From Cephalotus follicularis (taxonomy: Eukaryota; Streptophyta; Magnoliopsida; Oxalidales; Cephalotaceae), in contig BDDD01000989.1 of assembly GCA_001972305.1 (NCBI GenBank), positions 124,001 to 188,000 on the forward strand: a DNA stretch of 64,000 nucleotides, given 5' to 3'. Positions within the stretch are counted from its first letter, which is position 1. Each line of letters begins with the position of its first letter. Made by a program: the position numbers and the translations under genes. Shown one piece after another: positions 1 through 64,000 of the stretch. Under the pieces are notes generated by a model, which was given only the letters and a program-made list of their open reading frames with translations, had not been told where the DNA came from and made no database searches.

Positions 1-1493
1 GGCCAATGAAGAAGGTGAAGAACATGTTAACAGCAACGTTAATGGCTTGTCCTGCAGGTCGGATCTCTAGAGAGCAGATTTCACTTGGTACCAACCATCC
101 CAATGGTCCCCAAGACCATGCGAATGCAGACACATATGCACAAATCGCAATCAAGATTAGATTTGCATCGGTCTGTGACAAGGTACCTTCACCGTTCACC
201 CCAAACTTCCACCCAATTATCGCTCCAGTTGCAATCTACAAACAAAAGTAAACATGGGAGTTATTAATTATCTCTTCACTACAAAGAGGAATGCATCTTA
301 TGTTGATGGATTGAGCTCGTCTCAGTGAGAGTATCATTGGGCATTGACCCAGTGTGGACTTCAATTGAATCCTATGTTGATATGTTTTTACACTGATCGA
401 TTACCTGGCAAAGGATCATTTGCACTCCGCCTTCAAGGAACAAAGCCCTTCTCCCGAATCTGTCGACTGAGAAGATGGAAAAAGATGTTGCAACAACATT
501 AACTCCACCAGTTATGACAGCAGACATAAGGGAAGCATCATCCCCGAAACCGAGAGTCTTAAACAGGACCGGAGCATAGAACACGATAACATTAATGCCG
601 GTTAGCTGCTGGAAGAATGGAACAAGGGTGCAAATGACAAGTTGAGGCCTATATTTTGGTTGAAAGATGGTCCTCCATGGGTGTTCCACTTTCTTTGCGG
701 CCTCACTTGCATCAACAAGGTCATGGAACTCCTCGTCAACGTGGTCAGTGCCACGAATCTTTTGCAGCATTTGTCTGGCTTTCGTGGTATGGCCTCTCTC
801 AATGATGGAGTTGGGAGTGTCCGGTAGGAAGAAAGATCCAATAGTCATCATCAAAGCAGGGACAGCAGCAAGAGCCAATGAAATTCTCCACCCTGATCCA
901 CCCTTGATTTGAGCAGTGCCATAGTTGACAAGATTTGCACCCAGGATTCCAATTGTAATGGCCATTTGGAATCCAATGTTAAGTGCTCCCCTCATCTTTG
1001 CCGGTGCCATTTCGGAAAGATAAACTGGAACAGACTGGTTGGCAAATCCAACACCAACACCAAGTAGCAAACGGCCGACGATCAGCATTACAATATTGAC
1101 TGCAACGCCATTAAGGATAGCGCCCACCAGAAATGCAAATCCTCCGAAAGACATGGAGGCTTTTCGGCCGAAGACCCTTGTTACAGCTGATGCAAAGAAG
1201 GAAGCTACCAGTGCAGCAAGATAGAGGGAAGAAGTGAACAATGTGAGCATCTGGCTATCAAACTTGCAGTACTCATTGTCATGTTTCGTTTGGTCACTCA
1301 TTGTTTTGTATACCGATGGGAAGAATTTTGTCAAGAATGGCTCCATTGATGTAACCCCTCCTGAGATACCAAGATCATAACCGAAGAGGAGACCACCCAT
1401 GGCGGCCACCATACAAGTGACCAACACATAGGCAGTGAGACCTCCTTCATAGTTTCCGCCTCCGCCTTGAGCAACAAATCCTCCACCTGCCAT
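1..1493 (-). CDS. STP-type hexose/H+ symporter (sugar carrier), 5' part; runs off left edge
   Basis: Plasma-membrane monosaccharide/proton symporter of the STP branch of the major facilitator superfamily, importing hexoses from the apoplast. Two coding exons are visible: 405-1493 (ATG at 1493-1491, 363 codons) and 1-235, joined in phase 0 across a GT/AG intron (236-404). The protein starts [11 protein letters not shown], as STPs do, and shows the first helix with [14 protein letters not shown], the loop motif [14 protein letters not shown], the PDTPNSI motif closing the N-terminal half, a central cytosolic loop, [19 protein letters not shown], and in the second exon [20 protein letters not shown]. 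About 441 residues are present; STPs have about 510-525, so the last helices lie beyond position 1. The reading frame is intact. It resembles STP1/STP12-like carriers, but the exact paralogue cannot be fixed from sequence alone. Confidence 0.95.
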
Positions 1494-1702
1494 CTTTAAA
1501 TCTGAGTCTAGTCCTCTCCAAACAAAACTTGTAGCAAAAGGGTTGCTTCCAAAAGTATTATGTGTTTCCTTTTTCCTTTTGTTAAGGAGAATATAGGGGA
1601 TCTCTCAAAGGTATTTGCCTAGATAAATCCCTCATACCCTCCAGGAAAAAGAAATGTATATTCCTTCAACCCTTTTTGCAAAATCCAAATGCGCAACTCA
1701 GG

Positions 1703-1710
1703 TTTATATA
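1703..1710 (-). promoter_or_regulatory. TATA box of the STP gene (candidate)
   Basis: TATATAAA on the minus strand about 210 bases upstream of the STP ATG. With a start site some 30 bases downstream it would leave a 5' leader of roughly 180 bases. It is inferred from motif and spacing only. Confidence 0.5.
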
Positions 1711-3290
1711 GATTTTGAAGTAGATAACTGATTAGGCCCTTTAAAAGCGATGAATGTAACAATTTTGTTACAAAAATAGGGTATAGTTTCAAGCATTGCC
1801 TGTCTCAGCTTGCCTTCTCTATCTTCCCATCCACATGGAATGCTTGTGATGCCTATATTTAGCTCATTGAACAAATGCCTAGTACCATTTTTAGTCAAAA
1901 TATAGGATTCAAACCTCCTTTATCCTATTTATGATTAAAACTCTGGTTGTACCAGCAACAAACTCTAAACTTAGAAGTATAAGATAAATATTGCTATCGA
2001 TATATTTGCTGTATAAGCATTCTCTAAACTTAGATACATTGACCGATTACTAATGGCAATGCTATTGCATGCAAGGCATCATCATCTTCTTTTATGTAAT
2101 GGGTATCATATTTGATGAAGCTTACCATAACTTCACGCTTGGTTTCTGAGAAGGTTTTTATTTATGTATTTTTTTTCAACTGGGGTTGTATATTTACGTA
2201 CGGCGTTTCGCCGGAGCATTATCCGGCGAACCACCGCCGGTCGGTTAACTAGAACAGAATAATATTAATATATATATGCGCGCGTTCATTGCTTCTTTTT
2301 ATATACTCTCTTAAACTTCTTTTTGTTAGTTTGATTAACATTCAAACTTAAAATATATGCATTGCACGTTACTCAACTCATCACTTAACATCAAAAATCT
2401 TAAAAGAAACAATTTATTGAGCAAAATAATATTTTTTTATGATATATACTAAGCGATAGATTTCCCTAAATCTTAAACCTTTCGTTAAGGATGTTACCAT
2501 TTCCTGGTAAAATAATACATTTATTATCGAGGTGTCTTCTTGGAGATCAAATAATACATTTCGATTTTTTTTTTATTTTTGAATGATTTAGTTTGTATAA
2601 CTTCGGGTTTGATCGGTTGGACTGGTCAGGTTTTTGAATTAGACCGATCTAATCTGAACTAATTAAAAAACAAGTTTTTTTTGAGAAATTGGATCGATCG
2701 GTTTCAAATCAATGGTTTAAACTCTTTAAAGTTAAAAGGGTAATAATCTAATAGAATAATGATATGTTTTTTATTCATATAATACTTGACAATAATAGAA
2801 AATAGAAATACAATCAAAATAATTAGGTAGTAAGATTTTTAATAAATTAATAAAAACCAAGAAAACATGTGAGTTAAATTATGAAAGAAAGGATAATAGT
2901 AGAGTCGAATATTTATGGGTTGGATTGCATGAATTCAAACTGTAATAAAATGATTAAGATTAAAAAAAATATTCGTTTTAATCACGAATATTTATATTTT
3001 TGTATTGAGTATCCATAAAATTAAAATCCGTTGGACATATATTTATATGTATTAAGAGAAGTAAATGTGTATGGTTTGAAGTATTACACTCTTTGTATCA
3101 AGTTTGGAATACTCCGCAGTATTACCTCCAGCTAACACATTTATATTTGCTTTCAGCTAGCACACTTATATTTATACTAGCGTTTAGATTCAAGTCGTAA
3201 GCCTTTACTTATTGAGATTATATTAAAACATATTAATTAGATACTAAAGTATCCAACAATCTGAACCAGAGATCCATTGGGCTTGACATT
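1711..3290. other. Divergent intergenic region, no gene seen
   Basis: AT-rich spacer between the divergently transcribed STP and succinyl-CoA ligase genes. I see no convincing ORF or RNA gene. It holds a small GC-rich palindrome (2207-2230) in otherwise AT-rich DNA and a patch at about 2600-2720 rich in ggttgg/gatcgg words that looks like an eroded transposon end. Confidence 0.6.
2207..2230. repeat. Perfect 9-bp GC-rich inverted repeat
   Basis: TTCGCCGGA, a six-base spacer, then TCCGGCGAA: a perfect dyad inside a GC-rich island about 60 bases long. It could be a protein-binding site or a small hairpin. No family was recognised. Confidence 0.7.
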
Positions 3291-3294
3291 TTTG

Positions 3295-3304
3295 TTTATA
3301 TACT
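3295..3304 (+). promoter_or_regulatory. Weak TATA-like box of the succinyl-CoA ligase gene
   Basis: TTTATATACT lies about 165 bases before the ATG at 3467 and is followed by a GA-rich leader (about 3348-3375). The placement suits a core promoter, but AT-rich DNA gives such matches by chance. Confidence 0.3.
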
Positions 3305-3466
3305 TTGTGAATATATTATTTGAAATTTATTTTGGGCTTTGACAAAAAGCGAGCGAGAGAGAGAACAAGAGAGGCTTCTTTCTACCTAACATCTCTTCTT
3401 ATTCTTCATTTCTTCGTCACCGTATTGAAGGGAGCTTAAAAGTTGATCGACAAGCAGAACAAGAGT

Positions 3467-6400
3467 ATGGCTCGACAAGCAGCTACGAGACAAATAAGCT
3501 CTCTTTTGAGCTCCAAAATTAACCCTCACAAACCCAAGATATCCCCACTTTGTCCTCACTCTCAGTCTCGCTCTTTCGCGGGGTCTCCTCCGCCTCCACC
3601 GGCCGTCTTCGTTGACAAAAACACACGTGTCATTTGCCAAGGCATCACTGGCAAGAACGGCACCTTCCACACCGAACAAGCCATCGAATATGGCACTAAG
3701 ATGGTACATATTTAGATATTCTCTTTTGTATGTACTACGGTTTTATTTGCACGGATTTGTTTTTCATTTCCTCGATGAGTGTTTTTTTTTTTTTTTGTGT
3801 TGGGTTGTTATTATATGGCAAATCTGTTAATGGGTTTATGTTATTTTGGTATTTAAAGGATTCAATAATAATGGGTTTAAACAATATATATGATATGTTT
3901 TTGTGATTTTTTTTTCTGGATTTTGATGTTGAGTTGATATTTTCTTGCAACTCTGTTGATGGGGTTGTGCTATTTTGATCTTTTGTGTGGGTCAACAGTA
4001 TTGGGGTTTGATAGACTTGAAGTATTAGCTCCTTCTCAATATTATATATATATGTTGAAAGGTATTTTTATTAAAGGAATTTTTTGTTGTAGAGTAGCCA
4101 GATTTATGCTTATATATTGTTATGATATATCAGCTTTACCAGATAGGCTTGCATTACAAATTTCAATTTTTGCGTTCAAAGAGAAAAATAAATTGGTGGA
4201 AATATGAAAAAAGAGGTGTGGGTGAAGGTGATTACAATCGAAATAGACTTGGATGTGTTAGTGACTGTGTGAGAATATGAAGGGCCTCAATTAACAAAAA
4301 AAAAGAGCGATAAAGGGCCTCAATGAAAGAGAAAGTTGTCACAATGAGAGAGTTAAACATTTTTTTTAATATGTATTTATGTATCTATATTCTACATCTG
4401 CTTTGAAGATGAGTGGTAAGTAGCCTTATTGTTTCTTTAATTCCAGAATGAGTAAGGTGAGAGGACTTTGCTGTCTCTTATTGTTGACAGATAGCTATTT
4501 CTTGAGATTTTCCTTTGAATTACTGAGGGTGAATTTGTTATATTAAATTTCAAAAAAGAAAAAAAAAAGAATTTGTTTTATCATGACTTTACTCTTGGGC
4601 TTAATTAGAGCATTTTCTGAACTTACTATCTCACCACGGGCACATTGCCTTGACAACTGCTTCTAAGCTGTTGTCACCTCTTCCATTATGTTTGCGATAT
4701 ACTCTCCAAAGTAATTTCTACAAGCTCTAAGCGATGATGGTATATCAGTGTATATCCCCTTAAATATAGGTTGTTCTAAATTAGAATCCCTTAGTCTTTT
4801 CCTTTCTTCATTGCCGAAATAGGTTGGTGGAGTGACACCAAAGAAGGGTGGCACAGAACACTTGGGACTTCCTGTTTTCAACTCAGTTGCAGAAGCAAAG
4901 GCTGAAACAAAGGCTAATGCATCAGTGATTTATGTTCCTCCACCTTTTGCTGCTGCAGCCATATTGGAGGCCTTGGAAGCTGAACTGGATTTGGCAGTGT
5001 GCATTACAGAAGGGATTCCTCAGCATGACATGGTAAGGAAATTTATAATTTACTAAGCATCACTGCTGTAGTTGAAAATTTCTTTTACTTCTATTTTTAA
5101 TGATTTTTGGATAGAATTTAATGCTGTTTTACCTGATGAAAGTGTGCTGTATACTAGCATGAGAGCGATAGAACTTCCGTCACTGGCAATACAGTTTTTC
5201 CTTTGGAAAATCTTGTATGCCTGAATTTTTATTGGTTTCTTTATTTCCTTGATCTCAGATTTCCTTTCTAATCCTTTAAATTTCCACTCATCTCTTTTGA
5301 ATTTATCAAACTGCCAGGGGTATGTTAGCAATTTACAGTCATTTGTTGTAATTTTAGCTGCTTTAACTTTGGAGTTGATATATGTGAACTACAGGTCCGT
5401 GTGAAGGCTGCAATCAACAGACAATCAAAAACCAGGCTGATTGGTCCAAACTGCCCAGGTATTATTAAACCTGGAGAATGCAAAATCGGAATTATGCCTG
5501 GGTACATTCACAAACCGGGGCGTATTGGTATTGTTTCTCGATCGGGCACATTGACCTATGAAGCAGTAAGATCATTACTATCAAGAAGATTAACAACATT
5601 GGCTTCATTTTTTCATGTTTATATCCTTGTTGTGACACTGTTTAACAAGGTGTTTTACATTAGAAATCCTTTTAACTGAAGATAAATCTTATAAGATACT
5701 GATTACCCATCCCATTTATAGTTTTTTCTGTGCCATTAAAATTTGATTTAAAAAAACATTGATACAGCATTCATTATGTTAACGATCATATGCCTTAGGA
5801 TATATGTTAACAATTTTGTGGTATAAACTTCCTAGCATAGTCAAGTTTCTTTTTTTTGCTTCAACAAGTTTCTCGGTTGCTATTCTGTTGGACCTTTGAG
5901 GTCAACTCCAACCTTTTCACTGTGGCTTCCTGACAACCATTTCAGATATGATATTCTTCAATTGGCGTTGATCATAGTGCTAGTGATGAGATGTTCTTTT
6001 TCAAATTTTTGCTAATGATTCCTTTGCGATGTAGCTTTGCTTTAGAATTATATTTTTTGTTCTTATCCTGTAAGTTGTGTATGGTAATAAATCCATGAAA
6101 GATATTCCAGTCATGTCTTAGTGTCTTACATTTATGGTTTAACACTTATGATCTTTAGTGTAGAAAATATTTACATGATTGAATGACAATGATTTAAAAA
6201 CTATTTTAACAATGATATGGGGTGTGATTAAGGATTTGCTAAAATGATATGATTCATCTTCAAGAAATTTAAACCGCTTTATAATTGACAATTCCTTCCA
6301 GTTTGCCAAAATCAGCTAAGTTATGGAAAACCTCAAGGGCACTGAGGGTAAGAATATTATGATTCCGAAAAGTAAACAAACCTTGATCTTACGTTTCTTA

Positions 6401-8742
6401 TGATTACATAATCTCAATAGTTTTCTTCTTAATTTTTACATGACAATCAGATACTCTTAAAATTTGTAGAAATTGCTATAAGGTTGAGTAAGCTTGCATT
6501 GATTATGCCACACCATTCTTTTGGCTTGCATTTTGATGTGAATTGTCGTTACCTACAATGACCCAGATGCAGGTGATACTATGCCAGTGCACTTAGTTAA
6601 ATTGCTTGTCTTAATGGCACTTTGGCTACACTAATTCCTCCATATCATTGATTGATTGCCTGCCCATGGAATGGGAGATTGATAATTATCATTTTATGCA
6701 ATTTTTAAAATGAATATATTTTCCATATAACTGATAGGTCTTCCAAACAACCGCTGTTGGTCTTGGTCAATCTACCTGTGTTGGTATCGGTGGTGATCCT
6801 TTTAATGGGACAAACTTTGTTGACTGCATGAAGAAATTCCTTTCAGATCCTCAGACAGAAGGTAAACTTTTTAACACGACGGGTTCATTCTTAATTTTGT
6901 AATATTGGTTGGTCTTCTTTATTTTTATAAGAAATAGTAATGCTAAAAAGGATGTCTTTAGAACAGTTTAGAACAGTTTTTTGATAGTGATATAGTAATT
7001 GGGTCGTTTAGCTGGTCAGTCTCTGTTTTGATTGCTGGTTTTTGCATAGGTGTGGTTTTTTTAGCATATGTTGCAAGGGGAAGGCCTATACACCCCCTTT
7101 TTTTTAACAACCTTAATATATACTGAAATTTTTCAAAAAAAAAAAAGGATGTCTTTGATGAATATTATATATTCCGATGAAGTTCTTAGGTTTCTATTGT
7201 CAGTTAACTTTAATGGCGAGAAGTTGGGAGCCATAGGATTAGGTCAATCAACCCATACAAAGTCATCAATGAAGGCCTAGAAGTCCTGCATAGTGCATTT
7301 TTTGAGTATACAATGGTTTTTCTCTACTGTCATTGTCATTTTGGATAAATCAAATTCAATTTTTTCCATTCAAATGTTATGGCTCCCCTATAGTTTCTAA
7401 CTCCTGTTCAACTTTGTCCACCAGTATGCTTCTTAGCCTTTTTGTTGCTTGTTGGATCCCTTTCTTGAGAAATTTCACACTGACAATTCCTTGTGCATTG
7501 TCTCGAAATTTTTAACTGGAGGGAGAGTTGATGTCGGTGTTGTGTGTTTTCTCTCATAATAAAATCAGACTAGCTTTTGACATGTACACCTTTAAAGGTG
7601 TTTTTAAATTCAAAATTGACATTCTCAGCAGGTACATCTCTTTTGCTTCTCTTTCTTCTTTTTCATTCTAAATCAAAATTACTATTATGTCTGTTTCTTA
7701 TATGCTGCCACCTCACCATCCTACTTTGTTCTTTTGATATGAAATTGAAAAAATGTGTCACTTGGAAAAACAATTCATGGCAATTACCTTGCAGGTATCA
7801 TTCTTATCGGTGAAATAGGGGGCACAGCAGAAGAGGATGCTGCTGCTTTAATAAAGGTGCGCAACAGTGACAATTGTTAGTTAGTACTGGAGATTTAAGG
7901 CGTGGACCTGAATATATATTTTTTCTTATGGATTCTGCATTGTCTAGAAGGAAGGATATTGTTGTTATTATAACTCCCCTGGCCCGATTTGTTAGTGTTT
8001 TAACCAAAAAGCACTTTGCTTTAGGTATAATTCAAATGCACACAATTTGAAATATCATAAACTTAAAAAGTATTAATTATTTGCACCTCATTGTTTAATT
8101 GCATGTCCGATCATAATAATCAAAGTTGCTAATGAAGAAGGTCATATTTGAAGCTTATAGCAATCTTCTATTGATTTCGTTTAGGAAGTTCTTTGTCTTT
8201 TCAATTTAGCTATTGAGCATTTTATTTTGCTTAATATTGGAACAGGAAAGCAAGACTGAAAAGCCTATTGTTGCTTTTATTGCTGGACTCACTGCTCCAC
8301 CTGGCCGCCGTATGGGTCATGCTGGAGGTATGACATTGCTATTAAGCTTTACCAAGTTAATACTCGTGTGTGCATCTAACAGATCCATTCCATGACCATC
8401 AATTACTAATCAAGATAATGCTATATAGGCCACTACCATGCTTGCCATCGATTTCTTTGATATAAGTTGGAATAGGTGGTGGCATTGTAAACAACTTTTG
8501 TTTGGCTGTATCTGCCCATATAGACCCTGAAATTAAGATAATCACAGTGCTTTGTTGAATGCTAATGCAGTCATCGACATTTGCATTTTCATTTGAGTGC
8601 AGCTATAGTATCTGGCGGGAAGGGTACAGCACAGGACAAAATTAAGACTTTAAGGGGAGCTGGTGTAACCGTGGTCGAGTCTCCGGCAAAAATCGGTGTA
8701 GCCATGTTGGATGTGTTCAAAGAGAGAGGTCTCGTTAAGTGA
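3467..8742 (+). CDS. Succinyl-CoA ligase [ADP-forming] subunit alpha, mitochondrial
   Basis: Alpha subunit of the TCA-cycle enzyme that converts succinyl-CoA plus ADP and phosphate to succinate, CoA and ATP in the mitochondrial matrix; it pairs with a beta subunit. Seven exons join with consistent phases: 3467-3703, 4823-5032, 5395-5565, 6738-6861, 7795-7856, 8246-8327, 8603-8742, giving 341 aa, the usual length. Residues 1 to about 40 form an arginine/serine-rich presequence with no acidic residues ([16 protein letters not shown]). The CoA-binding domain follows ([35 protein letters not shown] split by intron 1), then [37 protein letters not shown] and [14 protein letters not shown]. The phosphohistidine is the H of GRRMGHAG at the end of exon 6. 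The ATG at 3467 is the first in frame; only a TTG precedes it. All introns are GT/AG and the gene looks functional. Confidence 0.97.
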
Positions 8743-9036
8743 TCAGAAACGCCACGAGGGGTCTCGTTGTTTAAATCCCGTTTCAGTTCCAGTTGATTTT
8801 ACCAATCTGACTGGTGTTTGATTCTGCATTCTTTATATGGCAGATTTTTGTAGATACTTGATTGGTAAAGTTTACCATTTCCTCATGGCCTAAGGCAAAA
8901 TTTGCTAGCTATAGTTTTTGATAGAGTGGTTCTAGACTTCTAGTATAATTATAATTACTATATTTTAATACATTGAGTGAGAGTTATGTAGTCCCTGGGA
9001 TTACTATGGTGTTTTTTTGTTACTTCAGTTTTCCTC

Positions 9037-9042
9037 AATAAA
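9037..9042 (+). terminator. Poly(A) signal of the succinyl-CoA ligase gene (candidate)
   Basis: AATAAA about 295 bases after the stop codon, within T-rich sequence and followed by an A-run. Position and context fit the 3' end of the transcript. Confidence 0.45.
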
Positions 9043-9173
9043 TGCTTATAGTGAGAAAAAAAAAATAGTTATTTGTCTTTTAAAGTGAACATGTTTATCA
9101 AAATAAATTACATATAGTGAATGGGGCTCTATATGGCTTTTGGTTGAGATGTCCCAAGGCTTCAAATCCCGTC

Positions 9174-9650
9174 CAAATTTGTGAATTGGGCCCGTGGTTT
9201 GTTGGGTCTGAAGTTAGTCAACTCTTTAGGTTTCATGTATGGGCATAAGGCAAATGGTTTCATTCATGGACAAAAATAGTAAAAACCCACTCTAAACCAA
9301 GCCTGAAGAACGCTCTAAATTTGTGAATGAGCCCGTGGGCTTAATATTTTCATGGGCCGATTTTTGACGAAAAATATTTGAAGTCCACTCTAATTCAAGC
9401 CTAAAGACGTTACGCATCAAAAAATTTTAATCGCACCCATGGGCTTCATATATGGGGTTAAATAAACAATAGGCCCGATGTGTTCATGGACTCATTTTTT
9501 ACTAAAAATGTTGAAGCCCAACCTAACCCAAGCCTGAAGAAAGTATGGAATGTCCGTCGAAATTTGTGAATCAGGCCCGAGGGCTTCATATTAAATAAAA
9601 CCTTGGGCCTAATGGGCTAATGGGCCATGTTTTCATAAGCTAATAATCAA
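9174..9650. repeat. Degenerate tandem repeat, about four units of 90-150 bp
   Basis: Words such as aatttgtgaat, gcccgtgggcttcatat, tcatgggcc and ctaacccaagcctgaaga recur in the same order beginning near 9174, 9317, 9413 and 9555. The units have diverged strongly and vary in length. No coding potential is visible. It may be a decayed minisatellite or the subterminal region of an old transposon. Confidence 0.65.
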
Positions 9651-9714
9651 TACACGGTTAATATAGATTTTTAACTATAATCCTTTTTAATGATATTTTG
9701 ACTATATATATTTA

Positions 9715-9929
9715 TATTGTAAAAGCAGCCGTCAGATGAATAGTTGAATTATTATTCCAACAACCAAATACTATTCCAACAACCTCCTAAACTCCTATAA
9801 ATAGGAATGTATTGTTAAGAAGAAGTTAAGGAATTCATAATAAGAAATCTCTTATTCTCTCTCACTTTCTCTCTGAAATTCTTTATAGTACAATCTTCAG
9901 TTGTTAGTTAATCCAAGAAGTTTATAACA
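9715..9929 (+). repeat. 5' LTR of the short copia element
   Basis: Direct copy of 13246-13457 with about 4% difference. It contains a TATA-like word (ctataaata) about 100 bases from its start. Confidence 0.9.
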
Positions 9930-12900
9930 CGTTATCAGCACGAGACTCTATCCAACTGAGATTTGAGGTAATTTGAATTAGTCTTTCAAATATATGTATA
10001 CATATATATACATACACATATATACATACATAATGATTAATGGTTCCACCGATTGGTCGGCGTACCGCCTATGTGTGGAAACCTATATTATATATATATA
10101 TATATATATATTATAAAGTTTCGCGTTTTCATATTTCGTACGGAGTACCGACAGCATATGAAAACGTATGTCTCTATTATTACTTTAATGTATTACTTAT
10201 CTGTGCGAATCACCATATACGTGGTGTGAAACATTATTATGATTTATTGTTCTTGAGGTACCATTTGTCTACTAGAATTGTCCGAGACTTAGTGGGAACC
10301 TATATATTTAATATCTAACAGTATCACCTTACGATGTAAAGGTGAGAACCCGTTTACTGCTTTATATATTTACATTATTTACTTTATGATCAATTTTAAT
10401 TATTGTAATTATCTATCTTGGGTACTTGATGTGAAACTGCATTTGAGTGCTAAGAAATTAAGGCACACAATTGAGGAAGAAAATGCAGCCACAAATGAGG
10501 AACGCGCCACTGCATTGATTTTCTTAAGGCATCATATTGATGATGGCCTGAAATATGAGTATCTAACTGTTGAAAATCCACTTGAATTGTGGCAAAACCT
10601 AAATGATAGGTTTGAGCACTTGAAAGTTGTTGTACTGCCAAAAGCATTGAATGATTGGGCACAGCTACGATTTCAAGACTTTAAAACAGTTTCGGAATAT
10701 AATTCCACGTCGTTTAAAATTGTATCACAATTAAAGATGTGTGGTGAAGTTATTACCGAGGATATGTTGCTGGAGAAAACATATCGAACATTTCATGCAT
10801 CCAATGTGTTACTGCAACAACAGTATAGGTTGCGCGGGTTCAAAAAGTATCGTGAACTAATTGGATCTCTTCTTATTGCGGAGCAAAATAATGAGTTACT
10901 CCTGTAAAATCATGTCAGTCGTCCGACTGGTTCAGCCTCTTTACCAGAGGTGAATGCAACTTCATCTCATTTTAGAGGACGAGGAAGAGGGCGTGGACGA
11001 GGACGTGGAAGAGGACGTGGCAATGGAAGAAATCAAAATTTCTTGGGGCCACGCAATAATAACAGCATGAAATGGCAAAATCCTGATACAGAACAACGTT
11101 AAAAGTGGCGTAATCCTGGACAATCCAGTAATGCTGGACAATCCAGTAATGCTGGACAAACCCAAAGTAAAAGGGGAAATTACCATCGATGTGGAATGGA
11201 AGGTCATTGATACCGTGCTTGTCGCACAGCGAAGCATTGGGTAGACTTGTACCAAACTTCTCTAAATGAGAAAGGAAAACAAATTGAAACAAATTTTATC
11301 GGTCATTGTAATCCTCTGGAAACTACACAATCAGACTTTGTTTCAATGGGTACAACGCATTTGGACATTGCTGATTTCTTAACTGATCCAAATGAGAAAA
11401 CGGACCAAGTAATTGCCGACGAAGACTTCCATCTCGGTTGATATTGTATTGTTTTAATGTTTATCACTTTTGAATAAAGTGCTTATAAAATAATAAATGT
11501 AATATAGTTATATTTATTAATAACATGTGTGTTTTTATCTATAAATCATCATACAATGGATATTGGAGATATATGCATAGCTGACAGTGCAACAACACAC
11601 ACAATACTCCAGAGTGAAAAATACTTTTCACATTTAACAATAACAAAAGCTAATGTTGGAACAATTTCTGGTACATCAGACCTAATTGAAGGTTCAGGGA
11701 TGGCCAGCTTTGTGTTATCAAATGGAACACAAATGCGCATCACAGATGCTTTATATTCGACAAAGTCTAGAAGAAACTTGCTTAGTTTCAAAGATATTCG
11801 CCGAAATGGTTATCATATTGAAACCACAAATGAAAATGGAGTAACAACATACTTATATGGATCACTTGATAGTGACATATATATGAGAATTCCTGATGGA
11901 TTTAAAATTCCTGAATCGAACAAATCTCGCCACATGTATTCAATTAAACTACAACGTTCGTTGTATGAATTGAAACAATCTGGTCGAATGTGGTACAATC
12001 GACTAAGTGAATACTTGATCAAAGAAGGGTATACAAATGATCAAATATGTCCATGTATTTCTATCAAAAAATCTAACGATGGATTTGCTATTATTGCAGT
12101 ATATGTGGATGATTTAAATCTTGTAGGTACTTCTGAAGAACTTACAAAGACTGCAACCTATTTAAAAGGCGAGTTTGAAATGAAAGATCTTGGAAAAACA
12201 AAGTTTTGTCTTGGTATACAGGTGGAGCACATATCATCTGGGATCTTCATCCATCAATCCACATACACTGAAAAGGTTCTTAGTCGATTCAACATGGACA
12301 AAGCATATCCTCTAAGCACTCCAATGGTAGTCCGATCTCTTGATGTCAAGAAGGATCCCTTTCGTCCTCAAGAAGAAGGAGAAGAAATCCTTGGACCTGA
12401 AGTTCCTTATCTTAGCACAATTGGAGCACAATTGTATCTTGCAAATTGCACAAGACCTGATATTGCATTCTCTGTCAATTTACTAGCAAGATATAGCTCG
12501 ACACCAACGAGAAGGCACTGGAATGGAATTAAGCATATAATGCGCTATCTGCGTGGAAGCACTGATATGGGTCTATTTTATCCAAGGGGCACAAAATCAA
12601 CATTGATTGGATATGCTGATGCTGGATACTTGTCTGATCCACATAAAGCAAGATCACAAACCGCTTATATCTTTACCTTTTGTGACACTGCTATATCATG
12701 GCGATCAACAAAACAGACAATGACAGCAACTTTTTCAAATCATTCAGAGATCCTTGCAATTCATGAAGCAAGCCGAGAATGTATATGGTTGAGATCTATG
12801 ATTCAACATATACAAGAATTATGTGGACTATCTTCAATTAGAAATAATCCCACTGTAATATATGAAGATAATGCTGCTTGCATCACACAACTCAGAGGAG

Positions 12901-13245
12901 GATATATCAAGGGTGATCGAACGAAACATATTTCACCAAAATTCTTCTACACCCACGAGCTTCAAAAAAATGGTGATATTGATGTACAACAAATCCGATC
13001 AAGTGACAATTTAACGGATTCATTTACGAAGGCATTACCGGGTACTACATTCAAGAAGCTCAGACATGATATTGGGATGCATCAGATTAAAGATCTTCAT
13101 TAATACAGTTCAAGAACTTGTGAAGTTTTGTTTCAGGGGGGGACTACTCTTTTTTCTTCGCAAAGGTTTTTATCCCAATGGGTTTTTCCTAGCAAGGTTT
13201 TAACGAGACAGTCATAGTAACATGGAATAGAAATTTAAGGGGGAG

Positions 13246-13457
13246 TATTATAAAAGCAGCCGTCAGATGAATAGTTGAATTACTATTCCAACAACCAAAC
13301 ACTATTCCAACAACCCCTAAACTCTTATAAATAAGAATGTATTGTTAAGAAGAAGTTAAGGAATTCATAATAAGAAATCTCTTATTCTCTCACTTTCTTT
13401 CTGAAATTCTTTATAGTACAATATTCAGTTGTTAGTTAATCCAAGAAGTTTATAACA
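13246..13457 (+). repeat. 3' LTR of the short copia element
   Basis: Follows the purine-rich tract and is followed directly by the second copy of the ATTTA target duplication. Confidence 0.9.
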
Positions 13458-13462
13458 ATTTA

Positions 13463-14097
13463 CAAATAAAATAAATTCTATACTTTAAAACATTATATTG
13501 AGTTCTTTTTAATGATTTTTAAAAGTGTACAACATCATAGCATACAAAGGTATGATATATCATTTTTTAAACATTATTTTCTAGACATCTATTTTTTTAT
13601 GTGGAATTCTATCAACACAGTTTTCTATGAACCAAATAACATTCGATTAAACTAAAATAGCTATCCAATAAAATGGATCAAACAAATTATTTATTTTTAT
13701 ATTCAATTTATAGTTAATAATCTGTCCAAAAGAAGAAGAAAATACTATCCATAAAAAATTGCTGTAAATTTAGCTCAAGTGGCAACTGCATCTCATGAAA
13801 TAAATTCAGGGTTTATGGAACTTAATGTTAGAGTGCAGTTACTGTAGACATTTTTTTTTTAAAAAAAAAAACATAACATCCTTACGTATCATGAAAATTC
13901 TACAAGCTAAAATTACATACCATAATTTACACAGATGATCCTTACAAGTTAATCCATGAGGCACATGAAGCTCCAAAAAAGTGTTATACTAATGCAACAT
14001 CAAAGTTTACCAAAACATCATATCAAGACAAATGAACCAAGGTGCTAACCCAAGACAAAAATAAACTACAACTACCATCGTACATGAAGCCACCTAC
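13463..14097. other. AT-rich spacer, no gene seen
   Basis: Stretch between the copia element and the Myb/SANT-like relic. It contains a T-run/A-run junction near 13851-13871 and no ORF or repeat I can assign. Confidence 0.6.
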
Positions 14098-15013
14098 TTA
14101 GAGGACGGCCCTAACCCATTTATCCTCCTCAATATTATCAATAGCAAAGAACAATATGGTACGGTTACTATCGCATCCAACACGCTCTTGTGCCCTAGCT
14201 AACTTCATAAGTTTCTCATTAATCTTCATTTTCATGTCTTTCATAAAAGCCTCTTCTATGCCATGAGAGAGTCTATCACAAGAATTATCAACTTGACGAT
14301 CAAGAGTAGTAGAAGACCTTTCTATAATCTCACCAATGAAGTTCTCTCCTTCAAAGCTCTTTTTGTTCCTCTTGTTAAACCCAGTGGTGTTGGTTGCTTC
14401 AGTGGTGGGTGTGGTTGGATTGGATGATGCCATTGACATATCAATACCGTAGAGGCCAACTTCTCGTCTTCAAATTCAATGTCATTGGCTTTTTCATCAG
14501 GTTCACCCATATTTAGTTCCTCCATGACATCTGTAGGGATTGCAACATCCTTTCTTGTGACACGATCCTTACCAAAAACAACTAACAAATCATCAAAGTG
14601 AGAGAAAGACTTCCCTTTAAATGGTGAAACATCCTTGTGACTCTAAAAAATAAGGTAAAAGAGAATTTTATGACTCATTAAATGACTCACCACCTAGAAT
14701 AATGTAATGAATAAAATTAAATGAATAAAAGCTTCAGTTACCTTCAAGTATCAACAACCATACATTGTTTAGTATTGGCCCACCCAATTCCACTGGTGCT
14801 TCCATATAACATGTCATACACAATGCTAAATTGTTTCTTCATAGTCTTCAGTTGAGACTTGATATGGGGTCAAACTTTGGACTGGAATTTGGCAATGTTT
14901 CAGTCAATTTTTTCTCCGCAGACAAGAAAATGTCTAGGCTTGAATCCTCGATCAGCCTTAAACTGCCTATCTATGTGGAGTTGCTTAATGGAATTGACAC
15001 CACTTGCATAAAC
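14098..15013 (-). pseudogene. Decayed Myb/SANT-like (Myb_DNA-bind_3) gene
   Basis: Two exon remnants on the minus strand resemble the plant Myb/SANT-like proteins related to PIF/Harbinger accessory proteins (At2g29880-like). Remnant 14742-15013 encodes pieces such as DRGFKPRHF, HIKSQLKTMKKQFSIVYDML and SGIGWANTKQCMVV, the trihelix-type DNA-binding domain, but carries in-frame stops. A GT/AG intron (14643-14741) leads to 14098-14642, which starts SHKDVSPFKGKSF and HFDDLLVVFGKDRVTR. A frame change occurs near 14440, after which the C-terminal helix-rich part runs to a TAA at 14098. The 5' end is missing and abuts the TIR shell that begins at 15017. It is distantly related to the gene at 43261-44578. 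Confidence 0.75.
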
Positions 15014-15474
15014 TAAGACTCTGTTTGTTTAGAAGAAAATAGCTTTTCGAAGAAAATATTTTCATTGGAAAATATTTTATTTTCCTGTGTTTGGTGAATA
15101 ATCCAGAATTTTTTTTCCATTGTTTGGAACACTCTGAAAAATATTTTCCTTTGTTAATAAAATCATTTTTTCTCCATTAACATATGAATACTAAAAAATA
15201 TAGCAAATATATTTAGCAAAATTAAAAACATGATATCTAAGTTTAAATTGGTAACATCTATTACAAAATAATACCCAAGTATTATTTACTGTTGATAAGA
15301 TTTAAAACCATTCTAACCATTAATAAAACATGTCATCTATATATTTTATGAATCGTAAGATTATCTACCAAATCATATTAGAAGTAGGTACTTGAACATC
15401 TTAATTGGGATTTCACCAAAAAAAAAAAAAATACAAAACATGGAATGAAATGAGAAATATACACATATAAACAT

Positions 15475-15919
15475 TGTAAGATAAAATTGGATGCCTAATC
15501 AATTTATCAATCCCTAAAATCGTCTTAGATAGAAAAGAAACACCTAAATAACAATGATAGAAATCGTACCTTGTATCTGTAGTGATCCTGATTAAACAAG
15601 GTACAGCTGTCTTAATTCCCTAGAACACTGGCTCGATGAGGCACCACAATACAAAGAGAAGATAGCCGTCTAACTTCTCTAATACTGTATGTGTATTTTC
15701 TCTTATGTCAAGATTGTTAGGGTTAAGAGAGGAGACCTAACTATTTATATAATCCCTCTCATCAAAAGCCAATTAGTTTACTACAGCCCACACTAGCCAG
15801 TCCATATACGACTATTTAGAATATGTATGTCTCAATTTATTAGACTAATAGTCAGTCTGGTTTTATTTAATAAATAAATACCCAATTAATATAAGCTCAC
15901 GTAAAAAAATATTCTTATA
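15475..15919 (-). repeat. 3' LTR of the long copia element
   Basis: Direct copy of 21756-22246. On the minus strand it is preceded by a gtccaagtgagaga word typical of copia polypurine tracts. Confidence 0.9.
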
Positions 15920-18900
15920 TTCTCTCACTTGGACTATATTAATTGTTATATAATAATAAAAATAAATATATTTATTTTATTAAAACAATTACACAGGCTA
16001 ACAAAGTTTTAAAGTTTTGCGCGCATAAAAATTATTGGTCTAGAGACTGTTCCAATAGTCAATCCCGTCCCATAGAACCTCAAACTCCGAATCATGGCGA
16101 TAACTGTATATTTTAAGCAATACATGACTTTTCATGGTCACAAAAGTCTTTAGCACTAATAACATGGATTTAATATGGCAGTGTGTCGATTAGATAACAC
16201 TTTACAAATTCCTCATGTATTATTCATCGCCGGTCACCAATTTTCTCTCATTAAGTGGCACAGGCACACTAGAGAAATATATATGATTCCAATAAACCTG
16301 TATGTTTTTAACCCTATTTCAAGTGATGTCATAAGACATACTTTTAAGGCCAAAAACTGAATGCCCCAGCCTTTGCTCAAGATTGACACATATCTCAAAA
16401 CTTTAAACAATTATATATATATATGACATGTCAACATGTAAAACACCAATGTGTTTAAACAAAGTAGTTGAAATAAAAAACTGAATTTATTCAATTTAAT
16501 TGATTGCAAAAGACATTGTCAATATAATCCGATATATATTATCAAAGGATAAAATAGTACAAATGAAAACAAAAATAGAGCAAAATAAAACCTCTGACTC
16601 CCACTAAACAAGTGTATCCCATGATGCAATTAAGCCCATGCTAGTTGCATGTCTCTCAAAAACACAAGGACGAAGGCCTTTAGTCAAGGGATCAGCAACC
16701 ATATTATCTGTACTAATATGATCTACTGTAACGTCACAATTCTTAACCTTTTCCTTGATGGTCAAGTACTTTATCTTTATGTGTTTAGACCCTGTGATAC
16801 CTTTATTATTATTAATAAACAACACAGCAGAGCTGTTATCATAGTACAACCGGATAGGCCTAGACACAAAATCAACAACAGTGAATGTCCTCATAAAATT
16901 CCTGAACCAAATTGTCTGCGTAGCTGCTCCATTGCACGCTACAAACTTTGCCTGCATGGTCGAAGAAGCAATCAATGTATGTTTTGCACTTTTCCAAGAC
17001 ACTGCCCCACCTGCCATCATAAAAACATAACCTGATGTAGATTTCCTGTCATCCTGATAGCCAGCAAAGTCAGAATCTGTAAAACCCACTAACTGTAGAT
17101 CTTCAACCCGTCTATAAGTTAGCATAAAATCTTTTGTCCCTTTCAAGTATCTTAAGACTTTCTTGGCAGCCACCCAATGATCATGACCAGGATTAGACTG
17201 ATACCGGCCAAGAAGTCCTACTGCAAAAGCAATATCCGGCCTAGTACAAACTTGAGCATACATGATTCTCCCAACTGCACTAGCATAATGCACTTTCTTC
17301 ATGGTTTCCCTTTCAACATTATTTTTAGGACACTGTAACAAATTTAGCTTATCACCTTTGAGAACATGAACATTCTCTGGTTTGCAATCTAGCATACTGA
17401 ATCTCTCCAAAACCCGATCAATATAAGCCCTCTAAGATAGACTTGACAGATAACGAGAACGATCTCTATGAATCTGAATGTCAAGGACAAAAGAAGCATC
17501 ACCAAGGTCTTTCATGTCAAATTCACTAGACAACATCTGCTTGGTCGAATGTAACATGCCTAGATCATTGCATGCTAACAAGATATCATCAACATAAAGC
17601 ACAAGAATAATGAATTTACTCCCATTGAACTTGTGATATATACACTGATCCACCGGATTTTCTTTAAAACCGAAAGAAGTCACAACATCATCAAATTTGA
17701 AATACCACTGTCTCGAAACTTGTTTGAGACCATATATAGACTTCTTTAGTCTACAAACAAGATGATGATTACCATCAACTGCAAAACCCTCAGGCTGCAC
17801 CATATAGACCTCCTCATCAAGATTACCATTTAGGAATGCGGTCTTTACATCCATCTGGTGTAACTCCAAATCAAAATGAGCTACTAATGTTATGATTACC
17901 CTGAGAGAGTCCTTCGAAGAGACTGAAGAGAAAGTTCCATTATAGTCTATTCCCTCTCTCTGTGTAAATCTCTTTGCTACCAGTCTGGCTTTAAACCTCT
18001 CGACCTTCCCTTCGGCATCCTTTTTAGTCTTATAAACCCATTTGCAATCAATGGGTTTGCAGCCTTAAGGCAATTCAATAAGTTCCCAAACGCCATTATA
18101 TCTCATTGACTGCATCTCATCTTTCATTGCATCCATCCACAAATCTGATTGAGTACTAGCAACAACATCCAAATAAGTTAATGGATCGATTACACAATCG
18201 ATATCGTAATCACTTTCTCCCAAGTAAATCTCATAGTAAGGCGGTATCGCTGATCTTCTCTCATGAGTCGATCTCCTGACTGGAACCTCTACTACTACAT
18301 CCTGTGTCTGAAGAACATCCGTAGATACGGTATCAACAATAGTCAATTAAACAGGTGTCTCAACCTCAACAGATGCAACTGCATGTGTAATAGGTTCAAC
18401 ATTCATCTTGGTAGGTAAAGAAAAAGATACAGTCGTCGTTTGATCTCTACTATCTTCAATGGTTTTAGAACAATCACCCAGTTCGGCTATATCAAACTCT
18501 AAAAATTTTGCTGTCTGTGACTCCACAATTCTAGTACCTCCATAAGGGTTAGAGAAACGGTATCCATTTGAATGATCTGGATAACCAACAAAGAAATAAC
18601 GAACAAACCTCGAATCCAGTTTATTTAAGTTTGGAGTATACAATTTCACCTCTATAGGACAACCCCAAACTCTAAGATGATTGAGACTAAGTTTACGTTC
18701 AGTCCATAACTCGAAAGGAGTAAGTGCAACGGCTTTACTTGGAACTATGTTAAGGATGTAAATGGTTGTTTTCAAGGCTTCACCCCAAAGAAACTCATGT
18801 AAGTTCATCCTACTAATCATACTTCTCATCATCTCCATAAGAGTACGGCTACGCCTTTCAGCGACTCCATTTTGCTCAAGACTTCTAGACATAGTAAATT

Positions 18901-21359
18901 GAGCAACTATCTTAGAATCCTCCAAGTATTTGGCAAATGGGCCCTTAAGCTGTCCAGCATCCTCATGTTTGCCATAATACTCGCCACCCCTGTCAGATCT
19001 AACCACCTTTATAACTTTTCCCAACTGTTTCTCAACTTCAGTCTGAAAGATCTTGAATTTCTCTAGATCTTGAGACTTTTACTTAATTAAGAACAGATAA
19101 CCATATCAGGAGTAGTCATCAATGAACGTAATGAAATAAAAATTTCTACATAATGTGGCTGAATATGGTCTACTGATGTCCGTGTGAATTACTTCTAATA
19201 CATCAGTACTACGGATTGCCATTTTCTTCCTTATCTTGGTCATTTTACCCCTACAGCAATCTATACATGTCTCTAGGTCACCGAAATCAAGAGTAGGCAG
19301 GATGTCAAGACTCTATCAGCCTCTCCACTCTTTCCCTAGAGATATGGCCAAGCCTTTTATGCCATAATATGAAAGATTGTTCCTTAGGTAAGGGTCTTTT
19401 AGATACAATGTTATTAACATTATAACAGACATAGATATCACTAGGAGTCAAACACTCGATATAGTCTACGAGACAATGTGTAATGGCCAACTATATTTGA
19501 ATTGAAAAGGAGATTAACTGTAGAGTTCTTTATTTCAAATTCAAAGCCAAGATTGTCTAACAACGAAACAGAAATTAAATTCCGTCTAAAAGACGGTACA
19601 TAAAGAGTATTTCTCAACATCAATTTAAAACCAGAATCTAAAACTAAATTGACATCTCCCACGAACTCTACGTCTGCATCTTTATTGTTTCCAACTGTGA
19701 ATTTCGACTCATCCTTATTTGGCTTCCAGCGATTTATGAACCCCTGTATGGTAAAAGCAACATGGTTAGTTGCATCGCTATCTAGCCACCATGAACTAGA
19801 TGAGGCTTCAGATAGATTGGATTCACAAATTAGAGCCAAAGAATCGTTATATGTATTCTCACGTTTGGCCAACTAAGCTTTGTACTTTAGACAATCATTC
19901 TTCATGTTACCTTTCTTCTTACAAAAGAAGTTGTGATCACCATTTTTCTTAAAAAAAACTTTATTTGGACCCATATTACTAGACTAACCAGGTTCTTTAG
20001 TGGTCCCATGAGTAACTTTATTAGTATAAGTTTTGGACTTCTTACCTTTATAAGAATTAGAACCAGCAACATATAAAGCAACTTGACCATTCTCCTTCTT
20101 TAGCTTTTTCTCCTCAGCAACGATCCTAGAAATCAAATCATTGATAGACCATGATTCATCTTGAGAGTTGTAATTGGTCTTGATGATACTGAATTCAGGA
20201 GGAAGAGTGTTCAAGGCTTCGTGCACAATACAAGTATCAGGGAGATCAACTTTAAGTGCCTTCAGGTTTGGTCTGATAGTCCACCATACGAATAACATAG
20301 TCCCTTATCCCTCAATTACCATCATACTTCATGTTGAAGAGTACTTGCAACAGGGACCCTATATCAGCATTCGATGAAACATGATACATTTCACTGATTG
20401 CAGTCATCAGTTCCTTAGCAGTTCAATCTGTCGGTAGACCACTTTTTAGATGATCCAAGATCGACCTCTTCATGGACAGTAGGCAAATGCGATTACTTTT
20501 CATCTAGACAGCATGCACTAATTTCTCATCATCAATGCTCGTGACAGTGAAGTCCCCAGGTTTATCCGTGACAAGGGAAAGATCCACATCTGCTATTTCC
20601 ATGGCAAACTCAATGTTTTCCTTCCACTTCTTGAAGTTCGACCCAATGAGAACCTCAATAGTTACCATATTGTTGTTGACAGAGAAGGTGACTGTAAAAT
20701 AAGCAATGTATAATATTAGCACAATGAGAACAAAACAATGTGTCACTTGAAACCGTATAAGCACACATGAAAGTCCGCAGGCATCACCATACAAACAACT
20801 TTGGGAGAATGCATGACATGCAGTTGCAAAACTTTTACATAGAATCGGCCATGAGAATATATTCTAACCATAGACATCCCACCACCTTGGGTGTATAGGT
20901 TTCCATGACTAGTCAATTCCTAACCATATGCTCCATATGTACCCTCTTAATTCTAATACATAGCCAACACCTTTGGGTGTATGATCATGCACAAGAATCA
21001 GAGAAACCTCATTGTTGTACGAGATAAATTCCACAAATCTAGCCAAGACGGCCACTTTGGTGACTGCATCCTGACCAAACCATGAAACTATTTCATACCG
21101 GAGTATTCTTTATATTAACCTCATCAAACCATAGTGCGATTTTAGAATAATGGACAAAAGGGAGCCTGAATTGTCCCTAAAATCACAAGTCATGTCAATT
21201 ACATTGTTTAAAAATCTTATCAATTGAATGATCGTGTATGTAATATCACAATACCAAAATATATTACTGTCTGTATGCGCATGTAAACGATCAAGTATCC
21301 TTTATACGCTGACTGTAGCGAAAGGTTATAAAGACGCCAATGTTGTAGCAACATGACAC

Positions 21360-21620
21360 AAAGACATCAACGTCTTGAAGGAAATCGTCGATATTATAGC
21401 AACAGGACACAAAGACATCGACGTCTTAAAGAAAAACGTCGATGTTATAGCAACAGAAAACAAAGACATCGATATAGTTAAAAAAGACATCGATACTTTT
21501 AATTCAAAAGTTACAGGTCAATTTCTCACAAAGACATCGACGTCATTACAAAGGACATCGATGTCTATTGCCAAGGTGTCGATGCTTTTCAAAAGACATC
21601 GATGCTTTCCACGAAAATTT
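21360..21620 (-). repeat. Short iterated motif in the copia leader
   Basis: The words aaagacatcgacgtc and acatcgatgtct recur about ten times with small changes over roughly 250 bases, between the primer site and Gag. Many copies contain the self-complementary core atcgat or tcgacg. Confidence 0.75.
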
Positions 21621-21741
21621 TCACAATTTATGTTAAACCCTAAAGCAATAGTTTTTAAACAAAAACAAAGCCACACCATATCATAAATCATACATAATTA
21701 TTTTTTTAACTTGATTAGGATTTCAATTCTAATCTAAGGTC

Positions 21742-21753
21742 GCTTTGATACCA
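21742..21753 (-). other. Primer-binding site of the long copia element
   Basis: Minus strand reads TGGTATCAAAGC, one base from the TGGTATCAGAGC complement of initiator tRNA-Met used by most plant copia elements. Confidence 0.8.
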
Positions 21754-21755
21754 AA

Positions 21756-22246
21756 TGTAAGATAAAATTAGATGCCTAATCAATTTATCAATCCTTAGGA
21801 TCGCCTTAGATAGAAAAGAAACACCTAAATAACAATGATAGAAATTGTACATTGTTTAAGATCCATAGTAAGCAGCGGAAATCTGTAGTGATCCTGATTA
21901 AACAAGGTACAACTCTCTTAATTCCCTATAACACTGGCTCGATGAGACACCGCAATACACAGAGAAGATAGCCGTCTAACTTCTCTACTACTGTATGTAT
22001 ATTTTCTCTTATGTCAAGATTGTTAGGGTTAAGAGAAGAGACCTAACTATTTATATAATCATTGTCAGTGACCTAATGGACCCTCTCATCAAAAGCCAAT
22101 TAGTTTACTACAACACACACTAGTCAATCTATATACGACTATTTAGAATATGTGTGTCTCACTTTATTAGGCCAATAGTCAGCATGGTTTTATTTAATAA
22201 ATAAATACCCAATTAATATAAGTCCGCATAAGAAAATATTCTTACA
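21756..22246 (-). repeat. 5' LTR of the long copia element
   Basis: About 491 bp, followed on its outer side by AACAT, the same five bases as at 15470-15474. Confidence 0.9.
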
Positions 22247-22470
22247 AACATCTCTCTACTAACTCGAATTACTTTGCAAGATCATTCACATTCATTGATG
22301 GGTTCACCAGAAAAAGAAAAACCATATTTAAATCATCAATTTTAATGATTATATAGATGAACAACATGTAAATATAAATGCATCTCTAGAGACCATTAAA
22401 TACATATAAAGTTCAGATGTAACCAAGACACAAAAATATGCCAATTGACTACAAAGGGCACAACTACTTG

Positions 22471-22652
22471 CAGGAACGGATCCAACCATGAAAGTTTTGG
22501 GGGCCAAAGCAAAATTTTAAATAATTGAGAGGGCCTAAAAAAAATTTCCCTATATATATATATTTTTCCTAATTTTTTATAGGTAAAAAGTTAAAAAAAA
22601 AAAAAATCATTGGGAGGAGGGGGTGGGTCCAGAGCCCCCTGATCCGTCACTG
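22471..22652. mobile_element. Small hAT-type MITE with perfect 8-bp target duplication
   Basis: Ends CAGGAACGGATC and (reverse complement) CAGTGACGGATC form terminal inverted repeats. The 8-bp duplication ACTACTTG flanks both sides (22463-22470, 22653-22660), the size made by hAT transposases. The 182-bp interior is A/T- and G-run-rich with no ORF. It lies in the right arm of the TIR shell. Confidence 0.85.
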
Positions 22653-23656
22653 ACTACTTGTAATCAAATACAACATAGAAAACATAATTGGTCAGTATCT
22701 AATTTAAAACATAATATATCTAAATTATAACAAAATACTACCTACGCATAGTAACCTTTCGGAAACCATTTTCTAATACTTACAGTCCATTACGTGGACA
22801 TAACAACCAACAAAAATATATTTTATAATAAAATAAGTTAAAAAATTTTAATATAATAGTCTAATTAATGGATGATACGCCATTTATTTTTTTATTACGT
22901 GATTCATGTTCATATATCATGTGATAGAGTCTACTCAAGAATTAGTTGACTGATCAATGTTTTGACATGTTAGCAATATTAATAAATAATATAAAGCTTT
23001 ATCAAATTAATATTATTCTCACTTTTTTTAAATGAGAGATTGAGATTAAATATCTTAGAGACGTGATTAGCTCTATTTCTCTTTTCTTTAATAAAATAAG
23101 GAAAAAAATACTAAAGGGACACTCAAATAATAAATACGATATATTTTCATGAAAACATTAGAGTTTAATTGATAAAAGAGTTTGAAAATAGAATAATCTA
23201 ACAAATGTGTCATAAAATATAAAGAAAAAATTTTGTAAAGTTGTCAAATGATTGAGTGCTACTTATTAGTTACAACAAATCTTATCTTATAAATTAAATG
23301 CGAGTTAAATTTTTTAAAATTCAGAGACGACATTGCACTTATAAATATCTCTAATATATTCAAAGTGACTCAAAAAATAATAAAAGTAGTATATAATTTA
23401 AATAAGTAAAAATAAAATAAAAAAAGATCAAATGTCGAAGAATAAAACAGCACAAGAGTTGCATAAAATTTAGGTATAAGAAAAATGAATATTATTTAAA
23501 GATAAGAAAAAAAAAATGTTTTCCTATATTTATGTTAAGATTTCCTGTTGACTGAAAATTATTTTCTTTTGACTTATTTTTTAAAGGTTACCAATCACAG
23601 AAAAATGAAGAAAATATGTTCCAAAATATTATTTTCCTCTAAATAAACGGAACTTA

Positions 23657-24967
23657 ATTCATTCAACATTTCTCTATTTGACTGGAAATCCATTATAAAA
23701 CTTTTACTCAAACACCTCTTGCTAATGTGTGCAAGTGAACTAAATAATATACTAGTTCTAACCACTATTTTACAGCACATAAAAATATCCACCCAAGAAT
23801 ATCGCTTAGTAAAGAGATAACAATTCGATCATAAGCATCTAGAGTATAGCGTCAGTCTTAATTCTGCATGTTCCGTATGTTCATGGTTGTGTTATTAAAG
23901 GCTCTAGTGAAGTCGAAATTGGAGAGCACTTACCTTGGGGCGGGCTTACTACTTGGATACTTTCGGCAGTTACACGCTCCGCACATGGCTACCCAACATT
24001 TGCGTGGGCATGATAACTAGTACATTGGAGATGCATCCTTCCCAAACTAGATTTTGAATGACATTAACACTCATATAATCAACTTGAAATGGAGATGCTT
24101 GAAATTAACAAACTATGAAGATTAGAGCATTTTGAGGAAAAAAAATTATTTGAAAACAAAACATACCCAAGCATAGTTAAATAAAATTTTGATGTGGATG
24201 GCAAGTCTATAATGCCAAAGCTTCCACAAGTCATTTAGTAAGAGGAAAATAGTGGCAACAAGTGAACGGAAACAAGTGTCCGAAGTAATAGAGAAGGTCG
24301 ACTGGACTTACATCTCTTGATCCCATTCCCAATTGCCCAATCCTAAACGGAAAACCAAAAAAAGAAACATCAAATTTACCATACTAATTGAAGGAAACCA
24401 AAAAGAGAAAACAAAACATCAAATTTACCATACTAATTGAAGGAATTTACCGATTACATAAAGTGATAATCATGATTTGAAACTTTTGAATCAAAGTACC
24501 GACAAAGAATTAGAAGAACCATTCCCTGAAAAAACTATGGAGGATAAAGCTTGTACAATCATTTGTGGAATGGATTCAAGAGTAGCTTCAAATACGAAAA
24601 TGTTGGGACAAAAGATAGAACAAGAAAAGAGCCTATAGCTAAATAGCACAAAGATGTCCAAAACTCTTGCATGAATAGAACTAAATTGATCTAAAATCTT
24701 TGTACCCTATTTTCTTTTAGCCACAAAACTACCTTAACTACTCTATGGAAATTGATGCATCAAAGAATGCTTGGGAATGCCTATGCTATTCTTCACATAC
24801 AATCATCAAATGATGACGATGGAATGCAATTCGTTAAGTTCAAACGTAAGGACTCATTATCGCTTGAGTTCCATTAGAATTAATACCATGAAATTTTCCA
24901 CTTTCCAACAACTGAGTAATCAACCCACAACTTCAGTTTGTTTTTGTTCTATTGTTTAATTCAGTAT
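23657..24967. other. Gene-poor stretch with a GC-richer unassigned island
   Basis: No gene is recognised. A GC-richer patch at about 23920-24010 stands out from the AT-rich background and is open for short distances on the minus strand, but matches no family I know. An imperfect direct repeat (aaacatcaaatttaccatac) occurs at about 24363 and 24413. Confidence 0.5.
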
Positions 24968-25205
24968 TGTTAGGATGTGAATTTCACATTGAAAAGATTA
25001 AGTGGGTTTGTTCAATATATATACTTAAAAGATATATCTTCCTTACAAACATGCTTTTAGGAATAGAGATCTTAACATAGTATCATAACAAAATAGGTCC
25101 ACGTGTGGGACAATTTGTGTGTAAGTCCATGTTGCACGTGAGGGCGGGTGTTAGGATGTGAATCCCACGTTGAAAAGATTCAATGTAGGAATAGAGATCT
25201 TAACA
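24968..25205 (+). mobile_element. TRIM (terminal-repeat retrotransposon in miniature), whole layout
   Basis: Complete miniature LTR element of 238 bp. Terminal direct repeats are 24968-25077 (110 bp) and 25149-25205 (57 bp). Both begin TGTTAGGATGTGAAT and end GAGATCTTAACA. The first repeat is followed by tagtatcataaca, a decayed initiator-Met primer site, and the second is preceded by a G-rich purine tract (gtgagggcggg). The 5-bp target duplication AGTAT flanks both sides (24963-24967, 25206-25210). It has no coding capacity, as expected of the class. Confidence 0.88.
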
Positions 25206-25228
25206 AGTATCATTAGAAGGATCTACAA

Positions 25229-25467
25229 ATAGGAGCACAAATGAACCAAGCTGAACCAAACTTAGAACTGTTCAAGTTTATATCGTTCTAATTTTATCGA
25301 ATTCAAGTTCAAGTTAAGTTTTTAACGAACTTCAAATTGTTATTCAAGCTCGACTCGTTAAGATTTTAACGAGCTCGAGTTAGAACCACATTTTTACCAA
25401 GCTCAAAAAATTGTTATTGAAGTTCAAATCGAAAAAGAAAAATTGAAGTAATTAGTAAAATAAAATG

Positions 25468-25507
<40 letters not shown>

Positions 25508-25708
25508 CGATTTTTAACAAGACTAAATGAACATATAATTCAATCCTTAATGAGTCGAGTTCATCCTTGTTCAAGTTCAGCTTGCTAAGATAACGAGCTA
25601 TAAAATAATGACCGTGTTCGTTTGTTAAACTTATAAACTAACATGAACAAGTCATTATCAACTCAAGTTGAGAGTTGTTCACGAATGACTTGATTCATTT
25701 GCACTCCA
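25229..25708. mobile_element. hAT-like MITE with near-perfect 8-bp target duplication
   Basis: Terminal inverted repeats (taggagcacaaatgaacc at the left, tggagtgcaaatgaatc reading in from the right) enclose 480 bp rich in aagttcaagttc and gagctcgag words. An (AT)n microsatellite occupies 25471-25504. Flanks ATCTACAA (25221-25228) and ATCTGCAA (25709-25716) agree at 7 of 8 positions, fitting a hAT duplication. Confidence 0.75.
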
Positions 25709-25716
25709 ATCTGCAA

Positions 25717-26499
25717 GTCCTTTTTCTCATATTCTTGTACATATAAAGGAGTAAAGAATAAACTTAGATAAAATAGAATTTTATCATCAAGACATAGAAT
25801 GATCAATAGTCCCAAACATAATGATTAGATCAAGGAAAAGGAAATTGATATTAAGTAACAAATTAGAGTCTAGGGAAGAAGGATTAAAAATCAAGATGAT
25901 ACCTCGAATCAAATTGCGGCCAGAAATTCTAGTAGATAGCACCCCATATGACCAAGATTAGTATTCAAAATGCCTTGGCACACTGCAAAACTAATATCCG
26001 AAATCTCCTCCTTCATCAGCCAAGAAAGATGTGGAAAAATAAAATCCAAAAATGCTCCATATAATCAAGATAAAACTCCTTGAAAGAAAGTCTCGCACAA
26101 TTGAACTTCTGTATGAACAAAAATTCACCAAGATAGATCAAAAAATCAGTATGGCCATGTAGCCTAACAAATAAAAAATTGGAATAAATTGACTACCTCA
26201 TATAAGGTTCTACAAAATATAATGTAGCATATTGCAACACTTTTATCAAAAAAAAATTCAACTGATCGAACAATTCATGTAAAAGACGCTAGGATAATGA
26301 AAAAATAGTACATACATCCATGTAAGTGCATGCCATATAAAGTACTACATCATTCGAGATAGTATTATTTCTCTAGAATGTTTTTGTGAAAGAAAGAGGT
26401 GAAAAAAGGAAAAGGAGTAGAGATAAGCTGATATACCTTAGCTTCAGCAGGTAGAGATCACACAACCAGATGAGAAATGGTCACAATGAGCACTACAAT

Positions 26500-26547
<48 letters not shown>

Positions 26548-26840
26548 CTAGGTGAAATAAGTAAAAATGGTAGGCTTGAGAAACGATTGAAATCTTACAC
26601 ATAAATGTCCAAGCAGCAAGGGTTAAATATAGATATCAACATTCTCCTCTGTCAACTTCCCAAAATTGGAACTCCAAAAGCATACTAAATACAGAATTTT
26701 TCTTAAAATTCTAATCTTGGTAAACCAAAATTAAAATCATCAGAATAAGCAGTGGACAAACGTTGTATTATAGCTATTAAAATTATCACATACAAAAAAA
26801 AAAGCCCAAAAAAGTGGTCCTAATACCAAAGATGCTAACA
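25717..26840. other. Spacer downstream of JmjC copy A, no gene seen
   Basis: AT-rich sequence with no recognisable ORF. A (GA)n microsatellite occupies 26503-26545. Confidence 0.6.
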
Positions 26841-26843
26841 ACA

Positions 26844-26864
26844 GGTGACGTGTCACGTGTCACG
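26844..26864. promoter_or_regulatory. Doubled ACGTG(T) palindromic motif
   Basis: The sequence around 26844-26864 contains overlapping GTGACGTGTCAC and CACGTGTCAC words, two ACGTGTC/GACACGT cores that match the ABRE/bZIP core. It lies just past the stop codon of JmjC copy A, so function is uncertain. Confidence 0.35.
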
Positions 26865-26870
26865 GCATGT

Positions 26871-27265
26871 CTATTCCTCTTTCGGTTTCTTGCGTCTTCC
26901 CTTTGGTTTTTTTACTTCACCAGTTGTCTTCGGCCTGAAAAATAAACATCCAAACATTATTTTTGTTAATCCTTCTCATTAATAATACACCAAAGCAATA
27001 TAGTAATAATCCAGTAGGAACTGACAATTTTGCTAGGTTAGAAGGGTATTTTATATATATATATATATTCCCATTTGTGTATTAGAGTGAATTTAGGTTA
27101 ACACGAATTATAACACAAATCAACAATAAGATAACTTGATTAAGACAGCAATACAATGATTAGATTCCTCGCTCCTTTCCCCGATAACTCATGCACCACT
27201 AGTTAATAAACAAAGCCAATCTCCATTTATTCAAACTCACCAGGGCTAGAACTGGTCATGACATT

Positions 27266-27311
<46 letters not shown>

Positions 27312-30300
27312 TTAACAGTCATTCTTGATCCTCTATCTATCACCTATGTATCTTACTGTTTCATTGAGCAACCTTGCAAATGCAAATGAAATTTAAAGGC
27401 CAAGTCGAATGATTTAAGCTTGTTTTCCTCATCTTATTAGAGTCTTATATGTAAGTTGTTATAAAAATTATAAATTTTACTTTTGTTCAGAATAGGGGAA
27501 TAATATTATGTTACTGACCAAATACGATGAATTAAGAAGCTTCACAGAAAAAGAAAGACCCAAATATTGACAATTCATGCCCAACTTCCACTAAATATTG
27601 TACTTGCCCAATTGTGGGTTCATATTTTCATCAATAAAAAACAAACTGTCAAGTAAGTTAATCAAAATTCCCAGGCAATAATTTCAAGATGATATAAAGA
27701 CAGCGTTCAGACTCAAACAGCACAATCAAACTCAAAAAAAGCGCACAGTAACGTATGGTCCGATGCATCATGAATTACTTACTCTGTATGAGAAGTCATG
27801 TTCTGTCCCAAAGCCTCTAGAGCCCTTGTCATAGCATGAATAGTCATTTTTTTAACCTGTTACAAGTGCAGTACTCAGAAAATATTGAACGAAACACCAG
27901 CAATTTAAGTGCTTTTGCCCATTAAATAAAAAATAAGTACATCAATGTTCATGTCAGCCAGAAGCACACCTTAAACCCTACTAAAAAGGTGCCAAGTAGC
28001 ACTAATAAGAATTCAAAACAGAACTAGCCGCCCCCAATATCATTACTGAAAGGATATGGTCCGAACTAGAAACCAAGACACAGTCCAGAAAGTATCAGAA
28101 GTACGAAAAGAAATTTTCTTTTCAAATTTATCCTACCCATTCACGATCAAGAAATTACACATACAGCGATAAGGAATTGTATTAAGCATATACATCTTCG
28201 CCCAGTTAAGTTTGAAAAATCTCACTCTTCTTTACTCAGAATTCTTAGGACAGTGGAACAATAATAACAGCCCACAATGGTCAATCTATAGCAGACTAAG
28301 GATTATGACTAATGAAGCAACAAAAAAAATTATAACATGCAGCTCTGCCGTTCAGATATGGATGTATTGTACCTCCAAGTTGTCTTCACATTTGTCTGTA
28401 TTAAGTGATAAATGAACAACTGAATGATGCTGAATAGTTAAAAAGCCATACCTAAATATGGAATGATTAAGATTGAATATATGTAACTTTCTATTTTAAC
28501 CATATGAACTGTTAACGCAAATAATTCCAAATTTATATTAAATTTTCAATTTCTATTGATATATTTCAAAATAATGAATAAATACATTTTTATATTTTTA
28601 TGTATTGTTAATGATCAAATAGACAACAAAATCGATTAAATAATAGATACAGTTTTATTGCATCCTTTCAGTTTTACAACTTCTGTTTTTCTTTGATAGT
28701 GGGTCTTCACATGGATTTTGATAATTTCCAATATCGTATCTGAATTTCTGGTATATCATTTTACCTGTTTTTCTAATTTTTTAAATTTGTACCATAAATC
28801 CTTCGTTTGATATTGGACCGGTCAACTTCTTAAAAATCATATTCATGATGCAGCAATGCTTTTGTTCATCTCATTTAAACCAGAATTTAATGGTTTCAAA
28901 ATGTAACAATAGAGTGTTTAGGAAATCAACTATAAAGTACATGATCTCCTGTTTGGCTATGATTGTTGTGATGCTCAATATTCAAGTGTGCAATTATTTT
29001 GTTCCTTTGTTGATTATACTTTACTCAGATGTTCGTTGTTAATTGATTTTGAGACATGACAATTGATAACCCAATTACTGCAACGAAGGCGAAGATGAGT
29101 TGAGAGACACAGGAAATTGAGAAATTCCAAAAAATTATATCAATTGGTTTATGGGTTTACGAAAATGATGAATGAGTTAAGATACGACAAAGAGAATGAG
29201 AAAAAGAAATAGAGTATCAACAATTAGTGTAGGGTATTGGATGGAATTAATGAAATAAAGTGAGAATATTTTTGTCAACAATTGTATTAAAAGCATGTCT
29301 GAACATGTTAAGCGTTGGTCTTAAAATTTCAGATATATTAAGTCTCATTAAGTGCAAAACTAGATGCTAAAACAAATGGTCTTAATGAGTCAATATCTGA
29401 AATATTACAAGCATTAAAGATCAAACAAATGCCCCCTTAGCCTGATGGTTTGGGGGACGACCAGAAAATTCATTTTTCAACCAAATACACTAGCCAACAA
29501 AAGTTATAACAACATTTGTTAAGGCGGATAAACCTGATTAATGAACCTCGTAAATGTGTTAGGAGCATTTGATAAGTTGAAAGGCATGGCCAGCCACTCA
29601 TAAGTACCGTCTTTAGTTTCAAGGATATTTTCCATTCATCCCCTTGTCATATGCGTATTTAACGATACCCACTCTTCAAATCTATCTTCATAAACACTTG
29701 TGAGCTAGCCAACATATTAAACATGTAATCTAAACAAGGAATCGAAAAGAGATACTTGATAGTAATTTGATCAGTAGCGTGATTGTCAATACACATCCTC
29801 CAAATACCATCTGATACTTGTCTTTCAAGTTCCTCATGCTCCTTAGGACTTGTACGATAATGTGGCAAATTAGACAAGTCTATATGGTGTTGAATCCCTT
29901 AATGGATGAAGGCCAGTGGGTATCTCTTCAGGCAACGCATCACTCAATTCATCAAGCATCACCTCTACTATTTCTAGAATGTAGCTCTCCTTGCTAGCCT
30001 CTTTTGCAATCAGCACCAATATTGTAGTCATTTTCCCCTCTTCACGAGTTAATTTAAATGAAGAGAAAAGAGTTCTCGCGAGTTCCCCTCCTTCCTCGTA
30101 AGTGAACTAGGCTATATAGGACGGAGTCTAATCCTTTAATTCCCATGCATGAAGCTATAAGTATTCTTTGCACCAAAGTGAGAAGTATTCAGATCATGCT
30201 GCCAGGGTTTTCCGAAAAGATATGACATGCATCCATAGGCATAGGAACTATATCACACCAAACTAATCCTTCAAATGAGTTTCCAATTCAAAACTTTACA

Positions 30301-33300
30301 AAGCACTTGGAAGAGACAATTATTCCAATCTCCTTATGGTTGGGGATGCTTGACACACTTAAGCTTCAACTTATCCACCATCTCTTGAGATACCAAATTC
30401 TAACTACTTCTAGTATCGATGATCAGATTATACAACTTACTTCCTAAGGCACGCCAGGTTCTAAAGATGTTCTTGCATAACCAATCCTCATAAACTGATG
30501 TTTGCGGTACATCACGGCATGCCAAATAAATAAAATCTAGCCTATGGCATCCACCTCCAAGTTGTCATCTCGCACATCACCAGTTTTAACATTTTTAAGC
30601 AGTGATTTGTCCTTCCTCAACATAGGCAGCCTCATCATCTGGCTCTCCCCTAAGCTCTAATACAAAGTGGACTTGCTCTACATGCTTTCACTTTGGACAT
30701 TCATTAGAATGATGCCCCAATTCCATGCAATGATAACAACAAAGATTAGACTACATGTGGCTTCCCTTGGCTCGCTAACATGCTTGGAAGGTTAACCCAC
30801 TCTTATTAGCACCTGTGGATTGATTAGCAGTGGGCTATTGAACTTTCTCCTGATGTCTCAATTCAATTGTGTTCCAACCCTCAATGCCAATTGATAAGCA
30901 TCCTTCACCTTACACAGATTGTGCAAGCTGACTTGGTCTTCAATTGGCAGCCTTATTGACAAACCTCCTGACGCACTGCTCCAAGACACATAACAAGAAG
31001 ATATCCCTTCCAAGAGAACTTTAAACAACAGGCTTCTTTGAGAAGCTTAGTAGAATTGTACAAGAAAAGCTTACTGGAACAAAGTCAAACTTTTCAACTG
31101 AACCAACGGGACTCACAAAAAATATCCCTACAAACCGAACTTAGACTTTAAAGGGCCGTTTTGGGGGACGGCTTGTGCTTTTGAGGAAAAGGGCATTTTA
31201 GAAAACTTTTGTGAAAATGAGTTTTCAGTAGAAAGTTGTGTTAAAAATGTTTCCAAACTAAATTTATCAAAAAAGACGTTTGATAATCTAAGTGTTATAG
31301 TATATGTGTACTTGAGGTATTTTATGAAAAAAATAAAAATGTTTAAGAAAAAACAGCAAAAACACTTTTTAAAAGCTCAAGAAACTTGGAAAAAAAGGTT
31401 CTAAGTTTTGTAATTTTGAGCTTTAGGTTTTGATCAAAAACTAAAAACAATGGTTACCAAACATTTGGGCTTCAGGTTAAAAGCCCTCCAAACCAGGCAC
31501 TTAGGCTATTTGAGGGACTTGTGCTTTTGACAAAAAAGCTTTTTAGAAAATTTTTGTAACATCAATGGTCTTTAGATGATAATATTGAGAAATGTTTTCC
31601 AAACTAAATTTATCAAAAAAGATATTTGAGAATCTAAACGTTATATTACGTGTGTAGTCAAGATATTATATGAAAAATGTGAGGATATTAAAAAAACAGC
31701 AAAAGCACTTACTTAAAGCTTAAAGAATTAAAGACAGAGCTTTTCTACTTTTGCAAAAACTTAACCAAACAACTCTAAAATGAGCTTGTACAAAAATCTA
31801 GAGACTGGAAAAATTGACTAAAACAGCCTTTACACATAATGGAAGCATATTATGACCTGAGAGTAGAAACGACCATTCAGATCTTGACACAGGAACCTAA
31901 CTCGAAAGTAACAAGAAATAAATGAGTTTGGATTTGACTTAAACAAGTCAAAATCAACTTGTTTAACATGTTTACTGAACATATCGATTTCGAGTCAACT
32001 CGCTCAACTCGAAATTGACCCACAATTAACTTCTGTAATAAACAAGTCACGTGTCAAACTGTTTAATGACCTAACACAAACATAACACATTTATAACGTG
32101 TTTACAAATTATAATAATTAAGCAAATGATGAAGAGCTAGGATCTATTGCCACCTAGTGACAAGGGTTTGAATTTGCACCCTATCTTATATCATCCAATA
32201 GATTTACATCCAAAAGTCTACGGAGTACAAATGTTTCAAGACCCTTGAATGTAAATCATTGAGTGGTATAAGATGATATGACAAACTTTATTGAGTGGTA
32301 TAAGACGAGGTGACAAACTAAAAGTTTGCCACCGAGTGGCAATAGATCCTACCTCAATAATGAATATAATAATTCAAATTTGTTATAAGAAACAAAAAAC
32401 CCTAACAGTTGACCTAGTTAATAAAAGAAATTAGAAAAAAACCTTACACGTCACAATTCACAAAATTTCCTCTCTTTCTTTCTCTTTATTGTCCTTTTGT
32501 CTTCTCTCTAACCCGCCACCCCGTTAAACCCTCCTGTGTCCCCTCTCTCTATATAAACTCAAAACACATATGCTTTTCTCAATATCCAACCCACCGACCC
32601 TCTATCTTTTTCTCAAATACAAAATCTTTTCTTTCTCACCATCCACGACATGAGCATCCAAGCCACCAAAGGACGCGAGTATCAACGCCATCAATATGTC
32701 ACAATGACAACATCAACTGCACCAACGGACTATCAACGCCAGCCATCAACCATTTGATGAAACCCAAATTGGGCCATTAACTCCTTTCAAACTTCTCTGC
32801 AGCCTAATAGGTGAGTGAATAAGTTCACTCAATTGTTTGAGGTCATTGAGTAGTCTAAGCTTACTGATTTCATTGGGTGGTTTATGTGTAGTAGGTAACC
32901 ATCATTTAATAAACATGTTATTTTTTGGCGAGTTGATTTTGGGTTATAAACGGGTTGACTTGAATTGACCCGATTACTAAACAGGTTACACGGGTTGTGT
33001 AACCTATTTATTAAATGGGTTGTGTTTGGGTTTAGACTTTTGACATTGATTACTAAACGGGTTGTGTTCGGATTGACCTATTTGGTATTATAGCCCTCTA
33101 TCCTGACACAACACGCCGATATGAATTACCACCCCTACCTGAGAGGTGACTACCATTAGATCATGACTAATGAAACAACATAAAAAGTTTTAAAAACATA
33201 TAGCTATATTGTTTAGATATAAGTGGAAAACTGTACCTCCAACTTGTCCTCCTTAGCCCGATGGTTTGGGGGAAGCACACGGAATTCATTTGTCAAGCGA

Positions 33301-36300
33301 ATACACTCACCAACATTCTCAGGGGCAACAAAGTCGAGCGCAACCTTTATGCATGACTGTAAAAGATTCAAACAAGAAATTGGAAATATAGATGTGCATA
33401 AACCCAATAATCAACAATTGATTATATTATCATAGTTACATTATTGTTAAATAACAACAAGCATCATCTTTTGATAATAACAACATTCAATACTAGATAA
33501 CACTTCCACGAGATTATTCCTATCAAACTACCTAAGCAATCAATACAAAAATAACAAAATTCGAAGCAATAAGTAGTTCAACTTGTCAAGAAGTACAGAA
33601 ACTTGCTTACCATATAATCTAAAACTTCACAACTCTTATATCTCTAACCCTACTAAAGTACATGTGCCAACTCACTGTTATACAATCATATGGGTGTGAA
33701 TTCAAGATGCAAGGTAGAAAATATCACAAAGCACAGCGCGAACACATGGCACATGCATAAATGAGTTATTTAATGACAGGCCATCGACATCATAAGCCTA
33801 TAGAACAGTAATAAAAAATATTAGAATCTCAGAAATAGCTTCCAGAAGTCAACCTTTCATTTTTTTTGGTCCAATGAAAGGCCATATAACGTAATCTTCT
33901 CCCAATTCCCTAGAACCTCCTCAATCCTGGGTGAAAAAAGAATTCAGTCCTCAAGTATTTGGCGTCAACATCAAGGTACTTTACCAACCAAATTAAGTGA
34001 CATTGTTGCCTCACCCCTTTCTAATAGCATAAAACTTCTAAAAGATTTGCTTTTCAAAACAAGTCAACAGGTAGAAACAAACTTAACATCACATGACATT
34101 CCACTTGAAACACTGTAATCACCACGGTAGGGCCTTTTAAACAGCTATACAACTTGTGCTTGACATAGCCGCAACAAAAGAACACAGCTTATGGGCAAAA
34201 GAACAATAATTATCACATGCAAAGCATTCCAGTAATTATGGATAATACAGGGGTAAAAACAGATTACAATCCAAACTTGTGTAAAATAGGGCAAAAAGGA
34301 AAACCATATGGAGAAATTTTATCTTACCTTTAAGTTTCTAACTTGATGTGGACACCCCGCAGGAATAAACACAGCATCTCCAAGTTTCTGGACAAATGTC
34401 CATGGTTCGATGCCTATATGATCGTATAAAGCACGCAACTATTATTATTTTACAAGACAAATGGAAACACTAAATCTAAAAATCAACACATTCAAAAGAG
34501 TAGGATGAAAACACTAACCATATTCCTCTTTGAGCTTTCTTTTATGCTCTAGAGTCAAATAAAAGGTCTGATCATGAATGGAGTGAACAACCTGTGCCAC
34601 AAATAAAAGAAGTTAATCACTGTATACATATCCATGTACAAAAGATAAGTCAAATCAGTTTCCACAGCACAGTAAAACACCACATCATATAGCATTCCAC
34701 AACAATACTATTCAAGCAGTTGCAAAGCAAACATTATCGTTTAGTTTACTTGATCTATTGGATACTTCACCTGTTTTATGATCTACAAACAATTTGTTAA
34801 TACAGGAGTGAAACACCTAAACTTTAGTCATTCAAACAAGCAAGTCGCAGCGGCTTCTCATGTAACTGCCTACTATTTGATAAAACGGTAAATTATCTGC
34901 AGAAAACGTTAATGACTAATTTTATATCCTTCGTCATCGATTAAAGTTCTCAAACAGCTTGTCAGTCACCTCCATTCATATACCAAAGATGCTTCAGTCG
35001 TAATTTTATTTAATTCAGATTTAAAAACAACAAAACGACGTTGGGTGGGGATTGGGACAAAAAATCTTGCCCTTTACCTTTGGCACTGGACAGCAATGGA
35101 TGTGCCTGAATTCCTTATAATGCTTTTCAAGATACTCCTCCAACCTAGGAACATCTTCTCTACGAAAGATGTCCCATAGAGCACCTCCCTCAGCAGCATC
35201 CACACCCTCCAACTTACTTCCAGAACTTGTAGAAGGACCACCATTCTCACAACCAACAGCTTCAGGCAATGCCCCCCCTTCACCTGCTTCATCTTCCAAT
35301 ATCTTCGTATCATCATGCTCATTTAACATCGATTTCCCATTATGAGCGCCTCCCTCAGCAGGTTCAAGCCCCTCCGACTTACTTCCAGAACTTCTAGGAC
35401 CACCACCACCACCACCATTCTCACCACCCACAGCTTGAGCCGATGCCTCCTCTTCAAGTGCTTCATCTTCCAATACCTTTATATCATCATTCTCATTTAG
35501 CATCAATTGCCCATTATGAGAACCTCCCTCAAAACCTTGCAGCCCCTCCGACTTACTTCCAGAACTTGTACGACCATCATTCTCACCTCCGACAGCTTGT
35601 GCCAACATTACCTCTTCATATACTTCATCTTCCAATATCTTCGTATCATCATTCTCATTTAACATCAATTTCCCATTATGAGCACCTTCCTCAGCGGCTT
35701 CAAGCCCCTCCGACTCACTTCCAGAACTTGTAGGACCACCACCATCACCATTCTCACCACCCACAGCTCGAGCCGATGCCGCCTCTTCAAGTGCTTCATC
35801 TTCCAATACCTTTATATCATCATGCTCATTTAACAACAATTTCCCATAATGAGCACCTCCCTCAGCACCTTGCAGCCCCTCCGACTTACTTCCAGAACTT
35901 GTAGAAGGATCATCATTCTCACCTCCGACAGCTTGTGCCAACGTTACCTCTTCATATACTTCATCTTCCAATATCTTCATATCATGATGCTCATTTAACA
36001 TCAATTTCCCATTATGAGCACTTCCCTCAGCAGCTTCAAGCCCCTCCAACTTACTTCCAGAACTTGTGGGACCACCACCACCACCATTCTCACCACCCAC
36101 AGCTCGAGCCGATGCCGCCTCTTCAAGTGCTTCATCTTCCAATACCTTTATATCATCATGCTCATTTAACATCAATTTCCCATTAAGAGCACCTCCCTCA
36201 GCACCTTGCAGGCCCTCCGACTTACTTCCAGAACTTGTAGAAGGACCATCATTCTCACCTCCGACAGCTTGTGCCAACGTTACCTCTTCATATACTTCAT

Positions 36301-39300
36301 CTCCTACGGTCTTCATATCATCATTCTCATTTGACATCAATTCCCCTTTAAAATCATCTGGCTGAAATAGATCAGCTGGCTCAACACCAGCACCGCTATC
36401 GTCAACAATTTTGTCACTAGAAGCATCAGCACTTCTGTCACTGTCAACTGTGTTGCCAATATGTTCAACAATTCCAAAAATTTCTCTTTGGTCTTGCTGA
36501 AAGTGTTTTTGTTTCAATTCTTCAATTTTAATAAGCTGTTCAGGTGTAAGGGACACTTCAGCTGTATGTGCTAAGACGTTCACCTAAAACAGACAAATTC
36601 AAAAAAGAAAACAAATTAATTAATATCACTTTCAAAAGGGGGGAAAAGACAAAGAAACCCAAAAGTTTCAGATAAATTTCTCACTGCTCTGCAACATATG
36701 GAATGTCAACCATTCAAAATGCATATTACAGGTAAGAAAGGAAATCATGGCACTTTTCAATGATACAGCAGTTGCTAATCCTTTACAGGAAAGGAAACCT
36801 ATTGAGTTATGAGGTTTAAGTTGACAGGAATTACGTGAGTCAGTAGAAAGCCTATCAAACCTTGTTATTGTATTTAAACTACATGAGTGGAATACTAATT
36901 ACTGATTGCTGGACATTTTGTGGTAAAAGACTATCAAGATGGGAACGACATTGCAGATAGTGGTAGAATGATAGAATCCAACAATCTAAAGAACAGTTAC
37001 AACAGCACGATGACCAATTTCTAAAGTTGCAATAATGAGGAATAAAGGACATATAAATACAGTCAATGGAAAACTGCTATCAACCATTGACTCAGTGAGG
37101 TAAGTAAACCAAAGGCCCATAGACACTCTCTTGTCATGATTGTACTGGATGTTGGATGTAATACACACATGTACATCACCACAATATCTCTAATAGCAAC
37201 AGTTAGGGTCATGGCATTACACAATATTTGCATTATTACACATCATTAGCATAACTTTGGTAAGTGTTAAGAAACAAATTAGACAAAAATGCCTTTGAGA
37301 ATTGCAGATATCATTTGCTCCACACAGACAAAGAAACCAAATCTAAAATGAATTCCTATTTGAATTACATGCCTGATTAGCAGGCCTTATATGCCAAATC
37401 ACTTCAACTCTCAATAACACAAAACAGCCACTATATGCCCAATTATTAAAAAAAACCATTAAAATTAAATGATGCACCTAAAAAATAATTCTTAAATGTG
37501 ACCCTGAATTGAACTCTAGTGTTTCTTAGACACTCATTGGTTCGAAGTGCAGGGCTTCTCCAAGTACAAGTTCAGAGTCAGCATATTGTCCATTTGACCT
37601 ATTTTTTATATTGCATAACTATGGTAACCTACTTAAAATTTTGCAACGATGTGATTGCATGCCCATCCAAAGTTTTGTGATAAGCAAACAAAATACAGTA
37701 ACAAAATAAACTAACCGCGTCAGACATGTCACAATGCAGCTTAGTTACAGAATCTCCGCGCCCAAGCTCTTGAGCAACTCCATAAGCGATATAAGTTTTA
37801 GGCCCCATGTCAGGCTTCAAAGATTTCTCAGGCAAACAGGTAGCTAGGTTCAAAGGGCCACAACAAGGATGTGTATATTCCTTAAAGGGTAAACAACAGA
37901 GAAACTCGGCACCATGGCGTGGCAAGCGCTTGTCAAATTCAGTAGATGGAGGCCAATCTTTCAATTTCAGTATCTGAGGCCAATCAGAAGAGTCAAATCG
38001 ACCTTTCGAATAGCCATTAAAGAATTCTTTGTTATTAATTTCTACCTGCATTGATCATGATAATTCATATTATTACCCAAAAAAAAGTGACAAAAATAGC
38101 ACTTACAACTTACATTAAGAGTTTAACATATTTGGAAAAGAAGAAACAAAACAAATACAGCCATACAGATTACATGAAATGGAAACAGATTTAAACACTT
38201 AATAGGAAAACTATCTGATATGGACTATACCAGAATGGCATTGAAAACCAATAAATAATGGTTACTCACCCAATAAAGGCAATAACAGCGATTGACCAAT
38301 CTAAATTTACTTCGGCTAACTTCTCAAGTCAACAAAAGAAGGAGTACAAGTCATCCTCTAGCAGAATAGAGTTCAAGAAACATTACTTTTCAGTGTCATT
38401 GGAGAAAAATTTCCGTCTGTAAAGTAGGATTCTTTTTTTCATAATTTCAAATCCAATTCATCTAACAATAGTCCAATTAACATCCAATCAAAAGCATTCG
38501 AAACTTAAGAGGAAAAAATTATCATATATTAATTTAACCAATAATTTAAATAAAAATTTGGAGAGTAGTGAGACACAGCTATATAGCCTAATTAAAGAAT
38601 AAGAAGAAAAAAAGCATCACATAGAAAAACAAATAAAATATCAAACAAACAACCTCTTTAATTATCGCTCATGAGCTTTCTTGCATAACATGTGAAAACA
38701 CATCACATCGAAAGATATAAACAAATAAACTGACCTCACACCAATCCAAACATTCAAGTGCCTTTACATCCAAATGTCGGCCGTGCTTTAGATTATTTAT
38801 CTGACGAAAGGCACGCCACATGACCATCGGCTCCCAGCTTAAGCCAGATGCAGTTTCAAGTACATTCCTAACAATTACGGGCTCAGCTCTCATCCAATGG
38901 TGCCGAAAATGCTCCAAATCCTCATGCTGGATATCCATGGCCTTTGGACAGAATAAATAGTTATCAACAGAATCTTCTCGAGAAGCAGCTTTCAATATCT
39001 TACCACCGCTCAAGTCAACATCACCAATGTAATTAAAACACAAACAACGTTCTTCAGGAATCCTAGAAATATTCACAAGACCCAAACTTCCTGCAATATC
39101 ATCCGCTTTTTTTGCCAACTCCAAGACAAAGTTTTCTGGAAACATACACTTCAATTCTAGGATTCCATCACCACAAAAGCAAGAAATGCTTCCATCATCA
39201 TTTGCTTTCCAACCAGAAATTGACCTCACAAGATCCCTGTTGCGGGCCTCATCAGAAACTCTAACCACGCTCCCTACCCCACCATGCAAATATTTAAATC

Positions 39301-42183
39301 CTCGGTCAATAAACTCCATAGACACTTCCTCCCCACCTCCCTGGAGATGTCCATTCCGAACCTCCCAGCAACAGATGAGGCAGAGATCAGAGGAACAGTT
39401 TGAACAGCTCCTGTGAAAATCAAAGATTGAAGTTCTGCAATTGTCACTGCAAGTAAGAGAACTGGCATCAGAATCACATAAAATATACAGAATAAGTGGG
39501 TTAAAAACTACTCCAATAAGTGGTCCTACCAGAATACTCGCTCATTCTCTGCAATATTTGCATTTGCTATCTGTAAATCTTCAAGTGCTAGCCCTGCACA
39601 AATTACAGTGACAAATGGTTTTATGTAGCAGTTTCTGGTTCAAATCAGGTTTTTCTAAACCTGAAAGCCATATTTTAATCCTTGATGAACTAACTTACTA
39701 ACAGCTACTCATAGGATCTTTACAGTTGCAGATGAGGGAATAAAGGCATTAAAATTTTAAGAAAATAAATATACAAACAAACAAAGGCAAGTGTAACTTC
39801 TAATGTCTGGCCATACTTCTGAGGCAGTGAAAGAGGCAAATTTCACTTCCATTAATGGTGAAACCTATTATTTGATAATTCAACATCCAAATTATAGGGT
39901 TTGCCAGAAAACAAGGGTTGCTAACCAAATGAATTACAAGCCTATATACAATGAACCCAACTGAATACCTAGTCGTGTAGCCTCCACCTCCTTCTCCTTC
40001 ATTTGTTCCAAATTTATTTGCTTCAAATATGGGAGGAGTGTTTCTACCACATACTTAGCGTAATACACTTTTTCACCATCACTGACAACCGGATTATAAT
40101 TCTTCAGATCCTACAGTCAATAAATACTTAATAGTTTAATCACATGTCCCACATACATGCATTGAAAAGACTTATAAAGTATGATGTGCATAGAGATGGA
40201 AAAACTTACGTTAATGGGAACATCTAAGCGTAAACATGCTTTGCAATTGCAATTTTTACGACAAAATGGGCAAGATTGAGCAATGTCATCCTCTTCCATG
40301 TTAGGATACCTAAAATCATTATAAAAATAATTGGTTCAACAGCAAAAAGAAAAAGAAAACAACAGAATAATTAGCTGAATAGGCATTCTAGTTGAAACAG
40401 CCTACACTATGTCATTGCAGACGCTCTTGGGAGCTTTCACCTGGGCCAGTTTATTGCATATGCATTCTAAAAAATGTAATCTGGTACATTTTTAAAAAGC
40501 CAGAATCTTACATGATCCGATAACATCTTCACATATGGGACGGAAAGCCATGTAAAACAATATTTGTCATAAACTTTCCAAGGTCTGGGTGACAGTTCAT
40601 TCAATCCTAAACACAGTTCAAATAGGGTAATGCCAATTAGGTAACACTTGGCCCTTATGTCACTATCACTGATTAGGATTTATTATCCTTGATTAGGATT
40701 CATAAAGCTATACATAAACCTTCCCTGTAATCTATATGTCATCACTAGTTTTGCTACTAAACCTACACTAAATTGAATTGGATACTTGTAGATCCAGCAA
40801 TATGTGAGAAGATTAAAGAGTTATTGATCCATTGTAGAAATTCGATAGAAAATCTGAATGACATCAGATCCTATATTCTACTCTATATAGTAAAATCAAT
40901 GAGCCATATTACCAATAGATATTTGTAAATGTCATTTAAAAAAGAAAGCAACTGAAAGAGTAACTATAGAACAGTATAGTATCAAACTGAAAGTCTCCCA
41001 TGAGAAACCAATAAATAAAAACAGAAAACAGAAATTCAGATCTAAGTCAACAATGCTACACTCTAATATTATATCATGGGATTCATAGCATATATCAATA
41101 ACATCAACAACAGTTAATAGTAATAGATGTCACAAAACTTCATGAAAACAGTACCACTTTTAGCCAAAAATCATACAAGAATTATGTGATTCAAATAAAA
41201 TGGAAATGAAGTTGATGATACACATTAACATACCAAGTCTTCAAGCAGGGGATACAGTATCTCTTTCTCCGACATTTTTGGCACCGAACAACTCGGCCTT
41301 TATCATTCCTTTGACATTGATGGCACATTGAAGACTCAATAAACTATAAATCCAAAATTAGAAACAGAACAAAATAAGTAAACCAAAGATACATAAGCAA
41401 GTAACAAAACTACAACAAATAACACAAACACAGACAAAATCACCTTACCTCTGGATCATGCTTGTTAAGTTTCCCTTCCTCCTCCACTGATACATGACCA
41501 TTTGGATTCCTCAATGAATACCTTGATTCCTGTTCACCTTCCCTTTTAGCCTTTGCAGCAACCTGCTTTTTTGCAACCACCTCTTTATCTTCTCCGCCAC
41601 TGTCACCGTCCACTTGGACTACAGTTTTCGGGGCTTTGGTCCTTTTCCTGCCCTTTCGACGGGGCTTTTTCGGAGAACCTTCTTCATATTCTTCAATCTC
41701 AGCATAATTCACCCTCTTTTTAGCAACCCTTATTCTCTTCCCCAAAGTCCCACCACTCTCTTGCCCAGTCTCAATCACCAAGTCCTCGTTTTTCACATTG
41801 CCACTACTCCTTTGAAACACAATAGCCCCTTCATCTCCCTTCTTCAAATCAACCCCAACTTTTATCTCAACATCAATCAAAATCTCTCCTTTATCTCCTT
41901 CTTCCTTTCCATCCACTCTCAACCCATCTTTCTCTTCATCAAATTTCAAATCCCTACCACTTCGTTCCGCTTTTTTGCCATCAAAATCCAAATTTTCTTC
42001 CACTTCCCCCTTCCTAACCTCCTTCGCACCAATTCCCAGTCCGACCTTGGGATCTTCCGTGATTTCCGCCTTTTTCTTCGGTTTACGACCACGCTTCTTC
42101 TTCTCTGGCCCACAATTTTCCGTCAGTTTGTCGGTAATCTCCGGCACTTCCTCTGATCGCTGCCGCTTCTCACCTATCTCCAT
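26871..42183 (-). CDS. KDM3/JMJ25-type JmjC histone demethylase, tandem copy A
   Basis: Nuclear Fe(II)/2-oxoglutarate JmjC protein of the plant KDM3 group (IBM1/JMJ25-like), expected to remove H3K9 methylation. Thirteen exons join in phase: 41449-42183, 41234-41343, 40210-40309, 39969-40110, 39530-39593, 38735-39446, 37716-38045, 35078-36583, 34519-34591, 34328-34413, 33237-33356, 27783-27856, 26871-26934 (about 1371 aa). Seen: AT-hook-like [10 protein letters not shown] near residue 30; RING-like Cys cluster (CHQCQR...[14 protein letters not shown], about 250-310); a second Cys cluster (CDNC...CSNC...CLICC, 385-420); JmjC with iron ligands HxD (H725, D727) and H1280 in GCPHQVRN. Exon 8 adds a seven-unit acidic repeat inside JmjC. 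Exon 13 supplies a basic tail ([13 protein letters not shown]). The upstream in-frame codon is GTG, so ATG 42183 is the start. Intron 11 is 5.4 kb and transposon-filled. Confidence 0.92.
27269..27309. repeat. (GA)n microsatellite in intron 12 of copy A
   Basis: About 20 GA units. The matching intergenic position beside copy B lacks it. Confidence 0.95.
28305..29510 (-). pseudogene. Decayed duplicate of JmjC exon 11 inside intron 11 of copy A, split by an insertion
   Basis: 28305-28388 matches the intron/exon border of exon 11 (33181-33255), including gactaatgaa, cagatat and tgtacctccaa. 29432-29510 continues the match (cttagcctgatggtttgggg, aattcattt, aatacact, ccaaca) at about 75-80% identity. 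The two pieces are separated by about 1.04 kb. It is too eroded to code for the JmjC C-terminal strand and is best read as a relic of a local exon duplication. Confidence 0.7.
28389..29431. mobile_element. TIR-like insertion splitting the exon-11 relic
   Basis: The interrupting segment begins CATTTGTCTG and ends CAAACAAATG, a 10-bp inverted repeat with one mismatch. The interior is AT-rich without an ORF of note. A target duplication is not clear because the host sequence is itself eroded, so the family is unassigned. Confidence 0.45.
29510..31000 (-). mobile_element. Ty3/gypsy fragment in intron 11 of JmjC copy A, broken
   Basis: Fossil gypsy-type piece on the same strand as the host gene. 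Parts seen: a CCHC zinc knuckle of Gag ([12 protein letters not shown], near 30710-30770), a protease-like stretch (about 30370-30450) and the start of reverse transcriptase ([23 protein letters not shown], 29659-29877). No LTRs were found, and it is a broken fragment with many breaks. It is absent from copy B. Confidence 0.8.
31150..31800. repeat. Two adjacent copies of a MITE-like sequence in intron 11 of copy A
   Basis: 31150-31503 and 31504-31800 share the ordered words ggacttgtgcttttga, ttccaaactaaatttatcaa, gatatttgagaatctaa-like and aacagcaaaagcactt, about 75-80% alike. The outer ends (gggccgttttggggg, and ccctccaaac at the end of the first copy) resemble terminal inverted repeats. They could be a tandem insertion of one family or a local duplication. 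Confidence 0.65.
32134..32355. mobile_element. Mutator-like MITE nested in the hAT element
   Basis: Long inverted repeats of about 45-50 bp: gagctaggatctattgccac at the left, and the reverse complement of the right end reads gaggtaggatctattgccac. Flanks AATGATGAA (32125-32133) and AATAATGAA (32356-32364) agree at 8 of 9 positions, the 9-bp size made by Mutator-like transposases. Confidence 0.8.
32440..32820 (+). promoter_or_regulatory. Promoter-like stretch inside the hAT element
   Basis: A pyrimidine-rich run (tcctctctttctttctcttt), a clean TATATAAA at 32550-32557, and a C/A-rich leader-like region ending near a potential splice donor (ataggtgagtg, 32809). It may be the remains of the parent transposase promoter and leader, or a captured host promoter. 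It points opposite to the host gene. Confidence 0.35.
35180..36349 (-). repeat. Seven-unit in-frame repeat in exon 8 of JmjC copy A
   Basis: 390 residues made of seven 54-58 aa units of the form [17 protein letters not shown], ([10 protein letters not shown] or [10 protein letters not shown]), [21 protein letters not shown]. Units alternate between the two types, so the true period is a dimer of about 112 aa (336 bases). All units keep the frame. The region is acidic, low in hydrophobics and probably disordered. Confidence 0.95.
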
Positions 42184-42394
42184 CACAAAATAAAGAAGCT
42201 TCGAGAGAGAGAGAACGAAAGATTATAAGCTCCAACGGAGGGTAAAAAAGAAAAAACTTGAATATTCGAATGTTCGTGTCTTTTTGTGTTGCCCACAGAA
42301 AAATAAGCAATTGGGTTTAGAAAGTAACTTTATAAAGAGAGGGAATTTGAGTTGGATTAGGTTAAGTAAAACGGTGGGTCTGTGATTTTAGAAG

Positions 42395-42464
42395 TGGCGC
42401 CAATTATAACCCTTTTAGGTTTCCTTTTTTTTTTATCTTACTTTGCATAAAGTTAGCGCCAAAA
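42395..42464 (-). promoter_or_regulatory. Two E2F-like sites upstream of JmjC copy A
   Basis: TTGGCGCCA at 42395-42403 and, on the minus strand, TTTTGGCGC at 42456-42464 match the TTTSSCGC-type E2F consensus. They lie about 210 and 270 bases before the ATG. Homology to copy B stops near 42325, so copy B lacks both. Confidence 0.45.
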
Positions 42465-42479
42465 TTTGTGGAGGAAAAT

Positions 42480-43260
42480 ATTACATGGAGTAGTCTAATT
42501 TATAGCCTTGTAGGTGATTGTCCCTATTGTTGGGAATGGGATCAGATAGTGTTTTATACTTTTAGAAAGTCTGTTACTTAACTGTAATTTATTTTATCCA
42601 ATAACAATCTAAAAAATAATAATAATAAAGGCTTGGTGATTACTTTTTTTTTGTCAATGGATATCACTGTGTACTAATGATGCATTAGGATATCAAAACT
42701 TTTTTATTTTAAGGATAAATGGTTAGATTTGGTATATATATATATGATAAATGATGCATATCAAATTTAAATAAATAGATTATTTTCAACTAAATGTTTA
42801 TAATAATTTTAATAGTTCATATGAAAAATGAAATACATATTTGAAATTATTATGCAATTTTGGTGTAGATGACACAGAATTTTATCCGTTTATTTACACA
42901 GTGAAAAGTTGTATATAACTATGAAAAGTACAGCTTTGGTAGGAGAAGTAAAAGGATGCGAAATTAGAGGCCAAAGAAGTAAAAGCCAAGTAGAACTTGC
43001 CCAACAAAACAACATGCCCTCTCCTAAATAAGAGTTTACAAATTACATATTTTGTCTCTCTATACTTCTGTTTTTTTATATTTTCTTGGGATTTTTATTT
43101 TATTTAAAAGATGTTAGAGACTTTCAACAGTTTTGCAATGGGATTCACATGGCCAAATTTGATTTGGGAATTTTAAAAAAAAAATGTTTAACCGTGTGAT
43201 TCTTCTATTATCTAAACATTGTTACAAAACACTAAAATACTCCACCAAAAATTAATAAAA
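42480..43260. other. AT-rich spacer, no gene seen
   Basis: Between the 5' end of JmjC copy A and the 3' end of the Myb/SANT-like gene. Only short AT microsatellite-like runs (near 42734) are seen. Confidence 0.6.
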
Positions 43261-44578
43261 TCACGTTATAAGGTCATCATACTTCAACTCATTACGAAGC
43301 CAAATTTCCCTCATGTCTTCACCTAAAGCAGCAAACATCAATCTTTTATCTCTTACCATAAAAAGTCGGGTAGCAAACAAGAACAGTTCACCACCGCGCT
43401 CAATGCCAGGAGTATTTTTTAACAACTGCATAACCTCCGGAATCGTACAATCACATGCTTTTGAAGTAGATATATTATTATCAGCTTCAATTGCCGCAAC
43501 AAGACGATCAATTTTCATTTCCAACATTTTTTCACCACAAACTTTTTGTGGTAAGCTTTCCTTGCTTATTTTTGACTTCATCTGTGCAATGCCAACACTT
43601 CTCTTCCCCTTCCTTGGAGTATCATTAGTCCCTAGATTGGTTTGTGTATCACCAATAATGGGGCCTTTTGTGAGTTTATCTGGGCTAACATCCAATTCAT
43701 CATCAACCTCAACAATTTTGTTAACACCCTCACCAAGCATATCAACAGTTGAAGGTGCCCCGGCACCTGACCCAGTAGATAAGCCAATAATGGAGACTGT
43801 TGTGAGTTTATCTGCGATAACATCCAATTCATCATCAACCTCAACATTTTTGTTAACACCCTCACCAAGCATATCAACAGTTGAAGGTGCCCCGACACCT
43901 GACCTAGTAGATAAACCAAAAATGGGGCTTGTTGTGGGTGTATCTAGGCCAACATCCAATTCATCACAATCAGAATCATTATTACCCTCAATAATTTTGT
44001 TAACACCCTCACCAAGCATATCAACAGTTGAAGGTGCCCCAACCCCTGACCCAGTAGATACAATGTTTGAGAACATACTACTTAACTTATCAAAAAGCTG
44101 GGGCTTTATGCCACAATTACGAAATTTCTTTGCAGCGGGAACCACCTACACGTTATAAAAGAAACAATATTAATAATACATTATGTAAAATTGATAATTA
44201 CCATTAATTCATGTTAAACAATAGAAAAGTATAATATACACGAACCTTAAGCCTCTCATTCCACCAATTATCGTCTGCAGCAACTGTTTGCTTGATATAA
44301 TTCCACCCTAATCCAGTATAAGGTCCAATCAAATCCCTCCATAATTCAAAATCATTTTTCAAACTGTCCCACTTACTCATTAACTGATCTTTGTCATAAT
44401 TCATTTTACTCTCCTTTTGAAATGCATAAACAACCTGCGACCAACCAGTAGAATGGAACGGCACACCCCCATTGGATATCTCTTTGATACATACATCACA
44501 AAAAACGTTAACAAGGTGATAATCCCAATATGCCTTCCCTGCATCTTTTGTCGCATTTGAGTTCTTCTTTTGGGTCAT
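43261..44578 (-). CDS. Myb/SANT-like DNA-binding protein
   Basis: Two-exon gene (44246-44578 and 43261-44145, phase 0 GT/AG intron) encoding about 405 aa. Residues about 12-111 form a Myb_DNA-bind_3 (Myb/SANT-like, trihelix-type) domain: AYWDYHLVNVFCDVC, GVPFHSTGWSQVVYAF, DQLMSKWDSLKNDFELW, GLGWNYIKQTVAADDNWW. The middle holds three tandem 43-49 aa repeats (residues about 140-275), then a basic segment (KGKRSVGIAQMKSK) and a C-terminal helical part (FLFATRLFMVRDKRLMF) common in this family. Such proteins (L10-interacting MYB-like) are nuclear; some derive from the accessory gene of PIF/Harbinger transposons. The ATG at 44578 is the first in frame after a TTG. It lies in the gap between the two JmjC copies, has no counterpart elsewhere in the window except the relic at 14098, and may be a host gene or a transposon-derived one. 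Confidence 0.82.
43651..44058 (-). repeat. Three-unit in-frame repeat in the Myb/SANT-like gene
   Basis: Three copies of GSGVGAPSTVDMLGEGVNK followed by an acidic linker (DDELDV) and a PII/SII-G ending, 49, 44 and 43 aa long. The nucleotide copies are nearly identical over the first 60 bases, which points to recent expansion or conversion. Confidence 0.93.
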
Positions 44579-44639
44579 GAGATAGGGCGGTTTATGGGGC
44601 AACTCCTTCTTTTGTTGCTTTAAGGGTAAGCGGATCTAA

Positions 44640-46199
44640 AGAAAGATTGAAGATACTTAACATTTAATCCCAACTACTAGTGTGTGTGTGTGAGAACCCC
44701 AACGAAGCTAAAGTTTAAGCTTCATAATAACTGTGTAAAGATATAGCCCATAAAAATGGAGGGGCTCCTGCTTGTTATTAAATGGACATCTATTATATTC
44801 TTTATAATAGATGAAAAGGGAAGAAACTTATGCCTCACTCGTCCTTGCTCTTTGACAAAAAAAAAAAAAGGCTCACATATGGACCACGTGCCTCATAAAG
44901 GTAATAAAAAAAAAAGACATGAAACAAGAAAGTAGTGAGAAAAAGAATGTATATACATGCATATGCAAAAGCTTAGAATAAGGAATTTCTGAGCAACAAA
45001 TAAAACTGGATAATTCATGCTTATAATACAACCTATTACAAAAGAAAAGATGAACAAGGTGACCATATCCCAAACCAAGAATATGTTTGGCGCAAGTTGC
45101 GTCAAAATGGTGCATTGTCAGAGATCAAGAAGTAGGCCAAGCAGTGCATTCCATAGCATATATGAATGTCAAAGCAAGCCATATTGAATTAATAAACGTG
45201 TTGGTTAGTATGTATCATTGATTTGTTGTAGGCATGTACATCATATCTAATCACTCCAGGTATAAAGTTTTTTGGGAAATTCAATATATTTGGCAGCCTT
45301 GATTGTGTTGTAGGATTTTTAAAAAAAAATATCAATTAATTAATGTGGAGAATTCTATAATCCATATGGACAACATCAACATGTAAGATAAAGGAATTGA
45401 AATAAAATAAACATATGAACATATACAAAAATAAATTAAATAATACAAGAATGAGGTTGATGATCAAAAAGAAATTACGATATAGAAGCAGAAACCGAAT
45501 TCTTATAAAAGATTATGAGAGGGGAAAGAGAGAAACGGTCATGGCTAATTGAATGAAAAATAATAAAAACATAAAGGCACTACATGTATTCAAAGATTTA
45601 TTTTTTGTAGCACAGAGTAAATAGTATTTGTGAAATGAGATAAATAATATAACAGTGCGAAAATGAAATGGACTGTGTTTCAAAATTTATTAGAGATTCA
45701 GGATTCGTATGGACAAGAATTATAGGTATGGATCTTCATCTTCTGTTCCCAATAAGGGACACCAAACAAAAGTAATGGAATTTCACGAGATAGCACCAAT
45801 GACTCGATAGTGGTCTTGTCTTACTTAAAAGAAAAAAAAACTTAATATATAAACATCATCAGAGAGATGATGTCATTATAACAAAAACACGTCCCAAATT
45901 TTTTTCTATTATTAGCTATTCAATCAAATCCACCGCTAGCAAAAAGTTTAGATTTCAACGAGGAACAATAAATTACCTTCACTAAGCTTTTGCTGCTTCC
46001 TGACTTTGTCTTCATCTTGGTGCCTCTCGCTCCCTCTCTCCTAGAGGGGGAAAAAAACTTAAAAAATCTCTTTCTAGATGTAAAAAAACGTAAAACAGTT
46101 TGATTAAATAGGTAATAAATGTCCTTAAAAACTATGAGAGATAAAATCGTCAAAAATGATATTTTCATTAAAAGGCAATCAATTGTCCCGAGTTTTTTT
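44640..46199. other. Spacer, no gene seen
   Basis: AT-rich with a short (TG)n run near 44682. No ORF is credible; an open minus-strand frame across 45920-46264 has no recognisable domain and ends in low-complexity sequence. Confidence 0.55.
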
Positions 46200-46362
46200 T
46201 TTCCCTCGCAACAGCTATAAGCCATTGTGGGAATTTGTTGTGGGAAAGTTAAACGCCACCACAATAGTTGGCTACCACAATAAAAAATTAATTACCAAAC
46301 CCCAAATAAGTGTGGTGTAATCTCCAACAATACAAATTGAAGCTCACACCACAATACCAAAT
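46200..46362. repeat. Cluster of CCACAA/CACCACA words next to the duplication border
   Basis: About eight copies of ccacaat-like words in both orientations within 160 bases, ending where homology to the copy A block starts (about 46370). It looks like the subterminal region of a DNA transposon, but no matching far end was found. Confidence 0.4.
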
Positions 46363-46839
46363 GCAACCTAGGATAGCAATAGCATGATTAGATTTTTCAT
46401 TCTTTCACCAATAACTCATGCATCACCCTTTCATAAACAAAGCCAATCTCCATGATTTAAGCTTGTTTTTCTCATCTTATCAGAGCCTTAAATTGAAAAT
46501 GTTAAAAAAATCATATTTTAATTCTGCTCACAATAGGGGTGTAAATAATATCATGTTACTAAGTAACAAACACCCTTATTTAACCCAATACCATGAAATA
46601 AGAAGCCTCAACACTATCCAACTCTTATAGAAAGAGAAAGACACACATATTCACAATTCGTGCCCAACTTCCAAAGAAATATCATACTTGTCCAATTCTG
46701 GATTCAAATTTCCATCAATGAAAAACAGAGTCAAGTAAGTTGATCAAAATTCCCAGGCAATAATTTCAACATAATAATATGACAGCATTCAGACTCAAGC
46801 AGTACAAACAAACTCAAAAAAGCACAATTGCATCAGAAA

Positions 46840-49800
46840 TTACTCTGTATGAAAAGTCATTTTCTGCCCCAAAGCCTCCAGAGCCCGTCTCATAGCGTGA
46901 ATAGTCATTTTTTTTACCTGTTACAAGAACAGTACTCAGACAATATTGAGCAAAATGCCTACAATTAAAGTGGTTTTGCCCATTAACTAATGTTCATGTC
47001 ACCCAGAAGCACACCTTAGACACTAGTAAAAGGAGCCAAGTGGCACTAATAAGAATTCACAACAGAACTAGCTACCCACTATATCATTTATGAAAGGATA
47101 TGGTCTGAACTTGAAATTGATATATACAGTCAAGGTAGTATCAGAAGTATGAAAAGAAACTTTCTTTTCAAATATATTGTAGCTATTCAAGTGACAAAAA
47201 ATTAGACAAACAGCACAAAGGAATTCATATTGAGTTATATTGGTTAGAAAAATTACAGTCGTTAAATGATTAAAATTAGGAAATTGAAGGAAAATTTAAA
47301 ATAAGCTAAAAGGGTTGTTCATGTCATTAAATGAGTTAGTCTCAGTTCAACACAATCCATAAACATGTTATTTCTTGACGGATTGATTTTAGGCTATAAA
47401 CAGGTTGATCTAAATTGGCCCGTTTAATAAACAGGTTACACAGGTCGTGTCGTGTTACCCGTTTCTTAAATGGGTTTTGTTTGGATTGAGACTTTTGATA
47501 CGATTATTAAATGAGTCGTGTTCAGGTTGACCTATTTAGTATTATACCCGTCTTGACAGGACCTGCTTACATTCTGCCAACACGAACTGCCAGCCCTAGC
47601 TGAGAGGTAGCTAACATCAGGTCATGACTAATGAAACAACATAAAAAATTTTAAGAACACATAGCTATGTTGTTGCAATAAAAATGGAAAACTGTACCTC
47701 CAACTTGTCGTCCTTAGCCTGATGGTTTGGGGGAAGCACACGGAATTCATCTGTCAAGCGAATACACTCACCAACATTCTCAGGGGCAACAAAGTTGGCC
47801 GTAACCATTATGCATGACTGTAAATATGTAAACAAGAATTTTGGAAAAACATATGCATAAACCGAATAATAGATAATCAAGTATATTATTATTGTTAAAT
47901 AACAACAAGCATCATCTTTTGATAATAACAACATTCAATACTAGATCACACTCCATGGCATTATTCCTCCCAAACTATCACAAAATAAAAAATCAATACA
48001 AAAAATAACAAATTTCGAAACAATAAGTAATTCAAGCTTACTTCAATTTATTCATGATAAATTGACATTCAATCATGTCAACAAATATTTCTATCAACTA
48101 GAAATAAAACCAGGGTGAAACCAGATAAACTGTTCCGATGATGAATGCAGTTTAACTTGTCAAGAAGTTCAAAACTGGCTTACCGTATAATCTAAGACTT
48201 CACAACTCATATATCTCTAGCCCTACTAAAAAGCACATGTCAACACATTTTTTATGCAACCATATGGGTGTGACTTCAAGATGCAGGGCAGAAACTATCA
48301 GAAAGCACAGCACAAACGTATGGCACATGCATAAATGGGTTATTTAACAAGACAGTTAGACACTAAATCTAGAGATAATAAAAAATCTTGAATCTCAAAA
48401 ATAGCTTCCACATGCCACCCTTTCATTTTTTTGGGGTCCAATGAAAGGGCCAAACAACGTAACATTCTCCCAATTCCCTAGATCCCCCGCAATCCCGGTT
48501 GAAAAAAGAATTCAATCCTCAAGTATTTGGCGACAACACCAAAGTACTTTAGCAACTAAATTAAGTGATACTCACCCCCTTTCTAATTGCATACCACTTC
48601 TAAAAGATTTGCTTTTCAAAACTAGTCAACTGGTAGAAAATAAATTCAACATCACATGACATTCCACTTGGACTCTGTAATCACCTATACAACATGTGCT
48701 TAACATTGCTGCAACAAAAGTACACAGCTAATCAACCCAAAAAAAGAAAACAATAAACATCACATGCAAAGCAATCTAGTCATTATGGAAAATGCAGTAG
48801 TAACGTTAGATTATAATCCAAACTTGTGTTAAATAGGGCAGAAAGGAAAACCATCAAGAGAAATTTTATTTTACCTTTAAGTTTCTTACTTGATGTGGAC
48901 AACCCGCAGGAATAAACACAGCATCTCCAAGCTTCTGGACAAATGTCCAAGGTTCAATACCTATAGGAATGTATAAAGCATGCAACTATTATTATTTTAC
49001 TAAATGAATGGCAACACTAAATCCAAACATCAACACATACGAAAGAGTACGATAAAAACACTAACCATATTCCTCTTTGAGCTTTCTTTTATGCTCTACA
49101 GTCAAATAAAAGGTCTGATCAAGAATGGAGTGAACAACCTGTGCCACAAATAAAAGAAGTTAATCACTGTATAAAACCATATCCATGTATAAAAGATAAT
49201 TCAAACCAGTTTCCACAGCAGAGTAAAACACCACATCATATAGCATTCCAGCACAATACTACTCAAGCAGTTGCAAAGCAAACATTATCGTTTAGTTGAC
49301 TTGATCTATTGGATACTTCACCTGTTTTATGATCTACAAACAATTTGTTAATACGGGAGTGAAACACCTGAACTTTAGTCATTCAAGCAAGCAAGTTGCA
49401 GCCGCTTCTCATGTAACTGCCTACTATTTGATAAAGCGGTAAATTATCTGCAGAACACATTAATGACTAATTTTATATCCTTCGTCATCGATTAAAGTTC
49501 TCAAACAACTTGTCAGTCACCTCCATTCATATACCAAAGATGCTTCAGTCATAATTTTAATTAATTCAGATTTAAAAACAACAAAAGGATGTTGGGTGGG
49601 GATTTGGACAAAAAATCTTGCCCTTTACCTTTGGCACTGGACAGCAATGGATGTGCCTGAATTCCTTATAATGCTTTTCAAGATACTCCTCCAACCTAGG
49701 AACATCTTCTCTACGAAAGATGTCCCATAAAGCACCTCCCTCAGCAGCATCCAGTCCCTCCAACTTACTTCCAGAACTTGTAGAAGGACCACCATTCTCA

Positions 49801-52800
49801 CAACCAACAGCTTCAGGCAATGCCCCTTCTTCACCTGCTTCATCTTCCAATGTCTTCGTATCATCGTGCTCATTTAACATCGATTTCCCATTATGAGCAC
49901 CTCCCTCAGCATCTTCAAGCCCCTCCAACTTACTTCCAGAACTTGTAGAAGGACCAACATTCTCACCTCTGAAAGCTTGTGCCAACGTTACCTCTTCATA
50001 TACTTCATCACCTAATATCTTTATATCATTATTCTCATTTGACATCAAATTCCCATTAAAATCATCTGGCTGAATTAGATCAGCTGGTTTAACAAAAGCA
50101 TCGCTTTTGTCAACAATTTTGTCACTAGAAGCATCAGCACTTCTGTCACTGTCAACTGTGTTGCCAACATGTTCAACAATTCCAAAAATTTCTCTTTGGT
50201 CTTGCTGAAAGTGTTTTTGTTTCAATTTTTCAATTTTAGTAAGCTGTTCAGGTGTAAGGGACACTTCAGCTGTATGTGCTAAGACGTTCACCTAAAACAG
50301 ACAAAATAAAAAAGAAAACAATGTCAACCATTCAAAATGCACATTACAGGTAAGAAAGGAAATCATCGCACTTTTCAATGATACAGTAGTTGCTAGTCCT
50401 TTACAGGAAAGGAAACCTATAGAGTTATGAGGTTTAAGTCGACAGGAATTACTTGAGTCAGTAGTGAGTCTATCAAACCTTGTTATTGAATTTAAACTTC
50501 ATGAGTGGAATACTAATTACTGATTGCTGGACATTTTGTGGTAAAAGACTATCAAGATGGGAACGACATTGCACATAGTGGTAGAATGATAGAATCCAAC
50601 AATCTAAAGAACAGTTACAACAGCACGATGACCAATTTCTAAAGTTGCAATACTGAGGAATAAATGACATGTAAATACAGTCAATGGAAAACTGCCATCG
50701 ACCATTGACTCAGTGTGGTAAGTAAACCAAAGGCCCATAGACACTCACTTGTCATGATTGTACTGGATGTTGGATGTAATACACACATGTACATCACCAC
50801 AATATCTCTAATAGCAACAGTTAGGGTCGTGGCATTACACAATATTTGCATTATTACACATCATTAGCATACTTTGGTAAGTGTTAAGAAACAAATTAGA
50901 CAAAAATGCCTTTGAGAATTGCAGATATCATTTGCTCCACACAGACAAAGAAACCAAATCTAAAATGAATTCCTATTTGAATTACATGCCTGATTAGCAG
51001 GCCTTATATGCCAAATCACTTCAACTCTCAATAACACAAAACAGCCACTATATGCCCTATTAATGTGACTCCGACTGGAACTCTATAATGTTTCTGAGAC
51101 ACTCATGGGCTTGAAGTGAAGGGCTTATCCAAGTACAAGTCCAAAGTCAACATATTTTCCATTTGATCTTGCATAACTATGGTGACCTACCGAAAATTTT
51201 GCAACAAGTAGAACGTACAATTGCATGCACATCCAGAGTTATCTGATAAGCAAATCAAATACAATAACAAAATAAACTAACCGCATCAGACATCTCACAA
51301 TGAAGCTTAGTTACAGAATCTCCACGCCCAAGCTCTTGAGCAACTCCATAAGCGATATAGGTTTTAGGCCCCATGTCAGGCTTGAAAGATTTATAAGGCA
51401 AAAAGGTAGCTAGGTTCAAAGGGCCACAACGAGGATGTGTATATTCCTTAAAGGGTAAACAACAGAGAAACTCAGCACCATGGCGTGGCAAGCGCTTGTC
51501 AAATTCAGTAGATGGAGGCCAATCTTTCAATTTCAGTATCCGAGGCCAATCAAAAGCATCAAATCGACCTTTTAAATACCCATTAAAGAATTCTTTGTTG
51601 TTAATTTCTACCTGCGTTGATCATGACAATTCATAATATTAAACAAAAAAAAAGGTCACAAAAATAGCACTTACAACTAACATTAAGAGTTTAACATATT
51701 TGGAAAAGAAGAAACAAAACAAATACAGCCATACCGCTAACCGATTTACATGAAATGTAAACAGATTTAAACACTTAATAGGAAAACTATCTGATATGGA
51801 CTATACCAGAATTACCTTGAAAACCAAGAAATGATGGTTACTCACCCAATAAAGGAAATTACAAGGATTGAACAACTTATATTTACTTCTGGTAACTTAT
51901 CAAACTATTGGATTGGTCAACAAAAGAAGGAACACAACTCATCTTCTGGCAGAATAGAGTTCAAGAAACATTACTTCAGTGTCACTGTAGAAGAATTTCC
52001 AACTATAAAGTGGGTTTCTTTTTTTCATAGTTTCAAAGCCAACTCCTCTAATAATAGTCCAATTAATAACCCACCCAAAAGCATTTGAAACTTCTGAGAA
52101 AAAAATGTTATATTAATTTAACTAACAATTTAAATAAAGACTTAGAGAGTAGTAACACGCACCTCTAAAGCCAAATTCAAGAATAAGTGAAAAAAATAAA
52201 CATCAGTTGCAAAACAAGCAAAATATCAAACAGAAATATAGTTTAAATCTCCCTCATGAACTTTCTTCAATAACATGTGAAAACATTCCACAGAGAAAGA
52301 TATAAACAAATAAACTGACCTCACACCAATCCAAACATTCAAGGGCCTTTACATCCAAATGTCGGCCGTGCTTTTGACTATTTATCTGACGGAAGGCACG
52401 CCACATGACCATTGGCTCCCAGCTTAAGCCAGATGCAGTTTCAAGTACATTCCTAACAATTACAGGCTCAGCTCTCATCCAGTGGTGCTGAAAATGCTCC
52501 AAATCCTCATGCTGGATATCCATGGCCTTTGGACAGAATAAATAGTTATCAACAGACTCTTCTCGAGAAGCAGCTTTCAATATCTTACCACCGCTCATGC
52601 CAACATCACCAATGTAATTAAAACACAAACAACGTTCTTCAGGAATCCTAGAAATATTCGCAAGACCCAAACTTCCTGCAATATCGTCCGCTTTTTTTGC
52701 CAACTCCGAGACAAAGTTTTCTGGGAACATACACTTCAATTCTAGGATTCCATCACCACAATAGCAAGAAATGCTTCCATCATCATTTGCTTTCCAACCA

Positions 52801-54841
52801 GAAATTGACCTCACAAGATCCCTGTTGCTGGTCTCATCCGAAACTGTAACCACGCTCCCCACCCCACCATGCAAATAATCAAATCCTCGGTCAATAAACT
52901 CCATTGACACTTTCTCCCCACCTCCCTGGAGATGTCCATTCCGAACCTCCCAGCAACAGATGAGGCAGAGCTCAGAGGAACAGTTTGAACAGCTCCTGTG
53001 AAAATCAAAGATTGAAGTTCTGCAATTGTCACTGCAAGTAAGAGAAGTGGCATCAGAATCATATCAAATATACAGAATAAGTGGGTTAAAAACTACTCCA
53101 ATAAGTGGTCCTACCAGAATACTCGCTCATTCTCTGCCAAATTTGCATTTGCTATCTGTAAATCTTCAAGTGCTAGCCCTGCACAAATTACAGTGACAAA
53201 TGGTTTTATGTAGCAGTTTCTGGTTCAACTCAGTTTTTCTAAACCTGAAAGCCATCTTTTAATCCTTGATGAACTGACTTACCTGCAGCTACTCATAGGA
53301 TCTTTACAGTTGCAGATGAGGGAATAAAGGCATTGAATTTAAAAAAATAAAATAAAGAAAAAACCAAAAACAAGGGTAACTTCTAACGTTTGGCCATACT
53401 TTTGAGCCAATGAAAGGGGCAAATTTAACTTCCATATTTGATGGTTCAACCTATTATTTGATAGTTCAACATCCAAATTACAGGGTTTGTCAAAAAAAAA
53501 AACAAGGCTTGCTAACCAAATGAATTACAAGCCTATATACAATGAACCCAACGGAATACCTAGTCGCATAGCCTCCACCTCCTTCTCCTTCATTTGTTCC
53601 TCATCTATTTGCTTCAAATATGGGAGGAGTGTTTCTACCACATACTTAGAGTAATACACTTTTTCACCATCACTGACAACCGGATAATAATTCTTCAGAT
53701 CCTACAGTCAATAAATACTTAATAGTTTAATCACATGTCCCACATACATGCATTGAAAAGACTTATAAAGTATGATGTGCATAGAGATGGAAAAACTTAC
53801 GTTAATGGGAACATCTAAGCGTGAACCTAAGCGTAAACATGCTTTGCAATTGCAATTGTTACGACAAAATGGGCAAGACTCAGCAATTTCATCCTCTTTC
53901 AAGTTAGGATACCTAAAATCATCGTGGAAATAATGGGTGCAATAGAAAAAAAGAAAATCACCCTACAACAATTATGCGATTCAAACAAAGTGGAATGCTA
54001 AACATTAACATACCAAGTCTTCAAGCAAGGGATACAATATCGCTTTCTCAGACAACGTTGGCACCGAACAACTCGGCCTTTATCATTCCTCTGACATTGA
54101 TGGCACATTAAAGACACATTCGCAATGCACTATACATCAAAAATTTAAAATATAACAAAATAAGTGAACCATAGATAGATACATAAGCAACTACAACTTA
54201 TAACACAAACCCAGATAAAATTTCCTTACCTCACGCTTGTCACATTCCCCTTCCTTCTCCACTAATACATTACCATTTGGATTCCTCAATGAATAATTTG
54301 ATTCACCTTTCATTGTACCATTTCCTGCAAGCTGCTTCTCTGCAACCACCTCTGTACCTTCTCTGCCACTCTCACCATCCTCTAGGACCACACTTTTTCT
54401 GCCCTTTCGACGGTACTTTTGCTTATAAAGTCTTTCATCTACTTCATTATTCACATTCTTATTTCTCATCCCCAAAGACCCACCATTCTCTTGCCCATTC
54501 TCCATCACCAAGTCATCTTTTTTCACCTTGCTACTGTTCCCTTGAATCAAAATATCCCCTTCATCCGCTTCCTCCTCTCGCTGCCGCTTCTTCCGACCAT
54601 TCTTCACTGCAAGCTCTACCCTCTCACCGTCCTCTTGACCGGGCTTTTTCGCAGAAACTCTATCGCATACTTGAGTAGCAGCATAACACACCATATTAGC
54701 AGCCCTTGTTGTAATCCCCAAAGACCCACCATTCTTTTGCTCATTCTCAATCACCAAGTCATCATTTTTCACCTTGCCCCCACTCCTTTGAATCAAAATA
54801 TCATCTTCCTCTGCCAGCGGCCACTTCTCACGTCTCTTCAT
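46840..54841 (-). CDS. KDM3/JMJ25-type JmjC protein, tandem copy B
   Basis: Paralogue of the gene at 26871-42183. Twelve exons join in phase: 54230-54841, 54014-54129, 53801-53912, 53560-53701, 53115-53178, 52320-53031, 51282-51611, 49629-50291, 49066-49138, 48875-48960, 47698-47817, 46840-46917 (about 1035 aa). The RING-like and second Cys clusters and the JmjC fold are kept. Differences from copy A: the N-terminal AT-hook-like stretch is missing; exon 1 has an internal duplication of about 82 aa; exon 3 has a 4-residue insertion (RLGS) between RING-like cluster and linker; the iron motif is HxE (H690, E692, with H964); exon 8 has two acidic repeat units; and the protein ends at TAA after MTFHTE with no basic tail exon. 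Start: the first in-frame ATG is 54841; a TTG lies two codons before. No internal stop, so it is probably functional. Confidence 0.9.
47335..47610. mobile_element. Remnant of the hAT element in intron 11 of JmjC copy B
   Basis: Carries the same cgggtt/aacaggttacac subterminal words and the same right edge (ccagccctagctgagaggta against ccacccctacctgagaggtg) as 31864-33137 in copy A. The left half and its flank are not recognisable. Confidence 0.65.
49731..50057 (-). repeat. Two-unit in-frame repeat in exon 8 of JmjC copy B
   Basis: 109 residues: one [10 protein letters not shown]-type unit and one terminal [10 protein letters not shown]-type unit, matching the first and last units of the copy A array. 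Confidence 0.93.
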
Positions 54842-54912
54842 TCCCAAATAAAGGAACCATCGAGAGAGAGCGAAAGGAAGATTACACGCTCCAATGGAGA
54901 GTAAAAACCAAA

Positions 54913-54915
<3 letters not shown>

Positions 54916-54951
<36 letters not shown>

Positions 54952-54954
54952 GAG
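54916..54954. repeat. (GA)n microsatellite in the leader of JmjC copy B
   Basis: About 19 GA units with one interruption, roughly 75 bases before the ATG. Copy A has only a short GA run at the matching place. Confidence 0.9.
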
Positions 54955-55020
54955 AGTAAATATTCGAAAGTGTGTGTCTTTGTATTGTACACAGGGAAAA
55001 GAAGCAATTGGGTTTAGAAT

Positions 55021-55760
55021 TAATTTAGGCCTCAAAAGTTGGACTAATGCAGCCTGATCCAACAGACCTAAAATGTTGGACCAAGCCCATACTGATCCAG
55101 CAGATGTAAAAATTTACCCTGGCAAACCCAAACTCATATTCAGGCCCAATAGCACCTTATAAACAAATAAGGTTACTAGCTTCTAAAGCATGCAATATGT
55201 AAAATTGTGTCAATTAACTATGAAAAACATTAATCCCTTTATATAATACAAAAAAATTTATATAATTAAGTCAACCCCATATTTAGAATTACAACCAGTG
55301 ATAATCTATATAGTAAAGTGAATATGTTATGTCATAACACATTATTGCGTATGTTTATCTCCCATAGTTATTATAATTAAGTATATTGTATAATTTAATT
55401 GTTGATTTTGATATTCCATCATGCATGTCAAATTTTAAGCTAATTGGATTAAATAATTTAATGTTTTACAGTATATGAGGATAAAAAACATAATCGTTGG
55501 AATTTTTATAAGTATGTATATAAATAAAATGGTTAGAGATATTCCATAAATTTAAAAAATTTCATATATTATTTACATAGATAAAAAAAAATCCAAGGAT
55601 TGAACTTGTAGAAGATAAATTATAAGTTCAATTATTGGGGTACATGATATATAAAACACTCAACTTGTAACACACACATATAAATATATCATTAAGATGA
55701 AAAATGAATAAGAAAAATATTTAAAGAAAATAATACTGTAAGTCTACAAACCTTTTGGTC
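55021..55760. other. AT-rich spacer, no gene seen
   Basis: The first 130 bases contain words like cctgatccaacagacc repeated twice with changes. The remainder has no ORF or repeat I can name. Confidence 0.55.
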
Positions 55761-55768
55761 CTTGCAAC

Positions 55769-56454
55769 TAGAGCTGTGCAAACGATCCGAAAAAACCGAA
55801 AGACCGAACCAAACCGGTGTATTCGGTTCTGTTTGGTTCGGCATTATAAGATCACGATTCGGTTTCAGATTTAAAAATAGTAAAACCGTCCGGTTCGGTT
55901 TCAGTTTCGGTTTGTGAGATTGAAAAACCCGGACCTCATTTATTATACATATTATTTTTATAATTTTATATATCTAATTAATAATTATCTACCCAATACT
56001 TCTATTGCACTCACCAACACAAAATTAAAAAAAGTATACACTCATCTAATTATCTTATCTAATTAAGCCATTATAAGAGGATATTTTGTGTTTTTATTAT
56101 GTTAGCAAGCTATTTTGTGTTGTTATTATGTTTTTATTATGTTAGTGGGGTATGTAGTTGGCTACAAGTCTGTTAAAATACTATGTAGTTATAAAAATTG
56201 AGTATGTTTTTTTAATTGTAATTTTTTATTTGATTTTATTTGTGGTATATTTTTATTAATTTTATGATATGATACAAAGGCTAAAATCGTGAACCCGAAC
56301 CGAACCGAACCGAATCGATTTTTTCGGTTCAGTTTATATAGTTTCAATAAGTGTTCGGTTCGGTTTCGGTTTTTTATTTTCAAAAAACCGTATAGTTCGA
56401 TTCGGTTTCGGTTTTCTTAAAAAACCGTCTCAAACCGAACCGTGAACACCCCTA
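55769..56454. mobile_element. hAT-type element with perfect 8-bp target duplication
   Basis: CTTGCAAC flanks both ends (55761-55768, 56455-56462). The left end TAGAGCTGTGCAAACG and the inward right end TAGGGGTGTTCACGG are imperfect inverted repeats. Both arms are built of iterated ggttcggtttcggttt words in opposite orientations, about 100-130 bases each, around an AT-rich core without an ORF. Length 686 bp, non-autonomous. Confidence 0.88.
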
Positions 56455-56462
56455 CTTGCAAC

Positions 56463-59400
56463 CTTTTCTATGTTTGAAACTATACATCAAAATTAAACAA
56501 AAATCTCCATATACTGATTGAGTTTCACAAAATAAAATATTAGAAAAAATTATACGAGTTCAGAGGATTAATATAATTGCAAAAATCTAAAAATTAGCAA
56601 TAAACAAGAAAACAAGGAATTATAAATAACATGTCTCAAATTGATTGATTTTTTTTTCAAAATTTCAAATGTTCCTATCACGTTAATATATGTTTTTGAT
56701 AATTTTGTATGAAATAATTCCGGGAGGGTTAATATTATTATTGTTGTTGTTATATAATTATGTGTTAGCTTTCAATACTACAATATCCTGATATGGGTAA
56801 GGATTTACTTGAGCCAAGAACCTGTATTATCAAACCGAGAATTAGTGAATTAGCAATCAATTTCTTGGTACAATTAGAGCACAAATGGGTACAAAACTTT
56901 GAGGAAGAAAGTTTGAATATGAAATAAAAGTAATATTAGAAGTACTATTTCCATGTCGATGTGTATTATGAAATGAAAATTTTTTTGGTCCGGCAAAGAC
57001 GCGCACAAAACACTAGTTTCCACGCTCATGATCAGCATCGCAACGAGGGGCTGTGTTACACCATCAGGAGGGTTCTCAATAAAGCTCTCATTTCCGCTCC
57101 GAAATGAAATTGTGTTAGGGTACCAAGAGATTAGTTATGTGCATCATGGGAAAAATTAACTAGGCATTCATGTGTTTATATTGTTGTAAAACTAGTAAAT
57201 CTCCCTTCCTTCACACTTAAAACAACGTTCTACTGCTGCACCATTTAATTAAACAACTTATTTACAATAACAATATATATATATATATATATGCTCTCTC
57301 TCCTTTTCAGCATTATCAGGTATAATAATGCACTATATAGATGTCTGCAAGGGCCATGTGAATGTGAAGGTAATGAGTGAAGTGGACATGAAACCACCTT
57401 CTGGGACACTTCCTATTTCTGGCAAGCATCATGTTCTTATCATGATTCCACTTTCTGTATGAATTTTTTTTTTTTTTTTAACTAGTGACCTGGTGTAGCT
57501 ATACTTTAATGAGATTTTTGTCTCTCTTTAGGTTTAGATAAAATTCAATTGAATTTGGAGTTTTAGACTCAATAATATAAGGTATGAATATATTGACTGG
57601 GAGACAATAAATGCAACTCATATTGACAGAGAGTGTATAGGTGTGGCAAGTTCAATGGGTTAAAATAGTGGGATATCATGATGTTGACACTTGGATGCAA
57701 GACAAACTTTTAGGGGACCAAGTTGCTAACCCTAGTTTCCCTATTAAGAATTGCTGATGTGTTTTCTGATTAGAATTTGCAACTATAAATAGCTAATTGC
57801 ATCAAAAGTCTCATTTGCAACTCAGGAATATATAAATGAAGTGAAATCAAAATTTTAATTATATAAACTAACTTACAACTTATATACATTTGAAATTATT
57901 AGGCTACTGCCAGTTGTACATACACATAATGCAGTTATATCAAAGATAAAATAATTAAATATCTTTCTCAGGTTCTTGGGTAGACACGGTCTACAATGAA
58001 CGCATATTATTTCTTTTTAAAATAAAATAATATTCTTTAGAAAAAGATAGAGTATGTCCACGATGAACTTTTTGTCGACTCAATAATTTTTCCTTTATCA
58101 ATTTGCTTAAATCAAAGCAATTTCGAAGGGTTTTACACAGTAGGTAATACATTTCTGCTAGGAGTTATTCAATCGGTAAAGGCCAGAAGTATATGTTGCT
58201 AGTCTTAATATAGCATACACCACATATAAATGTCAACTCCTACACAAACATTTAATTATTTACCTTGAAAAGAGCTACCAATGGAATCGACTCAATATTT
58301 GAGTAAAAGTTGAAATAAGAAACAGCTTATTTTAGGGTTACTTGAGCCCTAAACTCATGTAAAAAGAGTAGCAATAATCTGCTGGGCTATTTCGTCTGGC
58401 CTCATCAAATGTCTTGTGCTTTTGGATACCAATTGAGCTGTCTACAATAGAAGCAAGTAAAGGAAAATTCTTAGGTTCACTCGCTCACACTAGTCAAACA
58501 ATATACAATCACCTAAACATTAATTAGTTATTTTTCTCTAATCACCTAATGAACTTTATTTTTTTGGTTTAAGATACACTATATATTTAGCGTAATTACG
58601 TTATGGATTCAGTGCACGCAAGAATCTCTCCGAGTAAAGTCCACAATCATATCTTATAGTAAAATAGTTAAAGATATATAGCCTATATGCTAGAGGTAAG
58701 TGTTAGTTCTCAAGGACAGAAATTTTTTTTTAAAAAAAAAAAAGGAGATCTGATGAAGAACATTGTCAAAGAAAAATCGTTTTGAGTCTAGGGTTTACTC
58801 AATCGCCCATAAAAAGATAATAAAAAAAGGGTGATTTCATTTTAACACTATTCCCTAGAGTTGCTATGATGCTCTATGCCTAAACCATGAACCATGCATG
58901 GAAGTCTCTCTCAAGGATTGTTACACTTTGTCGTTTCCCATTAGGTCATGGGTTTTGGCCAACTTCTCTCTTGCATTGCTATTTTGGGTAATTCCCAGTT
59001 CTATTACCTTTTGTTGTAACTTTCCAAAATTGGCAAAACTCATGTTGCTTGGCAGATCATAGCAGAGAGTGGTTGCAAGTCACAGTAATCTTCTGTCCCA
59101 TTGGCTAATGTTTCTTTAAAGGCCCATAAATGAATGTTTATTTTGCAAGAAATTACAAATAATACCACCATGTACAATGCCATCAAGTCTTTTAATTCTG
59201 TTTTAATATGTCACATTAATGAGAGTAATTCTATTAAGTACGCAACATCATAATAATTGAGATGTTGAAACAATAATGATGATGTTTTGAAATATCATCG
59301 ATGATATTTTAATTTTTTTTCGTATTAAAAAGTTAACGTTGTTTCGATCGATTATGATGGTATCGCAATCGTGGTCATTAACATTAATAAATTAATATTA

Positions 59401-59480
59401 CAAAGCACTTTGGTAGTTTTGTTCATATAGAGGGTAGGTTTTAAGTATGTAAAAATAGTATACCTATAGAAATAAATCAC
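56463..59480. other. Long AT-rich spacer, no gene seen
   Basis: Three kilobases upstream of the MADS-box gene without a credible ORF. It holds a GC-richer patch at about 56990-57110 of unknown origin, an (AT)n run at 57271-57292 and several poly(A)/poly(T) junctions. Distal promoter elements of the MADS gene may lie here. Confidence 0.55.
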
Positions 59481-59502
59481 AAATGCGCCCTTCATTCCTC
59501 AA

Positions 59503-59509
59503 TATATAT
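59503..59509 (+). promoter_or_regulatory. TATA box of the MADS-box gene (candidate)
   Basis: TATATAT about 480 bases before the ATG. A donor-like site (gatcag|gtaaac, 59551/59552) and an acceptor-like site (ccctatag, ending 59935) suggest a short non-coding first exon and a 5' UTR intron, common in MIKC genes. Confidence 0.4.
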
Positions 59510-59564
59510 TTCTCTTACTCTGCTAGCAAGGGAATTCACAGAAGAAAGATCAGGTAAACAAGTT

Positions 59565-59567
<3 letters not shown>

Positions 59568-59600
<33 letters not shown>
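59568..59600 (+). repeat. (CT)n microsatellite in the 5' leader region of the MADS gene
   Basis: About 15 CT units right after the inferred 5' UTR donor. CT/GA tracts at this position are known binding sites for BPC-type GAGA factors in plant MADS genes; binding here is inferred. Confidence 0.85.
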
Positions 59601-59602
<2 letters not shown>

Positions 59603-59982
59603 TCCATTTCTTTTTATATGGACTACAAGGATATATATATAGATATATACACACACATATATATACCAGTAAGTTATTACTTTAGGATTAAAGTGCTTAT
59701 ATAGTTTTCATATATTTGTCATCTCTCTTGTGTCTAGTATAGTCCATGTTTGAACTTTCATTATAATTAGAAATTTAAATAAAATTATCTTTCCATATTC
59801 TGTAACCTAAATGCTTAAGCCTTTATGTAGTTTTTTGGGAGTAATTGTTGGGTTCTTTTAGATCAGCAAAATATGGCATGTAAATATATAGAATGTTAAA
59901 ATATATTCTCTTTATATCAAAACTTTCCCTATAGGAGATAGACAAATTAAGAGTGACTATAAGCTATTGATCAACAACAAGT

Positions 59983-60396
59983 ATGGGACGTGGCAAGATA
60001 CCGATCAAGAGGATCGAGAACCAAACAACCAGACAAGTGACCTTCTCGAAGCGAAGAGCAGGGCTTTTGAAGAAGACACATGAACTCTCAGTTCTTTGTG
60101 ATGCTCAGATTGGACTCATTGTCTTCTCCAGTACTGGAAAGATGTGCCAGTACTGCACTGAGCCTTTGAGGTTTAAGTTTTATGATCATCTCTCTCTCCT
60201 CTTTCATATAGTTACTGGGTTTTGATTGGTGTGCTAATTCATTAACCTTGTTGCTGCTTTTTGTCGTTTTGTTTCTTGCCCTCTTGCCCTTTTTTGTTGT
60301 GGGGTTCTTCACTTCTTCTCTTGCTTAGCATATTGTGGATCCTTACCAGACATGCATACATACATAGAATGTAATGTGTTGATGTATCTTCTTTAG

Positions 60397-60452
<56 letters not shown>

Positions 60453-63400
60453 AGTGTGTGTGTGTGTGTGTAGGAGGTTCCATATTGAATTTTAGCCCCA
60501 TGAGAACTTCAATCGATTGTGTTGGCTTGATCTTCTAAGCTTCTGATGGCTAGGGCTTTTTATGATCAATGTCTTTGGCAGTTTTGTGATGATTAAATGT
60601 CAGAATTTTGACCAACATAAGTGTTTCACTAGCTTTAATGATTTTTGACTTGTACAACTATATATAATTGTATAATTGATTGTTCTTCTCAAAATCATAA
60701 TTTTTTTTTTCAAATTAGTAGTATTAATTTTATGTGAGCACTAATAATTGCAAAATTAGTTTAAATTAATTTGATGAAAGATGTTTCTCTATCTGTGCAG
60801 CACAGCTTAATTGAAGCAAGATTCAGTGGAACCAAAACCTTTTATAAATTTATATATGACTTTAATTTTGAGCATTTAAAAAAACCATATATAAATATTT
60901 TACTGTCATATTTTCTAGCTACTTAAAAATCTGAACTTGCAATTCAATCAGCAACTAAGTTTTAAGGCTTTTGTATCAAAATGTTACTTATAGTTTCAAC
61001 CATAAAATACTTTCGAGGTTACGATAAAGTGGCAGTGCAAGGTAACAAAATAAAACTAACCTTATGTAGACCTGGTAATCGGGTACTCATGGGTACCCGT
61101 GGGTACGGGTGATAACGGGTGTACCTGTTGGGTAACGGTTAATAATTACCCATTTTTTAACGGGTACTAAAAGTTATACCCATTACCCACCCGTAACGGG
61201 TATGAGTACCAGCGGGTACCCGTTTGATTTTTCTATTAAAAATAAAAATTAATTAATAAAATTGATAAAATAACTTAAAAATAGTAAATACATACCATAA
61301 ACATAAACAAATATTATATTTAAGTTATATATAATACATGTTTTCAATTACTTTACCAAGAATAAAAGGTCAAACTTGTTTCATACACATAAAAAAATCA
61401 TTGCGTGAACGGGTAATAAAAACTAGTGACTAACAAAAGTTATGTAGAAAATAAAAAATGTGATAAAATGTGGGCATTTGTTCTTTAACTCATTGCAGAA
61501 TTCCTTTTGTTGTGTGACTTCTAATATAGTGATTGTTGGGGAATTTGCAAACTTTGTGGCATACGCACTAAGCATTATCCCCAACAAGCAAATTTGGCTT
61601 TAATTCTTCAGTCTTCACCAAATTTGCTTGTTGGGGTGGGCCCCACAGGGCATTAAAGCTAACTTTGAAAGTTAGCTTGTTGCTCTTATACATATTGTCA
61701 TATATATATATATATAGGTTTTACTATTCCTCTTCATTCCTTATTTTTTATTCCCGTTAGCAGTGCTCTCTAGCACGGAATTGATAGGACTCTCCTGCGG
61801 TGCATGTATATATATAGAGAGATAAAATTACGGGTACTCGTGGGTACCCGCAGGTCGGGTGACAACGGGTGTACCCGTTGGTTAACGGGTAATATTTATC
61901 CGTTTTTTAACAGGCACTAAAACGTTAACCGATTACCCATAAAAATTACGGGTACCCGCGGGTTTAGGTAAATTTTTCCAGGTCTAACCTTATGTGTGAA
62001 TTTTGAGTCCAAAACTTTCTGAAATTGAAATTGTAACGACTCGATCCTTAACAACATGAGAAATTTTTCGTTTTTGTCCCATGCAAAACATACAGCGCCC
62101 AAACATCTGCGTTTCCACGTGATCCATCACGGTTTTGTCCTAATTGATGGATTGGTCAGAAATTTGGAGTTTCTACTAACTCCTCAGCCAATTCATCAAA
62201 AGCCGACTCATGTTATTAGGTTCAATGACCATTTCTTATATAGCACAACCCATACATTTTCCATTTTCGATGGATCCGCTTCGTACCTGTTACTTTTTAA
62301 CTTTTTCACAATTTTATAGTCTTTCAATTTCATGAAGAAATTTAAAACTTCAACAGGAAAAAAAATGTTCCTTGCATGTAACTTGTTAAAAAGTTGTTAC
62401 TAATATTTCAATAGTTAACATCCCAAATATTTAAATTATTATCTTCATTTAGATCCATAAAATGAATACTACTTGAGATTCTTTTCAAAGACAAAAATAT
62501 TGTTGTTAACTTAACGAACTTGCCAACTAGTTATGCATGCTAATGTAATGAAATGGCAATAATTATGTCCATAGATATCTCTACTTCTTGCAATCTAAAT
62601 TTCCTACATATACTGTCACAGAATGGAGCAGATCATAGAAAGGTACCAAAAGGTGACTGGGACTCGTATTCCTGAGCATGATAGCAGGGTAATTAAGACT
62701 CCTTGTATATTTTACTGCAGTAATAATTCACAGGCAATATATATATAATCAAGTACCTCAAATATTGTATGTTTTATGTGGCATTTGATTGCTTTAATTA
62801 CCCTTGTTGTAGGAACAATTGTACAATGAATTGGCAGTGCTGAAGAAAGAAACTCGCCATCTTCAACTAAGCATGAGGCGCTATACTGGGGAGGACATGA
62901 GCTCCATACCGTTCGAGGAATTGACTGAACTTGAACAAGAGCTAGAGCGATCTGTCAACAAGGTTCGAGAACGGAAGGTATATAAAATTTTCTATATATA
63001 TGTCTCTGTATATACCGTGTTTTATTTAATAATTTATATGCATCTTGCACTGTCAACTGGCCCAATTTTAGTGACACATAAGTTTTTGTCACTGATTTTT
63101 TCGCAAAATGGCTCCTGACAATAAAAATATTGTCACCGCAAAAGAGTGAAATTCTTGTAGTAATTGTCCTTCAATACTTTAACTTTATGTGTAGGTCGTT
63201 GCATGTTGCATGTTAAGTGACATCAACATGCAACACTAATGCCATTTACCCATTAGTCCTAACAAATGAACATAGATGTTTTTAGCAACATGAATCCTTT
63301 TCTATTATATATCTGCTCTAATTTTTCCAACGCAGCCTAATGATGTTTTCTGTGAACATTTTAGAAACTTGGGATCTAAATCCTCTGCTATTGCACTCAA

Positions 63401-64000
63401 TTATGGTCCTATATAAGATGGTCAATTCATCAAGAATTAACAATTAATGGCCATAACTGATCCAGCTCTTTTGATTGTTATCCTGAAATGTAATACTAGT
63501 TAATAACCCATTTAGATTGGGATTGGGATCCTCTTCGGTGCGAAAGGATTGGGCATTACCTAGTACACCAATCCAACGATGGAGAGGATTAGATAATACT
63601 CAAAATATCAATTCAATTGTCAAAATTAATAGATGTACCGTTGGATTATTTTCCCACCGTTTGTGTATAGAGCAATATCCGATCCTTTCTAGGAGAGGAT
63701 CCCAATACTTTAGATTGAGTCATGGTAATACAAAAGTTCAGATTAGTTTTTAAAATTTACGAAAATTAATGATGATTGGTTTCAACTTCCAAGCATATAT
63801 CTGTCTCCAAGTGATCACTTTTTTTGTGTTATCTTTGCTTTGCTTTCTTTCTTGAGTGGCTTGCAGAATGAACTATTGCATCAACAGCTGGATAATCTAC
63901 GCAGAAAGGTAATATCTTGACTCCATTTTTTCTCATATATACAAACAAAACAAGATATGAAGTTGACGCTTCCTTTGTTATTGATGTATAGGAGCGGATG
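59983..64000 (+). CDS. B-sister MIKC MADS-box transcription factor (TT16/FBP24-like), 5' part
   Basis: Sequence-specific nuclear factor of the B-sister clade, which acts in ovule, seed-coat and endothelium development. Exons in phase: 59983-60170, 62622-62688, 62813-62977, 63867-63908, 63992-64000, continuing past the window. Exon 1 is the MADS domain ([51 protein letters not shown]). Then come the I region ([20 protein letters not shown]) and the K domain ([68 protein letters not shown]). SMRRYTGED plus SIPFEEL is characteristic of FBP24-like B-sister proteins. The third coding exon (165 bases) covers what is usually two exons of about 62 and 100 bases. Intron 1 is 2.45 kb and holds repeats. 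No frame damage is seen. Confidence 0.95.
60400..60472 (+). repeat. (TC)n(TG)n compound microsatellite in intron 1 of the MADS gene
   Basis: About 24 TC units followed by about 11 TG units. Large first introns of MIKC genes often hold regulatory CT tracts, so this could matter for expression. Confidence 0.93.
61067..61986. mobile_element. hAT-type element in intron 1 of the MADS gene, perfect 8-bp target duplication
   Basis: ACCTTATG flanks both ends (61059-61066, 61987-61994). Terminal repeats are TAGACCTGG and CCAGGTCTA. Both arms are made of iterated gggtacccg/taacgggta words, and the 920-bp element has no transposase. A hairpin (61579-61636) and an AT run lie in its centre. Confidence 0.9.
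61579..61636. repeat. Perfect 19-bp hairpin inside the hAT element
   Basis: ccccaacaagcaaatttgg, a 20-base loop, then its exact reverse complement. A second smaller dyad (aagctaacttt/aaagttagctt) follows at about 61655-61680. The stem could be the core of a foldback MITE nested in the element. Confidence 0.85.
63520..63708. mobile_element. Mutator-like MITE in intron 3 of the MADS gene, perfect 9-bp target duplication
   Basis: TTTAGATTG flanks both ends (63511-63519, 63709-63717). Inverted ends are GGATTGGGATCCTCT and (inward from the right) GTATTGGGATCCTCT. It is 189 bp with no ORF. The clean duplication points to a fairly recent insertion. Confidence 0.9.

Follow-up and report, generated by a model that had tools for sequence, protein, structure and literature searches.

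A pair of KDM3-type genes with a repeat array in the JmjC coding region

The window analysed here, a 64,000-nt stretch of the Cephalotus follicularis assembly GCA_001972305.1 (contig BDDD01000989.1, positions 124,001 to 188,000), carries two related genes on the reverse strand, copy A and copy B (Table 1). Their exons were placed from A/B homology and splice signals, and both gene models are predictions. A JmjC domain was found in each (PF02373; E = 2e-13 and 51.2 bits in A, 3e-13 and 50.7 bits in B, cut-off 24 bits), with a zf-4CXXC_R1 domain N-terminal to it (PF10497; 27.7 and 25.3 bits, cut-off 22.7 bits). The best PF02373 stretch covers only positions 34–114 of 114 in A and 56–114 in B. 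When the PDB was searched with copy B, all seven distinct sequences matched at E ≤ 0.001 were human KDM3B or JMJD1C, and the match to the solved JmjC domains of these proteins splits into two stretches at B's array. By sequence, both copies classify as plant KDM3-type (JMJ25/IBM1-like) genes. The catalytic motifs of copy A are intact (HCD, IHDQ, HQVRN and KVALDF). Copy B has HCE, ILDQ and MVTANF and is changed at four conserved JmjC positions (D727E, H1239L, K1290M and D1294N). Its HxE form is also present in the JMJD1C alignment (LHIEVSD), and HxE by itself does not show that copy B would be inactive.

Table 1. Positions of genes, exons, repeat units and related features in the window
Feature	Position (nt)	Strand	Remarks
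Copy A gene model, exons 1-11	33237..42183	-	zf-4CXXC_R1 and JmjC; own exon 12 uncertain
Exon 7 of copy A	37716..38045	-	ends with HCDMSDA (HxD iron ligands)
Exon 8 of copy A	35078..36583	-	open frame, TTAG/GTAA splice signals, agreement with copy B
Seven-unit array of copy A	35177..36340	-	388 aa; A1A2, A3A4 and A5A6 dimers plus terminal A7
Unit A1	36340-36176	-	protein register
Unit A2	36175-36005	-	protein register
Unit A3	36004-35840	-	protein register
Unit A4	35839-35669	-	protein register
Unit A5	35668-35507	-	protein register
Unit A6	35506-35333	-	protein register
Terminal unit A7	35177..35332	-	ends inside GGAL; counterpart of B2 (95.5% nt identity)
Dimer 1 (A1, A2)	36005..36340	-	112 aa
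Dimer 2 (A3, A4)	35669..36004	-	112 aa; 20 differences/336 nt from dimer 1
Dimer 3 (A5, A6)	35333..35668	-	112 aa; 26 and 24 differences/333 nt from dimers 1 and 2
Exon 10 of copy A	34328..34413	-	distal iron-binding His
Stretch of unusual A/B similarity spanning exon 8, introns included	34508..37440	-	segment scan and intron counts
Copy B gene model, 12 exons	46840..54841	-	two repeat units; HCE for A's HCD, ILDQ for A's IHDQ
Copy B exon with array	50291-49629	-	663 nt
Two-unit array of copy B (B1, B2)	49728..50048	-	TRF 49731-50058
Unit B1	50048-49884	-	protein register
Unit B2	49883-49728	-	protein register

Exon 8 of copy A is 1506 nt long (502 codons), reads in one frame and is bounded by TTAG and GTAA. 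Its product comprises, in order, VNVLAHT, a linker with a predicted helix at residues 14–52, seven repeat units and the conserved GGALWDIF, which places the array between VNVLAHT and GGALWDIF. As the initial annotation had proposed, the array falls between the HxD motif (HCD at residues 725–727 of the model) and the distal His (H1280), with GALW starting at residue 1198. Direct repeats spaced by 165, 174, 162, 171, 165 and 171 nt define seven copies, and TRF called positions 35172-36350 with a period of 336 nt (3.5 copies, 89% match) or, alternatively, 171 nt (7.0 copies, 78% match). Together with the open frame, these calls confirm a seven-unit, in-frame array within the JmjC coding region. 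Units A1–A7 measure 55, 57, 55, 57, 54, 58 and 52 aa, and their nucleotide identity is 90–93% between odd units, 93–95% between even units and 79–84% between odd and even ones. Since odd resembles odd and even resembles even, A1A2, A3A4 and A5A6 form dimers and A7 stands apart, which bears out for copy A the proposal of two alternating unit types and 112-aa dimers.

The array is strongly acidic, with a net charge of −65 over 388 aa and a pI of 4.1; every A unit carries −8 to −12, and the two B units −7 and −11. Its charge–hydropathy value (0.419, boundary 0.473) lies on the disordered side, in agreement with the previous description of about 390 acidic, probably disordered residues. AlphaFold, run on exon 8 of A aligned with B (two sequences), gave a mean pLDDT of 37, a value that disorder and a missing alignment would produce alike. 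A PDB search with the array alone returned no match at E ≤ 1. In copy B, unit B1 is nearest to A1 (91% nucleotide identity; 90% to A3) and B2 is nearest to A7. The two exons (1506 and 663 nt) differ by 843 nt, that is 281 aa or five units, exactly as had been noted.

The array would hardly exist in the protein if most of it were removed as an exonic intron. Donor-like GAG|GTAA sites in A1, A3 and A5 do score within the range of the genes' own donors (7.8, 7.8 and 9.1), and position 35105 offers an internal acceptor with a score of 9.7. However, when all GT/AG pairs at least 60 nt apart inside exon 8 were screened, joining these donors to 35105 removed 1178, 842 and 506 nt and broke the frame; in-frame pairs with 35105 require donors scoring 4.3 or less and would delete residues of the exon 8 product, and all other in-frame pairs require an acceptor scoring no more than 5.0, a value that 20 of the genes' 21 own acceptors exceed. 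T makes up 24.9% of the sequence and 40.4% of introns 1–10. As far as splice-site prediction goes, exon 8 bears no sign of the array being an intron, and we regard this reading as very unlikely. An assembly error in copy A strikes us as most improbable: tandem repeats of 1.2 kb next to a similar paralog are difficult to assemble, but the units carry private differences, the dimers differ from each other at 20, 26 and 24 sites, and querying the 1.58-Gb assembly with the DNA of the array gave no other contig and no location besides copies A and B.

A length-variable loop at the array site

We searched the same assembly with exon 6. Only the best candidates were scored, so that the count of KDM3-type loci is a lower bound: the search returned copies A and B, at least five further loci (C42, C1094, C461, C548 and C4118) and two short fragments. 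These fragments, C1140 and C3755, match A/B over only about 360–376 nt of the 9.9 kb around each, across intron 5 into the beginning of exon 6, and were omitted from the loop count. In all seven loci compared, a single open frame runs from VN.L (VYLL in C4118) to GA[LVQ]W. The loop between these motifs measures 459 aa in A, 178 in B, 405 in C42, 89 in C1094, 155 in C461, 137 in C548 and 101 in C4118, and none of the five loops outside A and B contains direct repeats of 30 nt or more. Net charges are −76 in A, −24 in B and −12, −7, −1, −4 and −14 in the five others; despite the common loop, strong acidity is peculiar to copy A. By charge–hydropathy, the loop of C42 falls narrowly to the folded side (0.425, boundary 0.424). 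C42, C1094 and C461 have the catalytic motifs of copy A or near variants, and C548 shares ILDQ with copy B. No HxD came up in motif searches of C548 and C4118, which does not in itself prove its loss.

Human KDM3B has about 36 residues at the array site, also acidic, and copy B stripped of its array and part of its linker gives a single, unbroken alignment to KDM3B (189.7 bits). That all seven loci, and KDM3B too, have a loop here indicates a tolerated, variable loop of the family. The view that such an insert is unusual for a demethylase is thus hard to maintain, given loops of 89–459 aa in seven out of seven loci, one of 405 aa without repeats, and the short loop of KDM3B. What is peculiar to copy A is the way in which length was gained, along with the strong acidity, which might be a property that this copy alone has acquired.

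Divergence of the units and probable exchange between the copies

Like units were compared with each other (A1, A3 and A5; A2, A4 and A6; A7 with B2; B1 left out). Nonsynonymous changes made up 32 of 43 substitutions (0.744, neutral expectation 0.708; P = 0.74), and 11 of these 32 altered charge (0.34, expected 0.42; P = 0.47). Substitutions between like units therefore look near-neutral, in tests based on a small number of sites that would not pick up weak selection. The dN/dS ratio was between 0.5 and 1.5 in 32 of 36 unit pairs, the outlying pairs being A7/B2 (0.21), A1/B2 (0.47), A5/B1 (1.64) and A3/A5, which has no synonymous change. Between A and B, the ratio was 0.60 for aligned array codons and 0.34 for the core encoded by exons 6 and 7. 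The 36 codons of exon 8 that are C-terminal of the array have a dN of 0, and the 81 linker codons N-terminal of it have a dN of 0.070 and a dS of 0.020 (ratio 3.5, with very few synonymous changes), which could reflect positive selection or chance. No stop codon is present in the array where 1.3 would be expected by chance, which is weak evidence (P = 0.26). Because the units are multiples of 3 nt, gain or loss of whole units keeps the frame automatically. Taken with the near-neutral substitutions, this points to an array that is tolerated and coding, and makes no case for selection on its sequence; the constant frame, which the initial annotation had read as selection for coding capacity, does not support that reading.

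These data also bear on the proposal that selection maintains the acidic array as a regulatory element, whose length and charge tune how basic histone tails reach the active site and whose unit number has functionally separated A from B. Such a role would fit the negative charge kept by every unit, the seven units free of stops and frameshifts, the acidity of copy A's loop, which far exceeds that of the six others, the fast-changing protein sequence of the adjoining linker and the altered conserved JmjC positions of copy B. The neutral fractions of nonsynonymous and charge-changing substitutions and the weakly charged loops of the other paralogs argue against it, and we consider it unlikely.

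The introns flanking exon 8 are unusually similar between the copies. Of 1466 aligned sites in introns 7 and 8, 79 (5.4%) separate A from B, against 393 of 2790 (14.1%) in introns 1–6, 9 and 10 and as much of 11 as could be aligned (Fisher's test, P = 2e-19). A segment scan with permutation, run from exon 2 onwards with the middle of the array left out and constrained exons included, returned 37440-34508 as its top stretch (score 29.0, compared with at most 11.1 in 500 shuffles) and 39691-38710 as its second. Introns inside the top stretch differ at 3.8% of sites (48/1263) and those outside at 14.2% (424/2993); as the limits were chosen from the same data and exons entered the scan, counting over whole introns makes for a fairer test. 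In intron 3, too, A and B are identical over 99 sites. The likeliest cause of the intron similarity would be gene conversion. Constraint on intron 7 could be an alternative, and is worth noting because intron 7 of Arabidopsis IBM1 is described as a regulatory, methylated intron (PMC11265718).

Unequal exchange in dimer register, which had been suggested as the source of the difference in unit number, fits the three dimers of copy A. It cannot alone yield the difference between the copies: five is an odd number, the difference is hence not a whole number of dimers, and at least one event out of dimer register is needed. Copy B's two units could have arisen either through loss or through keeping a shorter array. 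Unit B1 looks as if it had an odd-type head and an even-type tail (2 switches among 19 scorable diagnostic sites, P = 0.02), and a switch within it saves 4 mismatches (P = 0.07). This mosaic pattern weakly favours a contraction of B. A switch improves A3 still further, however (from 12 mismatches to 7), which shows that B is not alone in having mosaic units; descent from an undifferentiated ancestral unit would account for B1 equally well. The dimers diverge from each other by 6.0, 7.8 and 7.2%, compared with 3.8% in the A/B introns of the similar stretch (P = 0.09, 0.003 and 0.011); if rates were equal, the dimers would predate the last A/B exchange. One could go further and see in the array an evolvable rheostat of variable copy number, in which gain and loss of 55–57-aa units, fed by exchange between the paralogs, resets how the H3K9 demethylase engages histone tails or partners; we give this speculation little credence.

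Origin of the array and comparison with known demethylases

At the junctions between units, six in A and one in B, the DNA reads GAGGGAGGTGCTC(T/A)TAATGGGAAATTGATG, also written GAGGGAGGTGCTC + (T/A)TAATGGGAAA, or a close variant, and the EGGAL edge meets the upstream FNG edge. On their left side the junctions match the end of the array, GAGGGAGGTGCTCTATGGGAC (EGGALWD), and on their right side the edge upstream of it, which in copy B reads TTTTAATGGGAATTTGATG; EGGA(L), the start of the conserved GGALW, is retained. A GGAL edge joined to an FNG edge points to tandem duplication of the loop's own C-terminal segment, not to foreign DNA. No relative turned up when bacterial/archaeal and viral contigs were scanned with exon 6. 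We take the array to be a lineage-specific tandem duplication. About 55 codons at the C-terminal end of the loop, together with the first GGALW codons, would have been duplicated head to tail, and the two-unit product may later have been duplicated as a dimer, giving the three dimers and the terminal unit of copy A. Copies A and B probably exchanged sequence around exon 8.

In our assessment, the array is thus probably a stretched form of the native, length-variable and likely disordered KDM3-type loop, which serves as an acidic spacer looping out of the JmjC core. The iron site of copy A should still be able to form with the polypeptide looped out in this way, and any effect of the array would be at most modest, through electrostatics or partner binding. 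At a single point of the JmjC coding region, plant KDM3-type genes carry insertions that are very large and differ widely in length (89–459 aa within one genome), and Pfam-based surveys of JmjC proteins may score such loop-bearing domains as partial. Two tandem genes with seven and two units offer a natural pair for testing whether an H3K9 demethylase is affected by loop length or charge. Among the titles and opening lines of abstracts on JmjC insertions, loops and repeats, a partial coverage of the literature, we recognised no such array.

Both copies share the combination of zf-4CXXC_R1 and JmjC domains with the plant KDM3-type H3K9 demethylases (IBM1/JMJ25, JMJ26, JMJ27 and JMJ29), and copy A also shares their HxD motif and distal His. 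As described for IBM1 (PMC11265718), the Arabidopsis gene has an intron inside its JmjC coding region, like intron 7 in the present model. The loop of copy A differs from these demethylases in holding a seven-unit repeat array. The human KDM3B and JMJD1C JmjC structures (6rbj, 4c8d and 2ypd) contain the same segments on both sides of the array; unlike that of copy A, the short acidic loop of KDM3B at this site is non-repetitive. Inserts in the catalytic domain are also found in other demethylases. That of KDM1A is a coiled coil which binds CoREST (PMC2579438) and that of KDM5 consists of the accessory domains ARID-PHD1 (PMC10247153). Unlike these inserts, the array of copy A is a low-complexity tandem repeat without a known partner; like them, it forms an extra segment between the parts of one catalytic domain.

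Divergence and shared introns of copies A and B

Intron 3 (40111-40209) is identical at 99 of 99 sites between the KDM3-type gene model (copy A) and its neighbouring paralog (copy B), and the 3′ part of intron 7 (36584-37440) shows near or full identity, several exons being less alike than these intronic stretches. The homology between the copies stops at 32909, which leaves the final exon of copy A itself in doubt. Conserved JmjC positions are altered in exons 7, 9 and 11 of copy B, where the iron-ligand motif HCD is changed to HCE, IHDQ to ILDQ and KVALDF to MVTANF.

Further KDM3-like fragments

A third KDM3 copy is present at 27395-29500 as a 3′ fragment, which is broken up by about 1 kb. 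Elsewhere in the assembly, two isolated matches (about 360-376 nt, 88-90% identity to A and B) cover intron 5 and the first part of exon 6, with no further matching parts of A or B in the 9.9 kb examined around each; they may be pieces of the genome that mobile elements have picked up.

Coordinates of KDM3-related and neighbouring features
Feature	Position	E-value
Copy B exon 7	51611-51282	
Copy B exon 9	49138-49066	
Copy B exon 11	47817-47698	
Third KDM3 copy, exon 11 pieces	29499-29430 and about 28387-28373	
Third KDM3 copy, exon 12 piece	27856-27779	
KDM3-like fragment, C1140	L036 4715-5086	
KDM3-like fragment, C3755	L037 4526-4877	
ORF with Myb_DNA-bind_3 domain	44204-44635	1.1e-16

A second in-frame repeat

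A second in-frame protein repeat, unrelated to the exon 8 array, lies on the minus strand at 43261-44145 (132-nt unit, 2.4 copies by TRF; VGAPSTVDMLGEGVNK...) and is adjoined by the Myb-type ORF.
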